From NCBI GenBank assembly GCA_000827325.1, contig KN832875.1, positions 1,798,001-1,862,000 of the forward strand: a stretch of DNA of 64,000 nt, given 5' to 3'. Below, in pieces: positions 1 to 64,000 of the stretch (within the stretch, counting starts at the first letter, position 1; every line of letters begins with the position of its first letter). Below the pieces are notes generated by a model. That model was not told where the DNA came from, did not search any database, and saw only the letters and a list, made by a program, of their open reading frames with translations. Both the position numbers and the translations under genes were made by a program. The DNA is from Oidiodendron maius Zn (taxonomy: Eukaryota; Ascomycota; Leotiomycetes; Myxotrichaceae).

Positions 1-979
1 GTGTTCGACCTGCGTGGACAGGATATTCACCTCTGGACCCGCACCGTGTCCCGTGCCGCACTGTGGGAAGACACTTCGGAAGAGAGGTTTCCACAAAGCC
101 TTCTTTGCGGATCTCGCGATTGAGAGGGAGGTCGACGTTAGGAAACGGGTCGGGGCAGTCTTCAATCGGAGACACGACGAGTTTGAGACGTTGTTGGACT
201 GGAACAACTATTTGGAGGAGGTCGAAGGGCTCGTTTTTGATATTGTAGAAGGCGATGTCAAGACCAGAACCATAGCAGAAGAGAAGCTGAGGATGTACAA
301 GGAGGCAAACAAAGGAGTCATCGAGGAGAACACGAGGGTTGGTCTAGAGGAGGGAGAATTAGAGAGGAGGAGAGAGAAGGCAGAGCGAGAAGCTGCTAGG
401 CAAAGAAGATTGGCGGTTCTGAGGGAGGAAGAAGAAGAGAAAGCCGACATGCTAAAGACTAGGCAGAGCGTCTTGGACCGGCTGGCAAATGAGGACGTTG
501 ACGCGAATACCATTGCTGCCCAGGCGCAGAAGATTATCCTGAAGAAGACAAGCGCCAGGAGGGCTTTGAAAGATATTCCAATCCAAAGCAATGGAAGCGC
601 CATGGATGCTGGCCTTACGATCAGAGGGCTCAAGAAGAAAGAAGCTCCCGCACCAGAGAAACCATACGATCCATTTGGAGGTTTGGACCTTACGCCCGCC
701 AGGTATGTTCTGCAAGACCACTACGAGAACGAATGGTTAGGAGGTGCAAAGAAGGATACACGGCATATGGCTGGAGGATATAGTCTTCAGGAGTACTACG
801 CTCGAACCATGTTCGAAGCATTTTCTGGTTTAGGCGTCTTTATCGAGGACGAGGTCACGGATCGAAATCAACAGCCACAAGCGGTCGTGGCTCCTGCTGT
901 GGAGACTGCAGCTGCAGTGCAAGCGGCTGTGAGTAAAACGAAATTCGAGCGTAATATGGAATTAGATGATGTCTTCTAA
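1..979 (+). CDS. TFB3: TFIIH/CAK assembly factor TFB3 (MAT1), 3' part
   Basis: The reading frame is already open at base 2, so the gene starts left of the window and only its C-terminal part is present. The first residues form the end of a RING finger (CVDRIF, GPAPCPVPHCGKTLRK with the last zinc cysteines). Next come the MAT1 central region (RRHDEFETLLDWNNYLEEVEGL) and a long charged coiled coil (about residues 85-180 of the visible part), then a less conserved tail. MAT1/TFB3 is the RING subunit that holds the CDK-activating kinase module (CDK7-cyclin H type) onto TFIIH, so it acts in nuclear transcription initiation and repair. The RING and the following segment match the family closely. 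The gene ends tail-to-tail with the AP180-like gene, about 290 bp away. Confidence 0.9.
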   Translation, partial: CSTCVDRIFTSGPAPCPVPHCGKTLRKRGFHKAFFADLAIEREVDVRKRVGAVFNRRHDEFETLLDWNNYLEEVEGLVFDIVEGDVKTRTIAEEKLRMYKEANKGVIEENTRVGLEEGELERRREKAEREAARQRRLAVLREEEEEKADMLKTRQSVLDRLANEDVDANTIAAQAQKIILKKTSARRALKDIPIQSNGSAMDAGLTIRGLKKKEAPAPEKPYDPFGGLDLTPARYVLQDHYENEWLGGAKKDTRHMAGGYSLQEYYARTMFEAFSGLGVFIEDEVTDRNQQPQAVVAPAVETAAAVQAAVSKTKFERNMELDDVF

Positions 980-1269
980 GCATGTGGATCGTGGTGCACG
1001 GAGATTTCACTTTGCATAGCGGGATTGGAAGTTTAAGGAGTTAGGGAGATTAACTTAGAAATCATCACAGGGGATGGGCCGCATAATTGCTTCTGGAGAA
1101 GGCTGTTATCATTAGCGGATTAACTACCACGTCCGCAGACTCCCTGTAACATATTGAGAACCATTTATGCTCTTCGAATTCCCGCTTCAGATATGAGAAT
1201 CACGTCTCCAAACGCCCTGCTTAGTCATTGTCCCTGACAAGTCGAATGCAAACTACCAATACATTTATG

Positions 1270-3455
1270 TTATTGCTGCCACGGCTGTTGTTGTGCGGGC
1301 CTTGGGAAGACTGGAATTGCCCCCAGACTGTCCAGGCCGCCACCGATGGGTTGCTGCATATGCTGCCAACCTTGTCCCGTGGCAGTATTCACGAACTGGC
1401 TTTGCCGGAACGGGTTTGTACTACCTGTAGGCTGAGGTGCAAGACCGCCACTCGTCTGTGGGCGTTGAGGGGCCCCAGTACTCTTAGCAAATGGGTTTGT
1501 GCCTGTGGTCATTGATTGCAGAGCTGTGCCTTGCTGCTCAAGGTGCTGTTGCTGCTGAAATCCTACTTGTGGCAAGGGAGATGTGTATGCGTATTGCGTA
1601 TGTTGAAATTGCTGGTCAGACGGTTGGCTGAAAGGTTGGCTAACTTGAGGTGTCGATTTTGCGAAGGGGTTTGTTGATGGTTGGCTTATGGGAGGCGAAA
1701 AAGGTGCCCCAACGGTACCGGTTTGAGTTACCATCATTGATTGGCGGAAGGGGTTGGTTGCTTGGGGCGCACCAGTTTGCATTGTTCCAAGTTGTTGTGG
1801 CTGCTGTAAGAAAGACGCTGTCGAATCTTGCGGAATGGAGGAGAGGGCTCCCGGCTGGAACGATGGTTGAGGAGTGTAGCCCCCAAAGCTGGTGCTAGTG
1901 AAATTTGGCTGGATTTGTTGAGGTTGTTGGGGTGCAGTGAACCCAGTATTAAATGGATGCTGCTGCTGGAACGGATTTGGACTTTGATAAGCTGATTGTT
2001 GAGAAACGAACCCATTCTGCTGGAGTGGTGGTGATTGAAGAGGGACACCAGAGCCGAATTGAAGGGGCGCTTGTTGCTGCATTCCTGGCTGAGTTGCCAT
2101 TGGTTGTTGGTTCTGCTCGATGGAATCGAAAAAGTCAATCAAATCTGGAGCAGGCCCTTTTGCAGGTTGACTTGGTTTGGACGTTGACGCTTTTGAGTCT
2201 GAGGCTCCTCTTCCAGATGCGACTTTCGAATCTGTGTCGCTCTTCGATATGAGAAGTTTACTCGAACCATTCGCCCCTCTGCCTTTCTTCGACTCCTGTT
2301 CCGCCAGATACTGTCTCCTGTTGATCTCAAAATCAGGGTCCATCAAGTAGTCCTCTAGCTGCTTTCCAAGGTTGACTGGAGCATGCTTTAACTTGGGTAC
2401 CTCGACTCGTGTTTGGTGTTCATATTGTCGAGCGGTATTAAGATACCCAACGACAAAATCCGTCTGTCTCGTAAAATTTTTGTATATCTCCATCGCCCGT
2501 TCCGCATCTGGTTTTGACATTTCGAAGAAGTGGCCTAGGAGGTTTAGAATTATCACCTAACTGATCAAATGAAAACTTACCTAGGATGTTGATCATGGCT
2601 TGGTTCATAACATGGAACATAGCCAGAAGATCCAAGACAAGCATTCGAAATACAGTGATAGTGATCTCGTTTTCGGGTTCGTTGTCCAGGACCTGATGTA
2701 ATGAGCAGAAAATCCTTCTCAATATGCTACAAACTTACATCGCATTTCAACAGAGCTGTAATCTGGTGCTGCACAATCTCCGTCTCGCGAAGCAGGCCCT
2801 TATCCACGCTCATCTTCTCTAGACGCCTGTCTCCACCGCGAACAAAGTCGCACTTAGCGTCTCGATAGGCACGAGCTCTTTCGCTCAGGTAATTAGTATA
2901 GTGGCGAATATTCCGGCCCTGCGTTTGAACTTTGTTATAATCACGTTAGCATAGCTTTCATGATATATCTCATTACTGTTGACTGCTTCTGTAGAGCAAT
3001 AGCCCGTAAAGACTCTCACTCACCATCGGAGAAGGTACTTATAGCAAGCATATTTCGATGCCTCGAAAGATATGCCAATGTCACGTCAGCGGACCCTTCT
3101 CTGATCATCAAATGCACCGTAATCAAACTCTTGAACACTACCGTCCATGTTGAATCCCTAAGCCTGTTCTGCAACGCCCGGAAGACTTCGGCAACCCCTG
3201 CTTCTCCAGAATGGGTCGCTATAAGGATATGCTCAATATATCTATGTAACGAAAACAGTCAGCTGGATTCCTGGGCCTCTTCGGTAGGGGTCGCAGCGTT
3301 CATACTTGGATTTTGGAGGTGCGGCCTAGACATGGCAAATGTTAGCAGACTGTACTTAGAGCAGTGGCGTGCACGACTGCGTAAGTGTGACAAAAGCCTC
3401 CGTTTACCTTTATCTTTGTAGCACCCTTCACAGACTTCTCAAAAGAACTGGCCAT
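1270..3455 (-). CDS. YAP1801: AP180/CALM-type clathrin adaptor with ANTH domain and NPF motifs
   Basis: Six exons on the minus strand: 3408-3455, 3306-3325 (20 nt), 3024-3241, 2739-2929, 2581-2692, 1270-2534. All phases agree and give 617 residues. The start is ATG at 3455 (MASSFEKSVKGATKIK). The first ~275 residues are an ANTH domain, with the lysine-rich phosphoinositide-binding start and HSGEAGVAEVFRAL, RNIRHYTNYL and LDNEPENEITITVFRML. The remaining half is a Q/P/N-rich disordered tail with five NPF motifs, the ligand for EH domains. The family binds PI(4,5)P2 and clathrin at the plasma membrane and loads cargo into endocytic coats. The yeast genes are YAP1801/YAP1802; the ortholog call is from family knowledge. 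The exon with ANTH residues 22-95 is invisible to simple ORF calling because it is split by short introns. Confidence 0.9.
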
Positions 3456-4773
3456 CTCGAGCGCAGATTTGCCGGCTGGACAGCGCGACGGCAGTTGTGT
3501 GGCCAACGAGCGGGTGACTAAACCCTCACGCCGGTTCCCGAGACACGCGGAGAATTGGCCGACACCAGGTACCAAGGGATAGGTATACAGGTTCTTCAAA
3601 CCGCTCGCGGGTGCGTTCAAGGGCGGAGCCTGGAGGTTGGCGCAATGTTTACCTGGAGATTGCCTCGTCGCAGCCAAGTTATGGTGACGATTTCGCTTCA
3701 AGGGTAACACGGATGGCCCCTGCAGCTGACACAGCACGCCGATGTCAAACTGGGTGAACTACTTATTTCCCGAGTGGGGATATCTTGGTGATCATCACTG
3801 GGACTGACAGTTGGCATGTTCAGTGTTCTACATCACAAGAGAGCGACAGAGGGTATTATTGCAGCTCATGTTGTTCCTTGTCCATGTGGCGGCTGTGCTG
3901 GCACATACCGTCAGTCAGCCGGCTATATTTGACTTAGCGAATTGAATCGTCTCAAGGGTAAGCATTCATGAACTGAAAATTATGGATAGAGGTAGACATC
4001 AGTTATTTATTCGCCCAGACCTTCCAAATAGATAAAAACTAAATAAATGCAGGGGCAGTAGCATCGATACCTACCTCTCTATTCGGCACCGCGTGGGCCA
4101 TGCCCGGCACTTTTGGTCCCTCTTCCACAGCTGTAATAGATGATAGCACTCGCTATATCCTCATACCTTAAGCCAGCCCTAGACACAAATAATTTCAGGA
4201 TAGAAATATGTATAGCATCCGCCAGCAAAAGTCACAGACTAGTGATTCCTTCATGTATAGAACTAGCGCTTGAAAAGATCGCTAATTTTCATATGGTCTA
4301 GGGCTTGACAGTGCTATGAAGATGAGAGAGGACCAAAGATCTACTCAGTAGATCCCTCCATAGTAGCCTTCCAAGTTTTATTGTTCAGAGATGCCTTCAT
4401 CGCGTTCGTTAAAGTAACAAGGTGGATGCGTCGAACGCTTATTTCACTCTCCCAAATCTCCTCTTACAGACAGACCACTTAAGCCCAGTGAAGGGAGAGT
4501 CCAAGAGCTCGAGAAGCCGGAATCGTAGTCATATAAAACACGCTGGCTTTTCATCATCTTCAAAGACCATGTGTCAGTAGAAGTCAGCAAGGAGTGATGA
4601 GAATATTGGTACATACTTGTTTAAAACTTGGAAGGATGAGGAGAGAAGAAAATCTATCAGTGCGCAGGAGAAATATATAGGCACTCGGAAAAAAATCACG
4701 GCGCTAACCGAAAATAGACAGCTCCAAATAATGTTTGACTACCAACAGCTATCACACTATGACTTCATAAACA
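3456..4773. other. Intergenic region between divergent AP180-like and MSD1 genes
   Basis: About 1.3 kb between two genes that point away from each other, so it should hold both promoters. Small open frames here (for example 4617-4967) have no family resemblance and overlap the start of the synthetase gene. I see no RNA gene or mobile element. Confidence 0.5.
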
Positions 4774-7062
4774 ATGTCGCTCATTTTAGGTCGTATGCGG
4801 CAAGCCTGGGAAGTTTCAGGTTTAAGGTATCTTCAGAGGCCGTGTTGTACCAGCCAAGGGTTCCGTCAGTTCCGCAGAGCGCCTTCAAGGTGTTTCAACA
4901 ATGTCAGGCCAAAGCAGGTAGTAGAGGAGACGACGATGAAGGAAGGGGAAGATGGATTCTGGCATGAATATAAACGGTCATGTATGCCATTTACCTCGTT
5001 TTAAACGTCGACGCTGATATCGTGGTACAGTCCAAGTTCCAAAACCAAACCTCAAACTCCAAACGGAAATCTCTCACGAGCTGTTGGGCAAACAATTCAT
5101 AATTGCTGGGTTTCTCGGGAACCGGAGGGACGCAGGCTCGAAAATGGCATTCGCAGACTTTTATGGAGAAGGTATCTCACAGAAACTTCAATTGTTTGCA
5201 CGTTCAGACATTAGCGGAGACGCCTTGCGAGACTTGCGTGCCACCTCAGTCAACAGCGCCGTTAATGTAACGGGGACATTAGCTTTGAAGATGGAGCCGA
5301 AAGCACCTAAGAATCAAGGAGAAGTTCAATTGCAAGCGAATGAAGGCCATTTGTTCCTAAATCAACTCGAATTGCGTTTGCAGGATATTAAATGCATAAA
5401 CACTTTCCCGAAGGACTTTGCATATCATACTGCTGAAGATAGGCACTTACAGATACGTTTTGACACAACACTAAAGCGACGGTTAGAATTCAGGTCGAAG
5501 GTAGCTGCATTTGCTAGGCAGAGCCTACAAGATTTTACAGAAGTTGAAACTCCAATTCTCTTCAAATCAACTCCAGAAGGAGCAAGAGAGTTTCTTGTTC
5601 CTACAAGAATAAGAGGATATGCATACAGTCTACCTCAGAGCCCTCAGCAGTATAAACAGCTTTTGATGGCAAGCGGTATCCACAGGTATATGCAATTTGC
5701 CAAATGCTTTAGAGACGAAGATCACAGAGCGGATCGACAACCGGAATTCACTCAGGTAAATCTTGAACTCAAATGAGCCAAAGACATCTAACCTGTTGGC
5801 AGCTCGATCTAGAAATGGCATGGGCAGATGGAGAAGATGTTATGAATAGAGTTGAGGAATTGATGAAGGCACTCTGGCTTGAATTTTCAGAACATACCCC
5901 TGCTCCAACCTTCAGTCGGATCCGATACAGTGAAGCCATGGCGAGGTATGGCTCAGATAAGCCAGATTTGCGTATTCCAGGCTCAGTAAGACGACCATTC
6001 TTATCTCTTGAACTTGCACTTACAAGGTCAGATCCATCGGCTGGATCATATAGTTCCCAACAACCTGCGCAGCATGCTCACTGACTTAAAGGACCCTATA
6101 ATCGAGGCATGGAAAGTCCGATTAAGTGGCGATTCGAACATTCTAAAAAGTTTTATTTCGACTTTCATGGATTCCACAGAGGGTGGAGACTTTCGAAGTA
6201 ATCCAGATGGCGCGCCTGGGGTATTCATCTATGATCAAACAACGCCAATTGGTGGATTGCAAGCTTTTGGCTTCGAATCCGCCGAAAAGTTAGAAGCTTT
6301 ATATCGAACTGCTACTACCTCGCCAAATTCGACCGACACCCCTCTTGGCGAGGGCGATGTTTTATTTGTTCAAGCTCGTTCAAATGCTCCGATCTCTGGA
6401 AGCTCAACACAGTTAGGGAAGCTTCGTCGTGCTCTTTATATTGCCGCGACAGAAGCAGGGATAGCTCAGCTTGATCCCCAGGACCGGTTCCTCTGGGTCA
6501 CTGACTTTCCAATGTTTACGCCAAACGATACTGATGGTCCAAATGATCAAGGAACATCAGGATTCTCCGCAACACATCATCCATTCACGGCACCAAAATC
6601 GGCTGCCGATGTTGACTTGTTATTGACCGATCCGCTCAGCGCTATAGCAGACCATTATGATCTTGTTCTCAATGGCGTGGAGCTTGGTGGTGGAAGCCGA
6701 CGCATCCACAGTTCTGAAATGCAACAATTTATTATGAGAGATATCCTGAAGGTATGATGTCTGCCCTTTTGTGTAAATCAAATACTGACCCGTTCCAGAT
6801 GAATCAAAATCGCCTGGGTTCATTTGCTCATCTTTTCAAGGCTCTTCAGGCCGGCTGTCCTCCTCACGCTGGCCTGGCAATAGGTTTCGATCGTCTTATT
6901 GCTGTCATGACAGGCCAGAATAGCGTCAAGGATGTAATCGCATTCCCGAAAGATAAATTGGGCAGAGATCTCCTGGTAAAATCGCCAGGTCAGGTTTCCA
7001 ACAGCGAGCTTCTAAAATATCATATGCAATTCATTATTTCCGAAGAGCAGTCTCAGGACTAG
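4774..7062 (+). CDS. MSD1: Mitochondrial aspartyl-tRNA synthetase
   Basis: Five exons: 4774-4981, 5031-5755, 5803-5985, 6032-6751, 6799-7062. All phases are consistent and give 699 residues. Introns are 46-49 nt. The first ~60 residues are rich in Arg and Ser with almost no acids early on, as in a mitochondrial presequence. An OB-fold anticodon-binding domain follows, then a class II catalytic core. Motif 2 is [16 protein letters not shown], a flexible GAD-type insertion with LWVTDFPMF follows, then [13 protein letters not shown] and motif 3 GLAIGFDRL. It charges mitochondrial tRNA-Asp. The long bacterial-type insertion and the leader mark it as the organellar enzyme rather than the cytosolic one. 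ATG 4774 was chosen because it gives the leader; ATG 4795 is a possible alternative. Confidence 0.93.
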
Positions 7063-7567
7063 CGCTCTTTTCACCTTTTCGGACTTTCGGAGGCCTTGCC
7101 AATATGACAGGATTGCCAACAGGAATTTCAAATAATGTACTTTTATTAGCAACGCATTGATTGGGAATTAGCGATCATGTTATGGGTGAGCCTCAACAAA
7201 TGACATGAGGCATGAGAATTACAATACTACAATATTATGTATCCTGTAATATAGGTGTACAAAAGGATAGAAGGCGTTGGTGCGTCTAAAATTTCAACCG
7301 TACTGTATACAGTTCTTACGAAATGTGGAAATATACCAATTGCTCCCCTTATCAAGTTCCTCTAGGCTTGTGCGCTTAATTCCTCTTGACTATTGCAAGA
7401 TTGAAAATATTTATTCGAATGCCTCTCCTTTTTCACAAGCACAATACTGTATATCGCTCAAATAAGTTCACTTCAGGACAGTCCTTTAAGGCAAAGGAGA
7501 CTACCTAATCTTAGCCAACCATTCTCACAATCTCCTTCAATGCCTCACCATGGCTCTTCATTGCTGC

Positions 7568-7807
7568 CTATTGATGAGCATCATACTCTTTCAAGACAAA
7601 AGATCTAAGGTCTCGCTCGCCGTTGACGAAGAGGTCGACCGGTTTCACAGGAGCCTGTGACTTGTCACTGCGAGCATCTTGCATAGATGGCTCGCTAGCT
7701 TGAGTGTCTAGGAAAGAGCCATTTTGCGCCTTCATGGATGTGGAGCTAGAGATGGAAACCGATTTTGATCTTTCTTCTTCGATTTTGCCCCAACAGGGGC
7801 GATGCAT
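7568..7807 (-). CDS. Small hypothetical open frame, doubtful
   Basis: A minus-strand frame of at most 79 codons, Ser-rich, ending in ERDLRSFVLKEYDAHQ. I recognise no family. The codon mix is not clearly that of a real gene, and a second frame over the same bases begins MANVISKCIAPVGAKSKKKD upstream. It could be the last exon of a gene whose 5' end I cannot trace, a decayed gene, or chance. The rest of the 7063-8560 gap shows nothing coding, apart from a short CAG/CAA-rich run near 8505-8535. Confidence 0.2.
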   Translation of the reverse strand: MHRPCWGKIEEERSKSVSISSSTSMKAQNGSFLDTQASEPSMQDARSDKSQAPVKPVDLFVNGERDLRSFVLKEYDAHQ

Positions 7808-8560
7808 TTAGAGATTACATTGGCCATTGCTGGAAAACATATCAGAATGGTATTGGGTAAGAGTGTGATGGTAAGAGAGGAGAACAGAGATGGTTTAGAA
7901 CAACTTGTTATGTCAGATAAATTCGAATGGGAGAGATTGACTTTGGTGAGAGATATATTGCTCCTTTATGTTGCCACTGTCGGTAGGCTCGAATTATTTG
8001 GCAGTTATTTAGAATGCTGGAAATTTATCTGGCAATAAGGTCTTGACAAGAGGTAACCGTAGTCGAGTAAACTGTCAAGTCCTGTGACGAAGCGCGACTA
8101 GTAGCACCTCATGAGAATTTCTTCTGGCTGCGATCTCTATGACTTCATAGACGGACGGAATTAATTGCCTCTATGAAGAGTATTCTCAGGATCAAATTTC
8201 GCATACAGTGTTGCGACAGGCACCACGAAAGGCTAAACACGCTTGTACAAGATGTATCATCACCCGTGGTGAATATTTGATCCAATCAAGAGCTAGAGAG
8301 CGAATACAGAGAGCTACTGTTGTTCAAGGCGATCCCAAGGACATATGCGAGGGCTGCGCCTAATAGAAAGAGAAGAGAGAAAGAAGGGAATTTGATAAGA
8401 GGTGTATCTCAATTGCTCGCTACGGAGTCGTTGATGTGATGGTTGAGCATCCGGCTCGTCCCGAGTAAGAACCGCGGTGGTCTATCGCGTGTTCTGGTGA
8501 TGGACGCGACAGCGACAGCAACAGCAACAACAGCCCCCTTCCCCGCATCGCCTCACCGTA

Positions 8561-10633
8561 ATGGCGTCAAGTATATTTTCTGAAATGTCCGGATTCTTAT
8601 GCGTAATGCTAACTAGTTTATAGCCCGTGAGGAACGCATGCAGCAGCGTCTGCGCGGTGCTCAGTGAGTTCTTTCATAACCCCGCGAGGCCCATTTACTG
8701 ATTGCCATTCGCGCAATAGGAGACGTCAGGTCAAAGATGTAGACTTTGGCCTCACTTTTCCAACGATATCAGATATTCCACAGCCTGCGCAACGAGCCGT
8801 ATCATCCCAACCCACGTCCCGAGCAGCGCCACCTCTCAGCGGACGGGCGCCTATAACTACAGAGCGTGGGCCTCTACCTAGTACAACAGTCCTGGAAAGC
8901 AACCCAGTGACGACTCGTAGCGCTGCCAACGATGCGAACATATCCGCTAAAAGGAGAAAGCTGAACAGTGATCAGACTCCTTCAACCTCCACACGTACTA
9001 CAAGATCGTCATTGCACGTTCCAAGGCAGGACACTTATACGCTACCGGAGGATGAGGGGGATCAACATGAAGCTGAAATTCAGAACGGGCTGGCTGAAGA
9101 AGAGGTAGACCGAGATGAGTTGGAAATACCACCGCAAATACCCGGCCAAGGGAATCCGGACACAGCTCCTATAACGGAAGTGGTCACAGAAAGTCCAGCA
9201 AATGCTCCAGGAAGTGGCCATAGGATGCGCGTCAGCCTCAATGAGGCTACTCTACAAAGTTTACGATTACAGGATAGTTTCCAGAATAGTAGTCCTGCAG
9301 TCGTGGAGCATGTAAACTCATCACCTGCTCTAAAAAGAAAACGTAGGATAGGAGACACTACACCAAAGAATTCCGCTCCATCTGCTAAACGATCCTCACG
9401 CTATGAAACTGCTCCAGAAGATGACGGAGAGCTTGATGAGCTCTCTCCAGATCAACCGCGAGATCGGAACAGAAAACTGAAGCAGCTGAGTGGAAGAAAA
9501 TCCATGAATTTGAGAGTGGATGAAGATACAGCTCAGCATTCAGCAGAGGAAGCAGAGGAGATCGGCGACGAAGAAGCGGCAGCTGCGTTGAAGAAGAAGC
9601 CAAGTAGGGGAAGATCGAGTATCCCCGCAGCCATGTCTCCCGACCTCGACGAGCCAACGCCCATTGTGACGAAGAGGAGGCGAGGAAGACCATCCGATAT
9701 CTCCAGTCCTGCTCAACAACGGCTACCGAAACGAGCTTCTCAACAATCGGCAGCAAAGGCAGCTCCAAAGTCAGCCTCACAACCGTCAAAGAAATCAGCC
9801 AAATCTGCTAAAGACCACGGCGGAAGTCCAATCCCAATTACTGTGCACCGCTTCACCAAGAGGCCACTCTATGACGATGATGTCTCGGACGTTGATATTC
9901 TTAATGCAGAGATTCCTTACATCAAACGAGCAGGCGTCAGTGCCATCGATGTCCTCAGTCAAGTTTGTCATGAGATTATTGAATCTGGGCTTGATACCCT
10001 TGCAGAAGGAGGGAGCAAAGCCGACGACCCTGCTTTAAGGCGAGAGTATAAAACGAAGTGGAGCGCTGTCGAAGCCTTTGGAAGGGAGTTGCAAGTCCGC
10101 TTACTAGAATATGTAAGCATGCGTCTAGTTATATTCTCTGGAGGCATTGTTAAACAATATACAGGCAATTAATCTCGATAATAGCGTTGCTCTCGAAAAG
10201 CGCCTCCGAGAAGAACGGAAGAAAAGGTTTGCTCTCCGAGAAGACGTCCTTCGCGTTCGTGCTGAACGAGAGCAAATCGCTCTACGTATGGATGAAATTC
10301 GTATTAAGCATGAAGCCGAATCAAAAGAAGCGCAGGCAAGTTCTATTGATTTAGTTTTGATTCACGTTGCAGTTTCTAACATCTCTTTAGGAGCGAGATA
10401 GCCTCAATAACACGATGCACGATATCGAGCTGGCACTTGAACGCGGCAAACAGCAACATCCGCACGATTCTGTCCGAGGGACGACTGAGAAGGCCGGTAT
10501 AGAACTTGTCTTGAAGCGTGTAGCTGGGGAAGTGAGTAATAAGAGCGACTCAGGAGGTATTCTCAAGCAAGTTAGGGAGTTTAACGCTTTCCTTGAGCGG
10601 GCGGCCCTGGCTCTGGAGACTAAGAGAGGTTGA
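8561..10633 (+). CDS. CENP-U/AME1-like inner kinetochore protein
   Basis: Five exons: 8561-8570 (10 nt, ATG plus seven bases), 8624-8663, 8720-10112, 10165-10335, 10391-10633. Phases agree, giving 618 residues. The reconstructed start is MASTREERMQQRLRGAQRRQ, then VDFGLTFP. The middle 350 residues are low-complexity Ser/Pro/Lys with AT-hook-like KRRRGRP segments. The last 200 residues are helical: SAIDVLSQVCHEIIES, then VALEKRLREERKKRFALRED and AEREQIALRMDEIRIKHEAE, a coiled coil. This layout fits the ascomycete AME1/CENP-U family, part of the constitutive centromere network that binds Mis12 and CENP-A chromatin. The family call is from remembered motif patterns. The fourth intron begins GC rather than GT. 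An AT-hook chromatin protein is the alternative. Confidence 0.65.
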
Positions 10634-11164
10634 TGAGTTTGTATGATCTTCTATGAGTTGTCGCTGATACCAATTAAACGAAGTTATGATTGATTCCCTG
10701 CAACTGCCAGTATACACTGGATATATACACTTCGAGTAGATACCATCAGGCAGGGGCTTCAATAAATGGAGGGCTCATGATATTTTGACCACAAGCAGTA
10801 AAAGCGAATATACAAAAACGTTTGACTTTCCAACATTTATTCATTAATTCATCAATGCTTAATCCTACAACAACAGGACATCAAGTTAGCACAAAGGATA
10901 AAACAACAGAATCGATCCGAGAGAGCTCCAGGATCCTAGCAGACCCATATCACAATCCAGACTCCTAGGAGCTTGGTTGATCACCACAGGGATAGCATCT
11001 AAGTCACCCGACTCGATCACAGAGTTTCAATGTCGTTGTATTCCAACCGCAAAGCTCCAACGTGCTAAAGCCAAACAACCCTACTATTGTGCTTCTGTAC
11101 TCCAAATAATTATGCCAGTATTGAACCCAAACGCCTTCCATGTAGTCTTTTAACTTTTGAGAGA
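10634..11164. other. Convergent intergenic spacer
   Basis: About 530 bp between the ends of two convergent genes. It is moderately AT-rich and probably only 3' UTRs and terminators. No open frame of interest. Confidence 0.5.
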
Positions 11165-14100
11165 CTAAGCAAAAGTCGGTCTCCTCTTTCCCACAATGCT
11201 CCCAGTAGTGGTATCGTCAATGCCCTCCCATGGCAAGTCCAATTCGGAATCATCATCTTCGCCATCGTTGCCTGCATTGTTGTCGTTCTGCTCCTGTGTC
11301 TCTTTATTGGCATCCTTTTTTGATGTTTTAGTAAATTCGTTGGGATCAATGCCGATACTTAGGAGCGTGACCTCAATATCCTCCTCACTCATTTGCTGAC
11401 CAGATAGTTTTTGCCCTTCTAGGACATCATACAATGCATAGATTTGGTCAGATTTCACGTCAATGGCTTTGAGAAGTTCATCAAGATGCTTCTTCAGTGC
11501 TTTGCGCTGGCGCATCCCCAGTGACGAGTCATGCTTGTTGTATGCGGCCTGAACTCTTGAAAGTTCAACCTTGAGATGTGCGACTTCATCCTTAAGGCCT
11601 TTGATAACAATTGCCAGAGCTAGTCCAGGGTGTACAGCCGGGCGAGTTGTTGGCTCCTCTTCATAAGGAGCAGGGACAGGCATGCGATCAGAAACTGGAA
11701 TCGGTTTCGGGACGTGTACCTTTGACTTTAACTCAGACTTAGCATCGAAGGAAACGACACGACTGCAGACAGTGCAATTTTTGCCATCGTGCTTGCAAAG
11801 GCCGTCGAGAATGCGACGGGCGTTGGTTGAGAGGACAGGATACTCAGTTACACGATTATAGATGGTGGAGGCAATATCCGGAATTATGAACTCAGATGTC
11901 ATGTCGTCCATATCAGTACGGCGACCTCTGAGAGGGGCATTAACAGCACTATCAGAGTGTCGACGACGGTGCAGGACAGTAGATGCACTGTTGTGCTCAT
12001 TGTCAGCATGTTCATGATGCTTCGAGCTTCTGACACTCAAGCGACCGGTGAGATCAAACTCATCCTGATTCACCGTGCGATTATTCTTCAGAATTCCAAC
12101 TGGCACCTTGAGAGAGAGTGCTTGTGAAGAGGCTGCAGATCGGACTGACTGAGCGGTATGATTGGTAGTGTCTTGTATTGCAGCCGGTGCGGCTTCTGTC
12201 TCCCTCTTCATTGTCCTCGACACTCGGAGAAGTTGGCGAAGATTAGCCATAAAATCCGGACCGACAATGCTTGCATATTCAGAGCCATCTAGAGTGCTGC
12301 CGTCTTGGTCGACGGTTTCAACTTTTGGTCTGTGGACAGTAGTTTCGGCTGTACTCTCTTCATTATAAGACTCTTCTGCATTTATACTTTTATCGACGGA
12401 CTGCGGCTCTTGTAACTCTTCGTGAGTACTCTGATGAGATTTTGGCCGGAGGGAAGGCTCAGCTGGTCTTGACTTGTCCGTTTTGCCGGCGAAGTGATTG
12501 TTGGCAGTAGATCCATTCTCAGCAACCGCCTTGCGCTTACTCTTAACTGGGCGAGTTGACTTTGAAACTTTTCGAGATGCGGCCATAATACTAAGTTCGA
12601 GGGTGTTATTCCGTATCTCCTGCGTTGCTTCCTGAACTTCTCCGAGGATTTCAAGTTGCCGACGAATCTTCCTCTTAAGGGATGACTCCTTCCTGCCCCA
12701 GCTCAGGGCATTTTCCTCGATCTCACTACCAAGCTGAGAGAGCTTGGTCTTAAGAGATGCAACTTCTTGTTTCAAAGCTTGTTCTCCTACTCTCCAGCCA
12801 TTGGTGTCCATTCCATCCTCCTCTATATATTCCTTTAGCTGGAGTCGAAGAGACTCATTCTCCTCCTTCAAATCATCGTTCTCGGCTCTCAGTTGTTCAA
12901 GGAGTCTTTCAGCTTGGGCAAATTGCTTTACGGCGTGATCTCGCTCGGTTGTGTTTGTTTTGAGACGAAGTTCTTGATTCGAGGCCTTGTGGCGAGACTC
13001 GTCCAGAAGACTCTGTAGGGAAGCTACATGTGCTTGTAGTTCTAATGAGATCAGCGAGGCATACGGACATATTGGTGACACTTACTCGCTGTCTCAGCAA
13101 TGACATTCCTGTCACGATCGTTATCGCTTCCTCCGTCAGCGATTCCTAAAGCGCTATCAGAACGGCGGCGTCTCTCAAACTCCTTCATCTTAGTCTGCAA
13201 CTGAAAGTTATCTCGTTTGAGATCATTCACGATTTTCTCAGAATCCGCCTTTTCGGTTTCTAACTGAGCAACCCTTGACTTCAACAACTCCACAGACAGG
13301 TAAATATCCTCTTCCTCGATAGGTACTTCAATGCCATCTACATCGTCAAACTTGCCCGAAAATCTATTTAGCGTTCGCGCTTGAACCATTCCCCCTCGAA
13401 CGATAACTGGGATACCGGCCGCCCCAGTCTCTGCCGAGACAATTTGGGAGAATTCCGTCGCGGCTGGCAGAATGAAGGACTGCTGTGTGGGATTGGGAGT
13501 GTTTGAGGCCCCAGTGTTTACCACCTGGAAACTCTTTCCCTGCCCCCTGGACGGTGTTGTATTGGAAGCTAGGCGAGACTTTGCGGCCAAGACGTCCTCG
13601 AGTTGATGTTTTTTTGATAGTGTGGTGGGCTGTTGAGCTTTAGACTGACTGCTGAAACGCGTACTTTTGGCCTGGAAGTTTCTATGGGCAGGACGAGGAT
13701 CTAAACTAATAGAGCCATTCGACTCATCGGCAACATAGGCATGCAACTCTGCAAGAGTTCTACGTTGGCCACCAGAAGCCAGACTAGCATTGGAGACGTA
13801 AGGAGAGCCAGTGGCCGACTTCTGGGCACTTGGAGGCAGGTTCTCCTTCTGAGAGAGGTTGCGGTGTTGGGATATGGTCGTTTTCTGGACACTACTGCGC
13901 TTGATGTCCTTGAGCATCGGGTCCATTTCCTCGTCGTGACCTCGGGGCGGAGAGCGGAGGACTTTGTATTCCCCGACGACAATTGGAGAGTCGAAATTGT
14001 CAGAGTAATCGAAGCGGGGGTTCCGGCTCGCGCCCCGTTGACGCGTTTTAGCTCCGCGGCCGACCTCTATGGACTCGGTATCCAGGGCGTCATCAATACT

Positions 14101-14415
14101 TCCCTGAGTAAAGTCTGGGAAAGCCTTGTCAAGGGCAGAGGTATTAATGACGAACTCTGGCTGCCGCGGAGCCCAGCGGCCGTACTTCTTCGCGGTGTCG
14201 CGCAGTTTAGGCAGTTTGGGATTCGTGTTAAAACTATCATTATCCAACTGGCGGGTGGACATTACGGCGTCGTCCTTCTCTGGATTGAAGTCAGTCAGGG
14301 TCGAATCAGTGCTGACAGTGCCGTGATTAGAGCCGGTCGAAGATGCGATGGAGTGATTCAGGTCTCTGGACATTTCCCGTAATAAACGGGACTTATGTCG
14401 TGATGGCGCCTCCAT
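11165..14415 (-). CDS. Cep57/Ppc89-like spindle pole body protein
   Basis: Two exons: 13086... in detail 13086-14415 and 11165-13041, joined in phase, giving 1068 residues. The intron is 44 nt. The N-terminal ~340 residues are disordered and Ser/Thr-rich. Coiled coils run at about 370-600 (VAQLETEKADSEKIVNDL, ASLQSLLDESRHKA, LRLQLKEYIEE). A disordered middle leads to a conserved helical block at about 910-990 (HPGLALAIVIKGLKDEVAHL, KALKKHLDELLKAIDVKSDQ), which resembles the Cep57 microtubule-binding domain. A C-x2-C pair lies at CKHDGKNCTVC. In fission yeast Ppc89 anchors spindle pole body components, and the family acts at microtubule-organising centres. The assignment is from domain layout, not a full alignment. 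The gene is divergent from the Bud27-like gene. Confidence 0.65.
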
Positions 14416-15040
14416 ATCAGCGCGTTCACGAATCTAGTATTGTAAGGGCCGTGTGTTAGGATTGTGTCATGCGGGTGCTATAAGATCTCGATGTGATGCT
14501 TTTGTTGATGATATACCCAACACGCGTCCTTCGAGGATCTGGGATGGTTTCGGAGCGTTCAAAATCCAATTAAAGTCAATCACAAGCTAATTGAGCAAGA
14601 TAGCCACGCGCATAGTCGAAGAGTGAGCGTGATTGCTGTCAGTTGAGGCGCAGGTCTATTGTGGTGAAGATGTTGTACAGTAGCACGAGATGCTTCAGCG
14701 TCGGAACGGTTGTGTTATGATTTCTCCCAATACGGAATAGCTTACCCCCTCCGAACGGGCGTTAGAGCCGCATTAAATTTGATCCGTCCAATAATATCGG
14801 CTTTGACTTCATGTTATTGAAATCGCCTCCTGGAAAGTGTCCACGAAGGAAAAATTATCATTCTTCTTGAGTCCAAATTCCTAACGCCTACACCCCTCGC
14901 TTGGACCTCCTTCTTGATAATCACTGCCAGCCTGATTCCAAGCTTGGCTCAGGGATTTGCTCCCCCCTAATATTTTAATCCTCCCTCCACTTCTATCGGC
15001 GCAAGCCAACTCCATACGGAGACCAATCCAGACTCCCAAG
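14416..15040. promoter_or_regulatory. Shared divergent promoter region
   Basis: 625 bp between the start codons of the Ppc89-like (minus) and URI1/Bud27-like (plus) genes, so both promoters must lie here. The plus-strand frame is open back to 14957, but only through a TTG start. The true ATG is at 15041, preceded by CCCAAG. No specific factor site is claimed. Confidence 0.5.
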
Positions 15041-16774
15041 ATGAGCGTAAGAGATAGCTTTTTGGATCTCGAGAGACACCGGCAGCTTCTCGAAGAGAAC
15101 ATTGAAAAACTCAGAAAGTCTCTCCGCCACTGGCAGACATGGGAGGCAGAATACGAAGGCCTCAAAGAAGAAATCTTAGCTGCAGATCCGCCACCTAACC
15201 GCCGACAACTAGTCACCCTCGCTCATGGATATGAAGCCGAACTTGTGAAGAGGAAGGAAGTTGACGACATCCTTGGCGTGGAGACCCGAGATGCCGCGCA
15301 AGTAGTAAATATATTGGATAGGCGGATCGATTACGTGGAACAGAATGTCAGGACCGTTCAGAAGCAGATTGAGGCGGCAGAGAACAAGCTGGCTGCTGCA
15401 ACAATCGTGAGCACACCGGACGCTATGAATGAGGACGGCCTCCCTTTGACTGAAATTGTGGAAGAGCTGGATGAGGAAGGGAATATTGTTTCCAGTCACA
15501 CCACAACTCCGGGAAGTGCGAAGCCACAACTCCTCGATGTCTTGAAGAAGGCTGGTGTAGAGATTCCGAAGACTCCAGGATCAGAATTGACGTCAGCCAA
15601 GAAGCCTACAAGCAAATATGATGGCGCCAAAGAGGTTTCTCCAGAAGTTGTAAAATCTACTAAAAAGGGTGTCAAATTTACAGAAGATACGAAGTCTGGG
15701 TCAGAAAGAACGATATCCCAATCCGCAAAACGACTAGAAGAAATTATGAAGGAAGCTAAAAAATCAGAAGAAAATCCAGCTGAACCACCAATAATACCGG
15801 CCAGCGAGTCAGCAGAAGATGCAGCACTTCGCAGAGACATGATACAATATGGACTACAAGAAGTCGGCGCTGTTGTTGCGGAACTGAATATTGAGGATGG
15901 CAGTGATTGGTCAGACGAGGAGTATGAGGATGCAGAGAGCAGTACGGACGATGAAGATGAGTTTGGTCGGTCTAGGGCCAGAAGGGTAGATGACGACCTT
16001 CGGCAAAGGATGATAGCACTTGAAGAGAGGCTCGGTGTTCGAATGATGGAGAACATTGGGAAGAGAGCGAGCGACTACGACGTTGTCCAGGAAGGCATCG
16101 GACGCATCACCGTCAACGGCAAGCCTGATAGCAGAGCCAAAAATGTGCCTCAAGAAATTTCTAATCACGAAGCTAATGCCACCAGCCTCTCTCTACCCCG
16201 CACCGCAATTACTAGGAAGTCAGTAAGATTCTCAGAAAATCTCGACGTCTCACCCGTGCCAAACCCGCCGCCTGCAACCCCTGCCCCTATTTCCAACCTA
16301 CCCATTTCAACCCCTGTCAGTGACATAGTAGAGCGGACGGCACCTACGGAGTCCAACACTCCAGCGGCAAAGAAACGGGCCTCCCGATTTAAATCGGAAC
16401 GAGCAGAAACGCCTACCCTTTTGAATGGTCCACCCACTGTTCCAAGCACAAATTCACTCACTCAGTTCATCAAATTTACCCCAGCGCAGGAACAACGCCG
16501 AACCGTGCCCAGTGGCCCTGAAGGAGCTACTTTAGCATCTACTGTCATAGAACGTGATCTGCCTCTTGACAGTGCTCAAGCACCTGACGAACTTGATCCC
16601 GACCTTCTGCACCAGGAAGTGGCCACCGAATATCACAAGATGCGGAATAGGATGATCCAACGGCAAGGTGGCTTTATGAAAGAGGAAGAGAGCGTGACCA
16701 TCCCATTTACAGAAGAAGAAGGTGGGCCAAAGAAATTGAGTAGGTTCAAGGCAGCGAGGCTAGCGAAGTCATAG
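15041..16774 (+). CDS. BUD27: URI1/Bud27 unconventional prefoldin
   Basis: Single exon, 577 residues from ATG 15041 (MSVRDSFLDLERHRQLLEEN). Residues 1-130 are a prefoldin alpha-type double coiled coil, including the middle hairpin segment (VDDILGVETRDAAQVVNILD). Next comes a disordered acidic region (DGSDWSDEEYEDAESSTDDE). A C-terminal DUF3835-like tail repeats the short motif KxVKFTED / KSVRFSENLD and ends RFKAARLAKS. URI/Bud27 proteins work with R2TP/HSP90 to assemble RNA polymerases and influence TOR-linked translation. The length is typical for filamentous fungi. The prefoldin fold and DUF3835 ending together make the call fairly safe; only-prefoldin relatives are the alternative. Confidence 0.8.
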   Translation: MSVRDSFLDLERHRQLLEENIEKLRKSLRHWQTWEAEYEGLKEEILAADPPPNRRQLVTLAHGYEAELVKRKEVDDILGVETRDAAQVVNILDRRIDYVEQNVRTVQKQIEAAENKLAAATIVSTPDAMNEDGLPLTEIVEELDEEGNIVSSHTTTPGSAKPQLLDVLKKAGVEIPKTPGSELTSAKKPTSKYDGAKEVSPEVVKSTKKGVKFTEDTKSGSERTISQSAKRLEEIMKEAKKSEENPAEPPIIPASESAEDAALRRDMIQYGLQEVGAVVAELNIEDGSDWSDEEYEDAESSTDDEDEFGRSRARRVDDDLRQRMIALEERLGVRMMENIGKRASDYDVVQEGIGRITVNGKPDSRAKNVPQEISNHEANATSLSLPRTAITRKSVRFSENLDVSPVPNPPPATPAPISNLPISTPVSDIVERTAPTESNTPAAKKRASRFKSERAETPTLLNGPPTVPSTNSLTQFIKFTPAQEQRRTVPSGPEGATLASTVIERDLPLDSAQAPDELDPDLLHQEVATEYHKMRNRMIQRQGGFMKEEESVTIPFTEEEGGPKKLSRFKAARLAKS

Positions 16775-17779
16775 AGCATCGATTTAAGACATATGCTATT
16801 AGCTCCACAAGAAAAAATACAGCTATACTGCATTCTCTTTTGATCCAAGGTATTCGACGTACAAATTATCGATTAGGCCGAAGCGCAGAGCCTTTCAACC
16901 TCTTTCCTTGGTTGACCCCCATCCTCTCTCTTGCTTCATCAAGTTCCTTTTGTATACAAGCTTCTCGCGGAACGCACTTTCTGACAATTGATGCGGAGCA
17001 GTAATCAATCTGCTATGGCATTACTGCAGTTCCAAGATTAAACATTAGGGCTCTCTGACGTCGTGACCCTTGGAAATTCAGTGGTTTCGGGGATTCGTTT
17101 CACCCTTTACATCTCAGGCTCTACTAACCAGCCTGAATTCGATCCAGAGCGGAGTCGCTTGACTGATTATGTATCTAGGAAGAGATAATGTTAGGTAACC
17201 ATTATGTTGTGGAAGTTAGAGACTAATTATGGTCCACGCTAGTGATAAGATTTGTTCCGCGGGAGGGAAGGGGGGGGGGTTGATGACGGATAAGATAGTT
17301 CTTTATCATCAGGATGTACACTTGATACAATGAACAATATGTCTATATCTAAATAACACGTAAGTTTCTATTCTGGATTAATTTATGCGAATATTTATTA
17401 CGTGGATTATTATAGATCTCATAAGCTAAAATCCTAAAAAATTGGCTAGCTAGACTGTTTTTAAGATTAGGGTTAATATCCATAAGTCAACTGACATAAC
17501 AATCCTATTCAGTGTAGCACATCTGGGAGCAATTTATTATCAGCAATGAATTTTCTGTTCAATTGGACCTCAAAGCCTCACCGTTTATAACCCGACACTC
17601 GCCATGATTTGTAGATGAAGAGTCCCAAGGACCACCCTCTACATCCAGTTAAAATATAAAATAATCTATTCATCAAGAATTTCCATTCCTTATCCTTGCG
17701 TTTTAGATACTATTTTCCCGGCCCGGTTTATTCGCTCGAACGCATGTGTCCAGCTGTAGATATATGCCAAATATGCACT
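16775..17779. other. AT-rich intergenic kilobase with a poly-G run
   Basis: About 1 kb with no credible coding frame between two gene 3' ends. It is AT-rich from about 17330 to 17700. A run of ten G sits at 17270-17279. No transposon ends are recognised. Confidence 0.5.
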
Positions 17780-19600
17780 TCATAAGATTGTCTGCCCATA
17801 TTCGTTCAGTTCTGTTGCTAGGTCAAATAAAGGTGAGTACTTTTTTGAACTAGCTTCCTCCAATTGCCATTCCAGGATATCGATATCCTGCATTACCATA
17901 ACAGAATGTGCTAAAGGTATTGCTTGCTTTATGCCAATGACTTCCCCAATTAGCATTAATCTACCCGCCACCCAGTCTCGCATCAGAGGTGAAACCATGC
18001 CGGTAACTGCGGCTGAGTACAATGGCCAAAGCAAAAGATGTCCGCTGACTGCTCTGGGAGGTTCCCGCAAGGCTGGGTCAAGTGCATTGTCATATCCGAG
18101 GCAGTATGGCACGCTTGCGCAAATATCATGCGCCAGTTGAACTAGCTTTGAATTAGATGCCAAAATCTGGTTTTCATATGCGCTGAATTTCTCGTTGTCC
18201 GAGGGAAGTGATGTCTTATGGCGCTGGAATAGATGATTTAATTGATCGACAACGAGTTCGTTGACGAGAATGCGAATACAGCGATAGCTGTTCCATACTT
18301 TTGCCACCCATATACTAGAGTACACATGGTAGTGATCTGCAAACACCTCGTCGGACCGTTCCTGGAGATTTACTGTTGTGTAGATGAATTGAGGTGGGCA
18401 TCGGGTAGCCCACTCCGCATACATCGCATCGAGAGCAATCAAGTCAGGTATTATGCTTTCGGAACTACCGTAGTCATGAAAAGAGCTCATAGAAGATCGT
18501 ATATCAGAGTATTTAATTGAGAGTTCCGCAAGATTTGATAGCGCCACTTGTTCAGGTGTTTCGAATTCATGGGCCAATTTCGACCACTCTATAATATATG
18601 GTGGTATTGGAGCATGACGCTGGATGCAATTAGTAATCTAAACTGCCGTCAACAAGAATACTGTAATTCTATTTAGAAGGAGTTTACCACTTGGCCCCTT
18701 AAGTTCACAAAGAGTTGGTGACCAATAGGAGACTCGAGTTGTTGCTTTCCACGAAGATTCAAAAGTGCGGCGGCACCATTGACATGTTTCGTCCATGATT
18801 CCATAGATTGACGGCTGTTACAAGTATTCACCTGCGAAATGTTAGGCTGGATGTGCCAAATGGCGGTTGGGGAATGAAGGGAGTCAAGTACTTCATACAA
18901 ACCTAGTAACATCACTGCAATGAGAGTTTGATCGGCTTTTGCATCTTCAATATTCCTCAATAACGAACTGACTAGTCGTAACGTCGCATTATACTTGGCT
19001 TGCGCCTGTGGTGAAATGTTCGAAGCTCCCCAGAAATGAGCCAATCCAACCATGCCAAGCGTGACTATGCTCTGAGACAATGCAATCCCAACTTCTTCAT
19101 TTGCGTATATTTCTGGCAAAAATTTGAAGTCCCCACCTCCATACTTATAGTCCTCCAGGACATAATTTCGGAAGAAGAAGCATGTCGCCTGGTCATCACC
19201 GGGTGTTCCTAGTTGGCGCCGGAGCATACTAGCTGAGGTTTGAACAGGTCTTGACAATTGGAATGTAGATTTAGTGAGAGATTTAGAAGTATCTGACGGA
19301 GTTTTCAATTCAACTACTGTGGAAGAGACGGTATTGGAGGAGTCGGCGATCTTCTTTAAATCTGCCTGGCGCTGACGCCTATTGCGGAGTCCTTGAGACT
19401 CATCCCGAAAACGAAGATCTGAAGGGTCCCGGTAGCCAGTACATTCTCTTCCTGCTCTCCTGCACTGAGAACAAGACGGCCTCAACGTATCGCACTGAAT
19501 CTGTTAGAGCCGTAACGCAAAAGCTTAAATTCTGCAGTACCTTCGTCCTCCGCAGTCTGCATTCAGCACAGGCCTTGCTAGGCTTCCCGCAGTACACCAT
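17780..19600 (-). CDS. Zn2Cys6 transcription factor (DUF3468/Fungal_trans_2 type)
   Basis: Three exons: 19541-19600, 18688-19494, 17780-18637, in phase, 574 residues. The binuclear cluster is split by the first intron. Cysteines are at 11, 14, 21, 28, 31 and 38, spaced C-x2-C-x6-C-x6-C-x2-C-x6-C (KACAECRLRRTK then CDTLRPSCSQCRRAGREC). A basic linker follows (RNRRQRQADLKK). The rest is a helical DUF3468-like regulatory region with ASMLRRQLGTPGDDQATCFF, AAALLNLRG and RHAPIPPYIIEWSKLAHEFE. Such factors bind CGG-containing DNA and control metabolic or secondary pathways. The target is unknown. The start ATG 19600 places the cluster at the extreme N-terminus, as usual in this subfamily. Confidence 0.88.
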
Positions 19601-20419
19601 GCTGAGTAATGTGCACAGCAAAAATGGCTTGAGCTGAGCTCAACGAAGAGAATTTGAGTAAAAGATACAGGACAAAGGAGGATTGCGAAAAGTTGAGCAC
19701 TTATATCAGGCACTGATGGAAGATTCCACTGGGCTGAGCCAATACAGACACGAGAAATCGAGGTCTGGTAGCATCATTGTTCGGTATAAAGCACAATGAT
19801 AGGTAGTATGAGATGACACAGCCAACTACCTAACTTTCTGACCATGCTTGAAAGACCATTAAGACCGGAAAGCGGTTTAGCGGGAGCCTCGAGAGTTCAA
19901 CCTAGATTTCAGCAGCCACCGTGCAGCAAAAGCTTAATGACGACACCACTATTCCTATTTTGGTACCAAATTGAGTAGCGCGATCGCTTGCTCAACACCC
20001 TGTCGATCTCGCTGATTTCCTCACCAATGTTTTCTGCTCTCTCTAACGCCAATGAATCGTCTGTTACGGGCACCGCCGAAACCGTTTACGAACTGGATCA
20101 GGCTATCACTTGAGCCTGCATACGAGGCTACGATGCTCAGTAAATATCGCAAGCCATCCAGTCGGCCTGCTGGCTGGTAGCCTAGCCAGGTTAACAGAAC
20201 GTTGAGCGTCATGTATGATATTGGCTTCACGAACTGGTGGTCTGAGTCCTCTCTTTCAACATGGGCGGTATATATAGTCTTGGAAAGTTCCATGCTCACC
20301 CCTTTCTTCCCGGGTTTCAGCACTCTCTTGCAACTTGCAACACCAGACGAACCTGGCATTTCATACCTCTACTTTTATTTTACTGTTCCGCAGATTTTTT
20401 TTTGTAGCTCAAACGCAAC
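19601..20419. other. Divergent intergenic region
   Basis: About 0.8 kb between divergent start codons of the zinc-cluster regulator and the DUF7702 gene, so it holds both promoters. A minus-strand frame at 20021-20359 has no family resemblance and was not called. A short T-run (20396-20403) precedes the membrane protein start. Confidence 0.5.
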
Positions 20420-21282
20420 ATGGTTTCTGCAGCCGAAAGCATCGCGATTGCGGAGCTCTGTGTCTACATCCCGATATTTATCCTTACTGTGATAGTGATG
20501 ATACGGCACGGCTTTCAGAGGCAGCTCGGATGGATCTACTTGGCTATATTCTGCATCATCCGTCTTGTTGGAGCCGGGTTTAAGATCGAGAGTGTGCACC
20601 ATCCCACAAACAAAACGGATACCGAGTGGTCTGCAATTCTCCAATCTGTTGGCCTAAGCCCTCTCTTGATGGCTAGCATGGGCCTGTTGAAGCGAGTGTA
20701 AGCTTTTCAGTTCTCAAGTCTGTGCGCAAGAGCGACTAGACTAACGTGGGTCATACTTGTAGAACGGATGAGGTCTCTAACCACATCCGATCCGACGGCC
20801 AGCTTCTGCCGGGGGGTGTGATCGGCAAGATCATCACCAATCGTGCCACGGCCAACTCTCGACGAAGCCGCGTCATTCAGATTGCACAGCTACCTATTAT
20901 GATTGCACTGATTCTGTGCATTGTCGGCGGAACGGATGAGTCGGGCTCCAGCGCCTCTGATATTGCAACTGGCAAGAGAGACACCAAGATTGGTGTTGTA
21001 ATCTTTCTCATCATATATCTGCTCCTTATAGCTCTCGCCATAATTACCATGAAAGACGTTGGAAATGCTCCCAAGGGCGAGAAGCGTGTCTATTTTGCTG
21101 TTCTTGGCGCTCTCCCCCTACTTGGAGTTCGTCTCCTCTGGAGCCTCCTGTCGAGTTTTTCGAGCAATCCGTCTTTCTCAATAACAAGTGGCAAACCTCT
21201 TGTCCAGTTCTTCATGGCTACACTAGAGGAGTTTGTTGTTGTTGTTTTCTATACTCTTGCTGGCCTTACCATAGTGCCCTGA
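20420..21282 (+). CDS. DUF7702-type seven-span membrane protein
   Basis: Two exons, 20420-20697 and 20763-21282, giving 265 residues. About seven hydrophobic spans are visible. They begin with AELCVYIPIFILTVIVMIRH and LGWIYLAIFCIIRLVGAGF, and end with FFMATLEEFVVVVFYTLAGL. The first loop carries the arginine/histidine-flanked pattern typical of this fungal family of integral membrane proteins of unknown function. The architecture is reminiscent of seven-span receptor-like proteins, but no biochemical role is known to me. The start is at the first ATG after a T-rich leader. The neighbouring zinc-cluster regulator is divergent, which hints at, but does not show, co-regulation. Confidence 0.75.
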
Positions 21283-22644
21283 ACGTTCATGGTCAATAAA
21301 TGTTAGACGCTGTGAGAATTGACATTACAATATACATGGCACGAAGTGGGAAAATGATACAAGAGCCATTTAGGCGTGAATAGCAGAGAGGATGTCTATA
21401 TTATGAAGATCTAGTGTCGAGTTAGAGTTAGAAATGTGCCAGCTGCTCATATTTTAATACAGAAGAACAGGCTATATCAGAATAGGACTCTTACGGAAAG
21501 GACTTTTTTTGCTTGATTCGTCAATTGTGGCTTCAGTCAAATCCGTACGTAAGCACTGAATCTGTGTGTTGGATAGTTCTTACACAACTACCAATAGTAT
21601 GGAAGTGCTTGCCGAGTTATGGTAAAGACTTAAGTGAACACCAAGGTACATTTTTGTCATATCACGTGACGATATCTTTACTTTGTGACCAGATAACCTT
21701 CTTTGACAGCCCTTGACCCTCTATATTGAACATGAGGCTATCTCGGAATCGTAGAAGATGGCAATACTTCACATGATTAGAAGCACTGTCCAGAGACGGA
21801 AATATCTGCGAGCAGCATGGGAAGGTAATCACGTGATATCCACTGTCTGACTTCCGCTCGTAGGCGTGAGAAAAGCTAAGCCTTCTTGGGACAGCTATTC
21901 GTAGCGCAACGTCCTCCACCATTTTGAGGTTCTCCTACGCTCTGTAAAGCCTCATGCCTGCAAAGCCCCATGCAAAGCTGCACAGGCAGGATTGTACGGT
22001 AAGTTTTCCTATGCACAGATTCGGTTCTTGCTGCGTGATTCGCTCCACATACTGCTTATTCTGGCAAGCTCGAAGTCGAGCCCGATCAATATCCCTTTCG
22101 GACCTCTCCTCCGAGCACGTCTATTTCGTAAACTGGATCACGTTCAGTAATATTCGCCGCTTGCTATCTGGATCCCTTTCTGCTCCAGATCTTGGCCGCC
22201 ACCTTTTCCACGGCTGGCCAGCTAGGTACTGCCGGTAGGCATGTCCAACATCTGAGCTCGGAGTGCATTTGCCCACCTAGTTGATACTGCACTCTAATCG
22301 GAAGCACGCCGGCCGGACTGCCGGTAGACCCGCAGCCAACAACAGTGTTCTGTCTCCCTTCTATTTGTTACGATCAGATGTCATTCCGACGTAAGGTGGC
22401 ATGCTAAATCCCGCCGAGAATCGTTGGAGTTGCGTTTCGCCTGATGTTTGCCTCTTGTCACTCAAGAAGGCCCCTTCTTCAGTATAGTACTGTCCCCTAG
22501 GTATATACTTGACTGGATGCGAGCTTTTTCAGCTGCCCACGTCAAAGCATATCAGCTCCGCGGCGGCCGATTCAAGCCTCGCAATCCCACAATCCTTCCG
22601 AGTCACACCTGAGAGATATTACGCCTATTCCAGATCAACCGATA
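21283..22644. other. Intergenic region with two TCACGTGA sites
   Basis: About 1.36 kb with no credible gene. The only regular signals are two CACGTG cores in a TCACGTGA context near 21661-21670 and 21828-21836, bHLH (Cbf1/USF-like) sites about 170 bp apart. They lie some 0.8-1 kb upstream of the next start codon. Functional relevance is unproven. Confidence 0.4.
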
Positions 22645-24272
22645 ATGGTTCTCATTGCAGGCCTTATTGGCATCGGTCTTGCCCTCGAAGCCGTGGAAAG
22701 GCGACATGCTAATAGGAATTCGTCGGCGGGGAAGAACAATATTCAAGCACAAGGCTCTCGCCATGGTTCGTCGGCCTCATAATTGAGAAAGCTCGCCCTA
22801 ATCGGCTGCAGATTCTCGAGATACCTCACAGGCAACACAGGCTCAGTTGGATGAGCAGGCCTTCCAAGAAGTGCAGCAATACGCAGATTTCCAGAAAGAT
22901 CTCTCCGAAAGGGTTAGTAATGATTTAATGAAAGATGAAGCAATTCCAGCCTCTACTTACCCGCCTCCGATGCCCAACAATGTCAAACAGGAGTTTTCTC
23001 ATCCGCCATATGTAGATGCTGCCATCATGTCACCGATTTTCCAACGAGGCGTCCCATCACCAGTCGTTATTCCACAGCAGAGATCAGAGGATGGAAGGAT
23101 TGTCTGGGCAAGAGCCTACTCTCCTGCGCTTTGGCAATGTGGTATTACCCAGGACGCCTTCTTTTACTTCATCGACTGCTATAATGAAATCATCAAAGTC
23201 AGCTGTCCTGTACATCAATATTAGGCCAGCTTACTGATGCTATGTTAGAATTCTCTGCGTTCTGAGGTTGTTAATATTAATTCCATGGGAGTAGGACACT
23301 ATTCTAGTATAGCACAGGTTTTATCATCTCAGGCTGTGCCTATGGCTGTGAGTCTAGCGAAGGGGTCCCAATCGCTGGAGCCGTATGTTAACCATGCCTT
23401 TTTTCTTAAAATTTGCCATATATCTATCTGTTAGATTTTAGCACTAACTTCGAGATGACGGTACAGAACCAGCAACTACCTGCGTCAAGCCAACAGCCAA
23501 CTCTTTAGCCCTCGTGGACTATATGCAATTGCCATCGCTTTCAACTCTCAGCAATCGCAGATCTACTTAGCTGACCACTCGTATTCATATCCAAATACTT
23601 CAGTATCCAATGCTCAATCTCAATTCGTCTTTGCGGCACCACCAGTCTCATCCGAGAATGAGTCTTCCTCAGCAAGTCCGAAGGTGGCACGACGGAAGAA
23701 AAGCGATGCGAAGAAACCACAGAAGCAACAAAACAGTAGCAGAAGAACAACAAATAGATCCAAGGGGCAACTAAAATCCACTTTTGACGGAGCCTTGTCC
23801 AGTGGAGTTAGAGGGCTGAGGAGCTTGAACAGTGAGGCCAGCGGGATGATCAACAGACCCCAAGAAGATAGAACTTCGAGTCGCCCTATTGGATCCGGAG
23901 AAATGGCCCAAGTATGTATAGATTAGATGATAAGTTCTGCTCTATTAACTTTATCTTAAGGAGACTCTCTACCTTTTAATAGTCAACGACACTTCCCAAA
24001 ACATCGGATTCATACAAGCCAGCCACGGCACCCAACCTCCATTCCACTACTATCAATACCACGACAGACCAGTCTTCCAGGTAGACGTGTCTAATCAGCC
24101 TTGGGTCTACGCCCCTGATCACAAGGTTTACTCGACGAGCACTTTTGACCCTTCCGGACATGTCGAGACACAGCAGCACAACGACCCACCGCCGGCATAT
24201 GATTCCATGATGAGAGCTAGCTATGACAGAGCACAAGCAAACGGCGGGGAGTATTGTGTTCCAACACTATAG
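22645..24272 (+). CDS. Conserved fungal protein of unknown function with PPAY motif
   Basis: Five exons: 22645-22765, 22812-23197, 23249-23382, 23467-23911, 23961-24272, all in phase, 465 residues. The N-terminus is a short glycine-zipper-like hydrophobic helix (MVLIAGLIGIGLALEA) followed by basic residues. A conserved core follows (RIVWARAYSPALWQCGI, DAFFYFIDCYNEIIK, SNYLRQANSQLFSPRGLYAI). A basic Ser/Lys region (VARRKKSDAKKPQKQQN) leads to ETLYLLIVNDTSQ and a tail with the WW-domain ligand PPAY (DPPPAYDSM). I recognise the pattern as a recurrent family in ascomycetes but know no function. The PPxY would suit recruitment of a Rsp5-type ubiquitin ligase to a membrane-associated protein; that is inference. 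Confidence 0.75.
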
Positions 24273-24581
24273 CGCGGATACTAGGGAACAGATGGAGCTT
24301 TCGCAGTTATGCAGGACAGGATATTACTCATTCCATGAAAGCCAGAATGTATATACGGAAATCAATTGCGAGGCGGGAAATTTATCTTCGTTTCAGATAC
24401 CCACGCTTTCTACATACACAGTATCGTGCAGTAGTCGCCGCTTTCTCTTCTCGGTTGCACAGGGACCCGTTCATGATATGCGTTGGGTATACCAGGATAG
24501 GTAGTCCTCCGCTACCCCCTTTGACAGAAACCAGCTGCCAGAATCCAAGCCTAACAGCAATATCATATTTACTACAACGCA

Positions 24582-25433
24582 TCATTCCCACCCAACTTCT
24601 CCCCTTAAGACAAAGGTCTCGAATCTCACTCCTTCCTCCTCCCACCCCTTCACTTCCTCCGTCCTCACCACACTCGCCCATCCCCTCATCAGCGCCCTCC
24701 AATAACACGCCTCCGCCGCAGGACTCAGATAGCCCATCTCAGTGACCAATTCCCTCTGCCTTCTTGCGATGCCTTTCGCCACATCCGAGTTCGCACGGAG
24801 GTACTCTATGGTCTCTTCGAGATCTGCCCAGTCCGGTGCAACGAAGATCATGTTCGCTTCGGAAGCAGCGTACGACGGCCAGCGGTCTGCGGTGATGGTG
24901 TTGTAGGTGGATTTGGTGGAGAGTGGGAGGGTACGGCTGTGGAGGGGCCGCACGAGATGCGTAGTGTGGAGAAAGTAGGTTAGTGGTGGAGTGAGGATGA
25001 TGGATTCGCAGGCTTGGTGGAAAGGGAGGCGGCCAGAGTAGGTTATGCCCTGTTCTGGTTGTTAGCTAATTTGGTCGTCTGATATACGAGCGTATTTAAG
25101 GGAAGGATTGGACAAGGGGTAAGGAAGATGTGACCTCTGTGTATATAATATACTTGTATCTGCAAAACTCTTCAATAGGAATCGCGTTCTCCGCCTTCTC
25201 TCCACCGCTCTCCCACTTCAATGTCTCGATGTCAGCCCACTCTTTATCTTTGCTCCGCTCCAGCAGCATTGGACGCAGCAGCGTATTCCTCACGGAATTG
25301 CACCACGCCGTGCCTCTCCACACGGGCTTTATCTATCTCCTCCTCCCACGGCGTCTCGCGCTCTACTACCAGAATCTTCTGTAGCGCCTCATTCACGGTC
25401 CCGATGAACTCCAGGGTCGGCGCAGAGGCCTAG
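24582..25433 (-). pseudogene. GT90 (CAP10-like) glycosyltransferase, 3' half of a split gene
   Basis: C-terminal half of a GT90 protein. The last exon (24582-25049) holds GITYSGRLPFHQACESIILT, HTTHLVRPL, the NMIFVAPDWADLEETI block and a normal stop. The intron 25050-25134 is intact. The preceding exon (25135 to about 25323) holds WRGTAWCNSVRNTLLRP, WADIETLKWE and FCRYKYIIYTE. Upstream, 25325-25433 encodes TLEFIGTVNEALQKIL and TPWEEEIDKAR, but in another frame, so there is a frameshift near 25324. Homology to GT90 stops at about 25433, where a transposase remnant begins. The family transfers xylose or related sugars in the Golgi. The matching 5' half lies at 33886-34637 on the same strand. Confidence 0.8.
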
Positions 25434-26130
25434 AAGGTTAGGGAGGCCGTTCTGTCTTGTCTTGCTCATCATTATAGAACTCTAGTTTAGGTGCATTCCC
25501 CCACCAAGAGATCCATGCTGCAATGTGAAAGCGCACACCCTTTAAGGGAGGTCGTTCCTCGATATTCTCTGGGTTATCTCGTGTACCTTCCTCCCGGAGA
25601 ACTCTCCCTTGAGCTTGAGACGTAGGGTCAATATGTGCTTCGTCTGTATAGACAATATGATCGAAAAATCCGAAGAGGGGCTAGTTATACATGGTTGAGG
25701 CCGTAGGCGCTCCTTTCCTCAAGGTTTTTGGCTGAAATCACCCTTCTTTATAAACGCGCACTTATACCTCCCACCTCTCTTTGTATGTTCCTTCAATTTC
25801 CGCTGCAATTGACGCTTTCTGACTGGTAGATTATGGTACTGAATCTATGCCTCGTACGGTTGCTTTCGAACAGGATTTCGTAACGGCAAAACAAGCATCT
25901 GGCACATTGATTTGGTTACTTTTAAAGGCCTCCCAAGGTGTGTATATCGATCACGCGTCTTCCTCCTTGCTAATTCACCCATCTCTAGGTACTGCTTTCT
26001 CCAATACCGTCCTGTACCTTCACTGATACCACATTCTGTCGAAATCGACTTCTCTTCAGTATTAGTCGATTAGTAAGTTGTATTGCTGAGGCGCACGTGA
26101 CCTAAACACCAGTTGCGGTTTCCTAGGTGG
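25434..26130 (-). mobile_element. Tc1/mariner-like DNA transposon fragment, decayed
   Basis: Minus-strand translation from about 25690 down to 25440 gives some 80 unbroken codons with FFDHIVYTDEAHIDPTSQ (the first catalytic Asp of a DDE transposase), ILREEGTRDNPENI-like text and VRFHIAAWISWWGNAPKLEF. Upstream, KRQLQRKLKEHTKRGGRYKC matches the region before the catalytic domain, but is broken by TAG stops of the kind made by CAG-to-TAG change. The right edge is uncertain. It abuts the truncated GT90 half exactly where GT90 homology ends, and no clear terminal inverted repeats were found. Family placement rests on motif memory, so another DDE superfamily is possible. Confidence 0.6.
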
Positions 26131-26362
26131 TTTAGACTAGCTGTCAGAACCTACCTTCATTTCTCTTCCACTGCCTTCTAGCTTTTCGTATATATTCAAC
26201 TACAAAAGGAGAGTCAACTGATTATAAACCGTCTACAAGCTTTCACAGCTCTGATCGTCCCCTATTTATCCTCTAGCACGACCCTCCTAGCCAAGGTAGT
26301 CTTTGTATTATTTCATCATCACTCTACCTTATACTGACTTTGATGTAGCCTTTACCAGCGTC

Positions 26363-27182
26363 ATGTCTGATCAAATGGAGACTCCAATCAAAATTTTGCC
26401 CTCCGCACCGGCAGTTGCGCCTTTTGATATCCAGAAACGCATTGAAGAGCTCCATAACTACTTGGATCCAAAAAGCAGTAACTACCAACCGGAACATCAG
26501 CACATTAATATAAGGGCGGTTATTAAACTTTACCAGGAAGGGAAAATTGATGGGGTAGAGCAAGTCTTTATAAAGGATGGAAAGCTTATCCCACGGAAGG
26601 AGATAGCTACAGGACCCTCTGCCCCTTGGATTGAAGGATTGTTCCATCAGATGGCCCAAAAATATAGTTATGGGCATGGGGCCTTTGGTAATAACTTTCA
26701 CGAAGTAAGTATTCGTTTCTTCTTATGATTTGGAATTTAAGATTTTCTTTTATTAGATTCATATTTTACTTCGGCTAATACCCGCTCTTGGAGGTAATGG
26801 AGTAGTCGTTGGAATGGCTGTGATGAACGATACCGGCTCTGACCTGTTGTCGCTCTATTCTACCGATTTGCTTTACCTTGGAGGAGACATTGGGGGTAAC
26901 ATTCAAGGATATCGTGGCCAGGTTGAGCCGACTTCTGTTGTAGACGCGAACGGTATAATCAGAGTCTGGCCAACATATCTCGTACAAGTTCGGCTTGCAA
27001 GGGATGACTATACACCATGGAGCGACTGGATTGTTGAAGTTGCAATAGTTAGACCACCTTCTCCTTATCTACTCCGACTATCCGGGATTGGAATCAGGCA
27101 TGAGTTGTATTTCGGTACATCGCCAAATAATCTTCACCTTGCTGTTAGTGCAACTAAGGGGGGTTTGACATCTCTACTGTAG
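26363..27182 (+). CDS. DTGS retropepsin-like protein of unknown function
   Basis: Two exons, 26363-26704 and 26757-27182, phase 0 at the 52-nt intron, 255 residues. The N-terminal half is soluble and charged (IQKRIEELHNYLDPKSS, AVIKLYQEGKIDGVEQVF). The second exon begins ILLRLIPALGGNGVVVGMAV, then MNDTGSDLLSLYSTDLLYLG. The hydrophobic strand plus D-T-G-S-D is the active-site pattern of aspartic (retropepsin-like) peptidases. A second hydrophobic-hydrophobic-G element may be LLRLSGIGIRHELYFG. There is no signal peptide, so the protein is probably cytosolic. It lies open inside otherwise decayed sequence and is followed after 349 bp by another same-strand gene. A domesticated retroelement protease is one possible origin. 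Function is unknown. Confidence 0.6.
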
Positions 27183-27338
27183 GGATATTCTTAGCAAGTC
27201 AAGGCTGGCAGTCTAAAGAAGGTAGAGTGGAATCAATGTATGTACTAGTATTGTTATATAGGATTCAAAACCACAAGAGTAGTTTATAATTCTATACATT
27301 CCATTAAAGCTGACCCTTAATTTGCAATTTAGGCAGAC

Positions 27339-27386
27339 TATGGCTTGACTATAGTTTGACTATAGTCAAGCTATACTCAAGCTATG
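27339..27386. repeat. Quasi-palindromic direct/inverted repeat cluster
   Basis: In 48 bp, TGACTATAG occurs twice (27346, 27357) and the inverted-type unit TCAAGCTAT twice (27366, 27378). The centre (27356-27369) is a perfect 14-bp palindrome, TTGACTATAGTCAA. It sits in the spacer between the DTGS gene and its downstream partner. It could be an operator-like site, an element terminus or a hairpin. Confidence 0.6.
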
Positions 27387-27531
27387 GAGTCGAGAAAGCC
27401 AGTGCAATATTCACTGTCTTCTAAGTCCTACAATTCCTATTCTGTCGCTTACGCTAAAATATTATTCGATCTACTCATCTACTCGTTACTTTGTCCATCA
27501 CCTTTCTATACAAACTCAATCAACTCATAAT

Positions 27532-28380
27532 ATGGCTCCACCTACGCCCTCACCTACACCTGCCAAGGCCCCTATGAATAGACCTGGTTCTATACGGGTT
27601 ATTGGAAAATTTGAAGACTTGACCTTAGAGGAGCGCTATCTCGCCAACGATATTATTGATGTCCTAGGAGAGAGGAACCTAACGAATGAAAAGGCTGATA
27701 ACCAAACTCGAGAATGGTTCTGGCAATCTGTATTCCGTACCAAATGGAACACGAATCAACCCAATATACACCCAGGCCCATTACCCGACCGACAATTTGC
27801 AGAGGCAGCAATATGTATTGGACGGTTTAACCAAGACCTGCCTCCCTCTAAAGGCGTTGCTAGAAGAGCATCTCAAGAAGATCGACAACCACCTCCCCCA
27901 AGCGCACACCGACGCCGCCTCGCGCCTGCCTACCTTAGGCCTAACATCAACTGGGATACCGAGGGTATTGTGTGGATGTATACTGATGGTCGAGGTCAGG
28001 CCGTCAACCCTCGGTATATCGACCTTATGGGATTCTCTGATCACAGGCAAGCACGGGCATACGCGATAATCCACTGGGACGAGGCTGAATGCACGCGAAT
28101 TGGTCGATGGAATCACCTTATAGCTGTGTATATCGCTAGAAATCGCTTGGTAGGCTGGATGAGGAGACACAGAAGGGAGGATGGAGATGATGGAGATGAT
28201 GAAGAAGATGGAGAGGCTAATGCTGGAGCAGACGTGACTATTAAGGGGCATCTAGAGGACCTTGTGCAAATCCGGACCGGCAATGATATGCTTGCAAATG
28301 TGGCAGATATGGCTAAGACTGTGCAAACTTTAACTGGGGGGTGTGTTGGAGGACACCACTATTTAAAGAATGGTCTATAG
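27532..28380 (+). CDS. Hypothetical protein paired with the DTGS gene
   Basis: Single open frame of 282 residues from ATG 27532, with an AT-rich leader. The start is Pro/Thr-rich (MAPPTPSPTPAKAPMNRPGS). It is followed by a compact conserved-looking block (IRVIGKFEDLTLEERYLAND, QTREWFWQSVFRTKWN). Next come a basic proline segment (SAHRRRLAPAYLRPN), a second block (GIVWMYTDGRGQAVNPRYID, RIGRWNHLIAVYIARNRLVG), an acidic D/E/G stretch and a short C-terminus. No family is recognised. The complete frame, same orientation and closeness to the DTGS gene suggest the two move or act together; that is inference. It could be an accessory gene of a mobile unit or a lineage-specific host gene. Confidence 0.5.
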   Translation: MAPPTPSPTPAKAPMNRPGSIRVIGKFEDLTLEERYLANDIIDVLGERNLTNEKADNQTREWFWQSVFRTKWNTNQPNIHPGPLPDRQFAEAAICIGRFNQDLPPSKGVARRASQEDRQPPPPSAHRRRLAPAYLRPNINWDTEGIVWMYTDGRGQAVNPRYIDLMGFSDHRQARAYAIIHWDEAECTRIGRWNHLIAVYIARNRLVGWMRRHRREDGDDGDDEEDGEANAGADVTIKGHLEDLVQIRTGNDMLANVADMAKTVQTLTGGCVGGHHYLKNGL

Positions 28381-28960
28381 AGGACTCGGATAGACATATG
28401 ATAAATGCCCTGAATCGAAGTGTTACCTATATTCCTTATTTGTTTGTAGTAAACGACCAGACGGCAAGTCCGCATCAGAAAACCGCGACCCCTGCATCAG
28501 GCAAGGCGCGCGCACGGGCCTGCCGCCGCATTCGCGGAGTAACAACGAGCCCCCGCAGGCAGACGTCGATTTGCTCAATTGGGAGGCAGACTCTATAGCT
28601 CCAATGCAATTGAAGGTGTAGCCAAGGGCATCCACGGATCGGGATGCGAAGACACTTCGTGGATGACCAGCCAGAGGGACCGCAACAAGAGGTGAAGGGT
28701 AGGGGGGTTCGGGCAAATTGAACTTTGACTTAGTATGTATTTCACGACAAAGATATTGCTTCACATAGCGACCAACAAAATGTGAAATGGGAAGTCTTCG
28801 TCCTCAGGGCCTCAGCTTGTCCGTTTCCGAGGTCTGCCTCGGCCAGTCACCTGCTGTAATCCTTATAGTTGGTGACAATTCTCAGAGGTAGAATACGAAC
28901 GGAAAAGCTGCTACTGTAATACTAGGTCATATGTAAAGTGCTGACCTCGAGGCTCTCTTA
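28381..28960. other. Spacer without recognised gene
   Basis: About 580 bp of mixed composition. Open frames on both strands (28341-28598 plus, 28423-28764 minus) show no family features. It is probably old intergenic or decayed sequence. Confidence 0.4.
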
Positions 28961-28989
28961 GATGAGAAAAGCGTCCAAGCACTTCGTGC

Positions 28990-29753
28990 CCGAATCCTCT
29001 TCAGCTATAATCCTCTACTGTGAATCTTTATCCCAGCGGAAACCATATCGAAACAAAATGCCAATCTTCCTTGCAATCCTTATTATTCTCCCTTTCCTCC
29101 CTAACTCCTTGCCGACAGAGTCATTGAATGTCCACCAAAAAAGGCCCTCTAGTTCCTTATAGCTATTAAAGTAGTGCCGCCCATCCATGTCCATAAACTC
29201 TAACTCGTTCTCTAGCCGTGAGTCAGGATACCGGGATATCCTTCGGAGAAGAGCGGTGTGAGGTTGTTTCGAAGCTGGGATACCGATGGAGAGAAGCGGG
29301 AGGGCAGGGTTTGGGCGAGCAACTGGAGCTTGCCAGCAAATGTATTTTGGATAGAGCGAGTGTTTATTGGTTGTGGTTTCTTCCAGGATGCAGCAAAGAA
29401 GCTGGGAAGAACATTGCAACGCAGGATCTACAATACAGTGCAAAATCCACAATAGTTTTTTTTTTTTGCCGCTGATACTCTTTAAGAGAAAGTATTACGT
29501 TTGCACCATTCGCAATACACGAGTCCATATACGTGATTCCTGGCAGCTTCTCAATAATATAAACCGAAAGAGGCTCAGAATGTCCAATATAACCATGGTG
29601 AATGGAGCTGGCAATGACACTTCCATGGATTGAGCGAGCAAGATGAAGGTGGTCCACGTTAAGGTCTGAGTCTGGGGTTCGGAAGTGGGCAAGTCTAGCA
29701 GGAGATCCGCCTACAACTGTATAGCTGAAGGCACCTTGGATAGCAGTTGGCAT
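28990..29753 (-). pseudogene. APH-like phosphotransferase pseudogene
   Basis: Two minus-strand pieces in different frames match the fungal aminoglycoside-phosphotransferase-like (protein-kinase fold) family. The first (about 29480-29753) is the N-lobe: PTAIQGAFSYTVVGG, HFRTPDSDLNVDHLHLARSI, LSVYIIEKLPGITYMDSC. The second (about 29015-29300) is the C-terminal helical part: MDMDGRHYFNSYKELEGLFW, SVGKELGRKGRIIRIARKIG, LFRYGFRWD. The central segment that should carry the catalytic HGD and the metal-binding D is absent. A run of twelve T (29456-29467) sits near the frame change. It is thus a dead copy. The family's natural substrates in fungi are mostly unknown. It lies inside the DNA that separates the two GT90 halves. 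Confidence 0.6.
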
Positions 29754-29989
29754 GACCTGGTCATCTCCTTACAGGTCCGTTGGAGCGAGGCAAAGCAAAG
29801 CATCGCCATGGCGGAACGGGGTGATATGCACGCTGCACAGATGGGGTTCACGATGCACATGTTGTGTAATAGAATCATGACCGAGCATTGGCCTGCTTCT
29901 CCGCCTTCCCTCCGGCGTGATTAAGTAGGGACTTGACCTCTAACCTTTAGCTAGACTTCATTTTGCATATTTCTCGTTCATTACTATAC

Positions 29990-30240
29990 TATACATATAA
30001 GCTTATTTTTCATCAAACCTCATTCCCAATTTAATGCTCTAAAATACATTTAGAATAAAGACTTCTTATTATATACTAAATATTAGTATACATTAATTAG
30101 TTTTAAATTTCTCAAAGATACTTTAACATTAATTATAATCATACTTGTAATAAGTATAACCTAGTTTTATTATATTATATTCTAGTAACTTAAATCTCTT
30201 TTTATTAAATTAAAATATATTAGCTATTAATCAGGGCCTT
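29990..30240. repeat. Extremely AT-rich block
   Basis: About 250 bp of nearly pure A/T, including TTTTAT and TAATTA-type words and almost no G or C. In an ascomycete this is typical of heavily RIP-mutated repeat DNA. A similar block lies at 30485-30595. No element identity is recoverable. Confidence 0.6.
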
Positions 30241-30485
30241 AAGCACGCACTACACATCCCTTAGGATCTAGGATATCCTTTAGGATCCAAGATTCAGAGG
30301 ATTCATGTGAGTCAGTAAGAGGCCGAATAGGTCTATATAAAGGGGCCCTTTTCCCAGCTTATCTGTACTTAATTAGTTGTCTCTGCATCACTCAATAGTC
30401 AATATAACTCTGAGTTTCACCTTATATCTGACTACAACCTGTGCATTACCTGACCTCTGATTAAGATTACCTTTACTGTATTAGT
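30235..30485. repeat. Possible solo LTR fossil (promoter-like segment)
   Basis: A higher-GC island between two AT-rich blocks. It has a TATATAAAG box (about 30336-30344), a following CTTATCTG/TCACTCAATA leader and a polypyrimidine/CTGACCTCTG stretch, the layout of fungal LTR promoters. No internal retroelement genes or clear paired end repeats are seen, so this is only a suggestion of an old solo LTR. Confidence 0.25.
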
Positions 30486-30595
30486 TTTTAAGTACCTTTT
30501 TTTGATAATATAAAAGTTTATCATTTAAATTAATATTTTTATTTTACTTTTTTAATTTAATAAATTTACAATAATTATAGTTTTAATGTAGAGGG

Positions 30596-32480
30596 GCAAA
30601 CAGGGAACAGAAAAGGGCGGTCTACAGAGCTGGCTATACGCCTGGTTACCGAAGCAGTACGGACAGCCTGAAGCGGCGGAGCAGTTGCCTCGCTACTCCC
30701 AACTAGATATCAAAGGCGCCTTCAACACAGTTAACCACACTGGGCTCCTAGACACCCTGCATAAACAGGGCTTCCCGATATAGGTGATCAGATAGACTAG
30801 CAGCTACCTCGAGGCATGCTCGGTACAGCTAATGTTTGATGGAGAAGTGTCTAAACCAATACAGATCAGGGCTGGGGTCCCCCAGGGATCCCCCTTATCG
30901 CTGATCCTATTCCTGCTGTATATAGCCTCACTCTACGAGGCCCTAGAGAGGCACGGGAACCTGACAATTATAGGATTCGCAGACGATACAAACCTCCTAG
31001 TAGCTAGCCATGATGTCTCAGAGAACTGCCAGCGACTCGAGAGTGCCTTTCGGGCTTGTGAACGTTGGGCCAAGACAAGAGGTATAGAGTTTGCCCCCCA
31101 GAAGAGCAAGCTTATACACTTTACCTGGAAGCACGCTGGGTTCACGAAGGGGGTTCATCTTGCAGGACGTATAGTCAACCTAGTGGAGTCAGCCTGATTC
31201 CTGGGTGTCTAGCTTAACAGGAAGCTCTAGTAGGGTCGCTACTTAAGAGAAGTCAAGAAGAAGCTAGCTATCCAGAAGCTTGCACTCTCAAAGCTTGCAG
31301 CATCAGTCTGGGGGTACAGCCTAGCCTGTACAAGAGAAATCTACACCAAGGTCATCAGGGCTATAATAGTATATAGAGTATCTATATAGCATAAACCTAG
31401 TGAAGCAGCGGCGAACCCTAGGGGTATCGCTAGCCACCTGAGCACAGTATAGTCTGAATGCCTCCATATAGTCACTAGAGGGTACCGGGTGACTCAGGTT
31501 CGATACCTCAAGGTTGAAGCGGCTATCCTACTGATCCATATATACCTCAACAAGAGAGTAGCAGAGTTCGAGTCCAGGCTCGAACATATAGGCATGGCTA
31601 AGAAGGTATACAGTGCCTGCACTGTAGTGGTGACCTACCTCCAGAGGCAAAGGATAAGAATCAGGCCTATAGGACTATAGCTCCTACCTAAAGGAGGAGA
31701 GCAGAAGGCACAGTAGGCACGCCAGTGGTACACTGAAGGGGAGCTGACAGCAGACAAGGCAGTAGAGAGGGACTGGAGACTTTGGTAGGAGGGCAAGGTC
31801 GAGGCACGGGCAAGGTCCCAGGGAGGTCCTGGTGTAGAGCTAGCGGATATAGACCCTGAATTCAAAGGGAAGAGGGCACTCCGAAACACTAGAACCTTGA
31901 GAAGCACGAGAGCTCCTTTCTTATACAGATCTGTACAGGTAAGGTAGGGCTCCGAGTATTCCTGTTCCAATGAAGGGTCCCCGAGGTAAACACGCTGCTC
32001 TATCGCTACAGCATCACAGGGGAGACGCCAGCCCATATAGTCCTCTTCTGCCTAGAGCTATAACAAGAAAAAGAGGAGCTCCAAAGGGCTCTCCTGCTAT
32101 ACCCCCTGTACACTACCCGGGACTTCATGGCAGCAACAGCAGACCTGGCCTGTATAGGGACGGTAGTAAGGTGGCTCTTAGCTACTGGCTGCCTTCCTGA
32201 GTACTGGCGAGCCTGCAGGTATATAGCAATCCAGGACCAGGAGGAAGGGGAAGGGGAAAAGAGGGGGCAAGAGTAGGCCCAAGGTGGTATCATGTAGTCG
32301 GTGGTGAGACCGGCTAAGTAGCAGCGAGGACCAGGCGAAGACGCTTCGTGTGTATAGGGACCAGCGTATAAGGGTTTTGTCCAGCCTTAAGGGGCAAGGT
32401 TTACCTTATAATATTTCAGTAGTGGTTCTGTAGCTAGATAGCTAGACAGTATATTAATAATAATAATAAAATAATAATAA
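30596..32480 (+). mobile_element. Tad1-like LINE (non-LTR retrotransposon) fragment, RIP-damaged
   Basis: Plus-strand reverse transcriptase, 5'-truncated. It reads QLDIKGAFNTVNHTGLLDTL, IQIRAGVPQGSPLSLILFLL, the catalytic GFADDTNLLV (YADD-type box) and RGIEFAPQKSKLIHF (thumb region). It continues into KKKLAIQKLALSKLAASVWG and a long C-terminal tail. Many in-frame TAG stops sit where W or Q is expected (TGG or CAG to TAG), for example in the segment after HKQGFPI and in the 31196-31260 stretch; this is the CpA-to-TpA signature of RIP. The 3' end is probably the TAA-repeat tail at about 32453-32485. No RNase H or endonuclease domain is visible. Confidence 0.85.
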
Positions 32481-32599
32481 TATAGTTTTAATGTTTAAAA
32501 GGTTAATTGATTCTTACTCTAGCTAGCTAAAATAAAGCTATAAAGTATCCCTATAGTCTTATACCTAGGAAAACTATTTAGAATAGAAGAAAAACCTAG

Positions 32600-33690
32600 G
32601 CTCAACCTTTTTGACTGCTTCAATTATCCCTTACTGCCTACTAATGCTTACTGATTTCTACTGGAATCATTTATATGATAAGGCCTTAGCTACCCGGAAT
32701 TGACTTAATCGGCCTGATTATATAATCTAACATACAGCTACTCCTACCCCCTCTTAGGTATTGAGCAGCTATATAATATCGATCCCTCCTCTATATATTA
32801 TATAGAGGCTCTACTAGTTGCCCTCCTTAAGAGGGTAGTGGCGGAGTATATAGTACAGGATTTCCTCCTCCTGCCTGTATTAGTAAACAGGGGACTTGAA
32901 CTCTGATACCCTGATCCAATACAGGAAGCTAGCTAGTCCTGTCTGACCTGTATAGAACTAGACTAAGGTTGAGCTCTCTGCCTTCTATAGATTCTAATGT
33001 AGCTTTAGGGTTATATAACCTAGTAATTGTCGAATAAGATCCTATTAAGCCTCTCTCCTCCCTCTCTTCCCTATTGCCTGTTGGTAGGCTTGGTTCTGCT
33101 CTATATCCCACCTCTATATCCACTTATATAGGATCTGTTTCTCCTCTATACGATCCCCCTGATCTATAGCTCTCTGTTACGCCCACTCCTTGCAGAGCTA
33201 TCCCTGTATCCTAGCTCTCTTGGCTACTCTTGATTTCAATCAGGCTCTGATTTCTGAACAGGCCTTTTTGATTGTATCGTATAAGCTAGAATCCTTAACT
33301 TCTCTCTGGAAGGCTGCAACCTGGCTGTTTAGGTATATATCTATTAGGGGAATATATGTCTCGACTTCCAGGCTTCAGATCGGGGTAGCCTTATAGGCTC
33401 CTGCTACTGTACAGAGGCAGCTGTTTTGGATGGGCTGTAGCAAGGGCATTAGCTTGCCCACTTTAGCCCCTTATAGGTTCCTCCAGACTGAGGCTCTCTA
33501 GGATATAGCTGGTCGTATAACCGCCATATATTTCTGTCTTGCTCTAAGGAAGGTTGCCCCCCAAGTGGAGGCTGTTACACTTTGTAAGGCATACTGTTGG
33601 ACAAGTGCCTTTTTCTTGACCTCCCGTGCGTGGGCTGCCCACTGGAGCTTGGTGTCTAGCCAGACCCCTAGGAAAAGGTTAATTTACTTA
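32600..33690 (-). mobile_element. Second Tad1-like LINE fragment, opposite strand
   Basis: Reading the minus strand from 33690 gives WLDTKLQWAAHAREVKKKAL, QYALQSVTASTWGATFLRAR-type text, then a tail matching the post-RT region of Tad1-like LINEs (AVIRPAIS..., IQKGLFRNQSLIEIKSSQES). TAG stops are frequent, as in the other copy, so it is also RIP-damaged. The left end is indistinct. An AT-rich tract (33680-33775) borders it on the right, next to the GT90 5' half. The head-on arrangement with the first LINE suggests two separate insertions or a rearrangement. Confidence 0.65.
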
Positions 33691-33885
33691 TTTACAATAA
33701 TAAAATTAATAAAATAAATAATATAGTCTAGCAAAAGGTATTTTAAAATATCTATTCCCTTTTAGATTAATATCTAGAGCGCGAGAGAGAGCGCGCCAAC
33801 ATTAGAGTTGTTGGCCTTAAATATGAAAAAGTTGGGACTAATTCGATATGCACATTTGCAACCGTTCCAATTCGATATTCGAGAA

Positions 33886-34637
33886 GATTGATGGGGCCAT
33901 GTCCAGAAGGAGAAGTGCGGCATCACCCAGTAGTTCTCGCCCGCGATATCCGGATGGTTTGAGCGCGAAAACGACCACGCGTCTAGCCGCGGGCTGTCTA
34001 TCACTGAGAACGCGAATGCCATGTCTGGGATGGGCTCTGGGGATGTGACCAGTGCGCGGTGGATCTGCTGGAGGACCGCATTCCGTTCCTGTTTCTGTCA
34101 GTACCGGCTCCTCATAGCTACATACGAGTGAGGAAGGCATACCCATTTCATAGCCTTAACGGGATGTCTATCCACAGATATCACATAAAGCTAGACGCCC
34201 CCTTACCATCAGCATCTTATTTACCCAAATAGGAATATAATCGACTTGGGACAACCCGCCAGGCGTCGAGACCTTACCTTCCCATCTTTAATCCTTCCCT
34301 GCACCATCCCCGTAGCATGACCCGATTTCTTCTGTAATTCAAACGGGCCTCTGGCAACTGCAGTCTCAATCTCCTTTGTCAGTCCCGGAAACACAGCGCT
34401 GCATTCCTCGGTCGTCATATCCAGCCTCTCGAACATCTCCGTATGCTTGCCCCGCATAGGATATCGCCCCTTACCCTCTAGCCATCCTGTCCCAAATAAT
34501 ATTCCCCTGAGCGCCGAATCAAAATGTGCAGGGAGTCCATAGTATATAACACAGATACCGAAAATAAGGGACGAGAAGAGTGTTAGGCGGGTGAGGCGAG
34601 TGACAACTCGTCTGCGAGGACGAGGTAACACACCCAT
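33886..34637 (-). pseudogene. GT90 (CAP10-like) glycosyltransferase, 5' half of a split gene
   Basis: Start ATG 34637 (MGVLPRPRRRVVTRLTRLTL) leads into a type II membrane anchor (FSSLIFGICVIYYGL). The luminal stem follows, with MTTEECSAVFPGLTKEIETA and GMVQGRIKDGK up to about 34263. After a poorly resolved intron or damaged segment, an exon from 34088 reads ERNAVLQQIHRALVTSPEPI, SFSRSNHPDIAGENYWVMPH and FSFWTWP. Family homology then stops at about 33886, just before the FIGT block found at 25433 on the same strand. Together the two halves cover nearly the whole family length once, in the right order. The open frame beginning at 34664 uses GTG and is not the real start. Confidence 0.75.
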
Positions 34638-35194
34638 GTGGATCGATGCAAGGTGCGAAAGCACTTCTCTTCTTTCACAAAAACTTAAGAGAGCATGGTA
34701 TCTTCATCGATTTTATCTGCAAGACTTTTCGCAATAAGGTGTCGTGTCCACTGGGGACACAGAGGGGTTGGTTGCGAGTCATATGCGGAGATGCAGAGGT
34801 GATGGTTGAATTGGAATAGGCTAAATGAATGGAAAATGCTTTTAATGAGATGTAAACACGTACTTTGACTTACCTTGTCTTATTCCCTGAAAATAATCCA
34901 ACTGAGACGGAATAATCAGCGGCGTGAGGGCCTGCGTGAAATTTTCGGAGGAGAGTGATTTGTTTAAGGGGGTCTGGGGTTTGTTCTCAGCCCTGTCACC
35001 AACATATCCATTCCAGAGGAGAAACGACGTTTTATACCCCCCGCAAAGCAAACCACTGGACCCAGAAAACTTATTGGCACCGTATCTATACTCCCTCAAT
35101 TTTATCTACTCATGTATCATTGCTGCATAATCCATATCAATTCCTCCCCCGCACTCCCCAACGCCGCATTCTTCTTCCCGTAATTTCCCTCACC
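34638..35194. other. Upstream region of the split GT90 gene
   Basis: About 560 bp without a gene, between the GT90 start and the end of the small zinc-binding protein gene. No distinctive repeat or element was seen. Confidence 0.4.
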
Positions 35195-35780
35195 TCATGC
35201 CCCAGGGAATTCCTTCGGCCAGCACTTCTCCTTGGGCCAGAGTTTCTGGTCGTGCGTCTCTGCGTGCACCTCCAACTGGCGGAGATTCGAGCTGACGATT
35301 TCTTTGCGGCAATTCGCGCACTGTTCGCGATTAGCCATATCTTGTACCCTCATCCTGTGTCCCCCTCTCTGGTCATGCATCATGCGCCTCAGCGCGGGAA
35401 GCAGCTCCCTCCTCTCCGTTCACTCTTCTTTCTCATTATTTTTGCTTCCTTTTCTCCTTTGAATAATGGACACGGGAATGTGCAATTCGTTTCGTGAGAG
35501 GAAGGATAAGATCATGCTTAAACCCAGGAACTCTCAAGGACGTACAATCGAAGTCGCCTTTGGCACCTTAACGGGTAAACCGTTTGCTTTGACGGGAGCT
35601 CGCGTCCCTGCAGCCTCGGCCTTGCGGTGCTCGCGCTGCACCTGTGTTCAACAAGGTGATTAGCAAATGAGCCTGCTCTTTGGAGCGGGGAATTGGGATT
35701 GGGAATGTGTAGGCGGGGCGGGGAGGGTGGGGACAGGGAAGGGGGCAGGGACGAACTCGTAGCTTCTTTGAGATAGGCAT
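35195..35780 (-). CDS. Small 4F5/At2g23090-like zinc-binding protein
   Basis: Three short exons: 35757-35780 (24 nt), 35546-35641 and 35195-35320, all phase 0, giving 81 residues. The protein is MPISKKLRVQREHRKAEAAG, then PVKANGLPVKVPKATSI. It ends in a C2H2-like unit CANCRKEI-x12-H-x3-H (QLEVHAETHDQKLWPKEKCW). This layout, a basic Ala/Lys-rich start followed by one zinc-finger-like hairpin, fits the small eukaryotic 4F5/At2g23090-related family, whose role is not well known. Introns of 115 and 225 nt hide it from ORF scans. The consistent phases and the conserved Cys/His spacing are the main support. Confidence 0.65.
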
Positions 35781-36657
35781 TTCGAAGCGTTTGGGACTTG
35801 CTTATAATGTGGTGGTTGGAGAAGTAAGAGTTTTAGAGGAGATACATATTTTTTTTGATCGCGCGTCGGAGGGGCGATATGGAGGTAAAGATTTAAGCGA
35901 ATACCTTCGCGGATGTGACATCCAAGGGTTCTCTTCACGATGGATTCACAAAAATTATCATGAAAGATCAAATATCATGGAAACCTTAGATTGGTCAATT
36001 AATTCCGTGAGTTCCATATACCCACTACTCATCGCGCAGGACTTAATGTGATGATCACCGCGCTTGCAACACTCCAGGTCCTCGGCACACGAACATCCTC
36101 TCTGCAGACATCCCCCAAATCAGAAGGGAGGTCTTCCATCTTCCACCCCCCTCTCTCTGCTCCAATGATGCTCCCATGATAAGCCATTTCAGTTCATCCC
36201 GAAAAAAAGTAGTAGAGATTTAGCAGAAAAAGACCCGTTTGTATCCCCCCACGCGCACAAAACAAAAATTCGAAGGGCGCCTCAAATATGTATTACAGAC
36301 GGTAATTCCTGACTGGGATCCCTCTAGTAGCATGTATCCCCATGATATGCGCTCGAGGGCTGGCCTAGTCACAAGTATACCAGATCCGGGCTTATTTTCG
36401 CTGTCCATGCGCTGCCCAGATGCAAGTCTCTCACTATGCTGTCATCATTTCCTCAAATTCGTAATAGCCGCAAGCTCGCTCCCGTGAGTTGGCTACTATT
36501 GTAGATTGAACATTACGCGTCGTCTCCTCCCGGACTGACGTGTTCGATGGGAACTCTGTCAAGGTTATGTGGCGACGGACATCCCCACCTGAGCTTCCCT
36601 TTCGCCGCAAAACATCAGTGTATGCCTTTGGAGACAGTGAACAGATCGCCATTGGCA
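35781..36657. other. Intergenic region
   Basis: About 0.9 kb upstream of the small zinc-binding gene and downstream of the PPZ phosphatase. Open frames such as 35791-36051 lack family features. Nothing else recognised. Confidence 0.4.
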
Positions 36658-38349
36658 TTAGACGCTCTGCGGGAACACCCCAGTGGGCGGCGGGCTATTA
36701 ACCATGCTATTCCGTTTGTTTCGGCTCTTCTTCATCTGGCTCTTCAGCGCGCTGGAGTCCAGGGGTTTGAGCAGCTCGAAGCTACAGAGGAGCTCCGTCG
36801 ACACGCTCATGACGGCGCCGTAGTTGTCGAATTCGCCACAGTAGTTGGGAGCAGAGAAAACCGTGACGAGGATGCGGTCCTCGAAGAACTCGTACCCATC
36901 CTCGACCACCATGTGTGCCCGACAGACCAGGTCGAAGTCGTGCCTAGCGAGGAACTCAGTGATAACCCTCTTGCCAAACGAGTAGCTCACGCCCCGCTCG
37001 CTAGTCTCCCAGTCCTTCTCCTGGTCGGCGGGATCGGCCCATAGTAGATCGTTCAACAGTCCGAAGTCCGGCACGTCCGTGGGTCTCGCAATGTGTCGGA
37101 TGTCGTCCATGTGGCTGAGGGCCGGCGACAGGCCGCCGTGAACGCAGAAAATCTTGCCAGCCACGATGGCAGCAATTGGTAGCTATGGCAGTTAGCGGAT
37201 GTTAAATCCGATCAGTATAGAGGGTCTTACGCAGTTGAATGTATCTACGAATGTCTTCCACACCTTAACATTACATCGTCGCTTGCATTCGTCGTAGAAG
37301 CCATACACCCTGGTGACGTTCGCACACTCGTGGTTACCACGCAGGAGGAAGAAGTTCTCGGGGTACTTGATCTTATAGCACATCAGGAGGAGGATCGTCT
37401 CCAGCGAGTTCTTTCCCCGGTCGACATAGTCCCCCAGGAAGAGAAAGTTTGAGGTAGGTGGGAACCCGCACATCTCAAACATGCGGATGAGGTCAGAGTA
37501 CTGCCCGTGGATGTCGCCCACGATCTTAACAGGTGCGTCCAGCTCAATAAGTGGCGGCTGATCCAGGAAGATTTCTCTCACGCGGGAGCAGATGGAATTA
37601 ATCTCGGCATTGCGCAGGCAGACGCCTTTGGTGCTTTTGCCCGCATATCCTGCATCGAGCAGACGTTTAATATAGTCGTCCACATCCGAGTCCTTCATCT
37701 CCAGCATGGCCACGCTGCTCGAGCCTGATGCCGTGGCTTCGTCTGGGGTGGGGATGGACAGCAGCGCATCCCGCTGGACTGGGTTGATCGTGTTTGGCGA
37801 CTTCACCAGGATAGACTGTCCCGGCCGCTGCAAGTGCGCATGGGGGTTGGTGCCCCCCGATGGAGGCTGGTCAGATACATGGTCGACCTCACCACTGCGC
37901 TGCGCGGCATCGACATCGTGGTGTCCTGCTCGCATCGAGGCTGACTGAATGGGGGACGGAGGGGGCTTCAGCTCGTCAAAGTTGATGTCTTCAAGGGCGT
38001 CTGGGCCTGGGGATCCGGGATCGAGCTGGGGCGAGTCGGGTGCCGCCATGCTTCCCTTGGACATCGCCGATCGGGCGCTTCTTCCTGACTTCACTGATGC
38101 TGCGTCCGACTTCTCCCCATTCGCGTCGCCATTCGGCAAGCCAACAGACGACCCTCGGGGACTGTCGGTCTTGTTGCCCGGGATCTTTGACCGCAGGGCG
38201 CCTCTGAACGATCTGGTGGATTCCTTTGTGTCCGCCTTGCTAAAGGAAGGGTAGCTCTGCAGATTGTCGAACTTATTCTCGAGGGAGGTCTGCGAGGCGC
38301 TGCTCTTGGGGGTGCCAGTCCCGGAGCCCTTGGAGGGTTGGTTGCCCAT
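36658..38349 (-). CDS. PPZ1: PPZ-type serine/threonine protein phosphatase
   Basis: Two exons, 37231-38349 and 36658-37182, phase 0, 547 residues. The start [17 protein letters not shown] is an N-myristoylation signal (Gly2, Ser6). Residues 1-215 are a Ser/Pro-rich disordered extension, and the rest is a PP1-like catalytic domain with every metallophosphatase motif: GDIHGQY, GDYVDRG, RGNHE, the HGGLSP loop and SAPNYCG. The myristoylated Ser-rich N-terminus plus a PP1-like domain is the fungal PPZ architecture. These enzymes act at the plasma membrane on potassium/sodium homeostasis and cell integrity, and are inhibited by Hal3-type proteins. The length fits filamentous fungi. Confidence 0.92.
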
Positions 38350-40555
38350 CTTGGCTTACGACTCCGGCCGTGGAGGGGACGTTGCAGATCAATGGCCGAC
38401 CAAGAGCTGTAGCATGTACGATTGCCCTCTTTCTATAGTGTCGCGCGTCGGGCGAAAGAGGCTGGCCTCGGAGATAGGAGTGCTGGTAGGTCCGCTGGTC
38501 GTGTTGGACGGCGCTGTGATTCACAGGGACCGGGTGTCGGCAGCGGAAGACTGAGATCGAGATGAGGGAAGGTTCTTGGCTGTAGATCGGAAGGGGGGCT
38601 TTGGAGCTCGTGAGGTGGAAGCTCGCAGGATTTAAGCGTGGGTGGAAGGAACTGATGTCGCGTGAAAGATTGGGAGTGAGGGCTGCACTGTACGGGTGAG
38701 TACGTTGGAGGGAGCGTGCGTTATTGGTTTCAGCGCAGTGGAGGCAGAGACGAGATTTTCGTGCACGGCGAGCGCCGGTCGTCTTCTCTGCTAGAGGAGT
38801 GTTGGTGATATCCCTGTGGGTATCGTGGGGTGGAGAGGAGACGTATGGTAGTCGAGATTGTGGTTTTGGCGTGGCAAAAGAGAGGTTGCAGCGCCAAGGA
38901 TGAGAGGGTCGATTATCCAGGCCGGTGCCGCATGAGGTAATGGGAACGAGGGCTGGGCGACCCAGACGGTGCGCGTCCGCTGGAGAGTTGCAGCGATGCA
39001 CAATGGAGAATATTTGGCCCTTCGCTCCTTTCTCCTTATCTTGCTCCCAGCTTTCGTGCGAGGTGGTGCCGGGCAATGGCGTGCGCCGAGCCTGTCAAAC
39101 CGTGGGGTTTGGGGATGAGACCTTGTCTGAGGAGCGCCAGCAATGCGGCCAAGGACAGAGTGAGACAGAGGTAATTGCGACGACCACGTCCTTTGGGTGG
39201 TGCGCGCGCGTGGGCCGTGCTGGAGGTTGAGGATAGATGGAAGAAGAAGAAGAGGAAGAAGAAGTAGACGACGTTCGACCAGAGCCGCTCGACGAGGTGA
39301 TGGGGCCAAAGCTCGTTTGGGGGTATGGGTAACGTCGTCACTACACAAAAGGTCTAGATCAAAGGATAATCCTGACCGCAGATGCGAGGGAGGGCTATCG
39401 ATAGGCCATGAGAGCATCTACTGGACGGCTGCTGGTAAGAAGCTGGGGCGGGATCTGCCTATGGGGGCCAAGAAAGCGGCTATGCCAGGTGGGATCATAT
39501 TCGCCGTGCGAAAGTTGAGTGCAGCCACAGGCATCGATGCCTGGCCAGGGAGCAAAGAGAGGGTACAGAATACTGTAAGATATCTGGCCCTGTGTCTTCT
39601 CCTTCTGTGATGGTACAGCAGGTGCAGGCTCACCGCCTCTCGGGATATCGTCCTCTTCTTCTCCTGGGATGTTAATCTCCTTCGCCGTACATAAAATAAG
39701 GGCCGTCCAAGCCACTCGGGGTACCTTTTCATCACTGCCAAAGCAGGTGTGGCCGCAGGTACCCTTGATGCCTCATACTACTGTACAACGCGGTACTGCA
39801 CCTACTGGCACCACTCCAGAAACATACTCCCACTCGGTCTGCTCACCACCGCCCTCTTTATATTGTTTTGCATATTCCTGCCTCACCCTCCACCCATATG
39901 ACCCATATGACACGGTCCTCCTCTTGATCCCCCAGCTCCGCCCTCACCTCCTCCGGCCTCTGCTCGCCCGCCAAGCCGTGCCCCGTGCATCACCACCCGC
40001 GCTCCTGGTGGTGGAGAGCGGAACACGCAGCGTGCCTGGTGAAACAATCCCCCTCAGCAAACATGTCAAACCAGGGCCGGAGACAAACTGTGGGTTTCGG
40101 GCCCATCCTGGCGCCAGTTAGTCGTTCGTCACATCTTCCACCGGCCTTCGACCCGCAGGGATGGCCATCCCTCCTAAGCCGTCTGGCGAGGCGCAGCCCG
40201 TTGACATGCACGCTCTGAACCATCCGCAGCAGCTCTCGACTCCAGCACTATCACCATCCAATGCCACGGTAGCAGATGGGTCGCAACTCCGCCATCTTTC
40301 CATCTCCCCCAGAATGCACTGTCACCAACGCGGCGATTGCGGTCCGGCTCATCTGGCAAAGGTATATGTGCCCGGCGGAACCTCCTCCCATCCCACTCCC
40401 CCATCAGGGCCGTCCCCGCGAACAACCATCGACTCTTGATGCGGCGCCCGTGATCCTTCCACAGCCAGCTCGGAACAGCTATCGCGGCCAGCTTTGATGG
40501 CCTCCGCTCCTTTGATATCTTGAATATCGTCCCTCTCTCTTCACCCGGCCTGCGG
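38350..40555. other. Long gene-poor region upstream of PPZ1
   Basis: About 2.2 kb, GC- and CT-rich near PPZ1. Several long antisense-looking frames (38273-39076, 38791-39417 minus) are low-complexity and without family features. The right part may hold 5' exons of the following membrane protein. One candidate is the plus-strand frame at 40161-40439, which could join by a 222-nt intron (donor after 40399, acceptor before AACAAGAACC at about 40602). I could not confirm it. Confidence 0.4.
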
Positions 40556-41722
40556 ATGCGAGCTCCCAGAATGCGAGTTACGCTGGTCCGTCCCCGCCAG
40601 AACAAGAACCAAGGCCTCTCGCTCGGGGCAGTTATCGGCATCTCTCTTGGGGCAGCGGCTGTGGTGGCCATCGCTCTCACCGTTGCCATCATGTTCTACC
40701 AACGCTTCCGACGCAACAAGGCGAGGAAACGCCAGAGTGCGCTGGACGAGACCATCGCCATGAGCGCGGTCCCTCCGCCCGCGTTAAACACCCAGTTCGC
40801 CGGCCGACCCTACGGGTCCAGGAACGCCCACGCACCCCCATCATCTACGATGCCGCCACACGCCCCAGGTCCAGCACCCCCTCGAGCTCCAGGACAGACG
40901 TCGCCGCGCGATCCTGAGGAGGCTCGGGTGTGGGCGGACTGGCTAGTCCAAACCGCACCCAAGCAGCCGAAACCCACGCTCGAGACGAATGTCAGTCGCC
41001 GGCCGCAGCTGAACACCAACAGCCCATGGTTAGAAGCAGAGCCCACCATCAGCGCCAGCGCCCTGCCAGAAGGGCGTGGGAGTCGCATCACCAACGTCGG
41101 CGCCGAGGATATGCGGTCCCCGATCGAGCTTGAGCTTGCGCAGGACTCTCAACTCGCACAGGCCCAGAGCCACATTCGAGCCACATCCGGACCACTCCCA
41201 GGTCCCTCCGCCATTCCCGCATCCCCTCCTCCGGACAGCAGGACATCTCTGCAACCTCCTGCCCGCATGATCAGTATCAAACGCAAGCCCATCCAGAGGC
41301 AAGATTCCGTCCCACAACAAGTCTCCGCCCCCAGCCCAACAACCGTCTCTCCACCTTCCGCCTCCCCTCAATCCTCCATCTCCAACCCGGTATCTTCTCG
41401 CCCGCCATCCTTACCCTACCCAGACTTCAATGTTCCCACGTCCCCGGACGAGCTCTTCATTCCTCAAGGCGTCACGGCCCTCCGGCCGATCTTCGAGCTC
41501 GGGAGTCCCATACCGGAAGAGGACGTCCCCGTACTGCTGGCGCGCGAAAGGGTGGAGATGCTCAGGCAGGAACGCGAAAGGCTGGAACGTATCCAGGAGT
41601 TGAAGATGTTGGAGGAGCGCGCGAGAAAAGACCTACGCGATGCCCAGAGGAGTAGTCTCGAGACGAAGAGAAGGAGTGCGGAGGCGCAGAGGAAGAATGC
41701 GGGTGGGAGTGGCAGGATGTGA
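40556..41722 (+). CDS. Single-pass membrane protein with long cytoplasmic tail
   Basis: An open frame with ATG 40556 (MRAPRMRVTLVRPRQNKNQG), followed at once by one transmembrane helix (LSLGAVIGISLGAAAVVAIA, then LTVAIMFY) and a stop-transfer RRNKARKR. About 330 cytoplasmic residues rich in Pro/Ser follow, ending in a charged helix (RERVEMLRQERERLERIQEL). The QNKNQGLSLG...VIGI juxtamembrane form is that of fungal Mid2/WSC-like surface proteins, which have an extracellular part encoded upstream. No signal peptide is visible from 40556, so the true 5' exons are probably missing from this call (see the region before it). Function unknown. Confidence 0.55.
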   Translation: MRAPRMRVTLVRPRQNKNQGLSLGAVIGISLGAAAVVAIALTVAIMFYQRFRRNKARKRQSALDETIAMSAVPPPALNTQFAGRPYGSRNAHAPPSSTMPPHAPGPAPPRAPGQTSPRDPEEARVWADWLVQTAPKQPKPTLETNVSRRPQLNTNSPWLEAEPTISASALPEGRGSRITNVGAEDMRSPIELELAQDSQLAQAQSHIRATSGPLPGPSAIPASPPPDSRTSLQPPARMISIKRKPIQRQDSVPQQVSAPSPTTVSPPSASPQSSISNPVSSRPPSLPYPDFNVPTSPDELFIPQGVTALRPIFELGSPIPEEDVPVLLARERVEMLRQERERLERIQELKMLEERARKDLRDAQRSSLETKRRSAEAQRKNAGGSGRM

Positions 41723-43961
41723 GCTTTGATGAAACGAAAGAGTTAAGAATGGAGAGGCATGCATTGGTGATGGGAGCAGGAGTCGTTTGTACGAAATACA
41801 CGATTTGCGAGACATTGCGATATATATACCCTTTTGTTTTTGCTTGTCTAATTTGTTGGACAGATAGCGGCAGCTCCCCTTACGGACATTTATTTTCTAA
41901 TGCCGTAGGATAGAAAATAGAGTGTTAGCCTTACAATAAAAAAATATCTTAGTTATCCATTGAACGGATTCTGGATTTCGCAAGCTCTCTGTTCGTGCAT
42001 GTGAGAGCTTGACAGAGCTATACAGCACCACTAGCTCCCTACAGGGAGATCCGTAAGATCAGATGGAACAGCGTACTGCACAATAAGTACCTGCGTGTGG
42101 TAGTATCATACAAGCACAGGCATGAAATTTGCCCTGCCACCCTCGCAATGCCTTCCGGACCAACAGCTATCGTACTTCAACCACTCCGCATGCCCTGCAT
42201 TGTCAATACCCTATCTAGGCGGGCATCCGAGAGCTCGAATGCGATGGTAGCGTAGCTTCCCCTTCCCGGCGCATCGCCAGCATCGCCTCAAGCATAAGCT
42301 TTTCCCTTTCCTAAGCTATATCCGTCGTTACCTAGAAATTTAAACTACGCGCCATGTCACCTCCGACCCTGTCTTCGCCTAGGGTAGGCCTACCACTATT
42401 TGCAATCTCCCCTCCAGCACTGCCGACTTCCTGGGCGTTTCCACCCCTTCCACAGTGTCCCCCCCCCCCCCCCTTCCATAGTGTTTCCCCCCCCCTTCCA
42501 CGCCGTCCCCACAATACCTCCGTATCTTACCCGAGATGCCCCCTATTCCAGTTATGTCCTCTCTCACCTCACTCCCAAAATCAATCTCCGCCAAGTTCGG
42601 TCATCCACACTCCTCAACACCGCCACAGCACAGCGCTGCACAAATGTAGCCATCAAATACGGAGGCACATTCCCCCTTTGGACCATCTCTCCTCCCTCTC
42701 CTTGTATGGCAACTTACCGTCGTGACGCTACATATAGAGCAGAGAATGAACACGCGCCGGAGATTACAAAGGGGCTACAGAGCCTACCTAACCTATCCCG
42801 CTGGCTTTTCCGGCGGGATCACTGGCGGTGGCGCAGCCTTGTCCAGTAACGTGGGTGAGGACGTTAGTCGGCTACATATGCACAAGCGTGCTTGTGGGAT
42901 TTTATACTAACACAACAATGAACCTGATTGTTGGTGTTTTGCTGAATGACTGCACGTTGCAAGTGCATGTGGTGCGGTGAGCTGCGCCGCTGAAGGAGTA
43001 AGTGCTTTGGGATTGTCACATCTCGTATAGACATTTGTTGAGCGAGATCACGGAGTGGAAGGGAAAATATATCCGGGATTGAGATGCTCAGCCTCGATTT
43101 CGGCCTAAGTTTCTGAGGGAAGTTGGCGCCGAGGTAGTGCATCACAAGTTGTGTATGAACTGTAGCATGTGGAGGTGGTTCAGCAGAATATTTCTCTACT
43201 TATATATCATACAAGCATCTTTACGCCTTGATTTTGTTGCATCTAAATATAGTTTTTGGCTAGAATTACACAGATACAGAGCTACTGTTACTAAACACTT
43301 TGCACGCATTTCAAGACCTCGTCTTCGTGCTCAAAGATGTTACCTTTGCATGCCCGACATTTTATATTGAAGACATTGTGAGTAATGAAGAAAATGACAA
43401 CCTCTTCATCATATTACGCCTCTTAATGCGCCCGCATCATGATTGTCAATACAAAACATCCTGGGATTATAAAGTGTGATTGGTCCACCAAGACCAGATG
43501 GTAGAGCCTTTGAGGCTGAAGAAGAAGAGAAAGCATTCAGCGTTATAGTTCAAGAATTTGGTTAGGATGAAGGTAACTAGCGCATGAAAAGAAACGATGA
43601 CTGACCATTTGCACCGCTAAGATGCATGCTGCGGCATGAGACAGAGAAAATGGGCTCGGCGTCTTCTATCTCCTCACCGTGTCCATGTGCTGTCCTCACG
43701 TTGTGCGGCGGTGAGTGCTGCACTGCCCTAATGCGCTTTGTTAGGTCGCGAGGCTGTCGACAAGGCTGCGATGGAAATGAGCCTCACATTCCCCTATCCT
43801 GCCAATTAACACCACGAAACCTTGAACGGTTCGCCTTGGAAAAAAAAGGCACCACATCTAGTATCCACTGGGGAGTCAGTCCGCCTGCAAAAATTCATAA
43901 ATATAGCATGGCTCCCTTCTGAGGATATTTTCATAGCACGCACAATCAACAACACATCAAG
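41723..43961. other. Intergenic region containing a C-run repeat
   Basis: About 2.2 kb without a convincing gene. The frame at 42354-42725 is Pro-rich only because of a C-rich repeat. The rest is AT-rich toward 43150-43600. No transposon signature was seen. Confidence 0.4.
42440..42510. repeat. C-homopolymer-containing imperfect tandem repeat
   Basis: Three imperfect units of about 25-28 bp, each CCTTCCAYRGTGT-like followed by a C run (15 C at 42459-42473, 9 C at 42487-42495). It is a slippage-prone, probably variable-number locus. Confidence 0.6.
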
Positions 43962-44972
43962 ATGGCCGAGAATAAGGCGCCAGAGCCGTGGGTATCTAAA
44001 CTCAACGATGAGCTGGCCTGCTGGGAACAGGGCTCCCTCGACTACACCTTTGCATCATGCCTCCGAGGCCGCCTTCAATCTAAGACCACACCAAGAGCTA
44101 TCTCGTCAGCAATAGAACGCACTTATGACAATTACTTGCAGGCCAATCCACAGCTGGAATCTGCCGAGGACAAAGGCTGGGTAGTCTTCATCAGTAGCTT
44201 CTACAAAGTAGTTTTTGTTTTCGCCAAGTACATCCCACACAACTGCGAGAAACAAGACAGCCTGATCTAGGCGCTATTGGAGTTAAGAAGGCTGCCGCCG
44301 AGGCAGATCAAAATACGTGGCGTATGTATTCTATCATACTCAGATTGTATTTCATACTGATGGCGTGAGAGTAGGAGAACTGCGCCGTCTGGACGTCAGA
44401 ACCGCTCTCAGACCTAGCAATGGAAGAGGCATGGAAGAAGAATCATCGTGCGTGTCACTGCTCTGCTACATACTCTTAGACGCTCACTCAACTTACCACA
44501 AATTGCCACAGCCGTGTTTAACCAATCCCTCCGTTCCCCCGATGCTTCTGCATCGCGCATTAATCTCTCTGCCTTTCTTGCGCGATACCTCGCAGCTGGC
44601 CTGCGGGACCAATATGGGCCCAACCAGCGCTATAGGCTTCCGGCCTTCGACATCATCGAGGGCCTTGAGATAGCCAAGTTAAATCAGCCAGGGCTGCTGC
44701 GCCGGTGCGTGCAGATGGTCGCTGTGACCTGGATCAGGTACGCTAGTAGCGCAATCGAGAGGATGTGTTTGGAGTGGGATAACAATCTTGGGGTTGGGCC
44801 AAAGGGGTGGGAGAGATGGAAGGTTGCGCTGCTGATTTTACAGATTCGCGATGATGGCGATCAGGATCTGCGCGAGGCTGCTGGTATTGCGAGGATGAGA
44901 ATGACGGGCGGGATGCCCTTGGAAGTGAATTTGGTTGTGCGAAGTAATGGTAATGTGGAATGCTTGAAATGA
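43962..44972 (+). pseudogene. DUF3632-like gene with an in-frame TAG
   Basis: Three exons, 43962-44321, 44375-44447 and 44512-44972, give 297 codons. It starts MAENKAPEPWVSKLNDELAC. At 44268-44270 a TAG interrupts exon 1 within LI-TAG-ALLELRRLPPRQIKI, where a Gln (CAG) would fit and family-like sequence continues in frame. Later parts include LAMEEAWKKNH, LRSPDASASRINLSAFLARY and the GVGPKGWERWKVALLIL block that I associate with DUF3632, a fungal family of unknown function. The downstream frame is undamaged, so the stop looks recent, or is an assembly error. If real, the product would be cut to 102 residues. The exon 2/3 junction is the least certain. Confidence 0.6.
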
Positions 44973-45494
44973 AATGATGAAGTGGATATAGTCAAAAGGG
45001 GAGACCCATCCCATAACTCTTGGCTCTGCGGATCTCTTGGAAACAGCCACATCATCGCTTGCAGATATAGTCATAGATGGGCAATACGCATGACGAGGAG
45101 GATATTGAGCTAACCAGAACGAAACTTACCTTCTATGAGATAATATTCACAAGTATTTCCTCTAGTGAGGGCTGTGGTGCTGGCATCAACAGAAATATTT
45201 TTCTGCGTTGGTTAGCCTCCCACTCTCATTGGTCGATTCAACGTCACAACAGCAAGCTGCCCTTTCCAGTCCACCCCCATAAGCACCATTGATATCGAGG
45301 TAGAATAAGACTGGATTTACGCCAAGTAGCCAGCAAGCGATTTCAGAAAATTTTCTGCTATTTATATACGTATGCAAATTTATGTGTGCTCTCAATCGCT
45401 GACCAGTCACAGTGTACCAGAGTGTGCAGGCATCCAGAATCGATACCATCCCCACATTCCCCACTACCAGTCAACAATTTCATCCCTTGCCCCC

Positions 45495-47192
45495 TCATGG
45501 GCATCCCGACGGGGGATAATTGCAGCTGGTAGATCCACCAGAGATGCTCGTGCTCCCGAAGTTAAAATTAGAGCAACTTCCGCTGCCGCAGAGGATATAG
45601 TACGCGTCGGCGCCTGATTCCACACTGCCTTGCACATCGAAGGCCAGGCCATCGATAGTTACACCGTTAGTTGGATCACCGGTAGGTCCGCCATTCAAGT
45701 AATCCTGCTGGACGTCGATGCCATAATTGCTGATCCCCGAGAGAGAGATGTTGTTGTAGACGACATTGCTCACCTATTGCATTTGTTAATTCCTCCGTAA
45801 ATTTTAGACATGAAAAGGGCAGTGGTGAAACTTACCGAGCCAGTTGTTCCTGAGTTCGTCTTGATTCGGCACCCGTTTTGGCTATTGGTGACAACAGAGT
45901 TCGAGAATGTCACAAGATCAACTGTGTTATCGCTCTTGCCACCAATGGAGCCGATACTCAAACCATGGCCACCAGTGCAATTCATGCCTGTCACCAGGAT
46001 ATTCTGTCCGCTAGTAACGGCAACGCAGTCGTCCTGGTTGTTGACGGACGTGTTCTCTAGGATAAGATTATTGGTCGACGAGATATCGAACCCGTCGGAG
46101 TTGTGGGCAGCGGGTAAACCACCGCTCGCAGAGTTGGCAGCATTACCTGCAGAGTTGTCGAGGGTAATGCCGGTTAGCAAGATGGTATCTCCTCCAGTGA
46201 TATCAAAGCAGTGCACCGGATAGTTCTGGATGTACAGGTTTGAAATCACGGCATTCGTAAGGTCCTTGGCCACAATGAAGTGATCTGGCCTATAAGTTCA
46301 ATTAGTGTTGAAATCGTTTCAGAACGGATGATTAATGACTTACTTATCGGTGCCGCCATTCGATCCTTGGCCATCCCAGTATGCCTGGCCATTTCCATCA
46401 ATAACGTGACCAGACTCCCCAGTTATAGTCACATCAGTACCAGAAATCACAATGGGATTGAAGCTGTCACTCTTGGTAGTTCCAAAAGTCTGTTCAAACA
46501 CCTATCAGTTGCCGAGTGATAGTAACCGGGGGCTGAGATGTCCTATACGTACAGTCTTGCCTGCAAAGGCAACTCTGGCGCCAGTCTTGAGCTTGGAAAG
46601 ATCAATCGAACTTGAGGCTGGGGCGGAGATGCCTGATAGGATGATGCTTGAGCATGAAGCAACAGCCGAGGAGATGGAAGCATAAGCAGTAACTGTGCAT
46701 GGGGTTCCTCCACCGGCTCCTCCTGTAGCCGTGGGAGGGTTCGCGGTCGATACCGGACCGGTTGGAGCTGTGACGGGAGAAGAAGTGGAAGTTTTGGTGC
46801 TTGTCTGCAGTGTGGTGGGCTATTGCGTATAATCAGAAACAGAATATTTCTACTACCTGAATGGAACTAGTACTTACAGCAGAAGTGACCTATAAATCAG
46901 ATGGACAATAGTTAGTGAAATAGCATCCTCTGGAATACTCTGCCATTGGAGTAGTTACCGGCACGGTGGCAGTCGCGAAACAACTGCAGACGCTCGAGAT
47001 CTTGCTGGGCTTATCAGAGCAAGCGGATGCCCATGCTGGCAGACCAGTTGTGGCGGTATTTACAGTCGTGGTATACGTAGCACAGAATGCCAATCCCGAA
47101 TTAACTACATTGCTGGCGCACGGGTCCGTCTTAGGATTCGTGCAGCCGAGAGCGAGAGGAACAATGGCACCGAGAATGATCGTCAGCCGCAT
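45495..47192 (-). CDS. Secreted endopolygalacturonase (GH28) with N-terminal Cys module
   Basis: Six exons: 46959-47192, 46878-46889 (12 nt), 46553-46819, 46344-46489, 45836-46289, 45495-45773, phases consistent, 463 residues. A signal peptide ([16 protein letters not shown]) is followed by a six-cysteine module (Cys 17, 25, 37, 58, 69, 71), a Ser/Thr/Pro linker and a GH28 beta-helix. All catalytic motifs are present: [17 protein letters not shown] (the DD pair), GGHGLSIGS (His) and CRIKTN. It hydrolyses pectin main chains and acts outside the cell on plant cell walls, so the organism is likely a plant associate or litter decomposer. The N-terminal module and the microexon are unusual. The GTG at 46273 and 45773 are not starts. 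Confidence 0.92.
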
Positions 47193-49462
47193 GGTAGATC
47201 TTGTATCCGCAAGATTCAAAGGCTTAAAGAATTGTTTTCATGCAGACAGAGAGACAGAGAGACAGATCCCAAGTAGAAGATCACTTGAATATATACATTA
47301 TACGCTCACTTGAGGTCGAGATGACTGAATCTATAAAGACGGAAGAAATTATGATTCGATGCCTTCCCATCTGCAACAGAGTATGAAAGAGGCATACCTG
47401 GAGCTATCAACCCCCAAAACCTCGGCTCTCCAGGACTCCCCTGATCTGATCTTCAGGAGAATGAAGAGGGTCGTCGAAACGGGTTAGGGGGATACGGCCA
47501 ATGTTTAATTCTCATTCCGCGAATCAGGCGCCGGGACGAATTTCTATCGAACATGAGGCATCGGAGAAACTTCTTTCATATTAAGTCATCCTGTAGATTT
47601 TAAGAGGTGGAAAATTATGGGCGTGCAAGGCCCCGCGAGACTAGAGGCCAGGAAAGTGTGGCCGAGTGAGGACCTCCGTCTCCAAAAGCCTCTTTATCCA
47701 TGTGTGCCACGGGCCGGTTGCCGAACGCGGGGGAAACGGAGGCTAGAGGGTGTAGACGGCAGCTAGCGCGATGATTAGCTATAGAGGTAGAGGAATCCGG
47801 ATGAGAAAAGGCTCGGTATTTACTCGATTGGGACATTTTATATTGGTAATAGAACAGAGTGGGAGCAGCAGGGGCTGGGCAGATTGGTCGTATTGCCCGT
47901 TTAAGACCGCGAGTGTTCAGGAACAGATAAATCGTCTTTTCAGGACGATGCCTGCTTGTATACTCTTGGTTTTATTTTGTTTCAATCTTCTTAAAGCCTA
48001 ACTTGTATGTAAAATCTCCAGTGACTGGGTATTCTGAGGTTCGAGCACTTCTAAAGCTTAGCTCTAGCCCTTGTTCTTCTCGGCTCTCACTTCGGAAGCG
48101 AACCGAGGGGAAATGCTCCCCTTCCCCTCGTCCATCCGTTACGAGGCAAGCTCTTACCTATGCCAAGACTTTCTAATAACTTCTGACGTTACGCTATAGC
48201 GTAACGATCCAGAAAGGTGCAGCTAGGCTGTGCGGTTGGGTTTATTATGCATTATTGTTGGTGTAGAATTGGAGTCGTGTTGCTTTTGTGCCTTGAGGGG
48301 GATCTGCCAAGAACGGCGCGGGGTTGGGGATGGCCAAGTTTGGTTCACAAGGAGGGTTTGGAACTTTTTACTTTGTCAGAGGGTAGAATTAATTAATTTA
48401 GAGAGAGAGAGTATATGCATAGATAAGAGTGAGATACATGGAAATAGATAATGTTATTGTCGGAAGGGGGCTTTCCGTTAAGAGAATTAACCCCCTGAAT
48501 GGAGATGACCAAGAATCCATAAATGTATTGTCTCCGTCGTCAAATTGAGGCCCCAACAGCTATAGCTACCACACCCCCCCTTAATAGCAAACTTTACGTG
48601 TTTTACAAGCCTCAAAAGTCTGTCACGTATATTGTCATGGCACTGTTATCTTGCGTTATCTTGCGTTGCTATGCTGTACGATATATTGTTCCAACACCTC
48701 ACTGCGCCTCCCTCATCTTCCCCCCTGATGGATTGGATGGATTCGGGAATCGCTGACTTCGCCCCGGCGACAGAATCGGTTACATGCCTTACGTTGACGT
48801 GTTTTAAAGTTTCTGGGGCCGTAACCAACTCCCACAGTGCGGCTGAGCCGATTCCTTATCTCTGAGCCAAGATCCTGCAATCACCCACTCCTTTGTTCTG
48901 CGAAAGTTCTCGCAAGAGAGAATTGGGTTGGATTGATGCTCACAATGGAGAGCATAGGGCCAAGACAAAAGAAATATCTATAGGAGCAAACTCGATAACT
49001 TTTGATTTCATTCTATTGACCGCGGGGATATCTGGCCAAGTACCTTCTATGCTAACAGATGACAAAGGAAAATTGAGGAAAATCAGATAGAGACCACTTC
49101 CACGCTTCCACACACCCTTCAGAGCTGGGGGAAAGATTACTGGTACACGAGGAGAACCATCATTCCTTATTCTTGTTGCTTCGTAGTAGGGAGTCTGCAC
49201 GCTGATGTCTCGCACAACTTAAATACACGTTAACATTTTCGCCCCTTTTTTCGTTAGTTGGGTTGACAGTCTTCGAGACGAGATATTGCCGTGATCCATA
49301 TTCCGCATGCGATGAATTGACAACCCGTGTGCACACTCTCCACTTCCTATTCGAGACCCAGAACGCCGGCAATGCTGCGCTAAACTTGACAAGATAGACA
49401 GACAAAATCCACACCATCAACCCCTAAACCCCCTCGCCTCATTACCAGAGGCAAGAGCAGAT
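47193..49462. other. Gene-poor region
   Basis: About 2.3 kb with no recognised gene. It contains a purine-rich run near 47240-47270 (GACAGAGAGACAGAGAGACA) and the perfect palindrome at 48187-48206. The rest has moderate composition and no transposon homology that I can see. Confidence 0.4.
48187..48206. repeat. Perfect 20-bp palindrome
   Basis: CGTTACGCTA immediately followed by its exact reverse complement TAGCGTAACG. It is flanked by non-complementary bases. It could be a cruciform or factor-binding site, or the joined ends of a lost transposon. Confidence 0.7.
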
Positions 49463-50401
49463 TTAGACGTTGCGATATGGCTCGTAGCCGCCTCCAGTCC
49501 TCTGGGCTCCGGGAGCCGGGCCGGGAGCGTAGGGGGCTGCGCCGGGGGCCATGCTATTGTTGTTCACGATGTGGATGGGGGTGTAGGGGCCCTTCTCCTC
49601 GCCTCGTCGGTGTGGGCGGTCGGCGGCGCAGCAGCAGGAGCTGAAGAGCCAGAAGAGGCCACCGGCGATAGAGAAGAGCGCGGCGAGCCAAGTGACGGCG
49701 AGGAACTTGTGATTGATGGCCTCGCCGACGCCGTACTTCTTGACGGTGTTGTCCATGGCGCCGACGATGACGACGGACGCGGCGGTGGCACCTGCGGAGG
49801 CGACGATGATGGACAGCGTGGAGAGGAAAGACACGACGTATGTAAGGCACGAGGCGATGCGCGAGCAGAAACCGAAGAGACCCACGATCAGCTCGAGAGC
49901 GGTGGTGACCACCGCGATGATGTAGACGATCTGGATCCAGCGATTGATGGTGATGTAGGCCTTAATCGCATCGGTGATGGAGTGCGGGATGGTGATGTTC
50001 TGGCCCGTGGCCTTGATGGCAGCCGCCGAGATGTTGGCCTGGAGAGCGGTGACATTCAATGCGCTGGCGGCCCAGTTGAAGCTGCCCTTGGAGCACCAAT
50101 TGTTGTTGTTGGTCGCGTTCTGGTAGCAGTAGTTCCACATATACACTTGGTAACCATTCTGGAGGCCGAGGGTGGAGGCGGTGATGTTGGTGTTGCCAAA
50201 CTCGCCGACATTCAGATTGTTGTTGTCGCTCGAGATGCCCTTGAGGGCGTTGAGGGTCAGGGACAGGTTCTTGGGCGTGATGCTGTACATGTCAATGCCC
50301 TTGCTGGCCAGCCCGGCCGTCATGACGATGAGAATGCATATCAGCGAACCCAAGGTCAGGAGGAAGGGGACGGCGACGCAGAAGAAGCGGCCGGCGCCCA
50401 T
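49463..50401 (-). CDS. SUR7/PalI-family four-span membrane protein
   Basis: Single exon, 312 residues from ATG 50401 (MGAGRFFCVAVPFLL). There are four transmembrane spans: CVAVPFLLTLGSLICILIVM near the N-terminus, IVYIIAVVTTALELIVGLFG, CLTYVVSFLSTLSIIVASAG, and FLAVTWLAALFSIAGGLFWL. A large extracellular loop between spans 1 and 2 carries several N-glycosylation sequons and the SUR7 cysteine motif (YMWNYCYQNATNNNNWCS). The tail is Pro/Gly-rich. Family members (SUR7, PUN1, PalI) sit in eisosomes/MCC domains of the plasma membrane or in pH signalling. Frames on the plus strand over this gene are its antisense shadow. An upstream in-frame extension to 50548 uses a non-ATG start and is ignored. 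Confidence 0.85.
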   Translation of the reverse strand: MGAGRFFCVAVPFLLTLGSLICILIVMTAGLASKGIDMYSITPKNLSLTLNALKGISSDNNNLNVGEFGNTNITASTLGLQNGYQVYMWNYCYQNATNNNNWCSKGSFNWAASALNVTALQANISAAAIKATGQNITIPHSITDAIKAYITINRWIQIVYIIAVVTTALELIVGLFGFCSRIASCLTYVVSFLSTLSIIVASAGATAASVVIVGAMDNTVKKYGVGEAINHKFLAVTWLAALFSIAGGLFWLFSSCCCAADRPHRRGEEKGPYTPIHIVNNNSMAPGAAPYAPGPAPGAQRTGGGYEPYRNV

Positions 50402-53400
50402 GGTGATCGATGGGATGGTTGTGTGGTGGTGGTGGTGGTGAGGAAAGTTTTTGGGATGGGATATCGCGATGTTCGTAGGCTGTCGGGAGATCAGTGGTAT
50501 GCCCAAGAGCGAGAGGTTCGTTACAGACGATAATGGGAGCCAAGACACGGGGAGCGAGGGGTTGAGTTATATACTCTCGTCCTCCTTACAGGGAACAGTT
50601 TTCGGTGGAGATGCGCAGTCGGACATTCCACCCATCCACCCACGCGATGGCGACGGAGGAGGCGCAGTTCAGCCCCAACCGACCGGGCAGCGAGCGTGGC
50701 AGGGCAGCACTGATAACCCACCTCTTTCGATCGTCATCATTCCGCCTTAGCTATTAATAACCAGATTGCTATCTGCTCTTAGGTTGATTATGCAGGAGAT
50801 GATGCTTATTGTTGCTGTCGCGATAGTTAGGTCTCTCTCGCTATACTCAATGGGCCTCTTGTTTACCAGCTCCCTTTTCCTAGGCATCACCACCATCATC
50901 TGCTGCCATTACAGACACAGTATCACTCTCTTGTGTACCACCAGCCCTATTTCCACGCCAACGCTCCTCCCCCTGCTCGCTATCGCGGCCACACGCGACT
51001 CTGGACGTAGCACCCGCCCGGCTCTCTCCCTCTCTCCCAACCTCAGGATTCCCGATCCCAATGAATCCTCTCTGTATTTGAGCCTCGCCCTCCCCCTTCC
51101 TCTTGGATCCGCGTGTCTACCAGCGTGTACGTCAGCGCACAAGTTGTACTACCACACGCTCGCCTCCATCTGCAAAGTTCTCCCTGCGTATCCAAGCTGA
51201 AACAGCCCCCATTCCGCACTCCTGCCGTCTCCTCCCGTCTCCTGCCGTCTCAGGATGGGGAGCCGATGATTTCATACGGAGTTTCTCTTTTCCTCTCCTG
51301 CCATACGAAAATACAGTACTGTCTAGTTCTCACGGCGCAGCCTCTTCCACTCTTCCCAATGGTCGACTCCATACTCCCAGACGCGTGTACCTGCACGCCA
51401 TAGGGAATCTCATCAGGAGTGGGAGGTTTGCCGTGATGTCACGTGTGGGGCATATATCACTGCGGGTACCTGAAAGCAATTCCCAGTGGAGGACTGGCTT
51501 ACTGGAAATAACTTGATCGCCTACAGGATGGTCCCTGAGTCGTCCCTTACCGGGCGCGGGATTTTTCGTGAGTCCCTGAGAGAGTCCCTGAGTCCCTTGG
51601 CTTGGCTTGGCTTGGCTTGGCTTGTTCAAGGACACCAGCCACATTACGCATGTCTCTGCGTCGTGTGATCTCTCTCTTTACTCTGCACACCGCGCAAGAC
51701 CTCCGCCATGTTATCCACCTAATCTCTATCTTCAGTTATCTTCGCAGTCTGCCTCGTATACGCAGAGACATCCTGAATCGTCGCCCTCGCCAGCCATTCG
51801 ACAGGTTTTTTGTGTGCTGCACCCGGCCCGCTTATTCTCTCCACCCTCTCCCCGTATTAAAACCTCACATAAAGCTGATGCCTGCTTAACCTTCTCCGCC
51901 TCACAAACACAATCTACGTGTCCCGCGTAATTGGCACGCAGCCCGATACGATTGCTCTCCCGCTGAGGTGGACCCCAGTGCATTTCCCTATCTTATCGAC
52001 ACCACAATGTCAATCACAATGCGACATGGGGACTCGTTTCTGAGGTACTGCCTATTGATCTGTATGGAAATCAACCATCAAGTGTGAGGTTCTCGATAGA
52101 ATCCGTGATATTGTCTGGAGATGGCTCGGGAAGTTGGCAAGATGAGCCGTCCAGTAATGTTACACACACTAAGAGACGTAAGGTACGTTCGTCCATTTCA
52201 GGACACCCAACACCACCGAGAGAAATTGAATCTAAGAATGGACGCAAGAATTACTCTCAATCCAATCTTCCTCATCTCCCATACTGCCCCCATTCCCTGG
52301 ATCCCCTCCATCCTCTCCCTAGACTTTATCTGGCCCTAGCCCACAAGCCCCCTCTCTCGCGTCAACCATTCGGCACCAATCCCAAGCCATCCTTGTATTC
52401 ATCAGTTCTGGGGTTAGGTACATCGGTACATGAAAAGAGTTCTCTCTTCATTATTACTACCTCTGTTAAGACAGCAATCGACAGCCTAATCATCCTGCTC
52501 CCATTCGGCCTCCTCCTGAAATGGTCAGATGGGACACGCCTCGAAATCCTCGCCATGCAGGCATGTTATGTTGCAGGCCTTTCTATGCCAAGAATAATTA
52601 CTTATGCATCACCAGAGACACCTCACACCTCTGTGCCAATGCTCATGACGCGTTTCCCTGAGAGGGGGAGTATAAGATAGGTCCGTTGGACGACTAGGCT
52701 GCGGAGGTGCATGAATATCTTCTGGGGCCAGCTCGTAAAAGTTAGAGCGGTGGACAAGAGGAATATACGTAAGCGAGAGGACAATCACAAACCCATGATT
52801 GATTTGGATGATGCTGTACGAAAGAAAGTGTAGGTACAGTACGGTACAGTACAGCACAGTAGTACATCAGAGAATCATACCCCTACCAAGAACGAACATG
52901 GAAATCCGTAACTCGTACTTTCGTATTTCCCAGTGGATCAAAATCCACGGTTCACAGAGCTTATAGCCATCGTCGTCACGGTTGACGAATCTACATCCAT
53001 GATGACTGTTGCGCCTCATCGCCACTTACTCCCCGACGCCACAGCCCCTTCCCGAATCCTGAGGCGAGCGACGATTCAGAGAATGTCGGCAACTCTAACG
53101 TTATCTTTTTAAGGTAGCTTGATGCTGGTTACTCGTCATGTGACTCAATTCTCCTTGCCAGAGAATTACCTACGGACAAGCGTCAATGTTCAGGGTTTCT
53201 TGACTCGGGGTTTGTTGAGTTGTTCCATCGGCGAGTCAGCGAAGTGTGCCTATTATGACCATGAATGAGCAAGATCTTTTATTTAGTAATTATAATTTTG
53301 GTCTTTATTTGAGGTGCTTCTTCAAGAGAGCCCTATGAACTCACCATATAAGCCGGTAGTTCATTCGTCCGCCGCCCTCATCGGGTCTATCCGGCCAAAA

Positions 53401-53778
53401 CTATCCGATCCGACCATAAATAAAATTGTATCTTTCCCTCTTTCCCTGTCGATATGTTTATATACATAAAGGGTAGAACACTGAGCGTTAAGGCATGGCG
53501 ACCCTCGGGTCATTGCGCAGACTCAGGTTATTCTATTGAGCGGCGAGTCTCGCAATCCTTTTCTGGCGACTGGTTGTGCCGTTTCCACCAGAAGGAAGGT
53601 ATCGCAGACTTTCTTACCAGGCGGCAGACATGGAGATAAAATTACCTCCGTAGTTAAAAAAAGACTGCTTACCCCCTCATTTTATCAATCTATCTGTCCC
53701 CTCATCTATCATTTTTCTTTCTGTGGCCAGGCCATACATTGACTTGAAAACGAGACTTGGCGCATCACGTCTCTAAAA
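50402..53778. other. Gene-poor region
   Basis: About 3.4 kb with no credible gene between divergent starts of the SUR7-like and DPP5-like genes. Pieces such as 52084-52680 (plus) read open for nearly 200 codons but show no family traits. It holds several short tandem repeats (around 51227-51252, 51531-51625 and 52826-52865). Confidence 0.4.
51531..51625. repeat. Short tandem repeats: GTCCCTGAG and CTTGG units
   Basis: GTCCCTGAG occurs at 51531, 51572 and 51584. It is followed by five CTTGG units plus a partial copy (51596-51624). A typical slippage microsatellite; no gene is involved. Confidence 0.6.
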
Positions 53779-56102
53779 ATGCAGATTAAAAAAGATATCA
53801 AGTTCACGCCCGAGTGGGTTCAACCCCCTCCCCAAAGGACCAAACTCTCACACTTTTAGGCTGCTCACCGAAGCCCCGCGTCGCTCTCCAAGCGTGCCGA
53901 GCCACGATGGGAATTATGTATTTTTCACCGTCTCAACATATTCCCTCCGCTCGCAAACCGCGACGGTAGAGATCAAGATTCTAAACCTGAAAACCGAAGA
54001 AATTTCTCTATTTTCAGATGATGCAGCTGCTCGCTCACCGCAATGGCTCCCTGGGAATCAAATCCTGTTCTTGAAGAGTGCAGGTAGCAACACGGAGCTT
54101 TGGATAGGTGGTGCCACAGGCGACAAAACGTACGGTCCTAAATTTATTATGGGTGGAGCAAACTGACAGTTCTAAAGTCCGTATCTGGCTGGATCGATTG
54201 ATTCAGCTATTCAAAATGTCAAAAGCAAGGAATTATCAGACGGTAACTTCGCGTTATCCTTTTCTGCACTACAGAATGCAGACGGCACTCTTCACAACCC
54301 GGCAACGGCGCCTAAACCAAAATCTAATGGTAGAGAATACGAGTCTATCCTTGTCCGCAACTGGAGTGCATATGTTCCTAAAGAGACGAGCACGCTCTTC
54401 TATACAACACTCCGAAAAACAGATACAGGGAAGTATCAATTATCGGAGAAGCTTGTGAATGCACTTCAAGGCACTAATCTCGAATTTCCTGGGTGCCCGA
54501 TTGATTTCATAGGCAGATCTGGTTCCTATGATTTATCTGCTCATGGGATTCTCTTTGTAACCTATGATCCGGAAATCCATTTTTCCACCGGGCATACCTT
54601 GAGACTTTGGTATCTTCACATACCCAGCTTTGCAGAGAAATCTGAAAAGCCGCACAGGATAGAAACTCCTGGGTTTAATGGAAACTTTTCATCCCCTATT
54701 TTCTCTTCGAGTGGAGACTCAGCGGCGTTTATAGCGACCAAAAATTTTCTAGATGAGACGAGTTATACCCATATCTTCATCCTAGAGACTTTTGCAAGCC
54801 ATATATATGAAGTCGTACCTTTGGTACAGGACTCCATCCCTGAGCCATGGGATATATCGCCAACGTCTGTTTTTTGGTCCAATAATGATCATGAGATATA
54901 CATTAGAGGCAAAGAACGTGCCAGAGAGAAACTATGGAGAATATCAGTTATAAATCCAGATAAGAAGATTCAGATAAAGCATACTCCCACAGAGGTAGAC
55001 CCGAGTGACACAGGGGATATCGTGGAAGTTCATAAGCTGGGTAAAGATGCTAACGACCAGCGACTTCTCATCAATAGGTCGAGTTTCACTGATGACGGGA
55101 GCGTCTATATTCTCCATGTACCCTCCTCTACGAGAAGTATATTGCTAGAGACGTGCGATAACCACCTCAAACTTGGACTTAATCCGTCTCAGGTATCCGA
55201 GATTGTCTTTAGGGGAGCAGGGAGTTACGACGTCCAAGCTTGGGTGCTGAAGCCAACAGATTTCGACCCGAGTAAATCATATCCCCTTGCGTTTCTGGTT
55301 CATGGTGGCCCAAAGTTCTCATGGAGTAAGAAATGGAGTACTTCCTGGAACCCGGCCCTCTGGGCCGAGCAGGGCTATGTTGTGGTCCTACCCAATCCGT
55401 ATGACTTCCTACTCCCATACTGAAAACTGTGACTGATACATACTCAGTTCGGGCTCAGATAGTTTCGGTCAAGCTTTCTGCTCTGCTGTCCAAGGGGACT
55501 GGGGCGGACGTGCGTACGACGACTTGGTGAAGTGCTTCGAGTACGTCGAAACACACATGCCTTACGTCGACACGACCCGCGCCATTGCAGGTGGCTACTC
55601 CTACGGCGGGTATATGATGAACTATATCGCTGGCCAGCCTCTCGCCAAGAAATTCAAGACACTAATATCACACTCGGGCATCTTCTCCTTAATCTCCCTC
55701 CTAGCAACTGATTTACCTGGGAATATCGTAGGACCGTTCGGCCGCGCACCATGGACAGTTACTTCTTCGTCCTCTTCGAGAGAACCTGTGCTTAATCAGT
55801 GGGATATATTTGATCCCGCGAGGTACACTCACAATTGGACACAGCCGATGCTGATTACCCATGGCGAGAAGGATTTTTTGGTTCCTGTTAGTCAAGGATT
55901 GGCCGCGTATAATGTGTGTCGGATGAAGCGCATCGAATCGAGGTGGTTGAGTTTTCCAGATGAGGGCCATTTTGTTGGCGGAAAGGAAAATTCATATCTA
56001 TGGTTTAAGACGGTTTTGGGGTGGGCGAACAAGTATGCGGGTGTTAAAGGGGGCGTGGAATTGGGGGAGTGTGTCAGTGGGAGATCCGGCAGGGCTTACT
56101 GA
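53779..56102 (+). CDS. DPP5-type S9 serine peptidase (dipeptidyl-peptidase V-like)
   Basis: Four exons: 53779-53813, 53860-54129, 54178-55398, 55448-56102, in phase, 726 residues. It starts MQIKKDIKFTPELLTEAPRR with no signal peptide, so it is probably cytosolic. The first ~430 residues form the beta-propeller. The C-terminal alpha/beta hydrolase domain has PLAFLVHGGP, QGDWGGRAYDDL, the nucleophile GGYSYGGY, Asp in HGEKDFLVPVSQG and His in DEGHFVGG. S9C enzymes remove dipeptides or acyl-amino acids from short peptides. The 48-nt intron at 54130-54177 explains an apparent break with TGA/TAA codons and has a CTGAC branch point. The gene ends tail-to-tail with the ABC transporter. Confidence 0.9.
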
Positions 56103-56249
56103 AAGTGAGAGGAAATAATGGATCTAATGAGAATTAATAAACTTGATTTTGGAATGCCTATGTGAATTACACCATATACCGAAGAAAATCATGTCATGGT
56201 TGTGCACACACGTAATCCATGTATGCAGTACCTGACCTTTTGAGCTGTA

Positions 56250-59200
56250 TTATCTCCTACTACTCCCTTCAATCCCAATCAACTTGGCCAGCGCCCCATT
56301 TTTTGCGCACAAGTGGTCAAATTCGCCTTCTTCAACCATTCTCCCCTCCGCGATAACCACAACCCAATTAGCTACTCTCATCATCTCCACTGCATGGCTG
56401 ACTACTACCACTGCCATGCCCTCTCTCACCAAGGCTCTCACTACGCTTCTTACACCCTCCGCATTCTCTCCATCCAATGCGCTGGTAGGTTCGTCCAGGA
56501 TAAGGACCTTCGGTCTCCGAACTAGAGCCCGCGCAATCGCTATCCGCTGCGCCTGACCACCTGATATTCCCATACCCCCGTCCCCGATTATAGTTTCATA
56601 TCCAACATCTAGAGACATGATGAATGAATGAATGCCAGCTTGCTCGGCAGCCCGTTGCGCTGCTGATAAGCTTCGGAAAGGCGAGGTTTCTGGGAGGCCG
56701 TAGATGATGTTGTCTAGTATACTGGAAGGGAAGAGGACGGGTGCTTGTGGCACGACGGAGATCTGTGACCGGAGTGCTGAGATGCTGCAGTTCTCAACGG
56801 AGACGCCGGCAAACCTGAGAGGTGGTGGAGAGATGAGGAATTGTGGCGGGTCGCAGGGATAGAGGCATTGAAGGATAGATAAGATGGTCGACTTCCCTGA
56901 CCCGGAAGGCCCGACGATGGCAGTACAGGTGCCGGCAGTAATGCGTAAGGAGATATTAGAGAGAATTTTGACGTGTGGTTGCTTGGTATATGTGAGTGAG
57001 AGATCGGTCAACTGGATGGGGAGAGGAGTGGCTAGACGCCTCGAGCCTTGCGTCTCGTGAGATGCGTCGAGCGGAAGATTGGTAAGACGAAGCATAGAAC
57101 TTGCAGTTGCGCGCGAGGAGCCTATTTGCGGTACCAGAGAGAGCATGCTGCTGGCATTGGCGATCCCAAAGAGGAGGAGGTTGACAACTTGGATCATGCT
57201 GTTTACAGAATGAGAGCCGGAGGCGACGAGCACGGTTCCGTAGTAGAAGATGAGTGCGGTGATAAAGAAATTGAGGGCGTCCGAGAGTCCAAATAGAGAT
57301 CCAGTGTATAGTGCCCGAGAAATGCCAGTCTTGTATGTCTCTTTCATAGCGTAATTGTGCTTTTGTGTAAAGTAATCCTCTAAGGTAAGAGCTTTCACGA
57401 CTCGAATGTTTGCAATGGTCTCGGTGAAAATGCTGGTAGAATGTTCGGCGCTCCTGTTACACCTGTCTTCCCACTTGCTGCTCACCATATGGAAAATCCT
57501 TGTGATGATATACACGACTGGCCCGCAAGCAAGTGCAACAAGAGTGATTTTCCAGGATATTATAAAAGCTGCGACGACCGAAATACCTAGCATCCATATT
57601 ACAGAAAAGACAGGACCGGCAAAACGGCCGACGAGGTTGCGCATCTCTTCAGCATTCCTATCCAAACACTCATTCAACTGGTTGGGAGAGTTCTTTTTGT
57701 CCTCAAACCAGGACTTGGGCTGGGCTAGAATCCTTTTCAATGCCTCTAGCCGTAATGAGGTGACCCATAATTGCGCACAAAATTCGAGCATATAGTGTGC
57801 ACAAAAACAGGCCAATCCATCTAAGATGGCAATTCCAAGTAGACACAGAGCAAATTTCAAAGCTTGCCTCGCTCTTTCATCTTGAGGAAGATAGAATACG
57901 CCTAATAACCTAGCAAAGACGTAGCCAAAAGCAGGCGTAGAAGCCCCCACTATGAACGCGGCAAAGAAACCAAGTACGAAGATTATTCTGTCATGAAGAG
58001 TTAGAGTCGGCCAAATAGTCCCGAATATCTTGGTCAAGGAAGCTGGAGCCGTGTTTTGACCACCATCATAATTCTCGCTCAGAATACTCTCTGCAGCTGG
58101 TAGCTCCAGAGGTAGACTAGATGCCAACGTACGTCCAGAGCTTGGTTCAGTTCCTGCAGCTGGAGATCTATTGCGTGATAATGGAAACCCTGCAGGTCTT
58201 TCGTAACTAAGTCTAGGCACACGACCACGAAGAGGATATGCTCTGCTCTCCACGATGGGTGATGGCGTCCGGGGAGTGGAGAGAGGTGACAGAAAGGATA
58301 CTCCAGACGGACTTCTGCTGTTACCTAACTGAGGAGTGCTTGCGGTCGCATGAGGTGACCAACGGAAGCCTGGTTTAAAAGTGTTTGGCTGCGTATCTGG
58401 AATACTGAATGATGGACAACTGGACGACGGACTTGGTACATAGAAGACCTTCGGGATGTAACGCGAATGATAAGGGAAATTCTCCTCACAGGTTTCCGTC
58501 ACACCGGAGGGCACGTAGGATTTGATCTGCCTGCTTTGTTCCATGGTCTGGTCATGGCATAGAAGGGGCGCAAACCTTGCTTGCATTGTAGCGTCCAAGT
58601 TCTTGCGATATCCCTCTTGAACTACTTTTGCATCATCCAAGACGTAGATATAGTCATCGTCCAGGATCTGTGATATATCATGAGTGATGATTATGGTTGT
58701 TTTGCCTTTGCGCCATTCTCTAACTTTTGCCATGACTTGCAGTCTGCTGGTATGATCCAAAGCGCTAGTTGATTCGTCTAGGATCAGTATAGATGCGTCT
58801 CGAATTCGAGCCCTCGCGATTGCGACTCTTTGTTGCTGTCCTCCACTTAATGTTCTGCCACCCAATCCGACAACGGTATCCAAACCGTCTGGCATTTCTT
58901 CTATCGTTTCCCTCAGGCAGGCAGTCTCGCACGCCCTGTGAATATCGTATAAGCCACACATATCTCGATTGCCGAAGGAAATATTCTGTCGTATTGTCTC
59001 GTTGAAGAGTACACTATCTTGTTGGACAAGCGTAATATTGCGACGCACCCAGCTGGTATCTATAGTTTGAATCGAGCGACAGTCAACAAGGATGTCACCT
59101 GAGAGAGGTTTGTAATATTTCATGAGAAGGTTGCCAATTGTGCTTTTCCCAGAACCGCTAGGCCCAACTACGAATGTCATTTCCCCACTAGGGAAAAATA

Positions 59201-60541
59201 GACTGACATTGCTGAGAACATATTGCTGCGCATTAGATGGATATGCAAAGCATACCTATGTCGCTAATTAGCATTATTTGGTGTGGGATGGGTATTATCT
59301 ACATTATTGATCTCAAGATCCCCAGCACAAGACTCTGGCTGCGTCAGGATTTTTTCTGCTGATCTTCCCCGGTCATCTTGTATTTCACGCATGACAGACT
59401 TTAAGGTCTCCCCAGCTGATATGCCCTTGGCAAGCACCAGCCATTGAGGAAGTACAACTTCAGCTGCCTGCAATGCGCTCAGACATGCATAAAAGGCTGT
59501 CAAAACATGCCCAGGATCGAGACCATTATTCACTAAATATATGCCAAGCCAGAAGCCTTGGACAAATAAACCTACCATCAGGAATTTGATAATTCCGAAT
59601 TGAAGGGCATTAATTCGTGCTTGCAGTAGATAGTATTTGGTGACTTCCTTGACAGCGCAATTATATTGCCATAACTCCTGGTTTTGCCCATTAAAAGCCT
59701 TGACAGTGTCTATAGCGGTGACAGCAGTGTTGGCAAATTTGGATGCCTTGCTAAGTTCTCGTTTCTGTGCTTCGATAGCGGGAGCAAGCCCTCTGGATAC
59801 TAGATAAAGGATGCCACAGACAAAGGGCAAAGTTGCTAGCAGGGCGAGGGTAAGTTTCCAGGTGGAGTAAAACGCGATCCCGAGTGACGTGAGGACTGCC
59901 ACAGTTTCAAAGAAGAGAAGGCCCAGAGGCTGCGAGAGTGCCAGCTGTAGTTCTCGAATCTGTCTGCGGATGTTTAGTACGCATATTTTCTCCTTAAGTC
60001 AACAAACTTACGTTTGTATTCGTATCAGCAGTGATCCGATTCCATCTTCACGTAGGTCATACCACCTTTGGTCCCTATCCAGTAGGGCTCTGAACATCTT
60101 ACTACGCGCGGATCTTGCTTGACTCTCGCCAAATATTATCCAAGCGGATTGAAAGATGAATTCTGCTATCCAAGCTGAGACGCCTAGAACAGTCAACGCT
60201 ACACACCATATTGAAATGTCGTGCAGCGCAGCTTTTGCTCCCAACGTGCCTCCCCCAAATTGTGCTAAGAGGGAGAAAATTCTGCCAAAGAATACGGAGG
60301 CGACAGGTTTCAATAAACCGGATAGAATTGTGCCACTCCCAGAGAACACAGCAAAGACCCAGTGTGCCCTGGTCGTGAATATGAATAAAGACTTCCATGA
60401 AGACGAGGATTTGGCAGTATTAGGCGTCTCGATGGGCTGTAATTCATAAAGGTCTTGTCGAGAATCACCTCTTTGGATCGGTACGAGCCAGTCTCTCATA
60501 TTTTCAGGGCCGGCATGGCTGCCGACTCTTAATCGGGCCAT
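56250..60541 (-). CDS. STE6: Ste6-like full-length ABC transporter (a-factor exporter type)
   Basis: Three exons: 60012-60541, 59303-59963, 56250-59255, in phase, 1398 residues. The layout is TMD1 (about 50-380), NBD1 with Walker A GPSGSGKST, signature LSGGQQQR and ILILDEST, then a Ser/Pro-rich linker of about 150-180 residues. TMD2 and NBD2 follow, with GPSGSGKST, ISGGQAQR and VLILDEPTSALD. Both halves have a switch His (IITHD, VVVSH). It is an ABCB/MDR-type exporter of 1.4 kres. In fungi this class includes Ste6, which exports the farnesylated mating pheromone. The ortholog claim rests on length and layout, so a broader MDR pump cannot be excluded. Confidence 0.8.
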
Positions 60542-61129
60542 CTTGTCGAGATGGAGATGGCGGAGCGGAGGTCAAATGAGAGGTTAATAAAGACATTATT
60601 GAAGAAAATTCGTATGACGCAAGGAAAATACACAGCAAACCCGATCAGCTGTCACGCAGATTACATCGATACAAGAGTCAAGGGGTAGTTATTGTGGTGC
60701 AGGATCTGGTCCGTTGGTATTGTTGCCCCTTACCATTGTTCTCTTTAAGCGAGGTCTTGTCCACAATGCTCCAGCGATGAAATTCTTCCCGGCCACTCAT
60801 CTCACATAGCAGCCTTAAAGACGGGGAGACCTAAGTTATCCAATAAAAAGAAGTCTGATTCTGTCTATCTCACTGATGTTAGCAGCGTCTCCCCTTCAAT
60901 ATAATTTCCCCGCTCTAGTAGCGACAGCAAAGCGAGGCTGTCTTTGCTGAAGGACGGGCGACCGCGACGCAGCTGGCTATGTACTTGTTGCCCACTACTT
61001 TGATAGCCGGAAGCCTCGAGACAAGTGCATCTTGATCCATCTTATTGCGCTTCCAAAGGATGGTGCATGGCGACCTTGTAGGCTTACATGAAAATGCAAC
61101 GCAAGTTAGGTCTACCCATGAGACAGCAT
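60542..61129. other. Promoter region of the Ste6-like gene and 3' flank of PBDC1
   Basis: 588 bp lie between the transporter start (60541) and the PBDC1 stop (61130). Frames here are not convincing; the frame at 60915-61199 overlaps the PBDC1 last exon out of frame and is a shadow. Confidence 0.45.
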
Positions 61130-61806
61130 TTATGACTTTGCGGCTCCGTCCTTGGCTTTGGTTGCCACTTGCTGCTTCTGGTAATTTTCGGATATCCAAT
61201 CGTTCAGGCCCAGGCGGTTTCTCGCAATCTCGATGGCGTAGAATTGCATGCGAGGAACTGCACCCTGTTAGTCATGTCCAGTCTGTCAGCCGACGGGACA
61301 GCATCTACCAAATATGGTCTCTTCTTTTCCATATTCCAGCCTCGGATTTACTCTGAGCATTGTACCAAAGTTGTAGTCATCGACCTTCTTCTCGTACGCC
61401 ATCATGAACTTCCGCCATCGCTCCTTGCCGCTTTTGCTCTTCATCTCATCTTCATCGATGGTCTTGGAGACATCAAGTTCGGGGAAATCGGTCTTCAGAT
61501 GCTCGTATATTTCATCGTCTATCTTAGTGAGGCGCAAGCTAGATCCGGGAACCTTCTCGAGGATGGCCCAGTATGTGGACATGTGCTGGACGACTTGTTG
61601 CGGCGTCAGTGGCGGGGTAATGAGATAGGTTTGTTGGGATGGGACGTTGCAAACCTTTGACAGCGAATTGCTTTTCGATCTGCAAAGCTATCAGAAACAA
61701 TCTTATAGATATACGATAGATCAAACACCTATAAGAAAGGGTACCTTACATCTTCGAGGTTGTCTGCCTCTTCAGGGTTGAAATTGGCTGGCGCTGCGAC
61801 CGACAT
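61130..61806 (-). CDS. PBDC1: PBDC1 family protein (yeast YPL225W homolog)
   Basis: Four exons: 61750-61806, 61655-61679 (25 nt), 61309-61593, 61130-61257, in phase, 164 residues. The protein runs MSVAAPANFNPEEADNLEDI, EKQFAVKVVQHMSTYWAILE, then the PBDC1 core LRLTKIDDEIYEHLKTDFPE, WRKFMMAYEKKVDDYNFGTM and ETIFVPRMQFYAIEIARNRL. Length and these blocks match the eukaryotic family closely. The yeast protein acts as a nascent-chain chaperone for eEF1A, a role I carry over by homology. The last splice acceptor was chosen as GGTGCAG before TTCCTCGC because it restores FVPRMQF. The GC-rich start codon context is ordinary. Confidence 0.88.
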
Positions 61807-63483
61807 GATGTGGGCTAGTTTGGCTTTTAGAATAATGAAGAAGTTGTTTACGTATGAGAAATAGCTGGTTTTACAGCTGGCGCTTGAAGATCGAAATGTC
61901 GAACGGTCGGGCACAAAAGATGATTTGAGATGTTCTTGATTGCTCATTTCCTACTATACAGTTTTCTAGAGGCTCGGATTTTAGTTTTCCCGAAAGCGAT
62001 GCTACAAAATCTGACTCGAGAAGTATCCCCTCACGCTAGAATGGGTAAGCTGTCCAATAATACACCCCATTTAACATTTATTCATGAATTAGGAAAAGCA
62101 AAGCGTAATGTTATGCATTTTCCTGAATATCAAATCAGACTGGAGAATTTGCATAAATCCCTACTAGCGTGGGCAGTTCGCAACGGACGAGGGGATCGTA
62201 TGAAAGTGCAGTGCCATAGCGAGGCCTGTGCTTAAGCTTAGACTTACCCGGGATAAGGGTTCTCAAATAGACAAACCTGCGTTGCGACAGGCTGTAGAAG
62301 GGACACAATGGACCTACGGCCCAGCTTTCGAACAGGCTATCAATCGTACGGCCAAAATTGCCCATGGAAAAAAAATGCTTGGAACAATGGTTGTGGGTCC
62401 TGACCTCGAATTTTCACCGATTTCTGACACAAATTTTGAGGTCGGCTTATGCAAGTATTATTCAGGTAAGAAGCTACTTAATGCGCGTATCAAGCGTGGC
62501 TGCAGAGAATCGGAGCTTCATAAACCTTTAGATGGCTTCAAACAGGCTCATCCTGTCAAGAAAGGTATCTCTATAAGGGCAAGCAATAAGGTCTATGGTG
62601 AGGATCGAAGGAACTGTACCGACCTTCTTGATGTCCAGCAATAGCCACCAAGTTGCGAAAATGCGGTATCACGCCACAGTCTATAATTCTGACCTGGCAC
62701 AGAAATAAGAGGGATCTAGTCCTGTTGCAAAAATTCATCAAAGAAGCTGATTATAACAACGACATCCTGCCACCAGATGCGAATTGTATACCAACGGTAC
62801 ACCAAATTTGAAGAAACATGCCTAAGAATTGTCCCGCAGCTCTCGAAATCCTCTTCCCTTGCCTATTTGAGGATCATGAACTTGTGGGACAGAATCATCG
62901 GGCGTTCCCAGATACTTTACAGTTGTAGTTAAGTTTATCTACGGACTGGTCGGCTAGTGTTCCTAGAAGATACTTTCGACGGACTTCGACTTCCTAATAA
63001 AATAATCTTTCCCTTTGCCTAATTGACGTGTGTGGATGATAAAAAGTGGTTGATCTCATAGAAATTTTAATATATTCCCTACCTTTTGAATTAATCTGGT
63101 GTGCGGTTAGTCTAAAGCAGCAACAATCCTTTTATTCAAGTCCAAACCCTTTATTTTGTCCTTTTTAAATCAGGGTTTATTAGGCGCTGGGTGCCTAAAG
63201 TCCTTATGAAAAGGTAACTGTGCAGACAAACAACTCAAGGTGAGGGCGGCCGCATCCAGAAACTCTCTTCTAGAACACTGATATGAACTAATACCAAAGA
63301 AAAAGGCGTCAATAGACGCAATGAAGCGTCGAATCCTAAAAAGCTCCGAGATATCTAGTCTAATAGCTAGCTGTGCAGCCATAATCCAATATTTAAAGAA
63401 CGCTTTCAGACTCTTTTGATGTCTTTTAGTATTCTCTCAACTATCCACCGTGTAAAATTGAAAGCGAACTAGATAACCATACC
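61807..63483. other. Region with an unrecognised plus-strand frame
   Basis: About 1.7 kb. A plus-strand frame at 62228-62644 reads 138 codons (LTRDKGSQIDKPALRQAVEG, TYGPAFEQAINRTAKIAHGK) and could be a small gene or the fossil of one, but I recognise no family. Nothing else is supported. The minus frame 63170-63382 is Leu/Arg-rich and probably chance. Confidence 0.3.
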
Positions 63484-63973
63484 TTAAACGCTTAATTCCA
63501 CGGCATTGCTGGCTTCGATATACTTCTTGTAAGGCTTCAGCTTAGTCTGAACTTCACCTTCTGGATCCTGGCAGTAATTGATGACCTGCTCTGGGCATCT
63601 ACCAATAAAGTTCTTTGGGTCCATCATTTCATCTATCTCATCAACTATGGATGAGAAGAATGGAGTTTTCTTGATGCGCTCGATCAGATCATTGGGCTTG
63701 CCCCCTCTGACGACGTCGCTTGCTTGATGACTTAGAACTCGGATCTCCTCATGAGCCCGTTGACGATTTTCACCCTTCGAAACGAGCTTCATGAGGATAT
63801 TTTCAGTGGCCATGAAGGGGAGCTCAGCCATGACATGGCTGTGAATGACGGCAGGATACACCACAAGGCCGCTGCAAACGTTATTTAATGTGAGTAGAAT
63901 GGCGTCAGCCGATAGAAACGCCTCGGGAATTGTGATACGACGGATAGAGCTATCATCCAGGGTGCGTTCAAAC
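63484..63973 (-). CDS. ADE13: Adenylosuccinate lyase, 3'-terminal exon
   Basis: The last exon, 63484-63973, is preceded by an intron whose acceptor lies at 63974-63975; the gene continues beyond the right edge. It encodes the C-terminal ~163 residues: FERTLDDSSIRRITIPEAFL, SADAILLTLNNVCSGLVVYP, VIHSHVMAELPFMATENILM, and the helix run RAHEEIRVLSHQASDVV, ending FIGRCPEQVINYCQDPEGEV... and a short tail. This is the last third of the fumarase/aspartase-superfamily enzyme, which splits adenylosuccinate and SAICAR in purine synthesis. The run reads through 63871 without an intron (NNVCSGLVVYP is continuous). N-terminal active-site residues are outside the window. Confidence 0.93.
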
Positions 63974-64000
63974 CTAAACTGTCAGCCATTGTAAAAAGGT

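Follow-up and report, generated by a model that had tools for sequence, protein, structure and literature searches.

Two halves of a GT90 gene in Oidiodendron maius Zn, probably separated by a layered insert of about 8.48 kb

The window, which is the whole 64-kb stretch of DNA analysed here, probably contains one GT90 gene that has been split by an insert built up in layers. The N-terminal half (33894..34637, minus strand) has a start codon and ends at ..FSFWTWP, and the C-terminal half (24582..25414, minus strand) resumes at LEFIGT; both were recognized by Pfam and by paralogue comparison. The first-pass annotation had reported the two halves on one strand and in this order, and had read them as a single disrupted gene, a reading that the sequence comparisons support. 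The break that it placed between FSFWTWP and FIGT stands, while the boundaries shift with tblastn from 33886 to ~33894 and from 25433 to ~25414.

Read by eye, the N-terminal half has two introns with GT..AG ends (~34277-34191 and ~34142-34095) and the C-terminal half has one (~25134-25050). No stop or frameshift was seen in the matched exon pieces of the N-terminal half. The coordinates of the PF05686 profile rise in gene order across three of the four separate pieces of the gene: profile positions 67-132 match piece 33886-34097 (E 0.012), 163-223 match piece 25096-25332 (E 0.002) and 271-340 match piece 24582-25061 (E 4.7e-4), all below the gathering score. The first-exon piece (34221-34703) gave no match in the Pfam search, and a genome-wide search with PF05686 gave eight matches, none of them in the window. 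The likeness to the GT90 family (PF05686; POGLUT1, PDB 5L0R) consists of this profile match of three pieces and one weak PDB match, that of a C-terminal piece to human POGLUT1 (5L0R, E 0.012); unlike members of that family, the gene in the window is in two pieces and frameshifted. Its placement among the GT90 / CAP10-like glycosyltransferases follows from the three pieces in profile order together with collinearity with a paralogue.

For the paralogue comparison six GT90 loci of the same genome were used (L001, L002, L003, L004, L005 and L008), of which L005, an apparently intact gene, served as the reference for collinearity. Each of the four GT90 pieces matches L005 best (E 4e-13, 7e-18, 5e-16 and 1e-49), with L002 and L004 ranking behind it, and L001, L003 and L008 gave no match to the pieces at E 0.01. 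The two halves thus do not point to different GT90 subfamilies. One piece of L005 itself (1450-2070) scores above the PF05686 cut-off (E 1.7e-9), and its C-terminal piece falls below the gathering cut-off, like the halves in the window.

With stop-free pieces of L005 as tblastn queries, amino acids 36-100 align to 34091-33894, amino acids 101-130 to 25414-25325 and amino acids 131-191 to 25323-25132. The split therefore passes from residue 100 (33894) to residue 101 (25414) with zero residues lost or duplicated, and an overlap of the halves in family coordinates was looked for and not found. The GT90 match exceeds chance because all four pieces agree on the best paralogue and the break points are exact to the residue. 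As judged by this comparison, the halves are complementary parts of a single GT90-type gene, with no residue missing at the break.

The L005 pieces also confirm in tblastn one frameshift in the C-terminal half, at ~25324, which had been proposed earlier and which fits a loss of function. A sequencing error at this one position could also account for it, and stronger evidence for loss of function comes from the insertion. Interrupted by 8.48 kb and carrying a frameshift, the locus has no intact GT90 reading frame. The N-terminal half could yield at most a truncated protein, missing the C-terminal part, and the C-terminal half is without a start codon and frameshifted, so the GT90 gene is a pseudogene after the insertion, and activity is not expected of a gene in this state.

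Since the GT90 sequence ends at ~33894 and restarts at ~25414, the whole insert (25417..33893, no strand) is ~8,477 bp. The first-pass annotation had estimated ~8.4 kb, which this refines through the tblastn edges. The insert is better described as layered, with both LINEs later and nested, as judged by their target-site duplications. A Tc1-like remnant, two gene-like ORFs and two LINE pieces were found as it had listed them; an APH pseudogene was not. Among the matches listed, the insert has no counterpart as a single block elsewhere in the genome and only its pieces match. No tRNA genes were found in the 64-kb window. The locus is flanked at 36.6-38.4 kb by a putative PP1/PPZ-like phosphatase gene and on the other side by genes left of 24.3 kb.

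The upper layers are two LINE-type copies. The sense copy (~30590..32480, plus strand), found by Pfam and genome matches, encodes a reverse transcriptase (RVT_1, E 1.5e-14) and lies between the two arms of a 14-bp target-site duplication (30576..30589 and 32481..32494, plus). The antisense copy is a degenerate remnant (32495..33689, minus strand) with its 3' tail from 30576 on; pieces of it align with LINE copies in translation (best E 1.75e-13), and it is bracketed by a 12-bp duplication (30564..30575 and 33690..33701, plus). An equally long shared run occurred in none of 2000 resampled flank pairs for the sense copy and in 2/2000 for the antisense copy. The sense LINE landed within the 3' tail of the antisense remnant (30576 onward). 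Reverse transcriptase and target-site duplication, the marks of LINE (non-LTR) insertion, are thus both present inside the insert, and a RIP-like TpA/ApT signal is seen in the LINE copies. By these comparisons both copies arrived later and are nested, and each has a duplication of its own.

Beneath both LINEs lie ~5.4 kb: besides a Tc1 fragment and a two-gene unit, they hold a 250-bp repeat, a coding-like fragment with two copies in the genome, and unassigned DNA. The Tc1-like transposase fragment (25417..26069, minus strand), identified by a protein match to its relative L072, abuts the GT90 junction; in L072, where the open stretch is 425 aa long, it covers residues ~48-258, and it contains helix-turn-helix Pfam matches below the cut-off. 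Accessory gene 1 (26363..27179, plus strand) is open and has at least two exons. Its second exon has matches at five further places in the genome and no PDB sequence match; a structure predicted for it without an alignment is an uninformative model (mean pLDDT 38.4), and it carries a DTGS motif, which may be protease-like. Accessory gene 2 (27532..28377, plus strand) is an open ORF of 282 aa, and a paralogous pair of the two genes is found on contig C7 in identical order and strand.

Further along the older block are a ~200-bp fragment (28711..28910, no strand) with 85% identity to C1:2492671-2492856 and a dispersed repeat of ~245-270 bp (30216..30467, no strand) with many genome copies. The coding-like fragment at the right-hand end (33714..33893, plus strand) abuts the other GT90 junction and has 81% identity to C3:24934-25103, its one further genome copy among the matches listed. 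The broken ORFs at 29015..29930 (minus strand), previously called an APH pseudogene, gave no convincing family match in the pieces tested. Two pieces had no APH match in Pfam, one piece had none in the PDB sequence search and one had no paralogue, and the 32 matches of a genome-wide PF01636 search all fall outside the window. The APH assignment is thus not confirmed, and the region could still be a divergent APH-like N-lobe.

At the left outer edge the Tc1 similarity comes within a few bases of 25417, which puts its end at residue ~258 of the 425-aa stretch; the protein alignment continues to 25405, ~12 bases beyond the edge set at 25417. At the right outer edge the DNA match of the two-copy fragment ends at 33896, within a few bases of 33893, and a protein-level match continues to 33933, ~40 bases beyond. 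The exact outer edges, as placed from sequence, are soft. The only repeat positioned at both is GGG (25414-25416 and 33894-33896). Around the outer junctions no shared run exceeds 6 bp, and the one of that length does not lie at both edges and is at chance level (484/2000 resampled pairs). No transposon termini were found: the Tc1 and the two-copy fragments are both internal sequence, and the terminal bases show no inverted repeat (0/12). A Tc1 insertion as the primary cause was rejected because Tc1 is cut within its coding sequence at the GT90 border. Starships are defined by DUF3435 tyrosine-recombinase captains, and none of the 22 PF11917 (DUF3435 captain) matches in the genome falls in the window. 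Helitrons have a 5' TC and a 3' CTRR end and insert between A and T; by eye, these end motifs are absent from the junction sequence.

Because neither edge of the older block is a transposon end, each lying within some other sequence, we tentatively favour end-joining capture of a genomic fragment as the first step, a reading that we hold to be quite possible and still somewhat short of probable. The first event would have cleanly separated two neighbouring codons of the GT90 catalytic domain, with the ~5.4-kb block joined into a double-strand break via end joining; the antisense LINE would have followed, and then the sense LINE within its tail. With similar reserve, the event may be seen as natural capture and not transposition, given a multi-gene fragment of at least ~5 kb, a gene pair that is still open and zero target loss. 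No donor locus of the ~5.4-kb block was found.

The same junctions could have been left by a single transposon with a short target-site duplication, GGG, that later lost both ends so that fragments of other elements remained there. The GGG repeat is correctly placed for this and transposon fragments are abundant in the insert, but both ends must have been lost while the GT90 residues stayed complete on either side. The lack of inverted repeats also speaks against it, and a single other copy of the right-edge fragment, among the matches listed, is unusual for a transposon end; such an origin is rather improbable. Two tandem GT90 genes, each missing the opposite half, are conceivable in principle in a genome with eight PF05686 matches. 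They were rejected, as very improbable, because the halves adjoin to the residue, with no overlap or gap, and separate losses would match only by luck. Nor does tblastn give any further convincing GT90 piece in the window: three further weak matches (E 0.025-0.042; 49010-49168, 5625-5672 and 27373-27447) come from frames not demonstrated to be GT90. An assembly artefact, to which the abundant repeats in the insert could lend themselves, is hardly credible with target-site duplications bracketing both LINE layers in the assembled sequence and with a window that begins at 1.80 Mb of a contig (C6) extending to at least 2.18 Mb.

End-joining capture of the older block has a parallel in Magnaporthe oryzae. 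In the portions of the published account drawn on here, DNA was captured at induced breaks with 2-3 bp of microhomology and one base lost; one insertion consisted of ~1.3 kb + 140 bp, with microhomology of 2 and 3 bp and one base lost, and others of 10 and 17 kb contained broken fragments in both orientations (PMC9684475). The large insertions described there were experimenter-supplied DNA, and two were without homology at one end. The difference is that breaks were induced and DNA supplied in those experiments, whereas the event proposed here would be natural and has no donor found. The same portions describe nested LINEs, MGL in MINE (PMC9684475).

The locus also resembles fungal genes disrupted by nested transposable elements in that a later insertion lies inside an earlier one, with target-site duplications and a RIP-like TpA/ApT signal in the LINEs. 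It differs in its outer edges, which are the interior of a Tc1 gene and a two-copy fragment, not transposon ends. A literature search found no publication combining glycosyltransferase family 90, fungi and transposable element.

That a single GT90 gene is lost and others persist is otherwise ordinary gene decay, and the locus appears to be a well-resolved, essentially ordinary dead gene. It gives a layered record of a probable gene loss, with a clean break, an older block and two LINE arrivals in sequence. If end-joining capture is the true first step, natural cases of this kind would inform on the movement of accessory genes in fungal genomes, and accessory gene pairs that have no mobile element themselves could relocate in this way.

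The GT90 gene (glycosyltransferase family, Pfam PF05686) is found as two minus-strand halves, the N-terminal at about 33894-34637 and the C-terminal at about 24582-25414. Open frames were listed on both strands over 22.0-37.5 kb and the sequence was read over 24.0-35.5 kb. GT..AG intron ends are seen in both halves, the splice sites being placed by reading of the sequence, by which genes of this genome also look fungal, with short introns. When four separate minus-strand pieces were scanned, three matched the PF05686 profile in rising order (67-132, 163-223 and 271-340; E 0.012, 0.002 and 4.7e-4, none of them reaching the gathering score); the piece from the first exon did not match it. The PF05686 search of the genome (45.9 Mb, 58 contigs) listed eight GT90 loci, six of which were compared, L006 and L007 being overlapping cuts of L002 and L004. 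The best paralogue for all four pieces is L005 (C1:3177714; E 4e-13, 7e-18, 5e-16 and 1e-49), followed by L002 and L004; L001, L003 and L008 gave no match at E 0.01. In the reverse comparison with the window, residues 36-100 of one L005 open frame correspond to 34091-33894, residues 101-130 to 25414-25325 and residues 131-191 to 25323-25132. The halves therefore join at L005 residues 100/101, and the reading frame shifts at about 25324. The remaining rows are antisense, overlap the GT90 pieces or are weak (49010-49168, 5625-5672 and 27373-27447; E 0.025-0.042). L005 itself is apparently intact, a term that refers to the lack of stops in its matched pieces. The first-pass annotation had proposed one GT90 gene split by inserted DNA into complementary halves, with a frameshift in the C-terminal half, and is supported on both points.

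The insert (about 8,477 bp, 25417-33893) contains the two LINE fragments previously claimed, as nested layers. The sense LINE (about 30589-32469) is matched by at least 47 rows at 68-86% identity in the own-genome DNA search (best 40 of 517 candidates; window itself and one 46-bp row left out). An exact repeat of 14 bp stands on either side of it (30576-30589 and 32481-32494), and none of 2000 resampled flank pairs shared a run as long. A degenerate antisense LINE occupies 32495-33689, its minus-strand pieces matching translated LINE copies (best E 1.75e-13). Because an exact 12-bp repeat (30564-30575 and 33690-33701; attained by 2 of 2000 resampled pairs for the antisense flanks) encloses both elements, the sense LINE lies inside the tail of the antisense LINE. 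TpA/ApT is high in both LINEs, 1.69 and 1.46, against 0.71 and 0.76 in the GT90 halves. These values resemble those after repeat-induced point mutation, although the second index is only moderately low (1.04 and 1.07).

Removal of the LINE layers leaves an older block of about 5.4 kb. At one GT90 junction lies the expected Tc1-like remnant, a transposase fragment matching residues 48 to 258, approximately, of a 425-aa open stretch of a relative (L072), and at the other a 180-bp fragment with one further copy, on C3, among the matches listed. Between them are two gene-like ORFs (26363-28377), a 200-bp fragment with one relative, on C1, among the matches listed, a dispersed repeat of about 250 bp (30216-30467), AT-rich stretches beside repeats (29931-30215, 21% GC; 30471-30588, 12% GC) and broken ORFs without family (29015-29930, minus strand). 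The last had been labelled an APH pseudogene, which is not borne out: two pieces had no APH profile match, one piece found nothing in a PDB search and one no paralogue, and none of 32 genome-wide PF01636 matches falls inside the window.

The two ORFs, accessory genes 1 (26363-27179) and 2 (27532-28377), both plus-strand, confirm the accessory genes annotated earlier and form a two-gene unit, with a paralogous pair of like order and strand on C7 (L075 74-2170; identity 42-61% for gene 1 pieces, 27% for gene 2). A Pfam scan of their pieces gave no family at its cut-off. An internal piece of gene 2 (window 27554-28048) occurs alone, with stops, at C1:2328786-2329286 (L070 3287-3787; 89% DNA identity). 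Together with the 180-bp and 200-bp fragments, this piece hints at a scatter of short gene fragments across the genome. All 15 displayed copies of the 250-bp repeat begin TATTGATCAG; places given with it are C2:2054213-2055256 and C8:3314-4242. Of ten distinct places resembling gene 2, including the one in the window, three lie less than 2 kb from a copy (41 copies used: 40 of 41 search rows plus the window's own; best 40 of 402 candidates scored).

When the Tc1 fragment was aligned with three relatives in MAFFT, its similarity stopped only a few bases from the GT90 junction. The DNA similarity of the 180-bp fragment likewise extends to the other junction, to 33896. Protein-level alignments run on to 25405 and 33933, so the position of each edge is uncertain by at least a few bases. 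Neither outer edge resembles a transposon end, and no inverted repeat was found there (0 of 12). GGG is the one repeat that sits at both edges. Near the junctions the longest run in common has 6 bp, does not lie at both edges and is what chance would give (484 of 2000 resampled pairs).

The favoured reading of the first insertion, put forward tentatively, is a genomic fragment joined into a break within the GT90 gene by end joining, which would explain why the target is clean, why the edges are arbitrary and why so few bases are shared. No donor of the block was found among the matches listed in the own-genome DNA searches. For Magnaporthe oryzae, PMC9684475 reports an insertion of about 1.3 kb in which microhomology of 2 and 3 bp was seen and a single base was missing, as well as insertions of 10 and 17 kb; there the breaks were induced and the inserted DNA supplied. 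A transposon that later lost its ends is unlikely, as both ends would be gone yet no GT90 residue was removed on either side. A Starship is rejected, the captain domain PF11917 being absent from the window (0 of 22 genome matches). Those 22 DUF3435 matches, many with stops, are on C44, C29, C25, C37, C11, C1 and other contigs, and Starship-type elements, many decayed, may be present elsewhere in the genome.

The GT90 gene is lost through insertion, a well-resolved case of a known kind, and its mild interest lies in what sort of event the first insertion was.
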